64,000 nucleotides of DNA from Topomyia yanbarensis. Its lineage: Eukaryota > Arthropoda > Insecta > Diptera > Culicidae. Numbering within the stretch: position 1 is the stretch's first letter; each line of letters opens with the position of its first letter. Made by a program: the position numbers and the translations under genes. Below, piece by piece: positions 1 through 64,000 of the stretch. The notes under the pieces are model-generated. The model was not told the origin of the DNA. It saw nothing but the letters and a program-made list of their open reading frames with translations, and made no database searches. Location: NCBI RefSeq assembly GCF_030247195.1, contig NC_080672.1, positions 347,322,413-347,386,412 on the forward strand. Direction: 5' to 3'.

Positions 1-2585
1 AATTAATTACTTATCTACTTTTTTTCTCCGTGAATCTTCATTCGTCATAGTCAAATTTATTTTAAAATTAACTCGTCATTCATTTTTTGTGTTCAGGTGA
101 CCATGCTGCCGTGACGAGCTTAAGTGTTTATTAATTATTAAAATATTGAAATAATTTTACTGTGGTATGCTGGTTTTTTTTTCTGTTTGGTATGTGGAGG
201 CTCAGTTCCACCTTCCTATACCTTTCCAATTATGCATGCCACCGTCGTGTGTGAAATTTACCTTAAAAGCAAGCGGAGTATTGCTCTAACCAAACTTATT
301 ACATTTACAATGATCGTAGCATGAACGAATTCGATTTCAAAGGACTGTGATTTATAACAATCAAAAGAAATTAGACTGTAACAATCACCTAACATTGGCT
401 TGAAAAAATATTTGTTAATAATTTTTAAAGGAGATTGCAGTAAAAAAGAGACAAAATTCCACATTTTTTCCTTAACGTCTATAACATCGATTTTTATTTC
501 GTCAAAAATTTATTATGTATAAATCAAAAGAAATTTTATCTATTTTAATAAATCTTATCAATTTACCATTTCAGTTAACTACGAGAGGCCCTGCACTTGA
601 CAAAGTAGTAGTAGTTTCACGCGCAGAAGCCGACGATATCCGCCATTTTGAATTTCCGAAAGGAATCATTTTCTAGTTGTTGCTTGATTCTCCGCCGGAT
701 CCAGGGGAAGTTTCCTTATAGGGTGGATCCAAAATTTTCCGTACTTTTATTCAATTGAGCATTTAAAAATCTTGAACACCCCTCGTTTTGGAGGTGTGTT
801 CATGCGAAATGTTGGCTCTAAACAACATACCTGCCAATATCTTCTCGGGCGTAAGTGGCGCCATCTGTTACCGAACACTTCTACTTACATTACCTCAATG
901 TTGTAAAATGTGGAGGCTTTTGTTCCTCGAAATTAGATCGACGAATTATTTGCAGCTGTCCTTACCAAGTCTAACTTAAATCAGTAATGGAATTTGCGTT
1001 TCGACGTGTGTAGTAATCTAGTTTGTCTACTCCTAAAATGTTCTACTAGCGCGTTTGAGTCGACGGTTTATATACTAAGCCGCTGTTGCCTTGTTTATAT
1101 TCGCCTTTTTCGTCTCGTAGGTCTAAGGCTGATCAAATGATTATTAACAAATATGATAAAAAATACTAACAGTATTGGCACTTACTCGTGAATACTTTAT
1201 TCAATACAACTGTGCTATATTTCTTTTCAATCTTATAACAGAATTTGATATTGGTAGTTGTTATGCCATACCCTAGGTAAATATGCTAGAGTAATAACAA
1301 TATTTTTAAGTTCCACAGAAACAATCTCCCTTCATTAGATACTTGAGAGTTATTTGCCTCCGCACTCGGAGACCACCAATCCTCCTCCAAATAACTTATT
1401 TGTCATTTCCAAGAACCTGAGTAGCTGGTCGAGTGAAACAATCAACATTCTCCCAGTTGCCAGTCCTGCACTCATTCCTGGAATTAGCCAACATACCCAA
1501 GGTCGGCTGCTAGAAAGATCCACATGTATCTCTGCACAAGCGAAGTGATCAATCCATTTGTTAGTAGGACCACACATCCACAAACCACTCATGAACATAT
1601 TTGTACCAACGAGAATGGGTCATGCCAGACGAAGCCCACAGGTTCAGCACTAACTCGTCCCATCTCAGTAAAAAAATATACTTGTGCCTGTCCCTAGCTC
1701 TTTGACAGCCCACTTTAATCAGAGATCACTTTTTGGCAGATAACAAGAAATATCAGCCGTATTCAATAAGCAATTTCCCAGCATACTAAAATCCCCACTG
1801 TCAGTTCCTATTTTATCAAGCAAAATTAATATACTGTGTGCCGTATACCCGTTGCTCTATTGCCGATGCGATATAATATCCGTACCGGAATATTGCTTAT
1901 TGCTTTGAAAGTTGGATTTTTGATGCACTTCGCTATCACACTTTTTCACGGTTGCCAAATGAAATAATATGAAATCGACAAAAAATTAACTTTTTCCATC
2001 AAATTTATTGTAAAAACCGGGATACAGGCAGCCATGCTAACCTTCCAGCTACTAAAAGTAAGAAGAAGTTGGTTTTTGACACTTTTCTATGTCAATAATT
2101 TGTCAGATCGAAGGAGTTGCACTTTTGATCACACTTTTGATTCATCACACTTTCATACTGTGCAGTTCGATTTGGTGGGAACTGCGCAATATTATTTGAT
2201 GATTGCTAAAAAGCACACAATCCTATGAAATCTAGGACTGTCAGGTAATCAAGTGTCAAATCAAATACAAATATGTTAATACGGAATGCTCTGATGAGTA
2301 CACATTTTATAACCCAGGTACACCGATAAAAATACACTGTCAGAGTGACAGCATACTATGATGAAATAGTGATGTTTGAAAAGTTATGACGTTTAATTTC
2401 AATTGTTTTTATTTTGTACAAATCATCGGACCAGGAATAGGTTTGTTTGCAGACTTTTGATAGCTCAAATTATTCGACGATTAAGCAAATAATATAAATA
2501 TATAATATAAATCAAAGAAGAGAGATAACAAGGAAGTCAATAATGACATCTTTGGTATCTTTCTTCTTAATAACATCTTCGGTTA
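1..2585. other. AT-rich intergenic DNA
   Basis: No gene, RNA or complete transposon was recognised here. A small minus-strand open frame (1350-1598) is listed separately. A stretch near 690-706 resembles the terminal sequence of CAGTGGCGGATCCAG-type hAT MITEs but has no partner end. Confidence 0.4.
1350..1598 (-). CDS. Unrecognised short open frame, possible exon or relic
   Basis: Open frame of 82 codons on the minus strand, Trp/Cys-rich at its start (residues 6-12 and 30-40) and Gly-rich at its end. The composition looks more protein-like than the surrounding shadows. The frame is not continued upstream: a stop lies just before it, and no clear splice sites frame it. I do not recognise a family. 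It may be a broken transposon piece or an isolated exon. Confidence 0.15.
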   Translation of the reverse strand: MFMSGLWMCGPTNKWIDHFACAEIHVDLSSSRPWVCWLIPGMSAGLATGRMLIVSLDQLLRFLEMTNKLFGGGLVVSECGGK

Positions 2586-2587
2586 TA

Positions 2588-2851
2588 CAGTCGTGATTCG
2601 CTGGTTGGGCAACAGCCTTTGTATAATCAATGAATTTGATTCGCTAGTTGAACCGACTGACATAAGTCGAAAACTTTTCAACGGAGACGTTAGTAGTGTA
2701 AATGCGTTTGTTCAAAGCTCCATTTATTGTCAGATTGATTGTCAAAGTGAATTTGACAAAATATTTTGGCGTTAAGATGCTTTGTAGTTAGACAACGGTC
2801 CAACTAAAAATCGGTTCAAATAAAATATGACCAACCAGCGAATAACGACTG
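2588..2851. mobile_element. MITE, Tc1/mariner type, TA duplication
   Basis: A 264-bp element whose ends form an inverted repeat of about 21 bp (left CAGTCGTGATTCGCTGG, right its near-perfect complement). It is flanked by TA at 2586-2587 and 2852-2853, the target preferred by Tc1/mariner transposases. No transposase frame is present, so it is non-autonomous. Confidence 0.8.
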
Positions 2852-2853
2852 TA

Positions 2854-3867
2854 TTGAACGATTGTTCATTTTTCATATCTGTGGAAGATTTAGGTGAGAA
2901 AAATCGACTCGGAAGTTGATGTTAATATTTTTTAAACTAATTTCAAGTTTAATCTTCGAAAATGTGTATACCGTCCTTCTACACGCAGAAGAATCAAGCC
3001 TTTTTGAAACAACAATACGTTTAGTTAAATTTAAAACATGACGAATAAATGTTTCAAACTGAAATGGACGTTTCTTGAAAGTGCATGTATTTGGTTTAGC
3101 TCAACAAATACTTTCCATTTTAAATAGAAACATTGTTGGAACAAAATAAAATTTGTTTGATCGAACTGATCCATTTGTTAAAAACCAACAGAATCTTTGT
3201 TTGATTTCAACTAAATTTGAGTTGAACCCTCTCCTTTGGTTAATATTAGACTTTTTTTGTTTCTTCCAACTTGTTTGTTTGGTAAAACTTATCATGATTT
3301 TGTTGCTTTAAACGAAATAATTGTTGAAACTATTGATAACCCAACAAATGAACTTTTTTGTAATTTCAAACAACAACATTGATTGAATGAAACCTGAATC
3401 TTGTTTGTCACTTTATCAATCAGGAAAATTGTAATTTGAAACCAAAATTTATTTTTTTCTTACTGTTTTTATTCTGCATGCATGTCAGTGTTAATAGTCA
3501 CCCGATTTCAAAATATCCATAGCATCACAAAAAAGCTCTTATTTCTAAGAAACACCGCTTTCTGCGATGTAGTTTTATACCGGTTCGGAAGTAATAATTA
3601 AAAAATGTTCTGCAGTTAATTTATTTTGCAGAGAATTACCAAAGAAAATTTAGTTTTCTTTCGCTTCACATCTTCTCATACATATATTGTCAATTTTCTT
3701 TAAAAAATAGGAAAAATTACACAAAATTTACGAAATGTCCTACCAATTTGTCAATAAATAATAAATTGAATATATAGAGAGTTTTACCAGACAGGGTTCC
3801 CGCGAAACCCATCTTAATCCAACCAAAGATCATGTAGTACACATTTCACAAATAAATCACCTGCCAC
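2854..3867. other. AT-rich intergenic DNA
   Basis: No gene seen. Between about 3060 and 3430 there are many short A/T-rich words such as CAAACAA and TTTGTTTG on both strands, perhaps a decayed repeat, but I could not define its ends. Confidence 0.4.
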
Positions 3868-4593
3868 CCCGTATAGATAAATACCTTTCCAGAAATCTTC
3901 GGAACCATTTCCTAACTATTCATATAATACTCACCATATTGGGTATACAACTGATACATTCCACCATTATAATTCAACTATTGTACTACCATACTCATTT
4001 TAGTTACCATTTCCAACACCTTCCGTGTGTCCTATATTGTAGATTTGTATACTACATTGTACTTTTGCGCTAGAGGTGAATATTGCTCTGGTGGTCTTTG
4101 TTATTAGCATATCTGTTCACGCTGCTCCAAAAACCTGTAGCTTAACATGATCAAAAATCGTCGTCTTGCAATATTACGGCGATATCTCAATTGGATAAAG
4201 CAACAGTCCAGTTAGTCTCAAACAAACTCTCATCAGAAGATTGCGTGTAACAAAACGAAATTTCATCAATCGATAGAATTGAAATGTGAAAGGGAAGACA
4301 CTTTTTTTCTGCGCCAGTATTTTACACATCGCTAGATCTAAAATATGTATGCCACCATAATCTGTATAGTTCTTGAATGGTATGCTGTCAAAATGTATAT
4401 GGAAAATCGTATATTTTGGTATGGTGACTGTTCTTAACGACCCGTTGTTTGTATGGTCGAGCATGGAAAAACGACACTGGTTATGTTCGATATTATACCA
4501 GGCAATACTTAATCTATTGTTGAACGAACCATATTGAAAATGGTTTTTCGACGTTTGATACAATGGTTGGCATATGGTACAGATTTTTGCGGG
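3868..4593. repeat. Dispersed 0.73-kb repeat, copy 1
   Basis: Aligns end to end and in the same orientation with 24155-24878 (726 versus 724 bp), with scattered substitutions. Both copies begin CCCGTATA and end GCGGG. The reverse complement of the right end (CCCGCAAAAAT) partly resembles the left end, so this may be an inverted-repeat transposon without coding capacity. No target duplication was found. A tRNA-like word (AGCTCAATTGGATA in copy 2) lies inside. The 129-codon minus-strand frame inside is not treated as a gene. Confidence 0.75.
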
Positions 4594-6235
4594 ACATCAT
4601 TATGGGACCATATTTCAAATTAATCATTGAACCAACAGTACTCACACCATTTCGGACACTGAAAAAAAATCCACGCGCTAATTCTATTTACTTCAAACCG
4701 CTTAAAATCCATATGAAGAAGAAATTCTACTGTTATCTCGCGCACACATACCTTCTATGAGTCAACTGTATAAACTATGTATGCACACACATAAGTTATA
4801 TGTGCGAATTGTTATAGAATCGGGTTTTATGTGCCTTATAGTTATGAAATGTGAATGTAAGACTAATATCTCTTGTAAATACACACATTAGGTTTATGTG
4901 ACAGCAAATAGTGTGTATCTGCCTCCGCTAATTGCAAAAATCTAAGTGTAAAATCAATAGGCATAACGTTTACAATTTTTTTTAAGTGGATGCTTGCCGG
5001 AATAAACCCAAATAGAAATTTACGGCAACAAAGCGATATTTTCTACAATAGTTTACAATACTAAGTTTGTGCTACAATATAAAAACAATAAACTTTAGCA
5101 TTTCTACAGTAATTTTCAATGTAAAATAGACTTTTACCGTATAACATGGGGTGGTTATGTGTCTTAACATTAAAAAATCGATCTTTTTCCAAATATTTTT
5201 TTTCTCGGAAACAGTAACATTTAATAAGAAATTTACTGTATCATTTTTTCTTTGGCCAGTAAAACGAATGAAGTTTCTTCGTAAATCTACTGAGGGTACT
5301 CTACGTCGAACAATATTGATACAATGATAACCATAATATTATTCTATGATTAGTTGTAGGATAAATGATATTGTCTAGATTAGATTAGATTAGATTTTAT
5401 TTATTTGAAGTGGTCCCTTTAACTTATTGTCATTTGGGACAAATTATATTGTTAATTCATCTGTAATGGCCCAGAGCTCAATTTCGAAAGCACTTATAAT
5501 GCTTGCGTTCATGGGAAAAGTTCCAATAAACGTTATTTCGCCTAATTTTTTCAAAAAAATTGTATTGTTAAGCGGCGCTTACATGTTCAATATTTTTTGT
5601 CAATACAGTATTGACGATATTGTTACAATATTTCAATCTCATTTGAAATCCACATCGTCAATACAACTTTTTTCCTTCACACTTATAACACTTTTTTCAA
5701 TGCTCTCTAGTATTGACAAAAATATTAAACATGTAAGGGCCGCTTTACACTATTGGAGCAAATAATGGTTTTGGTTTGGAGAATTATTTGGTGTATTCGC
5801 GAAATCTAAACCAATTAGCGTATGAGGGCAAAAGACCTGATTTAGAAAAGTAGGATATGAACTGACCCGTGCAACCTTATTCACTTTTTTCCGCGTGTCT
5901 TTATATTTGTACATACCATCGTCTTTGGTCCTGTGGTGCAGTTTTAGTACAGCTATTCATCACTAGGTATCGCTGCAACTTAAATATTTTGGTGGTTCGT
6001 TTCACTTGAGCGAACGTATCTTGGAACAGTTGCAGCATTGGAACAAACATTTTCGGGGATTTTATCAACGTACTCAAAAAATAAACGTCAATCTGATAAA
6101 AATAAAATTTTGCGGCTTTGTTGAAACTTGGATTCTTTGCCAACTTCATTATTGTTGCTGAATTGCGAATCAACGCTAGTTAATTTTAAAATAATTGTTC
6201 AATAAATAAACATCACTGTAAAAACCACTTCGAAA
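4594..6235. other. Intergenic DNA upstream of the NCOA5-like gene
   Basis: AT-rich and without a recognised gene. A short GATTA/AGATT tandem lies at about 5376-5397. The region just upstream of 6236 must hold the 5' UTR and promoter of the NCOA5-like gene, but no TATA box or initiator can be assigned with confidence. Confidence 0.4.
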
Positions 6236-7671
6236 ATGATGTCTGCCTCGGAACCAGTAGTTTCTCGTGTTTACATAGGCGGCTTGGGCGAACAGGCGTC
6301 CCGACAGGACATGGAGGAACTTTTCAAAGACTATGAACCGTATTCTGATCTGAATTTGCTGCGAGGGTACGGCTTTGTACAATTTCCTTCCGAAGAAGCG
6401 GCCCACTTGGCGATCGAAGGACTTAACGGTAAGATGTTGAAAGGGCGAAAGTTAACGGTGAAAATAGCACACGACAACCGTGCAAAAAAAGGTCTTTTGC
6501 CGAGAGGAGCCGGTGGACCGGAAGGACAGGCTGGCATGGTTCGGGATAGATCTCCCATCGACGGGAACCGCTTTGCAGATGGATATCCGCCCCGAGGTGG
6601 GTATCGTGGAATGTATCCTGGAATGGAAATGGGTGGCTTTTCGGATCCAATGATGCGCATGCATCAGCAGGGCCCTCCAGCACAGCCGGAAAGCAATGAT
6701 TGTGAGATTATTGTAGTTTCTAGAGATTTGACGTGAGTAATGAGTAATTGTATATAGAATAATAAATTGATTTGCTTTCTTTTTTTACGTTTAGAACCTA
6801 TGCAGAAAATATAGAATCCAGACTAAAGCGAAATGGGCTGACAGTGGATCTTCTGTTCCCAAACGATGACGTTCCGATTGGTAAAGTTTTGTCCAATATC
6901 GCTTCCCGTGGCAGTTACTATGCCATACTAATCACACCGGAAAATGAGGAACGAAACAGCATAACGGTGAATGTTTTGTACGGAGTTCCAGCAGAGCATC
7001 GGAACATGCCAACTGATGATGCAATCATGTTCATTTGCAAGGATTTCGAGGATAAGCTTCGTTCGGAACAGGAGAAAACATCCAAATACCGGGCCGGCTC
7101 GATGATGGGTTCAAGCACCAATAACAGTCATTTAATGTACAATGCACCGCCGCTGCAAGATAAACATCCTGATCCGATACAAAATATGCTCAATCTTCTT
7201 GCTGCCAATCGGCAACTTACCGTTCTACAGTATGATCGAGTCATAAAATACCTGAACGAACGCAAGGAAATGCAGATCAAATATGAGCTCGGCGAAGACT
7301 TTGATTCCGCCGGTGCCAGCAGCTTGATGGATACTAAAACTAAAGAGGAAAACGAAAAGTTACTGCAGCGCAAGATTATGGACATTCTCAACAAACCGTC
7401 GATCATTGCCCCGAAGCCTAAATTAGTGGAACCGGAAATTGAAAAGCGAAACGTTTCCAGTGGATTCTCGTCTTTCGGTGGTATCACAGTGGCAATGGCG
7501 GCTGCATCTGCGACGTCCAGTGCGAGTTCGGCAGCCGCGCCCGCCCCAAGATCGAATAGCAGTATTCCGATTGATGGCGGTGCTGCGCCGAAACTGCTTC
7601 ACGATCCTAAGGTACAGAAAGCACTAGATTCACTGTTGCTTTCCGGATTGGGTGGTGGGCTCAAGTTTTAA
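6236..7671 (+). CDS. NCOA5: NCOA5-like RNA-binding nuclear receptor coactivator
   Basis: Two exons, 6236-6732 and 6795-7671, encode 457 aa. An RRM lies at residues 10-78 with RNP2 (VYIGGL, 12-17) and RNP1 (GYGFVQF, 44-50). A Gly/Arg-rich linker (90-125) follows. At about 155-260 there is a domain like the anticodon-binding fold of class II tRNA synthetases, with the EHRNMP motif typical of NCOA5. The LLNLL-type helix region (ANRQLTVLQYDRVIKYLNER) and a Ser/Ala-rich tail complete the match. In animals NCOA5 is a nuclear protein that modulates nuclear-receptor transcription without the AF-2 route and binds RNA. Two ATGs stand in tandem at 6236 and 6239; either may start. The intron joins phase 2 to phase 1 (AC|A). 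AATAAA overlaps the region just after the stop. The family assignment is strong; the role in insects is inferred. Confidence 0.88.
6733..6794 (+). other. Intron of the NCOA5-like gene (62 nt)
   Basis: Donor GTGAGT at 6733, a T-rich tract, and acceptor TTTAG ending at 6794. Removing it keeps the frame across the junction, between the RRM/linker part and the rest of the anticodon-binding-like domain. Confidence 0.9.
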
Positions 7672-7676
7672 AGTTT

Positions 7677-7682
7677 AATAAA
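7677..7682 (+). terminator. Poly(A) signal of the NCOA5-like gene
   Basis: AATAAA begins 6 nt after the stop codon. If used, the 3' UTR would be very short (roughly 20-40 nt). Confidence 0.55.
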
Positions 7683-8767
7683 CGTATTAGCCTAGAAATA
7701 ATGATATGACACTTATGTACGATTGATCTGTGTTTCCATAGTTGTGAGCCGTTCCCATGTAGGCAATATTGAGTGGAACTGCCTTGTAATTCATTCGAAG
7801 CTATTTGGCAAGCTAGCAACACACAGTTTGCGGTTGACACTAGTGTATTCAATAGAATGAAACCATTTTAAATTGAATCTTAAGGTACGAACAATGATGA
7901 TTGTAAAAAAGGACGAAATAGATAACAATGTTTTGTACGCTGGAAAAAATAAACTCATCAATTAATTGAATTCAACTAGAGGATTGTTTTTCTCAATATT
8001 TTTGTACTTTTCATGCTTATTCTTGATGCGGGTAATCAGTGAAGGTGTGAAACTAAATTTTTCTAGCCAAAACATGTTTCATGTCATATCATTGCACGAG
8101 ACAAAGATAGATGTTTTAAGGGGGATGGAGGGGTGTTGAGGTTTTGAGATAATTTTACTCATATTAAATGAAAAATTCTATTTTTCACTAAAAAAATCAG
8201 CCTTTTTATGAATCTTTTTTATTCGTTTTGAATCAAGGTTGGATTATAAATTCTTGTATGGGGGATAATCTTGTGTTAGGGTATAAGTACAAATTCTTAT
8301 TGTTAATGTTTTCGCTGCCGCACAGATCTGTCCAACTTATACCCGGAACAGTAATCAGTCTGTGTCCTAGCATTTAAGTATAATAGTTTTATAGATTTAC
8401 GGCAATCAAATAAGCTAGGTTGGACTACTAACCTTAATGACTTGTTCGGTTTCGAAGTATATTTTAATGTGTTCCTAATGGTCTTGTTCATACAGTCTAC
8501 GATCCGTACTGTTAATACGGATAATTGTATCCGTAATGTATCCTACCCGCACTAACTCTATCCGTACCGTAGCTTTAATTCCTGTTAGGTTTAATTTTAG
8601 GTATTTATTAGCGTATAATATGATTAAACTCACCACAGTGCAGTTGGGGTAGATTTAGTTGGAAACGGGAACAATTATTTCACTTGAGATTTAGATAAAT
8701 TTGTAACTATTGTGACAATTTGTGTTCTGGCTCACGCTACTTCTTACCGAATAACTTGACGAGTGGG
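7683..8767. other. Intergenic DNA
   Basis: AT-rich sequence downstream of the NCOA5-like gene. No RNA gene, CDS or complete repeat recognised. Confidence 0.4.
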
Positions 8768-8912
8768 CCGTGTCGATTAGCTAGCAGTGGATCGTTGGGG
8801 CGCCAGTGAACCGGAAGCTACGTTCCACCCGGAATCGCTGGATGGACCTCAGAACCTACTGATTAGCCCGTTGAGTAGGCTAGGTCAGCCGCAGGAGACC
8901 ATATCGAGTAGA
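8768..8912 (+). repeat. Fragment of an R1/Waldo-like LINE 3' UTR
   Basis: This segment matches the reverse complement of about 19421-19566, including the shared words GGCGCCAGTGAA, CGGAATCGCTGGATGG and GTTGAGTAGGCTAG. At 18.9-19.8 kb the sequence is the 3' UTR of a minus-strand R1-type LINE, so this fragment is a piece of the same family in + orientation. GC-rich sequence to about 9050 may extend it. No coding part is present. Confidence 0.7.
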
Positions 8913-9049
8913 TCAGGACGAAGCAAAGAGCTAAATGGCTTACGGCAATGAACATCGGTATCGGGAAAAATCTACCGCCGGGGTGTTCACAGTAGGGTAG
9001 ATTCTCCACCATGGAATCCGACCAAATCGTGACAATGGTGTATGAATAC

Positions 9050-9361
9050 ACAGATCACCAAGTAATCCACCTAGTAGGGAGAAAATAGATTTCAATTATA
9101 ATTCATATTCATGTCGGAGCATGTCGTTTCTTTGTTTTTCTAGCCTCTTTTGTTCTCACAAGTCTCCTATCTCAAGCCTCCACGCGAGTCTAAATCTATT
9201 GATGACATTAAATGGTCCTTACACCGCGACGACTGGGTGCTATCAGCCTTTTGCCGATAGTAGCAGAATGAGAGGGTGCGAACAGATTTAATCAAGAAAA
9301 TAATACCGTAAAAGTGAATAGCTGGTCGGAAATCATCCGCAACAAGACTCTAGTCTGACCA
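9050..9361. other. Intergenic DNA
   Basis: No feature recognised; mixed composition. Confidence 0.35.
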
Positions 9362-10038
9362 GCGATGCCAACCTTCCAGTTTAAACTGGATTCTTCCAGT
9401 TTTTTTACAACATCCAGTCAAACAGACAATCGGAAAAATCTTCCAGTTTTTTTTTAATTTGAGGCAGTTTTATCCAATTTTTTTTAAATATTCATTTATT
9501 TAGTTTTTTCTCACAAATTATAACTTGATTCGTAGAATTTTCAAGCAAGCGATGGGATAATGCCGAGTGGCCCAGAATAAGATTTTAATCCATCGTAACC
9601 TGAACTCCTTTTATATCACCTGTGAGTAAAACGGTTCGCGAATGAACATTTTGATTCGATTTCAAATGAATTTTACTCAAACCTAAAGGTGGCAGTACAT
9701 TGTGTCAAATATTTTGATGAACAATTGTTGAATTCTCAGCTAATTGCTATAGTGGTATTCGTAAGAAAGGTAAGTAAGCGCATCCTCAAGTTTGGCAAAT
9801 GGTATAAAATTTAGGGTTTTGTGGATGTGTACATTGAAACTTTCAAAACAGTAAAATTCGACTATAACTATTACAATTACAATCAAATTCGAATGTTTTA
9901 ATATTTTTTTTTATTTGGACAACAACATCAAAAGTGTAGGTAGGAAGAAGTAGGTTGTTTTTCGATCATCCAGTTTTTTCAGTTTTTTTATGAAAGGTTC
10001 CAGTTTTTTTGAAAAAAATGTTGGCAGACTCAGCCCTG
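9362..10038. mobile_element. Possible MITE with CCAGTTTTTTT subterminal repeats
   Basis: The left end (GATGCCAACCTTCCAG) and right end (TTCCAGTTTTTTTG...TGTTGGCAGAC) are inverted with respect to each other, and several CCAGTTTTTT words lie near both ends. The terminal GATGCCAAC word is shared with the hAT-like MITE at 50184-50746. I could not see a matching 8-bp target duplication, so the boundaries are approximate. Confidence 0.35.
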
Positions 10039-10379
10039 ACTAATATCGATGATCGCGGGTCAATAAGTACTGAAAATTCGCTGCGTTTATTTGTATGAAT
10101 CTAATTTCAAGTTCCGTTTATTGTGTGCCAGCCAATGTATCGGGTTAATAGTCCTTTGTATTTCTCTTCAATAGTCGTTATTATCACTCGTATATGTGTA
10201 GTTAACAAATCATCCTATACGTAAAATAGGAAATACTTTTCTTGATGTATAACATCTCGCGCTATCATAACTCTTTGTATTTATAAAGTGTTTTCACTCG
10301 GTAGTTATCAATCTAATAAATACATCGTTGAGAAGGAATAGCAAAAACTTTTTAAATGCAATAAATAGGGACCCCTTTA

Positions 10380-10469
10380 CGCAGATAAGATTAGCTTTTG
10401 TAGGCATTACTCCCACGGTCGGCTGTGTGGAGCTCAAATTGCTTTTGATTGAAAAACATAAGACACTCT
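10380..10469. repeat. Left part of an older repeat split by the LTR retrotransposon
   Basis: Together with 17566-17880 this matches about 26310-26830 in the same order (ACTCCCACGG, GGAGTTCAAATT-like, CAGAGTTTAAA, GAATCCTAGACC, CCTATGGAAG, ACGCAACGCAACGC). The LTR element is inserted between the two halves and has duplicated ACTCT. Confidence 0.7.
10465..10469. repeat. Target site duplication (left), LTR retrotransposon
   Basis: ACTCT, repeated exactly at 17566-17570. Five base pairs is usual for Ty3/Gypsy integrases. Confidence 0.9.
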
Positions 10470-11043
10470 TGTAGTGAATACGACGACTATGAATAATAAA
10501 AAGTAACAGGAACTTTGACAGTTATGCTTTTGAACGTCATTATGGAGATGTGAGTCGACATAAGATGTATTATCTTTACAACGCTCAGACACCCATGGAG
10601 CAAACGCATTGAAACGGTACACTGTTATCAGAGTTTGATCACATCGAGTTGAAAATAAAATATTGTGAAATAATCTAGGTACGATATATTAAAATATATA
10701 TATTTAAAAAAAAAGACTTCGTGAAAAGATAATATGCATAACAAGTAATATCAATCCTTAGAAATAAAATAATTGATATTAACTTTTATAGCGTAATTAG
10801 TATTGATAATGTTGATTAATTGATTGTCTAGAAAAATTCGAAGTGTGTAATCAAGGAATTGAAACGCAAACTAATAAAAAAAAGAAGAAAACAAAACGCA
10901 ATTTGAAGCAGGATTACAGACCGGACGTTGGAGGTGTTTTAGCGGATGCGAAAAAAAAGAATGCGTTCAGGCCTCATTCTGTGATCTATTACCGTAGAAG
11001 ATAGTCGCATTTTCTGTGGACAAAAAAAATTCTGAATACGACA
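10470..11043 (+). repeat. 5' LTR
   Basis: 574 bp, starts TGTAGTGAATAC and ends AATACGACA (TG...CA). The 10-mer TGAATACGAC occurs at both ends of the LTR (10475-10484 and 11033-11042). AATAAA occurs at 10763. A run of TATA-like sequence lies at about 10685-10705. It should hold the promoter and poly(A) signal, but the transcription start cannot be fixed. Confidence 0.93.
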
Positions 11044-11060
11044 TGGCGCAGTTAGTAGGT
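11044..11060 (+). other. Primer-binding site
   Basis: TGGCGCAGTTAGTAGG follows the LTR without a gap, as expected where the CCA end of a tRNA primes minus-strand synthesis. I could not name the cognate tRNA. A GTAAGT splice donor begins at its 3' edge (11059). Confidence 0.65.
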
Positions 11061-11609
11061 AAGTTTAAATGAATGATACGTTGGTGAAACTTGTTGAATA
11101 TAGGAAATTGGTTAAAAAAAAATAGTACTGAATTAATAGAGTACTGAACCACAAGAAAGAAATATTCATGAAGAACTGGATGTAGGGCGAGTAGGACTCT
11201 GCACCATGTGTACTAATATAAATTGAGGTGAAGCTATAAAAATATATGAATATTCGAGACAAAGCTGGATGTAGAGCGAGTAGGACTCTTCACCATATAT
11301 CTAAACGGAGTTACCACGTGTACTCTACATGTTAAAGGATGTCGAGCGAGTAGGTCTCTACATCATGTAGCCAATATGAGGCGAAACATATATATATATA
11401 TATTTACAAATATAGAGCGAGTAGGACTCTAAATAATGAAAAGCAGAAGCGCACAAAATTTATTTAATCCAGTAAGCGAGTGTGGCGCTGCAAAAAAAAA
11501 AACGATCATAACTAAATGTTTTTTTATATTTAAATCTGTTTAAAAAAAAAAATACAAGAATCAAAGAAATACTATTTATTTGTCTTTTTTGCCACTATCG
11601 TTTTCGCAG
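11059..11609 (+). other. Candidate leader intron (551 nt)
   Basis: Donor AGTAG|GTAAGT at 11059 lies at the end of the primer-binding site. The acceptor, a pyrimidine-rich tract ending TTTTCGCAG at 11609, is 5 nt before the gag ATG. Splicing would give a short-leader mRNA without the GCGAGTAGG repeats. The consensus sites are seen; use is inferred. Confidence 0.5.
11176..11482 (+). repeat. Leader repeats around GCGAGTAGGACTCT
   Basis: Four imperfect copies of a unit reading roughly GGATGTAGAGCGAGTAGG then ACTCT-CACCATGT. The GCGAG cores are at 11187, 11276, 11346 and 11417, spaced 89, 70 and 71 nt. A weaker fifth core is at 11476. They lie between the primer-binding site and gag, the place where packaging or dimerisation signals usually sit. 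Confidence 0.8.
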
Positions 11610-11614
11610 ATAAC

Positions 11615-12886
11615 ATGGGAAAGTCTAAAAGGAAGAGTAAAACTAAAAATTTAGAAAGAGAGTTGGCAGAAGAAAGAAAAAAATCTGCTCAACTAGCTGA
11701 TGAACTGGAGCGGAGCCTTAAGAGAAATAAAGAACTTGAAGCTGGCGATAGTGGTAGGAATAACCGGAACAATTCCGATGACGCTGCTATTGAGTTCAAT
11801 GCGGATAATGGCTTTAGCAGCACTCAGCGCATGACGACAGGTCACACCATAGAAGAATCCAGATTTTTGTCGTCAATGAACCAGCTTTCGGTGGCATCAA
11901 TCAATGTCCCGGAGTGTAAACCGATGGATGATGACGATATACATCGGCAACAATTCGAGATGTGGAAAGATTTACTGACGGATTCTCTAAAACTGGCTGG
12001 GATAGACGATGAAGAAACCAAATACACCGTTTTTAAAGTGAAAGCCGGTCCTCGCCTTTTGGAAATATTTAAAAACACAAAATCGCAAGCTGACGCTCCG
12101 GACTCGACAACAGAGCCGTTTTCCAATGCAATACACCGCCTAAGATCTTATTTCGGATCAGGTTCCGATCTTATGCTGCTAAGGCGTAGGCTAGCACTGA
12201 TGACACAAAAGGCAACAGAGTCCGATTTATCATATATATCTCGAGTTGGTTCTATTGCCCGGCTCTGTGAATTCGATCATGAGAAGGAATTCGAGGAGAT
12301 CGTGGCGACGGTAGCTGAGCACGCTAGAAGTCGGGACGTGCGAACAACTGCTTTAAGAATGCTCAGTCGGAAAGGCTGTTTCACAGATCTCGTCGATAAG
12401 GTCCGCGAGATTGAAGCGATCAGACTGAATGAAGAGTTTGTGGCGCAAAAACACGGCAAAATGGAACAGACACTTATTGCTCCTGTTCAAGCGTATTCAA
12501 ATTGGGACAGGAACCGTCAGTTCAGATCTTTGGATGGATATGACTCACGGAAAACTCGTGGCAATCCAACTTATCGTGGAGGTTGGCGTGTATCAGAAGG
12601 CAGACAGTTCACCCAAAATAGAGGTTCACGTATTCAGTATTCGCGCGGTGAGAGATGTTGGCGTTGCAATAGCGCTTTCCATCTTGCTACGGACTGTAGC
12701 GTCAAAGATAAAATCTGTAACAATTGCGGAAAACTTGGACACATTCAGCGTGCGTGTCGTTCGCGCGAGCCACTGAAGCGAAAGGCGGCGGAGCCTTTGG
12801 ATATCTCTCCGAAGAAGATTGCTATTGTGGAAAAGACAGAAGAAATAACAAATGCAGATGAAAAAGTAAGTGAAATTAATAACTGA
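11615..12886 (+). CDS. gag: Gag, nucleocapsid-type with two CCHC zinc knuckles
   Basis: 423 aa when unspliced. The N-terminus is Lys/Arg-rich, then heptad-like and probably coiled coil (residues 10-45). The capsid-like middle (about 105-285) has the usual helical Gag composition. Two CX2CX4HX4C knuckles lie near residues 347-380 (CWRCNSAFHLATDC and CNNCGKLGHIQRAC), preceded by an Arg/Gly-rich stretch. The start is the first ATG after the candidate leader acceptor. At codon 418 (12866) the frame runs into GTAAGT; without splicing, six more codons are added before TGA. Gag would form the retrotransposon particle and bind the RNA. Confidence 0.9.
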   Translation: MGKSKRKSKTKNLERELAEERKKSAQLADELERSLKRNKELEAGDSGRNNRNNSDDAAIEFNADNGFSSTQRMTTGHTIEESRFLSSMNQLSVASINVPECKPMDDDDIHRQQFEMWKDLLTDSLKLAGIDDEETKYTVFKVKAGPRLLEIFKNTKSQADAPDSTTEPFSNAIHRLRSYFGSGSDLMLLRRRLALMTQKATESDLSYISRVGSIARLCEFDHEKEFEEIVATVAEHARSRDVRTTALRMLSRKGCFTDLVDKVREIEAIRLNEEFVAQKHGKMEQTLIAPVQAYSNWDRNRQFRSLDGYDSRKTRGNPTYRGGWRVSEGRQFTQNRGSRIQYSRGERCWRCNSAFHLATDCSVKDKICNNCGKLGHIQRACRSREPLKRKAAEPLDISPKKIAIVEKTEEITNADEKVSEINN

Positions 12887-13071
12887 TTTTTTTACAATAT
12901 GGCTACTCTTATGCTGTAATTTGAACTTGGTATTCGAAAGAGAAAAGCCATTGAAACGAGTGAATTTTGGATTACAACAAAAAAAAAGCATCAATAAATT
13001 AAGAAAAGAAAAAAATTGAACTGTGATTCGTTTTATTTTTTTACTAGCGCTAAAATTATATATTTAAACAG
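12866..13071 (+). other. Candidate gag-pol intron 1 (206 nt, phase 0)
   Basis: Donor AAAAA|GTAAGT at 12866. The acceptor is ATTTAAACAG, ending at 13071, with a TACTAGC branch-like word about 30 nt upstream. It contains the gag stop codon. Joining 12865 to 13072 continues the Gag frame without a stop. Confidence 0.72.
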
Positions 13072-13272
13072 GTAGCTAATGTTGGCTCAGACCAACTGAG
13101 ATCCAACAGTTCGGAACTTCATTTGAACTCGAACGTGTCCTTGATTGAATCTAAAGAGTGGAACTCTGTTGGAAATTTTTCAAGCAAAGTTGGTAAACTT
13201 AACGCTACGGAACCATTTCGACAGGCTAGGATAAATGATTTGGTCAGATCTGAAAGCGACAATATCGACGAA
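13072..13272 (+). CDS. Linker exon of the spliced Gag-Pol
   Basis: Exactly 201 nt, 67 codons, open in the phase set by both flanking introns. Ser/Asn-rich and without a recognised domain, as expected for a spacer between nucleocapsid and protease. If intron 2 is retained the frame stops nine codons later, giving a C-terminally extended Gag instead. It would be expressed only after removal of intron 1. Confidence 0.7.
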
Positions 13273-13341
13273 GTAAGTATAAATTTACTAAGCATATAAA
13301 GTGCTTTTTTATTTCAAATCATCACCTGTCTCTTTAAATAG
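13273..13341 (+). other. Candidate gag-pol intron 2 (69 nt, phase 0)
   Basis: Donor GACGAA|GTAAGT at 13273; acceptor CTCTTTAAATAG ending at 13341 after a T-rich tract. Stops occur inside in the reading frame, so its removal is required to reach pol. 69 nt is a common short insect intron size. Confidence 0.72.
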
Positions 13342-16300
13342 GCACGAAATTCATATGCACTACAGAATAATACAGTTTTGAGGTCTGATGACGACGATGG
13401 TATTATCTCTGTGATGGTGGCAGGAATGCCGTGTTCTTTTTTAATTGACTCCGGAGCTCAAGTGAATACGTTCACTGAAAACATGTTCAGCGCGTTGACT
13501 TCTGACCCCATTTACAAGAATGGTATTTTTGATCTGAGATCTGAAACGGATCGATCTCTTAAAGCTTATGCCTCAGCCGGCGAAATTAAAGTGATAGCTA
13601 CGTTTTATGCATACCTATATATCTCTAATAATAGACCTACCTCGCTGGAGAAATTTTATGTCGTCAATGAGTTACGAGCTCTTCTAAGCAGATCAACAGC
13701 TTCCAGGTACAGCGTCCTGATGCTAGGTCTGAAAGTACCTGTGCAATCTAAAAACACTAGATTCGATCAGCTACTATACGCAGGAGAGATTGCGTCTATC
13801 GTAACGAAAGATATTTTCCCAAAATTCAACGTTCCTCCAGTCAAAATTCATTACGATAAGTCTAAACCTCCATGTCGGAATATATTTTTTAATATTCCGC
13901 TTGCTGTAAAGCCTTTGGTTGAGAAGCGACTTCTGGAGCTTGTTTCATCGGATATTATAGAACCAGTAGTAGATGGTATGGATACATCGTTCTGCTCGTC
14001 CATGTTAGTCGTGCCGAAGGGTAAAGATGATATACGATTGGTCATCGATTTGAGAGGACCAAATCGCTATATTTATCGCACACCCTTTTCAATGCCAACA
14101 TTAGAAAAGATTTTGGCTGAATTGAATGGAGCAACATGGTTCTCTATCATTGACCTCTCCCATGCGTTTTTCCATATAGAACTAGACGAAGAATCTAGAC
14201 TGCTCACGAATTTCTGTACTGAATTTGGCATGTTTCGTTGTGTGAGATTGCCCTTCGGCTTAACGAATGCCCCGGACCTGTTTCAAGAAATACTACAGCG
14301 GAAAGTACTAGGGGGTTGTAAAGGGTGCAAAAATTATTTGGACGATATATTGATATACGGTAAAACTAAAGATGAACATGACGAGAACTTGGAGGAAGTC
14401 CGACGCTGTCTAGCTAACCACAATGTAAGACTTAACGAAAGCAAGTGTGTTTTTGGAAGCCAATCGGTGCCATTCCTTGGATTTACGTTGACACCCAAAG
14501 GATGGCTTATTGAAGAAGAGAAGATTGCGGCCATCCAGAATTTTCGAACTCCAATTAACTGTTCAGAAGTCAAAAGTTTCTTGGGTCTAGTAACTTTCGT
14601 CGATAAATTTATTGTACACCGCGCGACGAAGACTGAGCATCTTCGTTCACTGGCCAGTTCAGATACATTTTATTGGACGAATGCTGAAGAGACAGAGTTT
14701 CAATTTATGAAAAAAGAAGCGCTAAATACCATAAAACGGCTGGGATATTATAATGCAGCGGACAGGACCGAGTTGTTTGTCGATGCCTCTCCAATAGGAC
14801 TCGGCGCCGTGCTGGTTCAGTATCACGAAAACGGTAATCCCAGAATTATAGCATGTGCATCAAAGGTTCTCACCGCTTCGGAAAAACGATACCCACAGAC
14901 ACAGAGAGAAGCTCTAGCTGTTGTTTGGGGAGTAGAGAGGTTTAATTTCTATTTACTTGCCAAATCCTTCGTGATACGTACCGACGCTGTAGCCAATCAG
15001 TTCATTTTCAATAGCAACCACAGGATGGGAAAAAGAGCTGTAACCCGCGCCGAGAGTTGGGCTCTAAGACTGCAACCATACGACTTTTCAATACGATGCG
15101 TAACAGGTAATGAAAATGTAGCTGACGTGCTTTCTCGACTTATTCCTGAGACACAAGCATCAGAACCATTTGATGAATGCGAAGAAAAGCACTTTTTATA
15201 TTCACTGGACTCCGGATGTATGGAAATAACATGGGGTGAGGTGGAATTGGAATCTGAAGATGATAGCGAGCTACAACTCGTTCAAAAATCTCTGCAATTG
15301 AACAAATGGCCTGATGAACTTCGAGCATTCGAATCGCAGAAGAAGTTTCTACATAGTTTTGGACCCCTACTTTTCAAAGACGACCGAGTTGTATTGCCGA
15401 AATCTCTACGTCAGAAAGCATTACGCTCAGCCCACGGAGGTCACGTGGGGGAAGTCGCAATGAAGCGTATAATGCGTCAATACTTTTGGTGGCCAAAGAT
15501 GTCTACGGAAGTAACGCGATATGTCAAAGACTGTGAAACATGCATTCTCCTGTCTAAACGAAATCCTCCGATACCGATAACATCCAGAGAATTGCCTGAC
15601 GGACCATGGGAGATTCTGCAAGTGGATTTTTTAACAGTGCCCAACTTTGGTTCCGCAGAGTTTTTAATTATAATTGATACATACTCGCGTTATCTGGCTG
15701 TTGTAGAAATGAAAGCCATGGATGCAGAAAGCACGAACTTGGCATTGTGCGAAACGTTTAAACTGTGGGGATGCCCTATTATAATTCAGAGTGATAACGG
15801 GCCCCCATTCCAAAGCACTGCATTCACTTCGTTCTGGAAAGAGAAAGGAGTTGATGTAAGAAAATCCATACCTCTTAGCCCACAATCAAATGGTGCTGTG
15901 GAAAGGCAAAACCAGGGCTTAATAAAAGCTTTGGCAGCCTCCAGACTTGATGGTATAAACTGGCGCTATGCCCTTCAGAAATATGTTCATCGACACAACA
16001 CTCTTGTTCCACACTCAAGACTTGGCATTACACCTTTCGAGATGATGGTCGGCTGGCGCTATCGTGGCACATTCCCTAGCCTCTGGGGTAACGAACAGAA
16101 ACTTGACCGCACGGATCTTCGCGAACGGGATGCAGACATGAAGCTTTCTAGTAAGAAATACGCTGACTCTATGCGCGGCGCAAAAGAGTCGGATATCAGG
16201 GTTGGTGATACAGTTTTACTTTCCAGGCAGAGGCAACACAAAACCGATCCAACTTTCTCGTCGGATCGCTACAAAGTGGTAGCTAGAGATGGTGCAAAAG

Positions 16301-16386
16301 TAGTGGTTATTAGCCAAGCTGGGGTACAATACGCACGAAATGTCCGGGAAGTAAAAAAGAGCTCCCGCATGCAGCACTACAGATAG
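13342..16386 (+). CDS. pol: Pol: protease, reverse transcriptase, RNase H, integrase
   Basis: 1014 codons from the acceptor at 13342; no start codon is needed if it is translated as part of spliced Gag-Pol (about 1498 aa in total). Domains in order: aspartic protease (DSGA near 13447); reverse transcriptase (LPFGLTNAP, YLDD near 14335-14346); RNase H (VDASPIGLGAV); integrase with an HHCC zinc-binding head (HGGH... CETC), then the D,D35E core (VDFL, SDNG, NGAVERQ) and a C-terminal beta domain. All catalytic residues look intact. The products would copy and integrate the element in the nucleus after assembly in Gag particles. The frame stops at TAG 16384, yet a +1 frame continues the expected C-terminal region. 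Confidence 0.93.
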   Translation, partial: ARNSYALQNNTVLRSDDDDGIISVMVAGMPCSFLIDSGAQVNTFTENMFSALTSDPIYKNGIFDLRSETDRSLKAYASAGEIKVIATFYAYLYISNNRPTSLEKFYVVNELRALLSRSTASRYSVLMLGLKVPVQSKNTRFDQLLYAGEIASIVTKDIFPKFNVPPVKIHYDKSKPPCRNIFFNIPLAVKPLVEKRLLELVSSDIIEPVVDGMDTSFCSSMLVVPKGKDDIRLVIDLRGPNRYIYRTPFSMPTLEKILAELNGATWFSIIDLSHAFFHIELDEESRLLTNFCTEFGMFRCVRLPFGLTNAPDLFQEILQRKVLGGCKGCKNYLDDILIYGKTKDEHDENLEEVRRCLANHNVRLNESKCVFGSQSVPFLGFTLTPKGWLIEEEKIAAIQNFRTPINCSEVKSFLGLVTFVDKFIVHRATKTEHLRSLASSDTFYWTNAEETEFQFMKKEALNTIKRLGYYNAADRTELFVDASPIGLGAVLVQYHENGNPRIIACASKVLTASEKRYPQTQREALAVVWGVERFNFYLLAKSFVIRTDAVANQFIFNSNHRMGKRAVTRAESWALRLQPYDFSIRCVTGNENVADVLSRLIPETQASEPFDECEEKHFLYSLDSGCMEITWGEVELESEDDSELQLVQKSLQLNKWPDELRAFESQKKFLHSFGPLLFKDDRVVLPKSLRQKALRSAHGGHVGEVAMKRIMRQYFWWPKMSTEVTRYVKDCETCILLSKRNPPIPITSRELPDGPWEILQVDFLTVPNFGSAEFLIIIDTYSRYLAVVEMKAMDAESTNLALCETFKLWGCPIIIQSDNGPPFQSTAFTSFWKEKGVDVRKSIPLSPQSNGAVERQNQGLIKALAASRLDGINWRYALQKYVHRHNTLVPHSRLGITPFEMMVGWRYRGTFPSLWGNEQKLDRTDLRERDADMKLSSKKYADSMRGAKESDIRVGDTVLLSRQRQHKTDPTFSSDRYKVVARDGAKVVVISQAGVQYARNVREVKKSSRMQHYR

Positions 16387-16600
16387 TAACGAGCAACTTC
16401 CTCAATTAAACGACGGGAATTCGTCTGAAGACGGGGCAGTAACTGCCAGTACATCTCACGATACGAGCTATCAGCGAAAATCTCCGGAACCGTCAATTGA
16501 TTTTTTCCCTTCGCATCAGTCTCGTATGCTTCGACAAAGAGATAAGATTAACCGTCCTTCGAGATTTGATGACGAATATTTGTACCGCGTGTTCCACTAA
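16355..16600 (+). CDS. Pol C-terminal tail in the +1 frame
   Basis: The +1 frame is open from just after the A6 run at 16353-16358 to TAA at 16598. Near its end it encodes basic residues then a RPSRFDDEY-like motif, the type of ending seen in many Ty3/Gypsy Pol proteins. Either one base in the A run has changed, or ribosomes shift there. It has no own start codon upstream of the homologous part. Frame and motif are seen; the cause is inferred. Confidence 0.5.
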   Translation, partial: KRAPACSTTDSNEQLPQLNDGNSSEDGAVTASTSHDTSYQRKSPEPSIDFFPSHQSRMLRQRDKINRPSRFDDEYLYRVFH

Positions 16601-16976
16601 AAAAAAAAAAGATTTCTTTAAGAGAAAAAATGAATAAAATGTATGATTTGTTGATCGGAGTTGCCTTAGAAACTGATTAAAATCAATCTCTCCAAAAAAA
16701 AAAACAAAGAAAACAAAAAAAATCTTTTAGGCATTCTCATCCGAATTTACATCCTCCTCCTCTTTTCAAGCTGTGAAAATAATTCGCATCAGGAAGGGCA
16801 ATGCATATGCTAGAGTTCCAAATCACTTTCTTTCCGATATACGAAACATCCGCTAGAAGAGTATAATTTTCTTGCACAGGATTGATGTTTCACTTAAACA
16901 TATTCTAGTAGCTTGTGACGGGTTTTGAATCCTTTACCACCGAGAAAAGCAACTAACAAAATTACAACTTCAGAGT
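16601..16976 (+). other. 3' untranslated part of the LTR element
   Basis: A-rich, non-coding; no env-like frame. It leads into the polypurine tract. Confidence 0.6.
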
Positions 16977-16991
16977 AGAGAAGGGAAAGGA
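16977..16991 (+). other. Polypurine tract
   Basis: AGAGAAGGGAAAGGA directly abuts the 3' LTR. This is the usual RNase H-resistant primer for plus-strand DNA synthesis. Confidence 0.88.
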
Positions 16992-17565
16992 TGTAGTGAA
17001 TACGACGACTATGAATAATAAAAAGTAACAGGAACTTTGACAGTTATGCTTTTGAACGTCATTATGGAGATGTGAGTCGACATAAGATGTATTATCTTTA
17101 CAACGCTCAGACACCCATGGAGCAAACGCATTGAAACGGTACACTGTTATCAGAGTTTGATCACATCGAGTTGAAAATAAAATATTGTGAAATAATCTAG
17201 GTACGATATATTAAAATATATATATTTAAAAAAAAAGACTTCGTGAAAAGATAATATGCATAACAAGTAATATCAATCCTTAGAAATAAAATAATTGATA
17301 TTAACTTTTATAGCGTAATTAGTATTGATAATGTTGATTAATTGATTGTCTAGAAAAATTCGAAGTGTGTAATCAAGGAATTGAAACGCAAACTAATAAA
17401 AAAAAGAAGAAAACAAAACGCAATTTGAAGCAGGATTACAGACCGGACGTTGGAGGTGTTTTAGCGGATGCGAAAAAAAAGAATGCGTTCAGGCCTCATT
17501 CTGTGATCTATTACCGTAGAAGATAGTCGCATTTTCTGTGGACAAAAAAAATTCTGAATACGACA
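16992..17565 (+). repeat. 3' LTR
   Basis: 574 bp; I see no difference from the 5' LTR on reading both through. Confidence 0.93.
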
Positions 17566-17880
17566 ACTCTCTGTAGCTAACTACTCAGAGTTTAAAAAGG
17601 ACCAAAAACTAAACAAGATCTTTTCTTTTCCGAGTGATCATGTACTCGAAGACTAATTAAACAACTACCTAATAAACTATGCTTTGCAGGTCGCATCGCT
17701 AACTTGGAGCGAATCCTAGACCTTATTCCCTTCCAAACTACCAACTCCGCAAACACCTATGGAAGAGTCTGATGAATCGTCGTTCTTCCGTTAAGTAGGT
17801 GGAACATCAACACTTCCCGTCTACCTTATCCTTTATCCTTCCCCGTGAACGACGTCACTACACAACGCAACGCATAACAT
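17566..17880. repeat. Right part of the older repeat split by the LTR element
   Basis: Begins with the ACTCT duplication and continues the repeat whose other copy is at 26310-26830. It ends in CACAACGCAACGCA. Confidence 0.7.
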
Positions 17881-17904
17881 TTCTCCAATTGCATAATATA
17901 AATA

Positions 17905-18003
17905 CATTAGAGAGATTTTTTAACCCCCCCCTCCCCCCTAGTAGACCTTAGTAGACTTTTACCACCCCCCCCCCCCCCACGACAAAAGTCTACGTAGACT
18001 TTT
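17905..18003. repeat. C-rich repeat with GTCTACGTAGAC palindrome
   Basis: Runs of C and an AAAGTCTACGTAGACTTT palindrome (17985-18002). Similar words occur at 27245-27335, where a terminus TTTATGAACGGCCCC follows, so both are pieces of one MITE-like family. Confidence 0.45.
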
Positions 18004-18249
18004 AATTTTTTTTATTCGCGGGAAATGTGAAATTAGCAAGAAGCACATTATGTATAATGTTCAAATAAAAATTAGCTTTCATATTTATTTCAAGCTTTTT
18101 AAATGTTAAAGAAAGGTTTTATCACATTTGTTTTTTGTCTATGACTGATCAAATCAATTAATACCGATTCAAGGTGCCTTCCAACGTTTGTGTAGCGGAA
18201 TACTTCTTTTCAAGGTTAGTCACTCAATTATTATTAAAAATCGGTTGCG

Positions 18250-18424
18250 CAAAATATCTGTGTGTATGTATGTGTGTATGTATGTATGTATGTATGCATG
18301 CATGTATGTATGTATGTATGTATGTGTGTATGTGCGGATTTGTTAACAAAATGTCCACATCGGTTTCTCGGAGATGGCTGAACCGATTTTTACAAACTAA
18401 GATTCAAATGAAAGGTATAAGGGA
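18250..18424 (+). repeat. Fragment of the GCCTTTCTCAT family with a (TGTA)n tract
   Basis: The TG/TATG microsatellite (18262-18330) is followed by a segment nearly identical to 21747-21827 (TTTGTTAACAAAATGTCC onward, including GATGGCTGAACCGATTTT). Confidence 0.75.
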
Positions 18425-18545
18425 CCATCCATAAATGACGTAGCATTGTGTGGGGGAGGGGGAGTTTTGCATTTTGTGATCGTGTGTGAAGACGGGGGTG
18501 TGGGGGGTCATGTCATGCTACGTGGCTTTTTGAAAGGGGAATAAC
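18425..18545. repeat. MITE-like segment with CATAAATGACGTAGCA end
   Basis: Starts ACCATCCATAAATGACGTAG and ends with CTACGTGGC, with a G-rich middle. It resembles the complete MITE at 45844-46092 in its terminal ACCATnCATAAATnACGTA word. Confidence 0.5.
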
Positions 18546-18556
18546 TAACACCGTTT

Positions 18557-18690
18557 TTTTCCTTTCTCATATAAAGAAAGGCTATGCAATCACTGTAAGG
18601 ATCGACTTTCTAACCGAGGCCCGGAGGGCCGAACGTCATACACCATTCGATTCAGTTCGTCGAGAGCTGCAAATGTCTGTGTGTGTATGT
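18557..18690 (+). repeat. GCCTTTCTCAT family, left part, interrupted by a LINE
   Basis: Matches the start of the complete copy at 21531-21655 (CCTTTCTCATAT, GACTTTCTAACC, GGCCCGGAGGGCCGA, then (TGTG/TGTA)n). It breaks inside the microsatellite, where the R1-like LINE begins, and resumes at about 20481. Confidence 0.7.
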
Positions 18691-20480
18691 TTTTTTAGTA
18701 ATGTTAAAAAAGCTTCAAAAGCCTGGCCTGTAGTGTATTGGAACTGTGTGGGACTCACGACTCACGTTCGTGCCTAACCACTAAAAACATTCCTTACTTT
18801 TTACGCCCTTCTTCCCCACGGAACTACGTCATCGTATTACTTCGTGGGGGGGGGGGGGGGTTTCGTTGCGCTTTCGTCGCACCTCTTTCTGCTGCTCTAT
18901 CTCGGAGCCTCGCTTGGTTCATGGAGTGACACGACCTATGAGCTTTGAATTCCTCTCCTGCTTCTTTTCTCCATCCATTACGTCGCCGTTTATTTCTCGT
19001 CCCTGTGGTGAGCCGTTTAGGTGCTGATTCCCTGAGCCGTTCAGCTCATGTTTCCGTGAGTCATTCAGCTCACGGCCTCATCACGATCCGCTTGGATAGT
19101 GCTCAACGGTGAACTCATCCTACTCCGACCTATGGTTCCTCGACGGAGGAATTTCCCCCGACACCGATACCCGCTTTCTTGAGCCATTTAGCTCTACTAA
19201 AATCTTCCAGCTTTACCGCTTATCCTGCTCCGATTGAGAGTTCCCCGACAACGGAATTTCTTTCGTTACCAGTGTTTGTTTCGTGAGCCAATTAGCTCCC
19301 CTTTTCGTCACTATTCTGTCGGGTAGTCCACGGCGCCGAATCAGCTATCGTGAATTCCCCGGCGGCAGACCGCTCCCGATACCGATGTACGTTTATGTGA
19401 GCCATTAAGCTCCCCGCCTCGTCTACTCGGTCTAGTCCCCGGCGGTGGATCTAGCCTACTCAACGGCCAGCCAGCAGATGCTGAGGTCCATCCAGCGATT
19501 CCGGGTAGAGCGTAGCTTCCGATTCACTGGCGCCACAACGACCCACTTCTGGCTATTCGACGCGGTCTACTCGGTATAATCCCCGACGGTGGATCTAGGC
19601 TACTCACGAGCTACCCGGTAGAGTGTCGAGGTCGGTCCGGCGATTCCGGTGGAGCCTGACGTCCGGTTCGCTGGCGCCCCGACGACCCGAGCTCGGTGCT
19701 ACATCGCGTACTACTCAACTGGTCCCCGGCGGTGGACCCAGTCTACACCGTCGGTGAGATTCCCGGCGGCGGAATTTCTCCCGAAACCCTATTTGTGGTT
19801 CCACTGCGGCGTTCTAACCAATGTCGTTACTTTGTTGGTCCCTTCGCCACTTCCTTTGCAGCTCGGAGAGTATACTCGTAACAACTAGGTCGACAGCGTC
19901 CCAGATATGCTCGTTGCGGCACATCTCTTCGACGATATTTTCCACTGTTATATCAGGCATACCCCTTCGGACTTCTTCGAATCTGGGGCATTCGAAGACC
20001 ACGTGTTCCGGTGTCTCTTGCACGTTCACACACTCCGGGCAAAGGGGTGACGAAGCGTGTCCAAACCGATGTAGGTATTTCCGGAAGCATCCATGCCCGG
20101 ACAAAAACTGCGTCAGATGGAAATTCACCTCTCCATGCTTCCTATGTACCCAAGTAGACACATTTGGGATGAGTCGGTGGGTCCACCTTCCTTTCTCCGC
20201 GTAATCCCACTCTTGCTGCCACTTAGCCAACGAGTCCGCTCGAACTAGTCTCCTTGCATTACGTTCATTTCTCCGCTGGTAGCATTCTACGTCCTCAGCC
20301 AGAGTGATGCAGATGGGAATCATCCCGGCAATTACGCATACCGCCTCCGACGATATCGTTCTGTACGCACTTGCGACACGAACAGCCATTAGGCGAAAAG
20401 TGCTTGTCAACTTCGTCCGGTTCCGCTTTGAGTTCAGCGCAGCAGCCCAGGCCGGTACGCCATATCTCAGGATTGAGAAT
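18691..20480 (-). mobile_element. 5'-truncated R1/Waldo-like LINE
   Basis: A minus-strand LINE tail: ORF2 C-terminus (20463-19814), a long 3' UTR with repeats, a short A run (18690-18696 as T on +), and flanking (ACAY)n on both sides. Insertion inside an ACAC/ACAT repeat is known for Waldo elements of the R1 clade. The copy is truncated within the reverse transcriptase, so it is dead. Confidence 0.75.
18930..19813 (-). repeat. 3' UTR of the R1-like LINE with internal repeats
   Basis: Imperfect tandem units of about 150-170 bp around CCCCGGCGGTGGA, TCTACTCGGT and GGCGATTCCGG (19421-19800). Shorter GTGAGCCATTCAGCTC-like units lie at 19010-19400. The copy at 8768-8912 belongs to the same 3' UTR. 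Confidence 0.7.
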
Positions 20481-20521
20481 GAGTGTGCGTATGTATGTGT
20501 GTGTGTGTCATTTAAACTCAC
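19814..20521 (-). pseudogene. C-terminal part of R1-type LINE ORF2
   Basis: About 217 codons of LINE sequence. It starts in the thumb region after the reverse transcriptase (YGVPAWAAAL...) and ends with the R1-type zinc motif C-X2-C-X8-H-X4-C (CPECVNVQETPEHVVFEC) and a Trp/Arg-rich end. The first 19 residues of the open frame (20521-20464) come from the microsatellite-bearing host repeat. The endonuclease and the catalytic reverse transcriptase are missing. The protein would have copied LINE RNA at a nicked chromosomal site. Confidence 0.8.
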
Positions 20522-21250
20522 ACAATTTTCTCAAAGATGGCTGAACCGATTTTCGCAAACTTAGTTTCATCTGAAAGGTATCACTCCCATAAGCTGCTAT
20601 TGAATGTTTAGTTGATCCGACTTCTGGTTCCGGAGTTACGGGTTGAAGAGTGCGGTCACACAGCAAATTCCCATATGGACTGGTACCACCATGATGTTCA
20701 AGTGATGTAAAGCATATTGAGATTGATGTAACATTGCTCTAGTTTGCGGGTCTGGATCACTAATGATCAATCAAAGCAGCTTTGATCACATTGGCCACCT
20801 ATGACGGTTCCTGACGCCCCCGGAGAACCCGCCAGGTTCCTAAGCTAATATCACACCCATTCCCTAACGAATTCTGTACCGATTTTTACGAACATGATTT
20901 CAAATGAAAGATACAGTAATACCATTGACTGCTGCTGAATTTCATTCGGTTCTGGCTCTTGCTTCCGGAGTTACAGGGGTGTTAGTAAGGATACATTGGA
21001 ATTTCCCATATAAATCGGTACAATCGTAATACCTCAGAGGCTAAAAACTATTGAAATGGTCACCAAATTACTTCTAATCGCAGATCTAGATCACTGATTG
21101 CCAATCAAACATTCTTTGAATATATTGTCCACTATCGACGATTCCGGAAGTCCGGAATTCCGGGCATATTCCAAAATTAAAGTCATATCGGTTCTTCGGT
21201 GATGACTGAACCGATTTTCTCAAACCAAGTCTCAAATGGAAGGCAAAATA
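20481..21250 (+). repeat. GCCTTTCTCAT family, right part
   Basis: Resumes after the LINE with (TGTATG)n. It then contains at least three diverged units headed by TGGCTGAACCGATTTT (20540, 20874 and 21206) and followed by CAAATGAAAGGT. The complete copy at 21531-22457 has the same unit structure. Confidence 0.65.
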
Positions 21251-21530
21251 TGCAGTTGAGTATTGCGTCGCCGCCCCTCCCTCCCGCCTTACCCTTACAC
21301 CTCCCTGCTTCATCGCTCCCCTCCCCTTGGACCACCCTCACGCCCGCATTTCCTTCATCCACCCCGTATACCGAAATAATATGAAGGATTTCTGACGCAT
21401 CCTCCACTCCCATTCTACTAACCCCCCATTCCCTCCACTTTCAAACCCATTCCACCAACATTTCAAAATATAATCACATGAAGATAACATTGAACTCATG
21501 CTGATTAAGCTAATTAAATATTATTCTTTT
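21251..21530. other. C-rich spacer
   Basis: Pyrimidine-rich stretch (CCCTCCC words), no gene seen. Confidence 0.4.
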
Positions 21531-22457
21531 GCCTTTCTCATATAGAAAGGTTATGCAATTGCTCCAAAAACCGACTTTCTAACCTAGGCCCGGAGGGCCG
21601 AGTCTAATATAACATTCGACTCAGTTCGCCGGGATCGCAAGGTGTCTGTGTGTATGTATGTGTGTATGTATGTGTGTATGTATGTATGTATGTATGTATG
21701 TATGTATGTATGTATGTGTGTATGTGTGTATGTGTATGTATGTGCGGATTTGTTAACAAAATGTCCACATCGGTTTCTCGGAGATGGCTGAACCGATTTT
21801 TACAAACTAAGATTCAAATGAAAGGTGTAATATTCCCATAGGTTGCTATTGAATTTCATTTCAATCGACATCATGTTCCGGATTACGAGTTGAAGAGTGT
21901 CGTTACAAAACAAAATTTGTTGATTTGTCCACATCGGTTTCTCGGAATTTTCTGAACCGATTTGGCAAACTTGATATTAAATGAAAGGTCTATCAGCTGC
22001 TGTTGAATTTTGTGTGGATCCGAGTTCTGGTTCCTGAATTACAGGGTGATACGTACGATCACGCAGCAAATCCTGATTCTAACGAATTCTGCGATGAATG
22101 TGGGAAGGTGATTTTTTTCCAAAATGTAAACACAACTGTTGAATTTGAATTCAGAATAACGGTTATATTGGTTTCTCGAAGATGGCTGGACCGATTTGAT
22201 CAACTTAGTCTCAAATGAAAAGTGTTGCGTCGTCGTAAACTGATATTAAATTCCATCTCCATCCGACCTCCGGCTCCGGAGTTACGGGTTGTGGAGTGCG
22301 ATCACATAGGGAACTCCGATTCAAACCGATACCGCGATGAATGCAAAAAGGTGCTCTTATATATACTTACCAAGTGTAATAAGAATGAAAGACATTTCCA
22401 TAATGTTATATTGTACGAACCAGCTATTAAATCATAGTTTATAGAAATGAGAAAGGC
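21531..22457 (+). mobile_element. Complete GCCTTTCTCAT repeat element
   Basis: Ends are perfect 11-bp inverted repeats, GCCTTTCTCAT and ATGAGAAAGGC. Inside are the GGCCCGGAGGGCC word, a (TGTATG)n microsatellite (21643-21746), then three TGGCTGAACCGATTT-headed units. No coding capacity. The mechanism is not known from the sequence; no target duplication is clear. Confidence 0.75.
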
Positions 22458-22640
22458 ACAATTGCACCTCTAGGTGCATTAAAACATTTTAATAAAATTG
22501 TGCTCAGCTCAGGTCCTTTTGACTCTGGCTCTTATTTTCCTTTTATAACATTGTGTTTGGCTCAGGTCCTTTGACTCTGGCCCTTCTGTATTTTTTTCTT
22601 AGTTTGCTTCAGGTTTCTCGAACTCTGACCATCTCTTGTA
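22458..22640 (+). repeat. Triplicated GCTCAGGTCCTTTGACTCTGG unit
   Basis: Three units of about 55 bp beginning near 22503, 22558 and 22607. They follow a TGCACCTCTAGGTGCA palindrome (22462-22477) that abuts the preceding element. Confidence 0.6.
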
Positions 22641-22842
22641 TTCGATTTTATTATCAGTGTTTTGCAACCTTAATTCTGATTGCCCTTTTTCCATGTATTC
22701 AATTTAGATTACTTTTATTCGCAACCTTCCTCTTTCGACTGCATCTTTTTCATGTGTTACACTTGCAAACAACCTTGCAAAATTTATTATATCCCATATT
22801 TTATACGACAGTCTTCTTGACTCGTTAATACAGTAATGTTTC

Positions 22843-22905
22843 GATTATATCACGGTCGGTCTGTATTTTAGCGTGATATATTTGAAGCGTGATATATTCA
22901 AAACA
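22843..22905. repeat. Solo terminal inverted repeat-like end
   Basis: TA then CAGTAATGTTTCGATTATATCACG, the shape of a Tc1/mariner-type terminus. No partner end found, so it is probably a broken copy. Confidence 0.3.
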
Positions 22906-24154
22906 AACCAAAAAAAATTACATTCAAGCATTAACCCATGTATTTCAATAAACAAAAAGTAATGAAAAGGTCAAGTTAGTCAAAAGAATAAATCATTGTA
23001 GGGTAATGGGCCTATTTTTGCCATGCTTCTATAATCACACTACCCATTTGAAGCCGTTGGCAGCGTCTGCCATCTTTGTTCAACGCATTGGGTAAAACGG
23101 TATGGCATCAGTGGATAATATTTCCCCACACAGCTTCACCTTACGTAGCACATACCGTTTCTTAAAATAGTTGAACCACCCAAAACTAAACTTAAAGGAA
23201 TCTGCCACATTAAGGTTTTGAAAAAATATCTTGACTATTAAAATCAGTGTATTCGAAGAGATTACGATTCAGTTCTCGTTGTTTCAACATCCATAGAAAT
23301 AGTCCCATCACCAATTGTTGATGTTGTCCTTTCAAAAGAAAAGTATTCACATCGATTCAAGAGAAAATGCATATCTAGGCTTACCTACCATATCTTGCGT
23401 ATTTTGTTTTTCTCATTACTTTGTTAGATTTTCATGCGGATAACTAACAATTTAAAAAAGAAGTCGATTTGTTTACCTGCTACACCAAACGGTCCCTCCG
23501 GACGGTTTTTTTTTTTTTTTTTTTTTGGCATCACTGCAATGGTGATGAAGTGTTTTTTTTATCGCTCCGTTCCATAAATAAATTTGAGATGCATAAAACA
23601 GTCAAAATTGAATAGAAACTTAGTAGTGACCAGTTTTGAAAGAGTTCTTCAAGTGTGTTGTGAAATTTGAGAATGGATGAATAGTTTCGGTGCACAAGAA
23701 GTGATTGGAAAATTTTGATTGGCAGAAAAGAGCGATGCGCCATTTTCTGCAGTAATAAGCAAGGGAGTATTTTTTAATCACATAATCCAATTGGAATTCC
23801 TTCAACGTTGCATATTCATTCCGTGGTTTAGTTGATCTACTCGTCGCATGTTTGTTTTGATTTTTGGATAGCCTCCACACGCTCACCAAATTCAACTCAG
23901 TTTATAGAGAACAGTTGCGCAGAGAGTGGAGTCTGCCTGTCGGGCACAATTGGAGTCCATCTCTGATACCTCTGCAGCAAGATTGGATTCTGGTTTTGCT
24001 TGATGAGTGGACTTTCTTCTCTCTGCGTACCGTAATACTGACGCCTTTGTCCTAATCAACTAATGGTGCGCCTACTCAGAGATGTTGACTTTGACTTTCT
24101 GATTGTGACTGAATTTTTGAATACTACCTTTGCGTTTGCGTTACTTAAGAGCTG
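22906..24154. other. Intergenic DNA with a T29 tract
   Basis: A long T run lies at about 23508-23526. The stretch 23441-23500 resembles 54869-54930 (AAAAAAGAAGTC, TTTGTTT, ACTACACCA), marking another dispersed repeat. No gene seen. Confidence 0.4.
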
Positions 24155-24878
24155 CCCGTATAAATAAATACCATTCCAGAAATCTTCGGAACCATTTCCA
24201 AACTATTCGTATAATGCTCACCATATTGGGAATACTACTGATATATTTCACCATTATAATTGAACTGTTATACTACCATACCCATTTTAGTTACCATTTC
24301 CAATACCTTCCGTGTATCCTATATTGGAGATTTGTATACTACATTGTCCTTTGGCGCCAGAGGTTAATATTGCTCTGGTGGGCTTTGTTATTCGTATATC
24401 TGTTTACCCTGCTCCAAAAATTTGTAGTTTAAGACGGTCAAAAATCCTCGTCTAACAATATTACGGAGATAGCTCAATTGGATAAAGTGTCAGTCCACTT
24501 AGTGTCAACGAAGCATTCTTCAGAAGATGGCGAGAGCAAAATAATATTTCATCAATCGATAGAATTGAAACGTGAAGGGGAAGAGATTTTTTCTCCAGCT
24601 AATATTTTATCCATCGCTAAACCTAAAATATGCATGCCACCATAAGCTGTATGGTTCTTGAATCGTATGTTGTCAAAATGTATATGGAAAACAGCACATT
24701 TTGGTATGGTAACTGTTCTTAACAACCCGTTGTTTGTACGGTCGAGTATGGAAAAACGACACTGGTTATGTTCGATATTATACTAGGCAATGGTTAATAT
24801 ATTGTTGAACGAACCATATTGAAAATGGTTTTGAGACGATTGATGCAATGGTTGGCATATGGTACACATTTATGCGGG
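24155..24878. repeat. Dispersed 0.73-kb repeat, copy 2
   Basis: Second copy of the repeat at 3868-4593, same orientation, same CCCG...GCGGG ends. Confidence 0.75.
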
Positions 24879-25294
24879 TGATCACAGTTTGTTGAGCGTG
24901 TGGATAGCATGTCGGTAGACAAGATTAAAAACATATTTTTCTTTTTCATTTGGTTTTGTGGTGTCAATAAATCACTGTGATGTTTAGAAGTTTCTGTACA
25001 TGCTCGACTGTGTGATGTAATGTATTCAGGTTTTAAGAACTGCTAATCATTACAATTTTTTTGGAGTTTTCGATCAGGATTTTGAATATTTCTCGTTAGA
25101 CGTAAGGTTGCAGCTTGGGAGGCCGGAAAAGTAAAGTGTTGTGACTGACCTTTGAACGAAGCAAAGTGGTGTTAGTGTTATTGTTCCGAACCCATATTTG
25201 ACAGTTTCTGCGCTCTTTGATGTTGCTGGTCAGCTGTTCAATATTGCAGACATTTGATCACCCAGTAGCCCGGTTGAACTCATTCCGGAACCGG

Positions 25295-25422
25295 TTCGGA
25301 TTTCTGAATGGAGTCATGGGTTCCGGGTCGGATGCAACAACCGATTCCGACTCAGAATCGGTTGTTGCATTTGATTTGGAGTCCATACTGGCTCCATTCA
25401 GGATTCCGAATCAAATTCCGAG
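25295..25422. repeat. Palindrome, core TGCAACAACCGATTC
   Basis: Perfect 15-bp inverted repeats at 25333-25347 and 25355-25369 around a 7-nt spacer. Weaker complementarity continues outward (GATTTCTGAATGGAGTC versus GGCTCCATTCAGGATTC). Confidence 0.75.
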
Positions 25423-25612
25423 TGGTTTGACCGGGAGGCAGTGGACGGGCAGCGTTGTGGGTGTCATTCCGATTGAGCTGAGGCTTGGAGGTGAAACCTT
25501 GCTTTACTTAATGTTTCACAGGCTGGTAGTGATGACTTTATGAAATATAATGATAGTATACTTGACAGTAATTGGACGATGATTATTCGGCCTTGATTAA
25601 ATGATGACATCA

Positions 25613-25702
25613 GGGGCCCTGTTCTCACAGTCGCGTCGCTTGGTGACTGGAAGGAAATTTCCTTCTAGTCGCTAGGAGGCGTGGCTGTGGGAATGGGGCC
25701 CC
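25613..25702. repeat. 90-bp palindrome, possible miniature fold-back
   Basis: An almost continuous hairpin centred on GGAAATTTCC at 25657/25658, with GGGGCCC at both ends. Mismatches are scattered and there is no loop to speak of. Confidence 0.8.
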
Positions 25703-26309
25703 AGGTAGAATCTAGGTTATACGAAGATGAGTGAAAGTTCATTTTATGCTTCAACAAATACGCGAATGATCGTGATTTTCTATTAGTTTAGGATTCCATC
25801 TTATTTCAACCTGAGGTTTCAGCCCTCGCTTTAATGCGCACTGCTTTTGCTACATTCCCACCAGATCAATATAATAGGCGGTTGTCCGCTGTAATCGTCT
25901 GTGTCCCTTATCATTTGTTTTTGTAAGGTGATTCTTCAGCAGTGCTGTCTTTGAAAATGAACCACTTCGGTTATGCAACTAAATTTTACCGACCTTATTT
26001 TGATGCAAATAATAGAGCGGTCTTCATTTCGTGACATTCTGAATTGCACATATTTTGTTGCATGTAATTTTAAATGCTTTTTGATTTGATGGCATTGTGG
26101 GGAACACGTGTCCGCCGGTTGATGCCGGTCGGGCTGACAGTTTTTAGGACTCTGAGAACAAATTTCTTTGTTTGTCGACCAACTAGGAAACTACGCGTGG
26201 TATTCTTGATATTATATCGGCATCATTTTGCACTATACACAGTTTTTGTCCACATTACGCGCGATCGTACCGATTGTCTATTAAAGATATCAGATTAGCT
26301 CGCAGTTTT

Positions 26310-26830
26310 AGCAGTACTCCCACGGCCGGATGTTTGGAGTTCAAATTACTGTAGTTTAGGGAAAAGGTAAATCACTCTCGATGGCCGGCTATCCAGAGTT
26401 TAAACACAAGAAAAACATAACTAAATATCTTTTTGCTCTGAGTAATCGTATACTCTGAGTCTAATTATCTCACCGCATAAAAACATTCATTTCGTGGTCG
26501 CATTGCCTGCTTGTGGCGAATCCTAGACCTATACCTGTCCCTCAATCCAACTCCGTAATACCTATGGAAGCGTCGCTGAGTCGGTGGCCTTTCTTAAGTA
26601 GATATTACATCAACGTTTCCTACTCTATCCTAAGTATCGGTGAAGATGGTCGTGGCCGGCAATAACGATTCTCATGCTATTGGTTTACTGATTCAAAAGA
26701 GATAAAGCTCATTCCCGTTCATTTATCTCACAAGCAACATGAGTTAAATTACCGATAGGCAACATGATAATCGTTAGTATGCAATCTACGAATAGCACCG
26801 TGCTTCGCAACGCAACGCAACGCAATTATT
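26310..26830. repeat. Second copy of the repeat split by the LTR element
   Basis: Corresponds to 10380-10469 joined to 17566-17880, with extra sequence near its end. Within it, 26663-26784 forms an imperfect hairpin (TAACGATTCTCATG versus CATGATAATCGTTA). Confidence 0.65.
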
Positions 26831-27234
26831 ATTAAAAATCGGGTGTTTTATTATAACAATGCTTAACTTTGACAATTTTTTCACTGTTTATGGTTCATGC
26901 ATTTAATGGTCCATGCATGTCTGCTAATTAGTGGTGTCTCAGATGATTTTACAGTCAATATCTTCCGTGGAGAGGAATTTTGAGCGATCGCCTTTAGAAC
27001 TGTCATTTTGTGTTATTCCTAGATCATAACTGTATCAAAATATACGCAAGAAACAACAACGTGTGAGGCTGTCCAAAAAAATCGTGGGTTCTGGGTTGAG
27101 TGGTCGCTTAACGAGTAGTTACCTCAATAGTGTACTAGCTTTGAAGTGTCTGCATAAATACACCTTGCAGAATAGACCGATATTTTGAATACAACTCTCT
27201 TTAAATCCCATTTATAATTAGTAATACGAGAATA
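26831..27234. other. Intergenic DNA
   Basis: No feature recognised. Confidence 0.35.
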
Positions 27235-27358
27235 ACAAAAAACAAAAGTCTACATAGACCTTTTCAAAGACCCCCCCTCCCCCCTCGTAGACAAACGTAG
27301 ACTTTTGCTAGACCTCCCGTCCCCCTATGAGTCTACGTGGTTTATGAACGGCCCCTTA
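27235..27358. repeat. C-rich GTCTACGTAGAC-type MITE piece
   Basis: Related to 17905-18003. Ends with GTCTACGTGGTTTATGAACGGCCCC. Confidence 0.45.
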
Positions 27359-27981
27359 GCTAATAACTGGTGAAGGAATTTAATTTATTCGGTCAATATG
27401 AAAAATGTTACTGACAATTTGGTGAAATGATAATATTTTGCCATTTAGAAAAATGTGGTCGGTAGTCGGTAGGCACCCTAACAAAATTTAGTAAAAATGG
27501 CAAAATATGATTAAAAATTAGAAACAAAAATGCAAACAAAAGAAATGTATAATACATCATTTTCTTCGTTTTTCAATTGCGAAAAAAGCTGTGTAAGAAA
27601 AAAATACGGAATTTATTAAATCAATGATACAAAAATTGGTTTGAACAAAAAAAATTAAATTGAAATGAAAAAAATATTTCTGATCAGTAATACAATTGTA
27701 ACACGCAACGTTACCGTTACAGCAGATACTCTGCGCAAATTATACTTGCGAGTCATTATTTTGAAAAACTATTGAAAATAAACAATAAAAATCAGCAAAA
27801 ATGAGAACGATTTTTTTCTACTTCAAAATTAAATTAAATTAATTGAATAAATGATTAAAAACGAATATATAATACTAATTGTTACTTACATAGTAAAACA
27901 ACCAGTATTGAAACTGGTATTGTGACGAATCACATTTCCACTAACAGCACGTTACCTGACGAAACACTAACAGCAACCGTA
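27359..27981. other. A-rich intergenic DNA
   Basis: No feature recognised. Confidence 0.35.
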
Positions 27982-28179
27982 CACTGGGGTGCAAATGTAC
28001 CCCACGCCAACTTTGACACCTGCTTCCATGAAGGTTATAAGTGAACTGGCTATACCACTTTTTCATACTCTTACTAGGAACTCTAAATTGAATTATGGTT
28101 AGGGTCCCAGGTCAGTAAATGCCGAATTCTCGTCTTCACACGGCTCCATAGATGGCGTGGGGTATATTTTACCCCAGTG
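27982..28179. mobile_element. MITE with CACTGGGGT ends
   Basis: 198 bp. The inverted ends of about 27 bp carry CACTGGGGT and ACCCCACGCCA in both arms. Target duplication not clear. Confidence 0.65.
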
Positions 28180-28322
28180 AAACGTTCTAAGGTTAAAGAA
28201 ATTCCCATGTTTTATCCATAGCTGAAAATTGAAACTTTGTGACATCTTAGAACTTCACTAAGTCAAGCTTTTGGGTTAATATTATTGTTGATATAGTAAG
28301 GGGGGGGGGCTAACAGTACGTA

Positions 28323-28959
28323 ACAGGCCAACGTGGGTACCGGGGTACCCAAAAAACTAAAATGCCAATAACTAACCAACCGATTGTGATACTTTTGGGT
28401 GTTTTGGATGCAGAAACTCATGAACTTTTAGACTTAGTAAAAATGAATCGGGTTGCTTCATCCGGTTCCCGGTAATACGGATATCCGGAAGCAGGTTCCA
28501 GTGCTGGGATACTATTTGTGGATTTCAATGAAATACTAGCAATATGGGTATAAAAATTCCTGGAATTGCATCAGTAGGCTGTATCTCGTAATTCTGGAAC
28601 CATTCCGGTGCAGGTTCCCGTGAGGCCGTGAGTGGCCATTTCATTCCAATTCCATTTTTTTGATTGCCGCAGGGTCCCGTAACAATAAATAATAGACTTC
28701 CGAGACAATTTGAAGAGTTTTGATACTCGCATTTCTAGGACATTATTAAAATTTACAAATCATACTCTACTACTGGAACATTACTCCGGAAAATCCGGAA
28801 TACCAAAAACCAGATTCATTGACCCGGTTCAATATTACAGATTCAAAAAGTAGACGAGTTCCTGAATCCAAAACATCTAAAAGTGTCCAAATCGGTTAAA
28901 GAAAGCCATAGTTATGAGCATTTAAATTTGTGGGTACCCGGGTACCCTCGTTGGCCTGT
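28323..28959. mobile_element. MITE with ACAGGCCAACG ends, TA duplication
   Basis: 637 bp with inverted ends of about 30 bp (ACAGGCCAACG then GGGTACC-rich), flanked by TA at 28321-28322 and 28960-28961. Complementarity continues inward (CTTTTGGGTGTTTTGGAT versus ATCCAAAACATCTAAAAG). Confidence 0.7.
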
Positions 28960-28961
28960 TA

Positions 28962-29732
28962 AAGGTGTTTTTTATTGGACACATAACGGTTAAGGGGAAG
29001 TCTTATATAAAATTTACAAAAACAAGATTTTTTTGCTCGATTTCGTATACATTCAAAAGTATATGTGTGAACTTTTAGCTGGAAATTGAAAAAAAATAAC
29101 GGAAGATATAATTATAGTATCTTATAGTGCGAGACAATGCCTCGCTAACCCCTTAAGAGTTCATGCGAGCAAGTTTCTGCTCTCTCTAAAATTTTATTAA
29201 AATAAATACGCTTGTTTAGAAGAATGTTGAGTAATTTTCATAATTTTCATGGAAAAATCGCAAAATTATGGTTGATTTCATATTGGGGTCCGTACAGAAA
29301 TCACGTAGCTTTCTTTTGGCGATTTTTAACCCCTCACTCCCCCTCGTAACATTTGGTCACAAAAGTCGAACCTTCCCCTTGTAAATAACGTAGGATTTAC
29401 CTCCCCCTCATCCTACGCAACGCGGCCGGGAGATGAAATAAACAAATGTCCTTACAAAATGTTTGACAACTTTTATCTTTATTATAGCAGCAAATTGCGT
29501 AAAAAATAATCCCATTTCATGACAAATCTAGTATTGATAGTTTTGTTTTGAATTTTGTATGTCATGGAGCATGAAGAGAAGTTCTCTCAGTTTACAATCC
29601 TGCAACTGCCAATGATTCTAAGAAGCAAACGTTCATCTGATTTACAAAATTTTGTTTGGTTGAATCCGAAGAGAAAACTTAATTCAGCTACCAAACGAAG
29701 TCTACTAGTTAGCAACATTAGCTATTAGTTTT
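28962..29732. other. Intergenic DNA
   Basis: Holds a C-rich segment at 29285-29450 with ACGTAGCT and ACGTAGGAT words, probably another ACGTA-type MITE remnant. No gene seen. Confidence 0.35.
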
Positions 29733-29856
29733 TAGCGTTTAGGATTCTCCTCATCAGTCACTAGCACCAGTCTTTGGGCTAGTTAAACGATAAATCTAAA
29801 CTAGCGCCAAAGCTGGCACTAGTTAGACGCTCAATCCTAAATCCAAAAAGTCATAC
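29733..29856. repeat. Imperfect palindrome
   Basis: CTAGCACCAGTCTTTGGGCTAG pairs with CTAGCGCCAAAGCTGGCACTAG, arms about 40 nt. It may be part of the 3' region of the SINE that ends nearby. Confidence 0.55.
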
Positions 29857-30034
29857 GTCTTGCATTAACTAAGCAACTGGCATGTTTCAAGTGATGGCTT
29901 GGAAGACAAGCACAGAAGCTCTGATTTGCTGATGAGAATGCGGCATCCGAAATAATTTTTTGGCTTGCGAACCAAAACGCCTGGCACTATGCAAAAAATA
30001 TATTTTTTTTTCGTGCAGGAGGGCACAATATCTA

Positions 30035-30170
30035 ACTTGAAATTAGTTTTTAGCGTTTAGAAAATCTCTTATGAAAAATTTATAACCCTATGTGCAGGGT
30101 CGGGACTCGAATCCAGGTGCGCTGCGTACAAGGCAATCGATTTACCAACTAAGCTACGCCCACCCCGGTG
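30035..30170 (-). repeat. tRNA-derived SINE (minus strand)
   Basis: The minus strand reads a tRNA-like head: A box TAGCTTAGTTGG (30144-30155) and B box GATTCGAGTCC (30103-30113), then CACATAGGGTTATA. The same head is on + at 63638. This is the internal RNA polymerase III promoter arrangement of tRNA SINEs. The source tRNA was not identified. Confidence 0.7.
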
Positions 30171-30795
30171 AAAAATTATATTTTGATTTATCTTCGTTGT
30201 CTTCAAATATTTTTGAAAACTGACAAATCTCATCAATTTAGGCTGCTTTCGGCTACCATTTTTGCCCAATTGAACTATTGAAAACTTTGCAGAAAAGGTG
30301 TATTAAGGATCGGTATGTAATAATTGAGCAACTATTAGCACTGCTGAGGAATTCCACAAAGATCCGCCCAAAAATCTCTAAAATCGTGACCGACGATCTT
30401 AGATTCCAATGAAACTTTATAGGTTTCACCGGCATGCTAGACTAAACATTTTCCACAGTCAATAAGATTATTTTAGCTCAAGAGCAATTTTTCAAAGATC
30501 GTAAACGTTTCTACGTGTAATAATTTCAATTTTTTGTTCGATTACTCTATTTTATACAGCAAAAATATCTGAGAACGAGTTACAGGGAATGAATACTTCT
30601 CCACGAAAAAAATATACACTGAAAAAAATGTTGTGTCATGTTTCATAATATCAAAAATTTATATTAAAAAATTAAATTTCAAAAAACCCATTTTTTAATT
30701 TTTTTTCTATTTTGTCAACAAAACCCAAAAGAGAAAAGGAACATTTTGTATGTGATGAGATGATAGAGAACTAATCGGTAAAAAGTTTTTCTAAC

Positions 30796-30807
30796 AATAA
30801 TTTAATA
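30796..30807. repeat. Target site duplication (left) of the ORF1-only LINE
   Basis: AATAATTTAATA, repeated exactly at 32055-32066. Confidence 0.85.
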
Positions 30808-30937
30808 TCAAGTCTATTCTCAACCACCAAAGGCATCAGTCACAATACCAGTGTGCTCTCTGCTGCTACCCAAACCAGCTTTTTCTTGTGTGCTTTGTCT
30901 GAAGAACAAAGGAAACCGTTACTATTATTCTATCAAG

Positions 30938-31948
30938 ATGACTGAGTCTCGACAACAAAATGTGATTCTTCGGGCCAACACGGTGGCCATTGACTTCCGG
31001 TCTTTCCGCATAAGACCGAGTATTGGTGATGTGGAACATTTGCTGAAGGAGAAAATGCAGCTTCGATTTTCAGACGTCAGTTTCATTCAGTTGGAGCACG
31101 TCAGACACGCGGTGCTGATAACGTTCAACAAATTCGCCCAGGCAAAAAGATTCATTTCGCAAAACAACTTGAAACACGTTCTGGATTGTGACACCGCAAA
31201 AATCAAGATCCCTGTGTATATGGATAACGGAAACGTGGAAGTTAAATTACATGATTTGGCACCACGTACTTGCAAAGTGGCCATTAAAAGATTCATGTCG
31301 TATTTCGGAGAAGTGGAATCCATTACGGAGGATACGTGGAGGAACTACTTTCCAGGTATTTCAAATGGCGTTTTTGTGGTGAGAATGCGGCTAGACCAAC
31401 CCATTCCCTCCTACCTTACCCTGCAGTACACAACAGAAGGGGGTGACACCATTATACAGCGAACTCTATGTACTTATCAAGGACAAACTAACACGTGCCA
31501 GTTCTGTGAACAAACGGCACATTACGGACAACCCTGCCCAGAAACCGCTAAGAAAAGCTCATCTACAGAAAGAAATACCAACACTCAGTCTCCAATATCA
31601 TTCCCTGAGCCACAAACGGTTGCTAAATTTGTGGCTGCTGTTCAAGCAATAATGACAACTGCGAAAGCCGCGTCAAGTACTACAAACTCAACAGCTAATT
31701 CTAGCAACGAGGGAGCTACTAGCAATGACGGAGGGTTCACGGTCGTGACCCGAAAGGGGAAGAAGTTAGGAACAACACCTGATCGCGAACATCAAGGCAG
31801 TAACCCCGATGATGACCCGGACATGTGCGAAGACGACAAAGATACAAATGACCCCCATGATATAGTTGATGTGAATGCAAGGATTTCCCCGACACGAAAA
31901 CAGATCTCTGCGCGCAATGGCAAGTCGCGCGTACGGGATCGATCTTAG
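30938..31948 (+). CDS. LINE ORF1 protein, RRM-like plus CCHC knuckle
   Basis: 336 aa from the first ATG in frame. The N-terminal part (1-85) looks like a first RNA-binding domain. The part from about 100 to 165 (VEVKLHDLAP... FMSYFGEVESI... GVFVVRM) has the shape of an RRM-like fold seen in mosquito Loa/R1-related ORF1 proteins. One CX2CX4HX4C knuckle follows (CQFCEQTAHYGQPC, about 194-207). The rest is Ser/Thr/Asn-rich, then acidic, then Arg-rich. It should bind LINE RNA and chaperone it. Intact, without frameshift. Confidence 0.85.
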   Translation: MTESRQQNVILRANTVAIDFRSFRIRPSIGDVEHLLKEKMQLRFSDVSFIQLEHVRHAVLITFNKFAQAKRFISQNNLKHVLDCDTAKIKIPVYMDNGNVEVKLHDLAPRTCKVAIKRFMSYFGEVESITEDTWRNYFPGISNGVFVVRMRLDQPIPSYLTLQYTTEGGDTIIQRTLCTYQGQTNTCQFCEQTAHYGQPCPETAKKSSSTERNTNTQSPISFPEPQTVAKFVAAVQAIMTTAKAASSTTNSTANSSNEGATSNDGGFTVVTRKGKKLGTTPDREHQGSNPDDDPDMCEDDKDTNDPHDIVDVNARISPTRKQISARNGKSRVRDRS

Positions 31949-32000
31949 CATTAATTGTTTATTATTTTATTGTTTGCATCATGTAAATATATAAAAGATC

Positions 32001-32054
32001 CACGGCTCCGTGAAGCTAACGCCTTGAGCCGTGCCAAATAAACGAATTAAAAAA
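32001..32054 (+). repeat. Hairpin tail of the ORF1-only LINE
   Basis: CACGGCTC (32001-32008) pairs with GAGCCGTG (32026-32033) around a 17-nt loop containing GAAGCTAACGC, then CAAATAAACGAA and an A run. The counterpart is 61369-61396. Confidence 0.8.
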
Positions 32055-33017
32055 AATAATTTAATACCTGCATGTTTTTAAATTTCATACTAATTGACAT
32101 ACAAAATTTTGACAGAATGTAATTCTAAGTGTCATTTAAAAATAAAATGCATTTAACAAAAATCTTCCAAAATTCGATAGTTTTCGAGATATTTGGAATT
32201 ATCCTTCAACAGAAATAATTAATTCGTGTAAGTATGCCTATTTTAAAAGTTATTCGCATTACCCTATCATAAAATGTCAAGAATCTAATGTTTATCTTTT
32301 TAAAGACAGTCAGAATTTTTTTCAATGTATTTGGATCATAGAGAAGCTTTCAGTAAACAAGTTTCCCAACAACATCTATTGACATATTTTTATAATTCAT
32401 ACTATTTGCAGCCAAAAATAAATTTTTTCAATATGTTTTTGAAGGCCATTTCGAATCAAAATGCTCAACAAAAATTTTCTGAAATGTAGTAGTTCTCGAG
32501 ATAATTTAAATTTTGTTTCAACAACACAATTATTTTGTTTTATTACGACCTTTTCACAAGTTATTTGCCTTTCTTTATTAACCACAATAGTTTTTTTTAA
32601 TTCCATTAACATTTCCTATAATTTTCTCATTGACATCAAGGCGATATTGTAAACCACTTGAAAGTTACATGAAAACAATCAAAATATGATTCAACTATCA
32701 AGTTTAATAATCAGACCTTCTTATGGTTGAATAATATTTTGATTGTTTTTGTACAACTTTCAAATGGTTTACAAAATCGTCTTGATGTCAATGGGAAAGT
32801 TACAGAAAATGGTATGGGTCCTTTGAAAAACCAATTGTTGTTGAAGAAGAAACGCGAATAACTTATGAAAAGATAGTAATGAAACTAAATAATTGTGTTG
32901 TTTAAACAAAATTTAAATTATCTCGAGAACTACCACATATCAGAAAATTTTTGTTATGAGCATTTTGATTTAAAATGGCTTTTAGAATCATATTCAAAAA
33001 TAAAATAGTATTTTTGG

Positions 33018-33439
33018 CAGTGAAGACCCGATTTTATCAGAACTCGATTTTATCAGCCCCCGATTTTATCTACTCCGGATGTTATCAGCTTTTTGACTCG
33101 ATTTCATCAGCTTCATATGAAAATTTATAGTTGGTAGTTTGATGGGCTCTAGCAGACGAACCAAATTGAATTCGAGTAAATCCTTTCTTGAGCATATTTT
33201 TCTTATCTTAGAGATCCGAAATATGCATTTTTTTAAATTTTGCACTGTGACCCCCTTAAGGGATGTTTAAGCTAAATAATTAGGAGAGGTTATGAGGCTA
33301 TATCTAGGGACTAAAGAAGAATATTTTAAGAGCTTCGGTTTCTTAAAAAGAAAGAAAAATATATGTCCCGATTTTATCAATGTTCCGGCTTTATCAGCCT
33401 AAAATTCACCAAGGGGCTGATGAAAACGGGTCCTCACTG
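33018..33439. mobile_element. MITE with CAGTGAAGACCCG ends, nested in the fold-back arm
   Basis: 422 bp. Inverted ends CAGTGAAGACCCGATTTTATC and a near-complement at the right. About five CCGATTTTATCAG words lie near the left end and two near the right. It is absent from the opposite arm of the fold-back, which shows the empty site. TA follows on the right but not on the left. Confidence 0.75.
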
Positions 33440-33919
33440 TAGTATGGTTTATAAAAGTATGTCAAAAGTTGTTGTTAGGAAAACTTTTTATTGAAAGCTA
33501 CTCCATGATCCAAATACACTAAAAAAGTTTCTTTGACGTCTTTAAAATGATAATCATTAAAATCTTGACATTTTATGATAAGATAACGCGAATCACTTTT
33601 AAAAAGGGCATAATTACACGAATTAATTGTTTTTGCTAAAGTAAAGTTCCCAATATCTCGAAAATTATCGCATTTTGGAAGATTTTAATTAAATTCAAAA
33701 TTACAGTTTTGTATGTCAATTAGTATGAAATTTAAAAACATGTATAAAGTTATTGCAAGAAAAAAAATTACCGATAAGTTCTCCATCATGCAACCACATT
33801 CCAACTTTTTCTTTTTTGCTTAATTTTTAGGTTTTTGTTGACAAAACATAAAAATTTAAAAAAGGTTTTTTGCAGTTTAAATGTTTACATAAATTTTTGT
33901 TTTTGTGACAAATGAAACG

Positions 33920-34929
33920 TCTACACCCTTTTAAAAAATTGCTCTTGCATCAAAATATTGCAATTGCCAGAGAAAATCATGGAGATTCAGAAACCGATCA
34001 CAACTGCAAAGTTTCAATTGAATCGACAATGGTCATATTTTGCGGTCGGCAGGTTTCTCATGGAATCCCTCTGCTAGAGAAGTACCTATCTTGATCTTGA
34101 CTTATTTTACAATAACTAACAAATAAAAATCAAGTATAAACTTTTTTGGAAAATTGTTCAAAGCCAAAAGTTCTTACATTTGCTATATAGAAAAATTATT
34201 ATTGTTCCGGCATACTCCGCGAATTCAATTATAGGTCAGCCGTTTGTCTGTGTTTCAGCGATTGAAAAAATCTTCTGAATGAGAAAAATATGTCAGCAAT
34301 CTTTTCAACTCGTAAGTACAGTGACATAAAGAGTATCAATTTAATGAAAAAGGGCCCGTGAAATGATATTCCTATACCACGATTTTGGTTTTTTCCAATC
34401 GCATAAAGAAATGGAAGCTTGAATAATTAGTTAAATTAGTAGTTGTTTGTAAGCTTCCTTAATTTTTTTTCACAAATTTGATATTGTCGATATTTACACA
34501 CTGTGAAATTCAATAAATTCAACTAGTGCCAAATTAGCGTGACACAAGATCAGGCCAAAATGGAGTTGAACTGTTTCGTCACATCCACAAATTGCGTGCC
34601 ATATCATTAATTTTTGGATGATTTTCGACCATTCTTCGATTCTTTGAATTATTGAATATCTATTGTTTCAACTAACGTTATAGGTAAAAAAATAACAAAA
34701 ATCACATTCAAACTTTCTAATATATATTTCTACGCTATACTACAGCTTTTAATCTATCTGGAAATATATTTTTAAGATTTTTGGTTTTGTTTTCTATAAC
34801 AAACATTTTAAACTTTATTGAAATTTTAGTGACTATCTCAAGTCTTTAGACTTCATTCATTTATGCATTCCATTTTAAAACCCCTCCCAACATAAAATAC
34901 TGGCTACGTGCCTGGTTGCAACACTTTCT
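33920..34929. other. AT-rich intergenic DNA
   Basis: No feature recognised. Confidence 0.35.
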
Positions 34930-35215
34930 GCATTCTCAGTGTAGGGATCATTTCTATTATGCCCTTCGCGCTTGCCGTACTTGTCCTTTTTGCTACAATG
35001 CATGGTTGTGTGGCCCAATTGTTAGCATTTAGCGCTATTCATGACCCGTGGTACATAAAACGCGAACAGACAGACGTACCTTATCAAATAGGACATAATT
35101 TGGCGAAGCAGACCCGGCGAAAGTCATCCGATAGGAGTCTGTATAACTTTACTTACTATAGACCAAAGGACCAATGTTCGAATGTATACAGTATTCATAT
35201 CATAAACTGGAAAAG
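34930..35215 (-). pseudogene. LINE ORF1 fragment (I/Loa type), decayed
   Basis: The minus strand matches the ORF1 zinc-knuckle entry region of the LINE at 56.1-56.2 kb (GGGTCATGAA, TTGGGCCACACA). It also continues upstream into a segment (MTFAGSA... KVRLSVR) that the 55.6-kb LINE has lost. Several stops are present. It is the antisense of a + strand 109-codon frame, which is therefore not a gene. Confidence 0.65.
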
Positions 35216-36760
35216 TTGCTCTGAACCCCTAGATTGATTATGTCACCTTTGGTCGCATACGTAAGTTCATACTTTAATAACGAGTTTTCCGAAGAAATTT
35301 GTTCTACCAATCATACCGTGACAACATCATCGGCGCGGAATGTTCTGACGTAACGTGTGAATGCGCGCTTGGAAAGTATGTATATCCAATTTGTCCTAAT
35401 GGAACGGAGACGTTTCGTTGACGTGCTGTACTGATTTACGGTCGTGGAAATGCTATTTTACAAAAACACAGCTTATCGAGAGAATATGTGCCGAAATCAT
35501 AAACTTATCGCACTGGTTTGCCATTGCAATTGACCTAGCTAATTGTAAACCGGAATATCAATAATATCCCGTAACGTAACGCAATTGCACCAGGATTGGC
35601 ACAAGAGGAAACGAATTGCGCTTCAAAAATATGCAAATAGTGTCACTCAAACGATAAACCATCTGCAACAACAAAACGTGCGTGGTCGTACACCTACTAG
35701 CAATGAAATTCTTTTCCCCCAGGGCGAGTTTGTGTATATTTACATCCATGCGATTGTTGTTGAACTGCTTGAGGAGCGGCCGCCGCACAACCTGATCCGA
35801 CCCGCCGCCGCGCTACGTGTTGAAGCAGAAAACGTGCTCTTTTGGATCCCACTGCGCTCCATAGGCAACGCTCCGGAGTCAAATGAAGTCAACAGTCAAC
35901 ATCGGAGACAGACGGAGAGGATCGCAGAGAGTCACCGCATGTGAGACAACGCATGGCGCAAAACCAACATCCAAATCGACCAAGCCCACACGAAAAGCGG
36001 CGGACAGCACTGTCGTGGGGCAAAACAGAAAATACAACACACAACAGCAGCGGCAGTTATAGTGACGGAACGGGGGAAAAAACTTCGGTTCCAACTCAAC
36101 CAACGCAAGAGCTTTAGAGTCAGTCGCTAATGCGCCGCTGAAACGCGATCATCGATATAGGAACGACACCGCGGGGTACGATCATTGTTACGCTCACACC
36201 GGTGGGACGGAGACGAGAGCTCTTATCAGCTGATACGCGCCATGGGATGTTAACAGCTCAACTAAGGTGTTTGATACCTACTGGCAGAGGTGCAACAAAT
36301 GAGCTGTCGTTAGTGAGTTTTTACAAATGATTGGTAGTTTGTCAATTGTTGTGCAGTGCCGCGTAAGAAAAGTTGGAAATGTTAATCGTTACGAAGACAA
36401 CTTTCGAATGGTGACCTGAAGTAGCAAAACAGTTGACAAGGAGCGAATGCCTTTCTCGGTGGTTTGTTGATATCAGCTCGTGATATGCTAATGTTTCACC
36501 ATTGCTGCTGTGGAATGGAAAGAAGGGCGGGCGTTCGGTGTTGCAATGCAGTGTAGATGAATTGTTGTTTATAGTTTATAACAAGTGTTATCAAAGGAAA
36601 ATCAGAAGCTGAAGTGAAGTCTAATAAAAAGTGTCAAGATACGTACAGTATGAGAATTAAACATGCGTTCATATTAGCACGTAAATCGTTTTCTGTTACA
36701 ACAACCGCATCGTCGCGCGTGCGATTTCAATTGCGTTGGTGGAGGAGAAGGCGTTGATTG
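35216..36760 (+). other. GC-richer region, likely promoter and 5' UTR of a host gene
   Basis: From about 35560 the composition rises in GC and CpG (for example 36130-36245). No repeat was recognised, and it leads into the candidate first coding exon at 36761. Many short upstream ATGs exist. A transcription start cannot be placed. Confidence 0.4.
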
Positions 36761-36939
36761 ATGGGTACCTCCACTGCCGGGAAGCAAGATATGGCCATCG
36801 GGGATCGGCTGTACCGGGAGAACCGGTCCTCGAGTCGAAGACCAACTCCTCCGCAGCAAACGGCATCATCGGATCATGGTGCCGTACACCGCCGACGAAG
36901 CGACAGTTTCATCGCCTGTGTGGGGCCACAATCGTCAAG
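36761..36939 (+). CDS. Candidate first coding exon of an unrecognised host gene
   Basis: ATG at 36761 opens 59 codons plus 2 nt to a donor CAAG|GTAGGC at 36940. The peptide is hydrophilic, Ser/Arg/Pro-rich (RSSSRRPTPP and HRRRSDSF), with Arg-Arg-X-Ser sites that kinases such as PKA could use. It looks intrinsically disordered, as many N-termini of insect signalling or cytoskeletal proteins do. GC-rich third positions differ from the surrounding AT-rich DNA, which supports real coding. No domain is visible. Later exons may lie at 48557 or 55329, or outside the window. Confidence 0.45.
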
Positions 36940-37438
36940 GTAGGCAATTAGCGTTTTCTCGTCGCTGCGGGGAGCTAGTTTGTGGCTCTATATCCATCAT
37001 ATCTATCAGTGGTTCGTCGAAAAGTTGGATAAGGGTGTGGGTGAGTGCAACGCCGGGGAAAAATGGCAAATGTTTACTATGATTTATGTGATGAATTGAT
37101 TTTGAGTGAAAAATAGGAATCAAATAGCTAACTCAAACATATGTGTATTGGTGTTTCAACAAATACTTTATACAAGAATTTATTGGTGGATTATTCCTGG
37201 CTAACAAACTTTGCTTTATGCCAGTATAGATAGGTGCGTGAAAATGGTGCCCTATGAATTCCAGTCTTTTTAATATCTTCATATTATTTAAAAGCATTAA
37301 TGTTTGCCATAAAATGCTACATTTTTGTTTGCCCTCATTTCGGCACCAAAACCAGTCATGCTAGTAGCTGGAACTAATAAATACGAACAATTATCGGAAA
37401 ATCCATAAACCAGATATTATTTGCTATTCTTGTTGACT
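36940..37438 (+). other. Presumed start of a long intron
   Basis: Non-coding sequence after the donor at 36940. No repeat identified before the hAT element. Confidence 0.35.
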
Positions 37439-38064
37439 GTTCATAGTAGGGTTCGTCGCGGTGCGGATGTGGGCGGTAAATGGATTGTCCGCACCGCAAC
37501 CGCAAAAAAATAATAAAACCGCACCGCTTACCGCAACCGCACTTTATTTACCGCACCGCACCGCATTTTTAAAAAATAGTGTTGGAAAATTGTTCATTTG
37601 TGTAACAGTATATAATAAAATGTTATTTTTATTCACACGAAACACGACTTCTCAGAATGTATTGTTTATAAAAAAAATCAACTTTTTCATTTTCTATTAA
37701 TAAAATTCCGTTCATTTTAAGGCAAACATTATACATTCAAAAACGTTCTACTGCAGTAATAGGAAAACTTTTATTTTAGCAACCTTTCAGTTAATTGAAA
37801 AAGGGGAATAAAAATGTAATAAGAAATGAAGTTGCATATTTTTTTCCTTAAAATTTCATATTTTCAATACTTTTGACATATGAACATAAAATGTATGATT
37901 TTCGCATTTACGTAGTAAAACCACCTTTCATTCTTAAAGGATTTTCCCCAATAAAAATACCAGTACTTCTATATAGTAGCGCATATATTCCAATACAGTG
38001 AAATAAAAACATATTGTATTTCATCAATAAGAACGGCGCCATATTTGACGAAAAAAATGCTCTA

Positions 38065-38669
38065 CACGCTCACTCATAAAAACTCAAATTTGAGTTGCCA
38101 GCCACCCAATTTCATTAAAAGTGCACGTAGTCAAAAATTGAGTTTTTCTCTTTTACTCAGTTTTGAGTTTGGGATAAAAATTTCAAACTTGAGTACATTT
38201 TACTCAAAAGGCAAAAACGAAAAATAATCATTCCGCATTTTAATAAAACTACAAATATATTCATTGTTATTTCAAATGTCATTTACCTGATCCTCCAGGC
38301 CGTTGTCCATGCGTTTACGACGACAGGAAATATAATCCGAGGGTCTTTCTCTACATCTACTTCATGGCGATCGGCATCTTGAAGAAATTGCAGAAACTGC
38401 AAAAAACTGGAAGTTAGATTTGGAAACAAGAGAATTCAATGAAACCTACCTTCTAGTTTTATGAACGATCAGCTCTTGTTTAAGTTTAAGTCGACGTCTG
38501 ACTCTGCACTTTTTTGAGAACAAGTAGTTTTTTCACTCAGAACTTTGAAAATTTAATGATTATTCATGAGATGAGTTAGTTCTACTCAAATTAAAACTCA
38601 TTTTTTGACACATTGCTATGACTATTGAGTACTCCGAACTCAAATTTTGAGTAGTTCTGAATGAGCGTG
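38065..38669. mobile_element. MITE with CACGCTCA ends, TA duplication
   Basis: 605 bp. Inverted ends CACGCTCA.TCA... and ACTCAAATTTGAGTT-type sequence, flanked by TA at 38063-38064 and 38670-38671. Nested in the 5.1-kb hAT-like element. An exon-like piece lies inside (38287-38396). Confidence 0.75.
38287..38396 (-). other. Exon-like segment inside a MITE
   Basis: On the minus strand a pyrimidine tract ending TTTTTTGCAG is followed by 110 nt with one fully open frame (Asp/Glu-rich, containing PRIIFPVVVNAWTTAW) and then CAG|GTAAAT. It could be a captured host exon or the last trace of the parent transposase. I do not recognise the peptide. Confidence 0.35.
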
Positions 38670-38684
38670 TATAGACACATTCCA

Positions 38685-40974
38685 GCGTTAGGGGACAACG
38701 TTTGCACGCATCTTGCAACTGTTAACAGCTCGTCGTTTGAAAAATCCTACGATGTACGCTCAAAAAACTTAATTGAATACTTTAAAAGTACTAACACAAC
38801 GATAATGTTATGAGTTCGTTGTTCTCTAGGTTGTTCTTTTTTTCTGAGAGGTGAAAATGTCGCGTTAGGGGACAACAGCGCAAAAAATTGATTTTCCAAC
38901 CTACAGTTGTATTTATCAAAAAACCTGCTCTGTCTCGAACTTTAGAGCATCTATTTGTTCTAGAAATTTGATCATCGATAGTCACAGAACAATACTGTAT
39001 ACTTAGATTTTCGAGTTTTTAGGAAATTTTTTTCACAACCGCTGCGAACACTGCGTTAGGGGACAACACCAAAATGAACACAAACGGTTGCATATGAAGT
39101 GTTGTCCCCTAACGCGACTGAGGAATTTGTTGAAGCTCAAACAAAGCGATGTATATTACCTCTGAACCTGTGAATAACTCAAAATAAAGATTTGAAATGC
39201 CAAACCAGATGTATTTCTAGTTTCACCTTCATGTGTTTTATTAAGAAATCAAATTAATATGAAATGAGAACAGGACACACCGCATACCACAGTGTGGCGC
39301 GGTATAGAAGAGATTGTAGACCACAATCACCACTTTCTAATGGATCGAAAAAGGTGGTTTCAAGTAGTTTTGGTAAGTTTAATATATTATTGACATCAGT
39401 GGCGGATCCAGGGTCTTGGGGGTCCGGACCTCCCCCCCCCCCGAAAATTTTTAACATCTTGATAATTTTTAAAAAGTTTCTTTTTTAAATTGATTCTAAG
39501 TTCAAAATCTTTGCAAACCAGATTCGATTACCAAAACTGATTTTAATTAAATGAGGGTATTACATATTACATATTGTACAATGAACATTTTAAAGTCGAA
39601 ATATTGGACCCCCTCCGAAATTTTTTTCTGGTTCCGCTCCTGATTGACATAGGAAAATATATGAAATAAAATTGACTGTTTCTTAGGGTGACTCAATTTT
39701 TTTATTTCGTTCACCAACTAAGTTTTTTTCATGTAAGTTTGGTGCACTGACTTTGTTTTTTGACCTTATAAAATCTTGAAAATAAAATTTACTGGTGATT
39801 AGGGCAGATAAAATACGCCATAGGGTTGTTCAATATTTAGTTTCTTGTTACGTTACAAATACACAAATGTGACTCAGAAGCAATTCAACAAAGGAAAGAC
39901 TGTCAAACGATTATACTCAGTCGAGCAGATATTCTTTTTACATATTGTATATAATGTTGTCGCGAAATACGAGGAACACGGTTGAAAAAAAAAAATCGTT
40001 CATCCTCTGGCGTTTGCACAACTGTTTCTACTCATAGATCTGCAAAACGACACTTATTAGTGATGATTGCGGAAATTAATCAAAATGTAGCCGTTTTACG
40101 CAATTTTTGGAAAAGAAGGGTAAGATCCAGCTTTTTGAAAATTTTGATATATTAGAGTGCAAAAAAATTCGTTAAAAACATTCACACAATTGCGGTCTTA
40201 TGGCTTGTTATTGAATAATCTAAATAATGGAAAACTGGAGAATTTCGTAAAATTGTATCTTTTATTAGCGAATTCTAAGAAATGCGCTCCCTCAGGATAA
40301 CAATTTGAATTTAACGTATAAAAACATCAAAAAACTGCATTAAACTACGATGTTTGGTTCATGTTGAAGAAAATCTATCCCGAAAAGACAAACCGGGTTA
40401 GTTCCAAGTGGTCAATAAATAACCCGCTAATTTGAAAGAATGTGACGACGAGTGAGTGTTATTCCCTATGACCAAATTCTTCCGCGCGCTCTCATACTTA
40501 TTTGGTATTCTAATGCGTTCCATTCTATATCTTTGAAATCACTTCGAACTCTGTTCTGAAATTGTTTATCCTTAGATAGCTTATTTACTGATATATGTAA
40601 TAAAAAACTTGATAATTTTTCGATATTATAAGGCCTCCCCCTTAATGAACCCCTCTCCCCGCCCCTGAGAACACCTATGACACTGCATGGCTTTTGCTGA
40701 AATAGGTTGGTTATATCTTTTATGTCCATATACTGTTCTGTAGGCTCTCAAAGTAACTCTGCAGAAGGATTTATCGTATTGCAACGGAAAGCGTCAGGGG
40801 ACAACACTTCAGTGCACCCCTCTGAAAGAACGATTCCAAAGCTTGTTATATACAAATAGCATATTTTTAGAAAGGTATTGATGAGTACTAATAGCTTCTA
40901 AAAAGATTTCATAGATAGCGTGCTTTGTTTTCATGAAAAATTGAAAAAACATGATATTTACGTTAGGGGACAAC
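38685..40974. repeat. Six GCGTTAGGGGACAAC motifs
   Basis: The 15-mer occurs at 38685, 38862, 39053 (+), 39101 (inverted), 40791 (one mismatch) and 40960 (first base differs). The copies at 39053 and 39101 form a perfect 17-bp stem (39053-39069 with 39099-39115) with a 29-nt loop. Their function is unknown. Confidence 0.8.
39397..39642. mobile_element. hAT MITE with CAGTGGCGGATCCAG end
   Basis: 246 bp. The right end is CTGGTTCCGCTCCTG. ATTGACAT is duplicated at 39389-39396 and 39643-39650. This terminal sequence is widespread among animal hAT MITEs. Confidence 0.88.
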
Positions 40975-42551
40975 GCAAAAATGGTCAATTTTTGCCCCCC
41001 TTGTATCCGATGATCAATTCACTCAATAAATCTGCATCCGAAGATGAAACCTTTGTACAATATGTGAACAATAAAATGGAATTTAAGATTATTCCAAATA
41101 AATTTTCTTACAAACCTGTCGGTGTGGTACGGAAAAATCAATTCAATTATTAAAAACGAGTCATAAATGTATTACTGGTTTTCATTGACGACCGTCACAA
41201 AATTCTTTCAAAAAATTTCTACATATCTATGTTTTGGGAGCCTTAAACCTACACCAACATATTTCAGAACAACTTTTACTTATATTAGCAGATTTATTTT
41301 CATGAGGTAAGCGATACAAGTACGTGGAATGTGTCTATACATTACATCTAATCAGGTGTCCGGTCTCAACCGGTACAGAATTATTGAACATTAGAAAAAC
41401 TGCAAAAAATGTATGATTTGTAGCATACAGCAGAAATGATTTTTAAAAATAGGGGGTTTTACGGACAATATATCTCAAAACTCTAACTTCCGCATTCTTC
41501 AAGAAACAGATGTATTCTCATTCAACAACTAAGATTGCTCCCATTGAAAATGTATGAAGTGTAATTTTCCTAAGGCTAGTTCGAAAGTTCTAGCATTTAA
41601 TGTATTTTCCTCTAATATTTTGCCAATAAGCCAAAGGCAAAAACTTCAATTGCAGTGAACGGGAGTCAAACTATGTGGTATTTTGCAAAAAAAGCTTCAA
41701 AAAAAGTTACAAACTAGTCTCAACTGAAAAATATTAGGACTTAATTTGGTAAAAATTATAGTAAATTTGAATGGAAGTACACGAAAAGAAGTTATGTAGC
41801 ATACTTTTTGAGAAAGAGTCCATTAAAATTGACTGTAGAAAAATTCACATTGAATTTACACAGCAATCAAAGAAGATAGAAATACGATACTGATGAACGA
41901 ATGATAGAATAATCATCCAAATTTGGACCCCTCCTTATTTTGGACGTTTTTATACATTTGTATCCTTTACTGCCAATTATTGCAAATTCGTTTGGTTTGA
42001 CGAAGATAATTATATTCTTTGGGTTGTGTTTAAGTCCCAGCATAATTAGTTCATCTCTAATTCCTTTAAATTAGTCAAAATTCGCAATTGAAAGATTGAT
42101 ATCGAAAACGATTCACAATTCCACGATTACCAACAGAAATCGGGAGAAGTGATGCACTTTTAAATTGGATTTAAGAGTACAAATTTATTGTTTTTAAATG
42201 ATCTAATAATTTTGTCTCTATTTGGATCTTGCATTTTATGTATTTGAAATGGTTAGTTTGTGAATTTTTACTTAGAAGTATCAAATAACTAGTCCTAGTT
42301 TACTAGTTTACTACGACATAGTAAAAATAATAGCGTCAGTCTGTTTATCAATTTAGAATAATCAAAATTATCACTTTATCAATTATTTTTTTTGCGGTGC
42401 GGTTGCGGTAAAACCGCGCGGTAAAAGCTCTTTCCCGCACCGCATCTGCGGGAAAAAGAGTCTCACCGCACCGCAGATTTCGCGGTGCGGGTGCGGTAAA
42501 TACCGCGCGGTTGAGGTAATTACCGCAACCGCGACGAACCCTAGTTCATAG

Positions 42552-43561
42552 TGATGACTTCATCTCACGTCCGTGAAATAAATCTTCTGATAAATATGCG
42601 ATTAAAACTAGACTCACACATGTGTCGAAGCCGTTTTCCTTTCTTACGACACAAGTGCCATTTGACAATTTCCAAGAAAAAACAACAAAGAAAGAAGTTT
42701 AAGAATCAATGTCTTGGAACCCGAATAGACATAAATAATACATAAACCGTGCACCAAATAATAATTATACTTTTTTTCTTGCCATTTTTGATTATGATAA
42801 GTCATATAATTCATTTACTATACAACGATCCAAAAAATAATAAAATTGTTTACATAACAGTTTGTTGATTTTATGACTGAATAACATTTTGAAATTTATT
42901 TTATTACTCGTTAATTATACAGCATATAGTCATTATGTATTTTATGATTATTTTGTCACACGACGCACAGTGTTTTCAATGAGGCTAAAATGTGATTGAC
43001 ATTGGTTTTAAGGGTTTATTTATATACAAAGTTGTGGCGAAAAAGTGAGCTAAGTTCGTGATTGTTTAAAAGTGGTTTATGTAAATTTTATTTGAAAAAG
43101 TGAAAGGCAGTTCGTTAGCAGTACTATCGAAGTTTGAAAAAACAAGTTGAATTAAAAAAAGTATTCAAGGTTGGTGGAGTTGTGGTCTATCCTCCGAAGC
43201 GAGTTTTTATGGCAGAGGTTTGCGGTGAACGCTCTCCAAGCCGAACCACTCAACAGAAAAGTAAAAAGTTTATTGAAGAAAAATGTATTGTGGTGTACTT
43301 GAACGGATCGGTTTCTCAATAAAATCCCAAAAAAATTTCCTGTCAACAAAACATGTTGACCAAAAAATTGAGTTTTTTGGCATGCAAAATTTTAAACAAA
43401 AATTCATTGCAAAGAATCGAAAATTTTTGGATGAAAAAAAAACCATTCAAGTACACGAGAATACAAACAATTCAAAAAAAGTTTGATCAAGATCGGATGA
43501 ATAGTTTATGAGATATCACGTTCACCGCAACGGTACTTTCCAAAAACTTAGTTCCGAGATA
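42552..43561. other. AT-rich non-coding DNA
   Basis: No feature recognised; short open frames here have no supporting signals. Confidence 0.35.
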
Positions 43562-45434
43562 CAGTAGGATTCAGTTTTTGGCAACAATTTTATTTTTTCA
43601 GTTGCCAAAACCGGAACCGTGCAAAAATGGAACCTTTATTTTAAGCTTTGGATTTTCAATTTACGATTTCAAAAATGTTTCAAAGATTTTTAATCATATG
43701 TTAAATGGAATGAGATGAAAGAAAAAATAAGCAAATTCAATTTTATTCGAGTTTTTATCAAATTCAGACGTCGTACGGTGGGGTAGAATGCTACTTTCGA
43801 CGCACAAAACCTCTAGCACCTTGAGTATATATTCTGGAGAATTAGTGTCTTTAGAAAAGTATCTTAGATGGAATTATTTTGACAACTTTGGTCTTGATCT
43901 AGATAAGTAGAAACTTGATCAGTTCTATCTTTTGACAGAGATGTTCTATCAAAAAACTTTCTTCGGCAAAGTTGTTTGTTTGATATTTTTAACATATGTA
44001 CTGAAGACATTTATACTTTATAACTTATGTAGATGGCGCTACATGACATTTTAAAAAATTCTTGAGAAAATGAATTTTAAAATTTTTTTATAAAAAATAT
44101 TTCGAGAAATAAATGTTTTATTATTTTATCTTCGCAAAAAATGCAATAATAAAAAAGCTTCAAAGTGTGATAAATGTTATGACATTCGCTCCTGGGATTG
44201 TTATCTTTTCTTTCGTGAATATTAATGAACAATTTTGTTAAAAAAACATAGCTCTTTTAACAAATACATAAATTTTGTTCTCTATAACTAAGCAATCGTC
44301 GATCTTTCAATTGGAATTGATAGATTGAAAATCAAATTTCAATGTTTGAAGATAGGTTTAAAAAAAACTATAAATCACTTGCAACTATGCAAACAAAAGG
44401 GATTGAAACATGAGTGGTACTGTGAAAATGTTTTCCAAAAAAAATTCCAAAAATCTCTAGAACAATGCATTTGCGAGAAATTAACACATCAAAAGATAAT
44501 ATAAGCAACCCTATTTATCAAGAGCCACCCTACCTTAAATCTTTAAAAAAAATCATAACAGATTAACCATTATAGATAGCCTTGTTTATTCAGCAAACTT
44601 GCTTCAATTAATTTATGTTATTATATTGTAGGGAATTTCGCAGGTAAAATGCACGCATCTAAACAGTCGATACTTTGAACACCTCAACCACAAGGACCAC
44701 CCTAATTCCATTCATTTGAAAAAATCGCCAAAAAAACAAACAAATGTTCCAAAGCTAAACCAAACTATTTGGGGCCATCAGTTTTGTATTCCCAAATACT
44801 TCTTGGGGATGCACCATGGTCAGCTTTCGATATGTACTGAAAATTTAGTGCCAAGTTTTGTATTGACGTCGTAATAATCCAAAGAGAAAGAGGCTCGCAA
44901 TGGTACTAAGGTTCTATTGAAAATTTTCTCCAGCACTAGTCATATTATGCAGTGTAGCGTATTCCTTTTTACTTGACTCTTAAAGTGCTCTGGGTCTTAC
45001 TATAAAAATTTATTCCGTGAGACACTAGTTACACTGTTACCAGTTATATTATGCATAAATTATACATTTCTATACTTATTGTGATCATTAAATACAACAC
45101 GCATAGTGTACAATATAGTTAACCCTTGAATGCATAACACTGTTTCAAAACAACATTGCGCAAAACATCTCAAAATTATCACAGTAATGAATTGAAACTA
45201 TGAGACAATTTTAACAAAATTAAAAAAAAAATGATTTGCCCCTTTGAGGGTTAATATGACTTCCATGTTTGGAAATAAAGTCAAATGTGATGTCAATTAA
45301 TATAAAAAAATATTTATTGCAAAGTTTTAAAAGACTTATTATGTACAACAAGAATGTTGCCAAAAACGGAACCCATTTGTTGCCAAAATCGGAGTGTGCC
45401 AAAATGGGAGAATGCCAAAAACGGAATCTTACTG
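43562..45434. mobile_element. TA-flanked non-autonomous element, 1.9 kb
   Basis: Ends CAGTAGGATTCAGTTTTTGGC and the near-complement GCCAAAAACGGAATCTTACTG, flanked by TA at 43560-43561 and 45435-45436. Subterminal GCCAAAA.CGGAA words are repeated at both ends. No transposase frame is seen. Near 44924-44946 a CTATTGAAAATTTTCTC word matches the end of the MITE at 46580-46845. Confidence 0.75.
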
Positions 45435-45436
45435 TA

Positions 45437-45843
45437 ATTGCGTTTAAAGTTTTGTGTTAACCAACGCCGTGCGAACGGCTGTAGTTTGAAATTTGGTGCT
45501 CCGATCTGAATGAAATTTCGCACAGATATTTTCAAAAGCATGTACTTTCGGAATATTCAATAGATTTTTTTATTCAATTTCTTGAGTTGCAACTTTGTAT
45601 ATAACCCCTTAACATGATTTTCGATACCACTCGTTTATAAAATATTTGATGATCAATACCCCCAACAATGAGAATTAAATTTGATTTTATTGTTTTGTGT
45701 GCCACTCATTAGAAACTGCGATACCAACTTGGGCCAGTTAGACAATAAAACCAAACTAGTCGTCTTTTGCGCGATCCAACGCGAAGCGAACGATAGAGAA
45801 CAGTTACTTTAAACTAGTGTGCATTGTTGGCAATACACTAGAA
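45437..45843. other. Intergenic DNA
   Basis: No feature recognised. Confidence 0.35.
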
Positions 45844-46092
45844 GACCATTCATAAATTACGTAACGTGAAAATTGCCCAAAATTGATTCTCCCCTCCCCC
45901 ATATAACAAATTGTCAGAAATTTCTCCATCCCCCTCCTTTATTGCGTAACAAATTCCTTGAAAAAAATTTTTTTCGGTGGAAACATGTTACGTAACGATC
46001 TAGCTTACTCCCCTTCCCCCCTATGTCACAACGTGTCACAACTTGTCATACCCCCTCCCCCCTAAAAGCGTTACGTAATTTATGAATTGTTC
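45844..46092. mobile_element. MITE with CATAAATTACGTAACG ends
   Basis: About 249 bp. Inverted ends ATTCATAAATTACGTAACG and CGTTACGTAATTTATGAAT, C-rich interior. Target duplication not clear. Confidence 0.7.
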
Positions 46093-46579
46093 GCGACGCT
46101 AATGTATTCTATATGTGTTGTTCTATTTCATTGCGAATCTTTTCTAAAATCCACATCGTGACGTTTCAGCCATGAGCCACCAAGCCGTCCGCCGAATTAC
46201 GCGCATGTTCACTTTGCATTAGTGCAAGCGAAAAAACGGTTTGATGTTTATTTTTGTTTCGTTCGCACTCATTTGTGTCACATATAGTAACAAATCGACG
46301 AAATGCTAGTTTATCTCGGGATAGACAATACATCACCGACTAAAACAGATCGATCGCAATGCTGAACAGAACAGGTGGCTGAATCATCGCATTGGGATAC
46401 CGTGTTATAGATGTATTTTGACAGATCCAAATTATCCGACGGCTTATCATTTTGGAACAAACTTACATCACATCCTTGCGAACAGCCCAATGAGTCGTTT
46501 TTTATCAACCAAGAGAAAAATTTTGGTTGATAAAACGTGGAAATTGATAAAATCGGGAATTTCATTTTTCCATCCAACA
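46093..46579. other. Intergenic DNA with a short hairpin
   Basis: TTTTATCAACCAA and TTGGTTGATAAAA (about 46501-46535) form a perfect 13-bp stem. No gene seen. Confidence 0.4.
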
Positions 46580-46845
46580 TAATTCTAGAGAAAATTTTCA
46601 ATAGGACGTAAGTAACACTGAGAGCCTCTCTTTGTGTACTTTCTCTTTCGTTTATTACGACGTCATTACAACACTTTGCACTAATTTTTCCGGTACATAT
46701 CGAAAGGCGACGGTTTTTACTAGAATATTATGCAAAGAGTTTAGTAGTAAATGTTGAAATGGCCGAGTAATGAACAGAAGAGAAAGACCCCAAAGAGAAT
46801 CTCTCATTGTTACTTACGTCCTATTGAAAATTTTCTCTAGAATTA
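46580..46845. mobile_element. MITE with TAATTCTAGAGAAAATTTTC ends
   Basis: 266 bp with nearly perfect inverted ends of about 43 bp (TCTAGAGAAAATTTTC, ATAGGACGTAAGTAACA). The outer TA on each side may be the target duplication. Confidence 0.85.
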
Positions 46846-48556
46846 GAAGCAACTTGAGAACTATCTCAAGTGGCCCAGTTATAAAAAAAAATTAAACTTA
46901 ATGCCCTATCAGTGCAAAACATCAAATGCTCGTAAAGGGCATTTGATGAAAAATATGCGGTTTCTAGACTAACTGTAAAAAAATCGGTAACGAATCTATT
47001 TCTATTTTATTCCTAAGAATTGTCCACATTCAACAAGATACATTTAAAAAAAATTATTGAAGAATAATAGAGTTGAATGCACGAGAAAATGATAAAAAAA
47101 TTTGTGCTTAGCTTAGCTTAGCTTAGGTACACAAGCAACATATTTTGTAGTAAAAGAATATTAACAACTAATAATGAAACCAAATCACGTGTAATAATCT
47201 AGCCGGGGTGAACATGATCTCAACTGTTTCATCACCAAAAAAGCCCCAAGGCGGAGTCTATTTGTAACATGTCATGAAAACGTACGCTATATTGCAAATC
47301 AATTTTGCCACCTAGTTTCAAATCGAGTTCAATTATGTTTGGATAATTTTCGGTGTTGAAATAATGCGATTTGTTTTTTTGCAAGATAATTTGGAATATT
47401 TGAAAGCAAATATTTTGCTCTTCTATACTTAAATTTCACCGGCGCATCTAGATTTACTGTGAATTTTTCGATTTTACGTTTATATTTTCAATGCGCCCTC
47501 AAATAAAATTAGGAATGGATGAAAATATAACGATAAGATATAGCGCTCCAGGCAAATGACGCAGTTTTCGATTGCGCCTACCAATATGCAATTCGAATAT
47601 GATGCAAAAATTTATTGAAAAGCATCATGGCCACCTTCTCGTTATGGCTGATTCGTTGACAGAAGAAAAACAACGAATACAGATGAATCGATAACGCCAT
47701 CTCGTTGTTGCAAATTTGTTTTGTTAAAGTGTCGGCAAGTATTTGACAAGTTTCCAAGTGTTTTGTTCTTTATATGATACTTATTGCAAACAAACACTGA
47801 CAGCTGCTATCCACTATAGCATTCAGTTACTTTCAACTAACAGTTGTCAAACATAAAAGGCTCCACCTACTAAGCATCGTTTATAGTCGGTGTTGTTAAA
47901 TAGAAAATAATTCTTTTAGTCAACACAACCGCGTTTTACAGTTCGATTAGCAGCAAAAAACTTGTTTGTGGTCCATTAATAACAATTAATGGTCTGAAAA
48001 AATACATTGACACTTTCCTACAACTGATATTCAACCAAATAGCTTGATTTTTTTACCTAAACTTGTTACATATGTTGCTTGGGTAGACTGCCCATAGTTG
48101 CACTTCGTGATTGACCGGGTAAGTGAAAATGCACAATGAACCAAAAAAATGCTGCTTGGGATGAGCAAATCATTCTCACTGTGCATGCTTCACTGACTCA
48201 ACCCTTTCATAAAATGATAAATAACGACGCCGGCCACGTCCAATGCTGTTCTACTGGGGAAGGAAAGGAATATTAGTTCGATACTCGCTGTTGATAGAGA
48301 CCGAGACTAACTCTGCATCTCCACGAGTATCACGGGAAAGGAACTGTGTTAGTAGGAGAGGGAAAATATTAGGAGATGTCTTGGTAGACAATACGATCTT
48401 AACAATATGCACGAAAGTCCAGCGCGATCAATTTCCTAACTTTTTTATCGAGCGACTTGAACTCATGACAGCCGACCATCGGGAGTGTTACTTCTTATTT
48501 ATACTTCAACAATCGATTTCAGATTTTTAGGTTGATTTTTTAGCATTAATTTTTAG
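46846..48556. other. AT-rich intergenic or intronic DNA
   Basis: AGCTTAGCTTAGCTTAG tandem at about 47108-47125. No gene seen. Confidence 0.35.
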
Positions 48557-48795
48557 TTTTCATTTAATTCGAGCTTGTGCGAAAAGGCCTTCTAACAAAA
48601 GGACAAGAACAACCGCGAACAAATTAATCGAAGGTCGTAAACAACAACTAATGCCGATTTCGTTCAAAACGAAACTGAGTCAGGCTCCAACCCCAACCGC
48701 TGTCTATAAGAATGAACTGACAGCAATTGGTTCCAGCCCCGGGTTCAAGCAACAACGGCGTAAGGCAGTTCGTACCCCGGTTGACACGCCGGGAG
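48557..48795 (+). CDS. Exon-like open segment, possible internal host exon
   Basis: Acceptor TTAATTTTTAG ends at 48556, and donor CCGGGAG|GTAAGG begins at 48796. Between them one frame is open for 79 codons: basic (KRTRTTANKLIEGRKQQ), then Pro/Thr/Ser (PTPTAVYK), then QQRRKAVRTP. The composition is more GC-rich than its flanks. The acceptor phase would fit the donor of the exon at 36939 (2 nt + 1 nt). No domain recognised. It could instead be a relic of a retroelement Gag. Confidence 0.35.
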
Positions 48796-50183
48796 GTAAG
48801 GGATAGGAGTTCTGTATCAGAGGTGAATGGCGACATAGTGATAAAATTTGTTATGAATGCCAAAATGCTCTAGAACCCCAACTTCTCGTATTCTGATAAA
48901 GGTCGCGCAAAGCTTCCGGTAGATTCCTGAGATTTTTTCACGTTAGAAAAATGGCAAAACATGTAGGATTTGCAGTATTAAGGAGAAAGGTTATGAGGAA
49001 TAGGGGACTTTTGTGACAAAATTACCCAAAACTCCAAATTTTCGTATTATGCGAAAAACGATTTTTTTTCTTTTTAATGAAGATATAAGCTGTAATTTTT
49101 CGAATGCTGCTTTAAAAGTTATTCTCAAATTGTCCAAATGATATGAAATTTTGGATGCCAAGTTTACTTTGACACACCCTTAATTTTTTCTGCCGAATCT
49201 CAGCTTATTTGCATTTTTTGCCGAAATCTCAACAGCTGAGATCTCAGCAAATATCTTTTTTGCTAAGATCTCAGTGAAAGTGACATTTGGTAGCTGAGAC
49301 ACGGAAAATATTTCACCGAAAATCAGTAAACAGTATCACTTTACTGAGATATCAGTTTCCAGATTTGCTAACTATACGGCTGTTGGAAAATTGCCGAGCC
49401 TTTGTCACAAAACGAAGGGGGGCTTTTGAGATTTCAAAGAGAGTTTTTACAATGCTCTCGGCATACACTAGGCGCCGAGAACTTTCTGGTTAAGCGGACG
49501 ATTTTTGGTTTTACTAAAATCGGAAAGGGACGCGTTCGCCATATTTTAAGTATTTGGAAGCGATGACAGTGATGCATATTTTTACAGGATCGATCTCAGT
49601 TCTATTATTATTAACTCTCAAAAAGGCACGCACGTTTTCCAGGCCCAAGCGGCTATCGATTTCTTAGTTACAAAGCGTTATACATGCAGCAAGAGCTTGA
49701 GCATGAAAATTCCATTAACTGATGCTAAAATTCATTGAAAAAGTAAGATATTACGGAAATATCACATAGATGCTTCATAGATTCGCATAAACTTTTTACA
49801 TGCACAAAAAGGCAAAGTATTTCGACATCAACTTTGCATACTGGTGATGCAAATAATATTCCTGACACGTATGTTTGCATCAAGAAATCAATTTTGATGG
49901 ATTCATTTCAGTTTTTACAAATATTTCCTAAACTTTGGCGAACTAATCTTTGATTAAGTTAAAACACATTTACCATTAATTTGTGTCAGGTAATTTTTCT
50001 CACGTAAACCCTTTCCAATACACCCAGAACTATGCACGCATACTAGACCGGCAACTTTTTGGAACTTTTATGAAACACTGCTAAATGAAGTGTTAATTAG
50101 CTCTACAAACCATATGTCACTTATGAGCTCTTTTTTATAGCTCTAGTTCACTCACAAGAGTTTTGAAGTTTCTGTGGTACAAT
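48796..50183. other. AT-rich intergenic or intronic DNA
   Basis: 48940-49160 resembles 41400-41580 loosely (diverged repeat). No gene seen. Confidence 0.35.
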
Positions 50184-50746
50184 CAGGGATGCCAACGGTA
50201 CCGATAAACTACATTTTTTTCGATATATTTACATTTGCACAAGCCGTACAGCCCGCTACAGCGACGCATCACTACAGCTCTTGCCAGAACAGTAGTCAAA
50301 CCGAGTACATTTTCCCGTAGAGCAGTAGAATACATTTTTGTTTTGCTGCTGTACTCCGACTGCTCGGTGAGAGTGTGGCGTAGTAAAGTTTGTTCTCTCG
50401 CTTTGTACATTTTTCTCTGCATAGTCAAAGGGAGAGTCCCGCACACGAAAGCGTTGATGCCGGCCGTGGCGTAAATGAGCCGCATTCATTGTAGTCATTT
50501 TTGAATAAAAATATTAAAAAGATTGAAAATATTAAAAAATGTAAAATAAGGAAAGCGAAGCTGTACCGCTCGCGTCTGGTGGCTGTACTGGGGACAGTAG
50601 TTTTCTGTCATGTTACTGCTTTACACACAGGCAGCCGTACAGCGCTGAGCGTCCTGCACTAGCGAATGACAGCAGCATCGAGAGAGAAATGAGAATGTAG
50701 GCAGAAAAATTACAGCCGTGGAAAAGGTAGGCATTTTGCATCCTTG
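50184..50746. mobile_element. hAT MITE with CAGGGATGCCAACGG end
   Basis: 563 bp. The right end reads GGCATTTTGCATCCTTG. GGTACAAT is duplicated at 50176-50183 and 50747-50754. The interior has scattered GCCGTACAGC and CTGTACT words on both strands near both ends. Confidence 0.88.
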
Positions 50747-50754
50747 GGTACAAT

Positions 50755-53183
50755 ACACGAAAAATCGAAAAAAGGAAATCAAAATTCAATAAAAATTCTA
50801 ACAGTTATTCTGCATACCTCAAAACTTGGTGTATCTTTTTTAATAACAAACAACTTTGTTGAAATTTGCATAATGATTGAAGGTTACCGGATAAAGTTAT
50901 TTAACTTCGAAGATAAGAAGAATTTTTGAAAATGTCCTATTCTAAGCATGCGCGAGAAAGAGAGGCAGCATTTAACATTATATTACAATATCTCTTTACC
51001 ACAAAGTCGGATGAATATGCAGTCTTCTGCAATGTTAATCCTTTTGTCTTTAGTTATGTACGTGAGGATTTTGAACCAAATAAGATGATACTGACATTTT
51101 TTACTGAATTTATTGTTTCCATTACCGATATTTCATATATTTTTGCACACAAACTTAAAAATTCTTATGAGTAAACCAGAAGCATCCGAACAAGAATGGG
51201 GCGTCTGGAGCCAATTACCATTCGATTGAGCGGTGTTCCGAAAAAAGTCAATTGTTTTGCCGGTCTAATGGCCTTTTCTACGGCTCATGTACGTACACGC
51301 CACATGACACAAATACTACATTACAAGCTGGTGGAAAATAATAAACAAAGACGGCAAAAGTAAATGGGATTGTTTTCAACCAGGAAACTTCATTAGTGTT
51401 CGTGAGACCGGTAGCAAAGAACTCAATGCATACTCAAGGAGTTATATCGCAGTAACAAATGTTCGTTTCGAGCAGAACCTCACAATTTTTTCTTCAATGA
51501 AATATGTATCTGAAGAGATTTTTTTGTGAAAAATCTCATTCAAGAACAGAGTTGCCGTTTTTGTGGTATACATAGCAGAATAACAGTTTTGGCAATACCG
51601 TTATATTACATAGCGTTGTAGCAAGCTGTGAATTCATAGTTTGGGTAAAATAATGTCAATTATGATTTGACACAGTTATATTGTTTATGATCGCAAATCA
51701 GTTTCATAATAATAGGAAATCATATAGAATACAGGACAAATATACAATCATGGGCAGTACAGAAGTTTAAGACATGTGTTTTTAAAGCAAAAATTTTGCT
51801 CGGCTATTCTTTTGCTCTTAAGCGAAAACTGTCAAAATTGTAAATTGCGCCATAATTTTGAATTGTTTCTTGCCAGAAAATAAAGTGAATGAACATTTTC
51901 TAAGGACAAAGTTCTCCATTTTTAGCCTGTGATCAAACAAGACATTTTCGAACAGTGGTAATTATTTATTTACATATTTTAGCTTTTGACTTCACCCAAT
52001 GCTTACACTAGCTAATTCCAAGGGTGAGTATTCAGCTTTGAGTTAGGATTTTAGCTTGCCTTCACAAGGTTGAGGGGGCGTCTGTAAAGTGTAACCGAAA
52101 GTTTTTTTTTGTACCTGTAACCGAAAGTTTTTTTTTTGTAAGGCAACAATGGATCTTTTGTGTAATGTTAAGATCTATTTATACATTCATTGTGCATGAC
52201 AAAAAATTATTTTTGTCACGCAGTCACATACGAGCGTTCCAGGAGTAGACGTGCAATCATTTCCACGTCGAAGAGTGCCACGGAGAACACAATAACACTT
52301 GATAAAATTATCTGGCACAGGAAATCCAATAAGATTTGTAAAGCTTAGACTTGTACTTACTCGCTGAACCTAAAAAATAAAAAAAAGTTCGAGTTTCGGA
52401 AAATGGTTTCATGAAAACCGAAAAATCTCATATTTTACTGTAAAATTCATCCACTTTTCTTTAAAATAATAGGGAAAAAAAAAATTATTCACTTTTCTAT
52501 TGTTCATCCACAGGCTACATGTATTGTGCATTCTCATGAAAAAAACAAGTCAATTCGTTGATTAGTTTTTGGGGTATCGTGTTCGTTAATTTGAAAACGC
52601 GGATTCGAGAAAAAAAAACGCTATCCCATATAAAATTGCACCACGGAAGAAACGCTGTAGAAAATAACCCATTGAGTATTTTCACTTGAAAATTTGGGTA
52701 GAATTAGTTTAGTGTGTATTGTTTACACTGTATTTTTACCGCTGTCAGTTTTTCGAAAATTCAATATTAATTCGTCAAAAGGGCGAAAGTGTTTTTTATA
52801 AACAAACTTGTTTCACTCATTGGTCTGCTGCAGAGTGGAATTTCATGAAAAATATGCATAAATGTAAATTTTTACCCTTCGTAGAAGTAGTTTTAATTGC
52901 TTTCTGCTTCGAAATTATAGTAAATTAAGAGAAACCATCAAAATAAAAGTTTGTTTACAAATCTTATTCGCCCTTTTGCAAATTTAATATGGAATTGTTG
53001 CCGATAGATTGAAATCTGCGTGTTGCAAGATGGACCACGCGGTCTTAGCCGTCACTTTGACAACACAAACAAAAAAAAAAGAAATCTGCGTGTGTTATAG
53101 CAAATACGCACCGGGAATGCAGGGCTATTTAAAACAAAAGAAGGTTAGCATGGTCACCGAGATAGCGGGAGACTATTCTAGAG
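50755..53183. other. AT-rich intergenic or intronic DNA
   Basis: No gene or defined repeat recognised. Tandem AGTGTAACCGAAAG-type words near 52086-52136. The 82- and 96-codon frames here lack supporting signals. Confidence 0.35.
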
Positions 53184-54857
53184 TAGCGTTCGTCGCGGTT
53201 GCGGTAATTACCGCAACCGCGCGGTATTTACCGCACCCGCACCACAAAAACTGCGGTGCGGTGAGACACTTTTTCCCGCGGATGCGGTGCGGGAAATGAG
53301 CTTTTATCGCGCGGTATTACCGCAACCGTACTTCAAAAAATAATTGACAAAGTCTGCAGTCTGCTTTGAAAAGTGAATTAAAACTATGACTTTTACCATT
53401 TGAGAAGGACGCAACTAGATTTATTTTCTGAACGAATGCTTAGCAATGTCATTATTAGGAACATCTCTCTGTCAGAACGTTCGAGGTTTAATTTATTACC
53501 CTATAGAGAAACACGATAAACATTTAATTGCTCTAATTTCCTTAGACTTGACAATGATTTGAAAATAAATCCGAATATAATCTGTATTCGACCTATCTCT
53601 ACTTGATTTTTTTTTCATTTTGGTCATTCAAATATGATAAAACATACTGTTACTAAGAAATAGAATCTATAAGCTGTGTCCAATATAATTTGGCACCATT
53701 ATTTTTACGACATATTTTGAAAACTATTTATTTTATACTTCAAAGAAAAAATTTACAAACGAACCTTTTCAAATACATAAAACGCACTGTCAAATCCAAT
53801 TACAACATGCATAATTTCTCCTGATTCCTCTTGGCAATCGTGGAATCGTAATCATTTTCGATGACATTTTCTCAACTGTGAATTTTGATTAATTTGGAGA
53901 ACTTAGAGATGAACTAACGATACTACGACTTAAAAACAATCCAAAGAATGTAATTATCATCATCAAACCAAACGAATTTGGAGGACTTTTTTTTCGCGTG
54001 AGTCCGTTGTTAGTCCAACTGGGAATATTTTCTACCAAATTAACAAATAATATCTTTCAGTTAGGAGTATTTTGAAACTTTTTGAAAGTAAAGCTTTCGA
54101 AGTTAGTGTAGGGCACTGCGATTTTTTTGTGTTTCTCAAAGTCTCCCTCAAGGTGTTCCTTTATATTGTTACAAGTGTCAAAGTTAGCCCAGATGCCAAA
54201 TTTTGCATAGTTTGGACAGTTTTTACCTTAATTGAAAATTTATCTCGAAACTTTAACGTAGGCGTTAGGTATTTTTACATAGAATCTGTATACAAAGCTT
54301 GAAAGAAATCGATTAAGTAGTTTTTGAATGGCAGGTAACACCGCAAATCATTTTTTCCAGAGACGTTCTACAAAAAGCTTCGTCACCGAGTCTTTTGTCG
54401 ATATTTCTGCATGGACAGAATATTACAGCATGTTATTGAAGAATCGATATTACAGCATGTTATTGAAATGATACGCTATAATGTACAAAAGTTTTGATCA
54501 GTTCTCTTCACGCAAAGTTTAAAAAACAATCGAGAAAAAGTGTTTTTTTTGACGCCAAAACTCTTACCCCTCTTAATAAAACTTGCAAAGTTTAATATTT
54601 TCATAAATGTTACATTCTGAGGAGTCCGTCAAAGATAATTTTCATGTAAATAAGAATAACATTGGACTATATATGGCTATACAAAACAAATGAATAATTT
54701 TTCAGCACAATTTTTAAAATTCATGATTTTTACCGCATTACCGCGCGGTGCGGTAAATGCAATGCGGTTACGGTAAGCGGTGCGGTTTTATTATTTTTTT
54801 GCGGTTGCGGTGCGGTCTATCCATTTACCGCCCACATCCGCACCGCGACGAACCCTA
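53184..54857. mobile_element. hAT-like element, 1.7 kb, same family as 37447-42543
   Basis: Ends TAGCGTTCGTCGCGG and CCGCGACGAACCCTA, duplication TTCTAGAG at 53176-53183 and 54858-54865. Subterminal CCGCACCGC arrays on both sides. Positions 53830-53990 match the complement of 41960-42125. Non-autonomous. Confidence 0.85.
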
Positions 54858-54865
54858 TTCTAGAG

Positions 54866-55328
54866 GTTCAATACTAACAATTAAACGGATAAAAAAGAAG
54901 TCACTTTGTTTGCCCACTACACCAGACGCTTCCCTTAATATCGAACCCATTTCTTTGTTAATGAAACTTTCTCTTTCCACAAACTTAATATTTACTTTTT
55001 TGGATATTTTACTAGTGGGACAGTTATGCATAGAATTTCAACAATGGAACATACAGATTTGATTGTTTTAGAGTTTTATTTTTTCATCAAGCAATATTCA
55101 GTAGCGCCTTGTAGAGTTCGGAAGAGGCACAACGATTTTTATGCAGATGTGCGGTTTGCGCCTTGGTCTGTGGCTTTCGACTGGCATGGTCTATTATTGT
55201 GTGTACGGACTGATTGGTGGATTTATGATCCTACTTCAAAGTGAATATATCTATCCACTTGAATGACATAGGAGATGAAAAAGAAGAATAGGAACAAGAC
55301 AAAAGCTGACCCGCCGAATTTTGTTTAG
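54866..55328. other. Unassigned sequence
   Basis: Starts with the repeat word shared with 23441-23500. A 72-codon frame (55026-55244) with a Trp-rich end (WSVAFDWHG, DWWIYD) is not recognised. Confidence 0.3.
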
Positions 55329-55632
55329 TGACGATTTAAACACGCTGGCAGAAGACCGTTTAATGGGAGTAGAGAACAGCCATCATGCTCTTAGAGACAC
55401 ATCCTATGAGCAAAATCCACCACAGACAGTCGCCACTGCATCCATTTTGCAAAATTTGTCTAGCGACACGGACCGAGACTCATTTAGCCAAAGGCGTACC
55501 ATCAGCATGCGAAAAAGGCTTTGGTTTAAATTTTGGTTGCAGTTTGGCATGAACAACAACGTAATAATCATACGTCTCCCAACCTTTGAACGGAACGGAT
55601 CGTTATATTTCACAGTGGTGTTCGGTGTGTAA
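55329..55632 (+). CDS. Exon-like open frame, unrecognised
   Basis: Follows an acceptor-like GAATTTTGTTTAG. The frame opens with Asp/Asn/Glu-rich sequence (DDLNTLAEDRLMG) and a Ser/Thr-rich stretch ending RRTISMRKR, then becomes hydrophobic to a stop. The first part looks like genuine coding sequence; the last 35 codons may be outside the exon, but no strong donor is seen. Phase would fit the exon ending at 36939 but not the one ending at 48795. Confidence 0.25.
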
Positions 55633-55869
55633 ATTTTAGTGAGTCAAGGTCATCCTTTGTTCGTTCGTTAGCTGCCGTTCTGCTGGTGCCGACAGTAAAT
55701 CCAGTACATTGTTTTCGCTGGTGCGGAACAATCGACGTTGTTTGCAGATAAGTTTTGCTTTATTTTTTTTCCTCGTTTGCTTTCTTTCCTTTTCCCTACT
55801 TTTACTCTACCTTGTAATCAAATAATAAGACACATTCCCGTTTATATAACGCTCTGCCCTCGTGCTTAA

Positions 55870-56942
55870 ATGGCCGAGGGCGAAATACCATCTGATGTAA
55901 TCATGGAAGTCCCTGATCCCCCTAATACTCGCATTGCTCCCCGTATAAAGCAGTACTCAGAAGGTTCCTCTGGGCCATGGGTGGTATATTTTCGGACCGG
56001 AGAGAAACCGGTTAATATATTAAAACTTTCTCGAGATCTGACTGCTAATTACCCGGCCGTAACTCAGATAACACGTGTTCGGGCAAACAAGATACGTGTT
56101 CTAGTGAGTGATCTCGGCCAGGCAAACGCGATTGCTTGCTGTGAGCGCTTTACGCGGTACCAGTTCTCCTGTTCGTACCGCGGGTCATGAACTGCAGCAA
56201 TTGCAAGCAGTTGGGCCACACAGCCACATATTGTGGAAATAAGAAACGATGCGGCAAATGCGAAGGAGAGCATGAGGATGACTCTTGCGACAAAGAAACT
56301 GAAAAGTGTATTTGCTGCGGGGGCCCTTCACATGCTCTTAAATCATGTCCTGCGTACAAGCAGCGCGGGGATAAAATTAAGTGCTCCCTTAAGGAACGCT
56401 CAAGGCGTTCTTATGCAGAAATGCTAAAGAATGTTTCGCCATCTGTCCTGTCCGAAAATCCCTATGCTGGTTTGGCTAACGTTGAGCAAGAATCTGACGA
56501 CCCACGAGAGGGAACATCTTTGGTTAACCCAGGGGAATCCAGGAAGAGGAGAAATCCAGCCTCCCCTACATTGCCTCGTAAGGGTGCCAAGGTGTCGTCC
56601 ACTCAGAGTGCGCCATCTACAACCAATAAATCCAACGGAAGTGATGCACAAAAGCCGAAGCAATTTGCTCCAGGACTTGGAAATATTAATTCTAACAAGG
56701 AGTACCCACCACTTCCAGGGACATCCAAAACCCCAAGTGTCCCCTTTTTTCAAACAGATACTCAGTCCAGTAGCGGACTAATGAAATTTTCTGACATAGT
56801 GGACTTAATTTTCACAGCTTTCAATGTTACTGATCCTCTTAAAAGCCTTCTGATACGTTTTCTCCCTATAGTGCAAACATTTTTGAAGCAGTTGACTACT
56901 AAATGGCCCCTCCTTGCAGCGATCGTATCCTTCGATGGCTAA
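55870..56942 (+). pseudogene. LINE ORF1, three CCHC knuckles, internal deletion
   Basis: The frame beginning at 55870 codes for the N-terminal RNA-binding part and runs off at 56190. The downstream frame, in another phase, supplies three CX2CX4HX4C knuckles (CSNCKQLGHTATYC, CGKCEGEHEDDSC, CICCGGPSHALKSC), a basic KERSRRSYAEML helix and a Ser/Pro tail. Compared with the fragment at 34930-35215, roughly the segment before the first knuckle is missing. The break lies at about 56155-56165, near the short direct match GGTACC/CGTACCG. The protein would normally coat LINE RNA. Confidence 0.75.
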
Positions 56943-59900
56943 GTCATCGAACGAGGTCACCGATTCGATCACTGTTCTACAGTGGAACAGCAGAAGTATC
57001 CTCCCGAAAATCGATTCCTTTAATTTTTTACTAAATAGTTTAAAATGTGATGCTTTCGCATTATGTGAAACTTGGTTAACTTCCGATATAAATCTCAACT
57101 TCCACGACTTTAATATAATTCGTCTGGATCGAGGAAACCCCTATGGAGGAGTACTTTTGGGGATCAAAAAGTGCTATTCTTTCAACCGAATTAACCTCCC
57201 TTCGACACCAGGCATTGAAATTGTCGCTTGTCAAGTTTTAATCAAAGGTAAAGACCTTTGCATTGCTTCCATCTACATTCCTCCTAGAGCCTCGATAGGG
57301 CACCGAACGCTTTGTAATATCACGGAATCCTTACCGGCACCGCGGCTAGTTCTGGGAGACTTTAACTCGCACGGTACGGTATGGGGCTGTCTTCATGATG
57401 ATAATAGATCAACATTAATCCAAGATCTTTGCGATAACTTCAACATGACCATCTTAAACACGGGAGAAATGACGCGGATTCCTACACCACCAGCACGCGC
57501 AAGCGCGTTGGATTTGTCGCTTTGCTCGACATCGCTACAGTTAGATTGCATGTGGAAGGTGATCCCTGATCCCCACGGTAGCGATCATTTGCCTATCGTG
57601 ATTTCAATTGCTAACGGTTCAAGACCATCGAAAACAATCAATGCCTCGTATGACCTCACACGGAACATTGATTGGAAGAGTTACGCGACCGCGATATCCG
57701 TTAAAATCGAATCCACTCAAGAACTTCCTCCGGAGGAAGAGTACAGGTTTTTGGCTGGCTTGATTCTCGACAGTGCGAATCAAGCTCAGACTAAACCAGT
57801 ACCCAGCGCGAATACCCATGGACGGTCTCCCACCCTGTGGTGGGATAAAGAGTGCTCAGAGCTGTACGCGGAAAAGTCCACTGCATATAAGGCCTTCCGG
57901 GAAGACGGGTTACCCGCTAGCTATCAACAGTACGCGTCGTTAGAAAGGCGATAGAAGAGTCTAATGAAAGCCAAAAAACGCAGTTATTGGCGCCGGTTCG
58001 TCGACGGGTTAACGAGAGAAACAGCGATGAGCACTCTTTGGGGTACGGCTCGACGTATGCGTAACCGTAATAGTACCAACGAGAACGTGGAATATTCAAA
58101 CCGTTGGATATTCGCTTTCGCCAAGAAGATCTGTCCGGACTCTGTCCCGGTACAGAAAACGTGCCGCGCCGCGTCTCCTCACGATACCGCGAACGAAACA
58201 CCGTTTTCGATGGTGGAGTTCTCACTTGCTCTCTTATCGTGCAACAATAACGCCCCAGGGTTGGACAGAATCAAATTCAACTTGCTGAAGAATCTGCCTG
58301 ACACAGCAAAAAGGCGCTTGTTGAATTTATTTAACAAGTTTCTTGAGGGTAACATTGTCCCTTATGAATGGAGGCAAGTGAAGGTCATCGCCATCCAAAA
58401 ACCAGGAAAACCAGCCTCCGACCACAACTCGTATCGGCCGATTGCAATGCTGTCCTGTATTCGGAAGTTGTTCGAGAAAATGATCTTGTTTCGCCTCGAC
58501 AATTGGGTTGAAGCAAATGGCTTACTGTCAGATACACAATTTGGCTTACGCAAAGGCAAAGGGACGAACGATTGCCTTGCGTTGCTTTCTACAGAAATCC
58601 AAATGGCCTATGCTAACAAAGAGCAGATGGCATCAGTCTTCTTGGATATTAAGGGGGCTTTTGACTCAGTTTCTATCAACATTCTGTCAGAGAAGCTGCA
58701 CCAGCATGGTCTTTCGCCAATTTTAAATAACTTTTTGCAAAACCTGTTGTCTGAAAAGCACATGCACTTTTCGCATGGCGATTTAACAACATCGCGATTT
58801 AGCTACATGGGTCTTCCCCAGGGCTCATGTCTAAGTCCTCTGCTCTACAATTTCTACGTGAATGACATTGACGATTGTCTTGCCAATTCATGCACGCTAA
58901 GGCAACTTGCAGACGACGGGGTGGTCTCTGTTACAGGGCCCAAAGCTGCCGACTTGCAAGGACCATTACAAAATATCTTGGACAATTTGTCTGCTTGGGC
59001 TCTTCAGTTGGGTATTGAGTTCTCCACGGAGAAAACTGAGTTGGTTGTTTTTTCTAGGAAGCGTGAGCCGGCGCAACTCCAGCTTTTATTAATGGGTGCA
59101 ACGATCAACCAGGTTTTCACATTTAAATATCTCGGGGTCTGGTTCGACTCTAAAGGTACCTGGGGATGTCACATTAGGTATCTGAAACAGAAATGCCAAC
59201 AAAGGATCAATTTTCTCCGAACAATAACTGGAACATGGTGGGGTGCTCACCCAGGAGACCTGATCAGGTTGTACCAAACAACGATATTGTCGGTGATGGA
59301 GTACGGGTGTTTCTGTTTCCGCTCCGCTGCGAACATACACTTCATCAAACTGGAGAGAATCCAGTATCGTTGCTTGCGCATTGCCTTGGGTTGCATGCAC
59401 TCGATCCATACGATGAGTCTCGAAGTGCTGGCGGGCGTTCTTCCGCTAAAAAATCGATTTTGGGAACTCTCATATCGATTGCTCATCCGATGCGACATTC
59501 TGAACCCGTTGGTAATTCAAAATTTCGAGAGGCTCGTCGAGCTTAATTCTCAAACCCGTTTTATGTCCTTGTACTTCGACTACATGGCACAGAGCATCAA
59601 TCCTTCTTCGTACAATCCCAACCGTGTCCGTTTCCTAGATAGTTCTGATTCTACTGTATTCTTCGACACATCCATGAAGGAAGAGATTCGTGGAATCCCG
59701 GACCATATACGCCCGCAGGTGATCCCCAATATATTTTATAATAAATTCCGAGAAGTCGACTGCGACAAAATGTTTTACACTGACGGATCAAATCTCGATG
59801 GGTCCACTGGCTTCGGTATCTTCAACAATACTATCACCGCTTCATTCAAGCTCAATGTTCCCGCTTCAGTTTACGCCGCAGAGTTAGCTGCAATTCAGTA

Positions 59901-60621
59901 CACCCTTGGGATCATCGACACTCTGCCCACAGATCACTACTTCATCGTTTCGGACAGCCTCAGCTCTATCGAGGCTCTTCGTGCGGTGAAGCCTAAAAAG
60001 CAACTCCTGTATTTTCTGGGGATGATACAGGAGTCCTTGTGTACGTTATCTGAAAAATCTTATCAGATTACCTTTGTTTGGGTCCCCTCTCATTGTTCTA
60101 TCCCGGGCAATGAAAAGGCCGACTCATTAGCAAAGGCGGGCGCATTAAATGGTGACATATACGAAAGACCAATCTGCTTCAACGAATTTTTTAGTATTTG
60201 TCGTCAGAGGACGCTCAACAGTTGGCAAACCTCGCGGAGCAACGGGGAACTTGGACGATGGCTACATTCGATTATCCCAAGGGTATCAACGAAGCCTTGG
60301 TTCGGGGGGATGGATGTGGGTCGGGATTTTATTCGCGTAATTTCCCGACTTATGTCCAATCACTACACCATGGATGCGCATTTGCGGCGTATTGGGCTTG
60401 CGGAGAGTAGTCTGTGCGCTTGTGACGAGGGCTATTACGACATCGAGCACGTTGTCTGGGTATGCGCCGGGTATTTGGACGCCAGGTCTCAGTTAAAGGA
60501 TTCCCTTCGGGCCCGAGGTAGACCACCCAATGTCCCAGTCCGAGATATGCTGGCAAATCGTGATTTCCCCTATATGTCCCTTATTTATACTTTCATAAAA
60601 ACGATAAATATCCCAATTTAG
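56935..60621 (+). pseudogene. LINE ORF2: endonuclease, reverse transcriptase, RNase H; one amber stop
   Basis: ATG at 56935 overlaps the ORF1 stop (ATGGCTAA), suggesting termination-reinitiation. 1228 codons, in one phase throughout, with a single in-frame TAG at 57952. Endonuclease (about 1-240): LQWNSRS, CETWL, LGDFNSHG, GSDHLP. Reverse transcriptase: PGLDRIKFNLLK, SYRPIAML, MGLPQGSCLSPLLYNFYVND, LADD at 58906-58917. RNase H: FYTDGS (near 59775), AAELAAIQ, SDSLSS, WVPSHCSIPGNEKAD. A Cys/His cluster (CACDEGYYDIEHVVWVC) lies near the end. It would nick DNA and prime LINE cDNA synthesis. Apart from the stop it looks intact, implying a young copy. Confidence 0.88.
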
Positions 60622-61430
60622 CCCCTCTCTTTTTATTTCTCGTTTTTAGAAGTTTTCTCTTGCCGTGTGGAACCGATAAGCTTCAGACTGCCACTATGTA
60701 ACCGCCGTCGCCCTTATCGCTACGGAATCTGAAGCGAGAGCGACTCGAGGTCCGAAGGATTCCCTTTGAAGGATTCCCCGCGGGTCCGAAGAATACCATC
60801 CGCCAATCCGACCTACTAGACTGAGGCGCAAATTTGTTTCGCTGATCTCCCGTTTGCCCGAAAGTTGCAAGTTTTGCTCTTCTCTACCGGTCACCATCTA
60901 CGCCTTCTCTCCCCTGTCCTTGATACAACTACTTCTACACCGATTTTGGAAATGACCAAGCATAAGTATCCGATAAAAAATCAAATTTGTATTCCGTATT
61001 CCTAGTTTTAAGATAGTTGTAATTTCTACTCTTTGTTAAAACTATTGTCCCCCATCTTGTAAATAGAATTGTATCCCTAGTTTTAAAACATCTGTGAAAT
61101 TTTTCATAAATATTTGTTCCCCCTTTTGTGTACCAAACTATATTGTTAGTTTTAAGATAACTGTAAATATTTCCTAAAAAACTATTAGTATTGAATTCCT
61201 TGTTTTAAAATTTTTCATAAAAAAAATCTTTTGCCCCCTCTTTTATATATAGAATTTTTTTTTTCTAGTCTTAAGATAGCTGTAAATTTTTTCTCTTTTT
61301 TAAAAAAATATTTCAACATTGTAACCTCCTAGTTTTAAGATATTCAAAATGTAAAAACAAAAGAATTCGGCACCGCCAAGCTAACGCATTTGTGCCTATC
61401 AAATAAACGAAATGAATAAAAAAAAAAAAA
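60622..61430 (+). repeat. LINE 3' UTR with tandem units and hairpin tail
   Basis: About five imperfect units of roughly 70-80 bp headed TAGTTTTAAGATA and followed by CTGTAAATTTTT (61001-61345). Then GGCAC (61369-61373) pairs with GTGCC (61392-61396) around a loop with CAAGCTAACGC, then CAAATAAACGAAATG and an A run. Confidence 0.75.
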
Positions 61431-62040
61431 CCACACCTTGATTCAATAAACGTTAGTAAATCACAATCGCACAAACCGCTCTTTTTTGATTGGTGATTAA
61501 GAGGAGATAATTCCTTGAAAATGAGCAGGGACCTAATGTTTTACAGAAAAGTTAGTTATTACTCGAAAATCTTGAAGAACTGGAAAAGACAAAGCCTTGT
61601 CGACCCGGTGTCAAGCACAAAAAGTATAAACATGGAACAAGCGATATTGAAAATAATATTTTGTATACAATTCATTATTAATTTGACCCTCTATATATCC
61701 AATCCTCGTCACCATAAAAATCATCTTTGATGGATTTCTCCGTAAAAATAAAAAAATCGATTGTTGCTTGGTACAACCCTCGGTGACGAATGAGCACAAC
61801 ATTGCTCGTATGGTGCAAATGGAGAAAGTTGAATTCCAACTACGGTAAAAATCACATCTTTTCGAATCGTTTAATTCGCTAACAGAACGCCAAATCTTGC
61901 AACTTTTAAAATCAATCGCTAGGTTATTGATTCTAAACTGGCGACCTCCTTTGAAAATTACTTTCTTTTACGGGGGTCATTTACTTTCGCCGTTTCAAAA
62001 AATTGTTTTTTTCTTTTTTAATTTTAATCTACGTATCTGA
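61431..62040. other. Intergenic DNA
   Basis: No feature recognised. Confidence 0.35.
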
Positions 62041-63600
62041 GAATAAACCACAAAGAGAATTTCATGAAAATCGCATTCGTTTGCATGTTTCTGGAATCCG
62101 TAATGTACCGCCTGGACTTTGTTCACGGCATACTATAATGGCAAATTCGACCAAAACATAGAAAAACAATCCTGTTGCTTGAAGAAAGGCTACAGACATT
62201 TGTCCAGCTAGTTCTGCAAATGAATTTTCTGGTTGATGGTCCCGTCTGTGATGTAAATGGTGCTCTTCAAGCCACAGAAACAGATGGTCTGCCACACGAG
62301 ATATTTCTTTGCGAACTTCGACAGCTCAATGTGTTTGAAAATCTATGTCGTCTAGTAGACGTATAGTATTCTGTCTTTTAGTAGACTATGGTATTCCTGC
62401 CCAGGAAACTGTTTAAAGTTCACCTTGACGTAGGTTTCGTCGTCCTGTACTACGCAATAGAGTGGGACATGGTTATATGAAAAAATAAAATTTGGCTCCG
62501 AGTAACTTTTTGGGTCCCATTTAGCTCCCAGAACAACTCTGCAAATTTTTAACTCGATCGGTGAAACTATATTTTTGCGCCCACGGTTTAAAGTTTACAT
62601 GGGATTTTGTATGGGAAAATTGTCTTTTGCAAATTAATTCTTCCAAGAGTCGCCCGTTATCTCCTAAAAATAAACAGATGTCTGATTATTTTAAGATATT
62701 TGTCAAGGAAACAAAGTCTAGAAGACTGCAAAACGATCTGATGCTTGTGGAAAAAGTTATTAAGCAAAAACCGATTGATGCCCTGAAGATTGATGAAAAT
62801 TTCACTTTTCATAGCATCACTGCTTCTGACGGTTTTATTATATACAAAAATTTTAACTTTCTTTTATTATGTACAAAAGAAGCCTCAATTTATAACTCAA
62901 AACCTTGCGAAGTGGCCAAATAGTATAGATAAACGATTTAGATACGTTAAGAGAGGATTAAAACAAAATTGCGTATAATTGTACAACCAACAGCAGTGGT
63001 GCTAGAAAAAATGAATATTTTTTCAATCGTCAGAGCATCAATTGGTTTTTGCTTAATAACTTTTTCCACAAGCATCAGATCGTTTCGTGGTTTTCGAGAC
63101 TTTTTTTCTTTGTTAAATTTCCTATACAAGCCACATAACGATTTATTTTTAGGAAGTAATGGGCGACTCCTGGAGGAATTATCTTGTAAAAGTTAACTTT
63201 CCCATACAAAATCCCATGTAAACTTTAAACAGTGGGCGCGAAAATATAGTTGCACCGATCGAGCTAAGAATTTGCACAGTTGTTCTAGGACCCAAATGGT
63301 ACCTAAAAAGTTGCTCGGAGCTGGAATCTATATTCGTCAGCATTTTCATGAATAGCTTACGCGATCGTTCTCTGGACAACTTGTTTCGCCTATTGGCACG
63401 ATTTGGGGTCACCACCTTCTTATAAGTCGACAGTCGACAGGTCACTCCCAATTTTCTTGCGACATCTCGGACAAGCTTTCGTCGTTTCGCGGCTTTCGAT
63501 TACCTCCCTATCAATTTTTCCCGGTTGCGAAAAAGCAAGTCATGACTTTATTTGTTCTCAACAGCTTAAACAAAGCATTTTCTCATGCGGGACATCACGC
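62041..63600 (-). pseudogene. Mariner/ITm-type transposase relic, split by a fold-back
   Basis: Read on the minus strand from 63600: an HTH-like KAAKRRKLVRDVARKLG region; then YKKVVTPNRANRRNKLSRERSRKLFMKML; then the fold-back insertion; then the first catalytic motif DDETYVK (62424-62444) with NFKQFPGQEY; then TINQKIHLQN and MFWSNL (62142-62159), where the usual second Asp of the IS630-Tc1-mariner triad is replaced by Asn. Several frameshifts and stops. The enzyme would have cut and pasted a TA-target transposon; this copy is dead. The flanking terminal repeats were not found. Confidence 0.7.
62496..63321. repeat. Fold-back element, arms about 0.36 kb
   Basis: GCTCCGAGTAACTTTTT at the left pairs with the complement at 63305-63321. 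Complementarity continues through CCCATACAAAATCCCATG-type sequence and CGATCTGATGCTTGTGG / CCACAAGCATCAGATCG to a spacer at about 62860-62960. It lies inside the transposase relic. No coding capacity. Confidence 0.8.
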
Positions 63601-63637
63601 TCGACCAGGTGTTTGCTCAGATACACAAATTATGTTG

Positions 63638-63797
63638 GGGACGGGCATAGCGTAGTTGGTAAATCGATTGCCTTGTACGCAGCTCACCTGGGTTCAACCC
63701 CGCACATAGGGTTAGAGATTTTTTCAAAAGAGATTTCCCTAACCCGAAAAGAGGCGAATGACCCTAAGGTTAAAACCTCTATAATAATAAAAATTAC
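63638..63797 (+). repeat. tRNA-derived SINE (+ strand)
   Basis: A box TAGCGTAGTTGG (63648-63659) and B box GGTTCAACCCC (63691-63701), then CACATAGGGTTAGAGATTTTTTC, a CCTAA-type inverted pair and an AATAATAAAAA tail. Same family as 30035-30170. Confidence 0.78.
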
Positions 63798-64000
63798 AAA
63801 TTATGTCTCCGACTTTGGAGCTAGCGTCAATCCGGCGCTCGGTTAGTCCTGTCACTAAGTTAGTGTAGTGTTCTGATGAGACGAAGTTGAAACGCAAACT
63901 CCATAACTAATCGTCGACAAATGTTTTCCGAACAATTTTATTGCGTTGGTAACCGTTGATTTGGTCAGCTTCAACAATTTCTGCCAACTTGGCGTGCGAG
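63798..64000. other. Window edge, unassigned
   Basis: No feature recognised. Confidence 0.3.

Follow-up and report, generated by a model that had tools for sequence, protein, structure and literature searches.

We consider it likely that a recently inserted Ty3/gypsy element of the mosquito Topomyia yanbarensis carries spliceosomal introns between its gag and pol frames, so that unspliced RNA would serve both as Gag message and as genome and spliced RNA as the message for Gag-Pol. The element lies at positions 10470–17565 of the window, the whole stretch of 64,000 nucleotides analysed here (C3:347322413-347386412) from the 1.17-Gb genome of this culicine. Positions are those of the window, and all features of the element except the target site duplication are given on the + strand. 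The 5′ LTR of 574 nt (10470–11043, TG...CA) is 100% identical to the 3′ LTR (16992–17565), and the same five bases, ACTCT, flank the element on either side as a target site duplication (10465–10469 and 17566–17570). The primer binding site (11044–11059) is of the tRNA-Ser type, and 14 of its 16 bases can pair with the 3′ end of tRNA-Ser(AGA); it was compared with the tRNA-Ser(AGA) genes of the same genome after CCA, the sequence found at the 3′ end of tRNAs, had been appended to them. The gag frame, which includes a zinc knuckle, runs from its first ATG for 423 codons plus stop (11615–12886), and the pol frame for 1014 codons plus stop (13342–16386), followed by a polypurine tract (16977–16991) before the 3′ LTR. 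Pol contains a protease motif (DSGA, with a Pfam aspartyl protease match below the cut-off only) and Pfam reverse transcriptase, RNase H and integrase domains in the gypsy order. The LTRs, short target site duplication, primer binding site, polypurine tract and pol domain order are thus those of a Ty3/gypsy element, and the identity of the LTRs, together with the duplication, the purine tract and the primer binding site, indicates that its insertion is recent. The tail of Pol is unlike that of the sibling copy L002 and is 71 residues shorter.

The border between the two frames has the architecture proposed in the first-pass annotation, which had described two phase-0 introns linking Gag and Pol. 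From position 12866 the gag frame reads GTA AGT GAA ATT AAT AAC TGA, placing the stop (12884–12886) six codons past the start of a GTAAGT donor. Intron 1 (12866–13071, AAA|GTAAGT ... TTTAAACAG|GT) is 206 nt long and varies by indels among sibling copies. The next 201 nt (13072–13272) are open in the same phase up to a second GTAAGT and form exon 2, a symmetric phase-0 spacer of 67 codons that is free of stops in its own frame; the other two frames contain 5 and 8. Intron 2 (13273–13341, GAA|GTAAGT ... TTTAAATAG|GC) is 69 nt long, and pol is open in frame from 13342. All these coordinates were borne out, and the two introns are supported in addition by the siblings and by the conserved border of the relatives described below. 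Frameshifting, readthrough and reinitiation were considered as links between gag and pol and rejected; the 455 nt from the gag stop to the pol frame hold stops in all three frames, so that simple frameshifting or readthrough would be unable to join them.

Translation of the unspliced RNA would yield Gag, its stop being reached six codons into intron 1, and the same RNA would serve as genome. With both introns removed, Gag would be continuous in frame with the 67-residue spacer and Pol, which would let partial splicing take the place of ribosomal frameshifting. It is most likely, then, that RNA splicing and not ribosome slippage decides the amount of enzyme, and we infer that partial splicing sets the ratio of Gag to Gag-Pol and that the window copy is itself spliced. 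The use of polysomes and the export route are presumed likewise. Since both borders of exon 2 are in phase 0, its skipping, which the first-pass annotation overlooked, would likewise preserve the frame.

Three close siblings (L002, L003 and L018) are 99.1–99.4% identical to the window copy over 1401 nt, and all gaps in this alignment fall in the introns (1–2 nt in intron 1; intron 2 is 70 nt long in two of the siblings and 71 nt in the third). Exon 2 is free of gaps in all three, with 2, 3 and 2 substitutions, respectively, and each sibling retains the splice sites. The more distant subfamilies L046 and L048 also retain all four splice sites; their exon 2 differs by indels of +18, +3 and −33 nt, every one a multiple of three, while in L046 intron 1 has 278 nt and intron 2 has 60 nt. 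The proposal had been exposed to sibling copies with stops in exon 2 or lost splice sites, and neither appears in the three close siblings or in L046 and L048. A search with two junction patterns, allowing up to 3 mismatches, turned up no processed copy belonging to the family of the window element, and no locus carrying the window's pol was found in IMG/VR.

Searches of the genome with three pols of the group gave at least 47, at least 121 and at least 49 matches, in overlapping sets, and the gag-pol border was tabulated for one representative of each of 20 lineages. All 20 have a donor in the gag frame 3–16 codons upstream of the gag stop (19 GTRAGY and one GTAGGT), as against 2 GTRAGY at the 7610 codons upstream of these donors in the same gags, a placement beyond chance. 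Two introns are present in 7 lineages and one in 13. In each of the 7, exon 2 is free of stops and its length divisible by three; mononucleotide shuffles keep it open in 13 to 74 of 2000 cases per lineage. Intron lengths vary modulo 3 among the lineages and the phase remains 0. Acceptors not pinned down by a processed copy or a gene model were each taken as an AG from which pol is open in phase 0; since these were chosen for an open frame, acceptor phase is partly selected. The protein matches show the same placement: the zinc motif is present in 107 of the 120 homologs of the window Gag listed, 97 of these have tails of 28–80 residues, and Val-Ser or Val-Gly occurs in the last 19 residues of 94 of the 97 tails compared with 184 of 970 control pieces. 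Homologs named by NCBI among the matches listed come from Aedes, Ochlerotatus, Armigeres, Topomyia, Toxorhynchites, Wyeomyia, Malaya, Uranotaenia and Culex. One intron is the commoner state, and probably the ancestral one, in a large group of relatives, a point overlooked by the first-pass annotation.

The 20-lineage table covers neither near-copies of the listed lineages nor the following loci: L017 (decayed), L024, L028, L030 and L050 (no gag zinc motif found), L057 and L058 (donor retained, acceptor ambiguous), L059 (weak donor, GTACAG), L061 (gag not found), L063 (a near-copy of L062), L045 (gag missing), L048 (like L046), and L065 and L066 (later additions). At L061 (C1:96305300-96306900) the end of another reverse transcriptase–RNase H frame precedes pol, and two pol matches lie ~2.3 kb apart.

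A sister family with a single intron provides a natural spliced copy. L021 is a complete LTR element of 8110 bases with the target site duplication GTATA, and a comparison of its LTRs over 869 nt gives a single gap and not one substitution. It lacks exactly the segment GTAAGT...CACAG, which in L025, a copy with a separate duplication (CAAGG), measures 301 nt. In the aligned stretch outside the intron L021 is identical to L025 and L026, and otherwise it is nearly identical to the intron-bearing copies. Its gag and pol form a single frame of 1532 codons, and it alone among 30 scored candidates gives an unbroken gag-to-pol match. From the structure of the locus, so precise a loss of the intron in a full LTR element with its own duplication shows that spliced RNA of the sister family must have been packaged, reverse-transcribed and integrated by the LTR route; this covers a one-intron relative and not the two introns of the window. 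Comparison of the two copies with each other (L021 2554-3100, L025 2736-3289) gives many overlapping self-like matches, pointing to a tandem repeat array in the upstream part of this family's elements.

The introns might be real and yet have no part in controlling the ratio, being spliced in the ordinary way and retained since genome RNA stays unspliced, with the excess of Gag arising from translation or stability. The consensus donors and acceptors in all 20 lineages would suit such efficient splicing. Against this, the gag stop in all 20 follows within 3–16 codons of the donor, as if the retained form were meant for translation, and the unbroken match is found in just the one candidate; we regard this explanation as unlikely and prefer partial splicing as the control of the ratio.

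Gene models offer a further view of these introns. The L019 intron, intron 2 of L009 and the L031 intron were read from sequence before the matching NCBI models were found, and four models of the T. yanbarensis genome bridge introns of this kind. P0016 uses the L019 intron (176 nt) and P0017 intron 2 of the L009 lineage (61 nt), each to the base. The break in P0190 falls at the site of the L031 intron, and in a further lineage (L065, L066) P0027 spans an intron of 301 nt, GTAAGC...CAG. P0122 is an L009-lineage Gag with the unspliced tail. By eye, the Gag-Pol joins of P0046 (Armigeres) and P0181 (Aedes albopictus, isoform X2) fall at the L037 and L035 places. A search with the junction region of P0016 gave 23 proteins, of which 6 span the junction; all six are NCBI models, P0016 itself being one, and they may be purely computational. 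Also by eye, P0130 and, less surely, P0138 (both Armigeres) continue from gag across a stretch resembling exon 2 and on into an intron 2 that is retained. They resemble the third, extended Gag that the first-pass annotation expected from retention of intron 2 only; such a product is possible, although its tail shows no conservation and exon 2 evolves almost neutrally. As separate observations, P0027 (LOC131678572) carries Pfam PF23025 and its first ~115 residues match none of the element loci, as if host exons had been fused to a Gag-Pol element, and in the contig-derived P0004 and P0010 a stretch like intron 2 is, by eye, open in frame, so that spliced and retained forms could both reach Pol.

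P0017 begins at a Met within exon 2 and joins exon 2 to pol, as would be expected if a spliced Pol message were translated apart from Gag, with its start in exon 2 or pol or with another upstream donor. Foamy viruses (Spumaretrovirinae) do make Pol in this way, from a spliced RNA and unfused to Gag (excerpts of PMC7828637). Many database Pols likewise start at a Met just upstream of the protease, though that is how such proteins are called. Whereas the foamy Pol is a separate protein, the mosquito elements preserve the phase of the gag frame across every boundary through to pol, which would be needless for an unfused Pol and speaks for fusion; the intron-free L021 is moreover one open gag-pol frame. 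A separately translated Pol thus appears very improbable, and we favour the fused Gag-Pol.

Exon 2 evolves quite differently from its neighbour. In the same three pairs its dN/dS is 0.88–0.89, as against 0.07–0.13 at the start of pol; its residues appear nearly unconstrained, and it reads as a spacer. Such near-neutrality would also be expected if there were no splicing at all, the region being a decayed or untranslated gap with pol reached by reinitiation or an internal start. We find this scarcely tenable, given the exact loss of the intron in L021, the maintenance of donors and phase across lineages, and indels that keep the frame in exon 2 and are free in the introns.

Its origin can be approached from a tree of 90 protease–reverse transcriptase rows, which holds relatives found in this analysis (55 of the 90 rows are unlabelled, and three of the one-intron lineages, L039, L060 and L062, were too short and left out). 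All 18 rows labelled as two-intron fall within one clade of 32 rows with support 95/99, and the one-intron L014 and L019 sit inside the same clade. The part of Pol after the last acceptor is 26–39 residues long in the 7 two-intron lineages and 28–41 residues in the 11 one-intron lineages other than L014 and L019, whose linkers have 83 and 69 residues. A late insertion of intron 2 into a long linker is disfavoured, as those 11 lineages have linkers of 28–41 residues only. The likeness of the two ranges suggests that the second acceptor is the old one and exon 2 new within the old intron, and exon 2 therefore probably arose inside an older single intron. L014 and L019 are likely to be losses of intron 2, though the tree does not settle it. 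Their position in the two-intron clade counts against our main reading, as do the shortened pol tail of the window copy and the weak constraint on exon 2.

A wider reading, to which we give slightly less than even credence, is that a large clade of culicine Ty3/gypsy elements has come to use regulated intron retention at the gag-pol border in place of frameshifting, with the donor concealed in conserved Val-Ser codons of Gag, and that in one branch the intron came to bear a symmetric cassette exon selected only for openness. If true, four frame-compatible products would be possible: Gag, extended Gag, Gag-spacer-Pol and Gag-Pol. Such a clade would have to export its intron-bearing genome RNA and prevent the copying of spliced RNA, and the intron-free copy shows that this copying occurs. 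Since a single genome holds members with one intron, with two and with none, mosquito cells would allow direct tests of what retention, export and packaging each contribute. There is also an issue of annotation, as NCBI lists the Gag and Pol pieces of such elements as uncharacterized host genes.

The nearest analogue is the plant Ogre, in which the intron lies within the pol region and not at the gag-pol border. Like the window element it belongs to Ty3/gypsy and has an intron between its frames, and the Ogre intron is spliced in RNA (excerpts of PMC3735527 and PMC12786077); it differs by its plant hosts, and the comparison is one of descriptions. One feature of the Ogre type, a spliceosomal intron within the coding region, is found here on sequence evidence together with the natural intron-free copy of the sister family. 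In copia of Drosophila, BARE1 and EVADE, splicing also separates a Gag-only RNA from a Gag-Pol RNA, according to the same excerpts, but there the Gag RNA is the spliced form, whereas in the mosquito elements it would be the unspliced one; the superfamily differs as well. Cer1 of C. elegans has a spliced accessory mRNA and an unspliced genome RNA that must be exported (excerpts of PMC10309623), its spliced product being CERV and not Gag-Pol, unlike the one proposed for the mosquito elements. Retroelements are under a basic constraint to make Gag in plenty and Pol in small amounts, and frameshifting, the usual answer, is called a common strategy in the excerpted PMC3735527.

Among the literature titles and abstract openings searched, none names an intron at the border of gag and pol in a Ty3/gypsy element from an animal; subscription papers were mostly outside this search, and priority is not proven by it. 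Excerpts of two papers on mosquito LTR elements (PMC3286476, PMC3026039) mention no intron inside the elements, and those of a mosquito proteomics paper (PMC5248466) no intron at the gag-pol border. The Mag lineage of mosquito Ty3/gypsy elements uses a tRNA-Ser or tRNA-Leu primer (excerpts of PMC3286476), and the window element resembles it in its mosquito host and its tRNA-Ser-type primer binding site, the two features on which the likeness is based.

Two further features lie elsewhere in the window. A non-LTR retrotransposon at 56145–60621 has three long neighbouring frames (an unnamed first frame, one with an endonuclease, and one with reverse transcriptase and RNase H), and two neighbouring open frames at 6206–7671, the first with an RRM domain, represent a host gene or a retrocopy.
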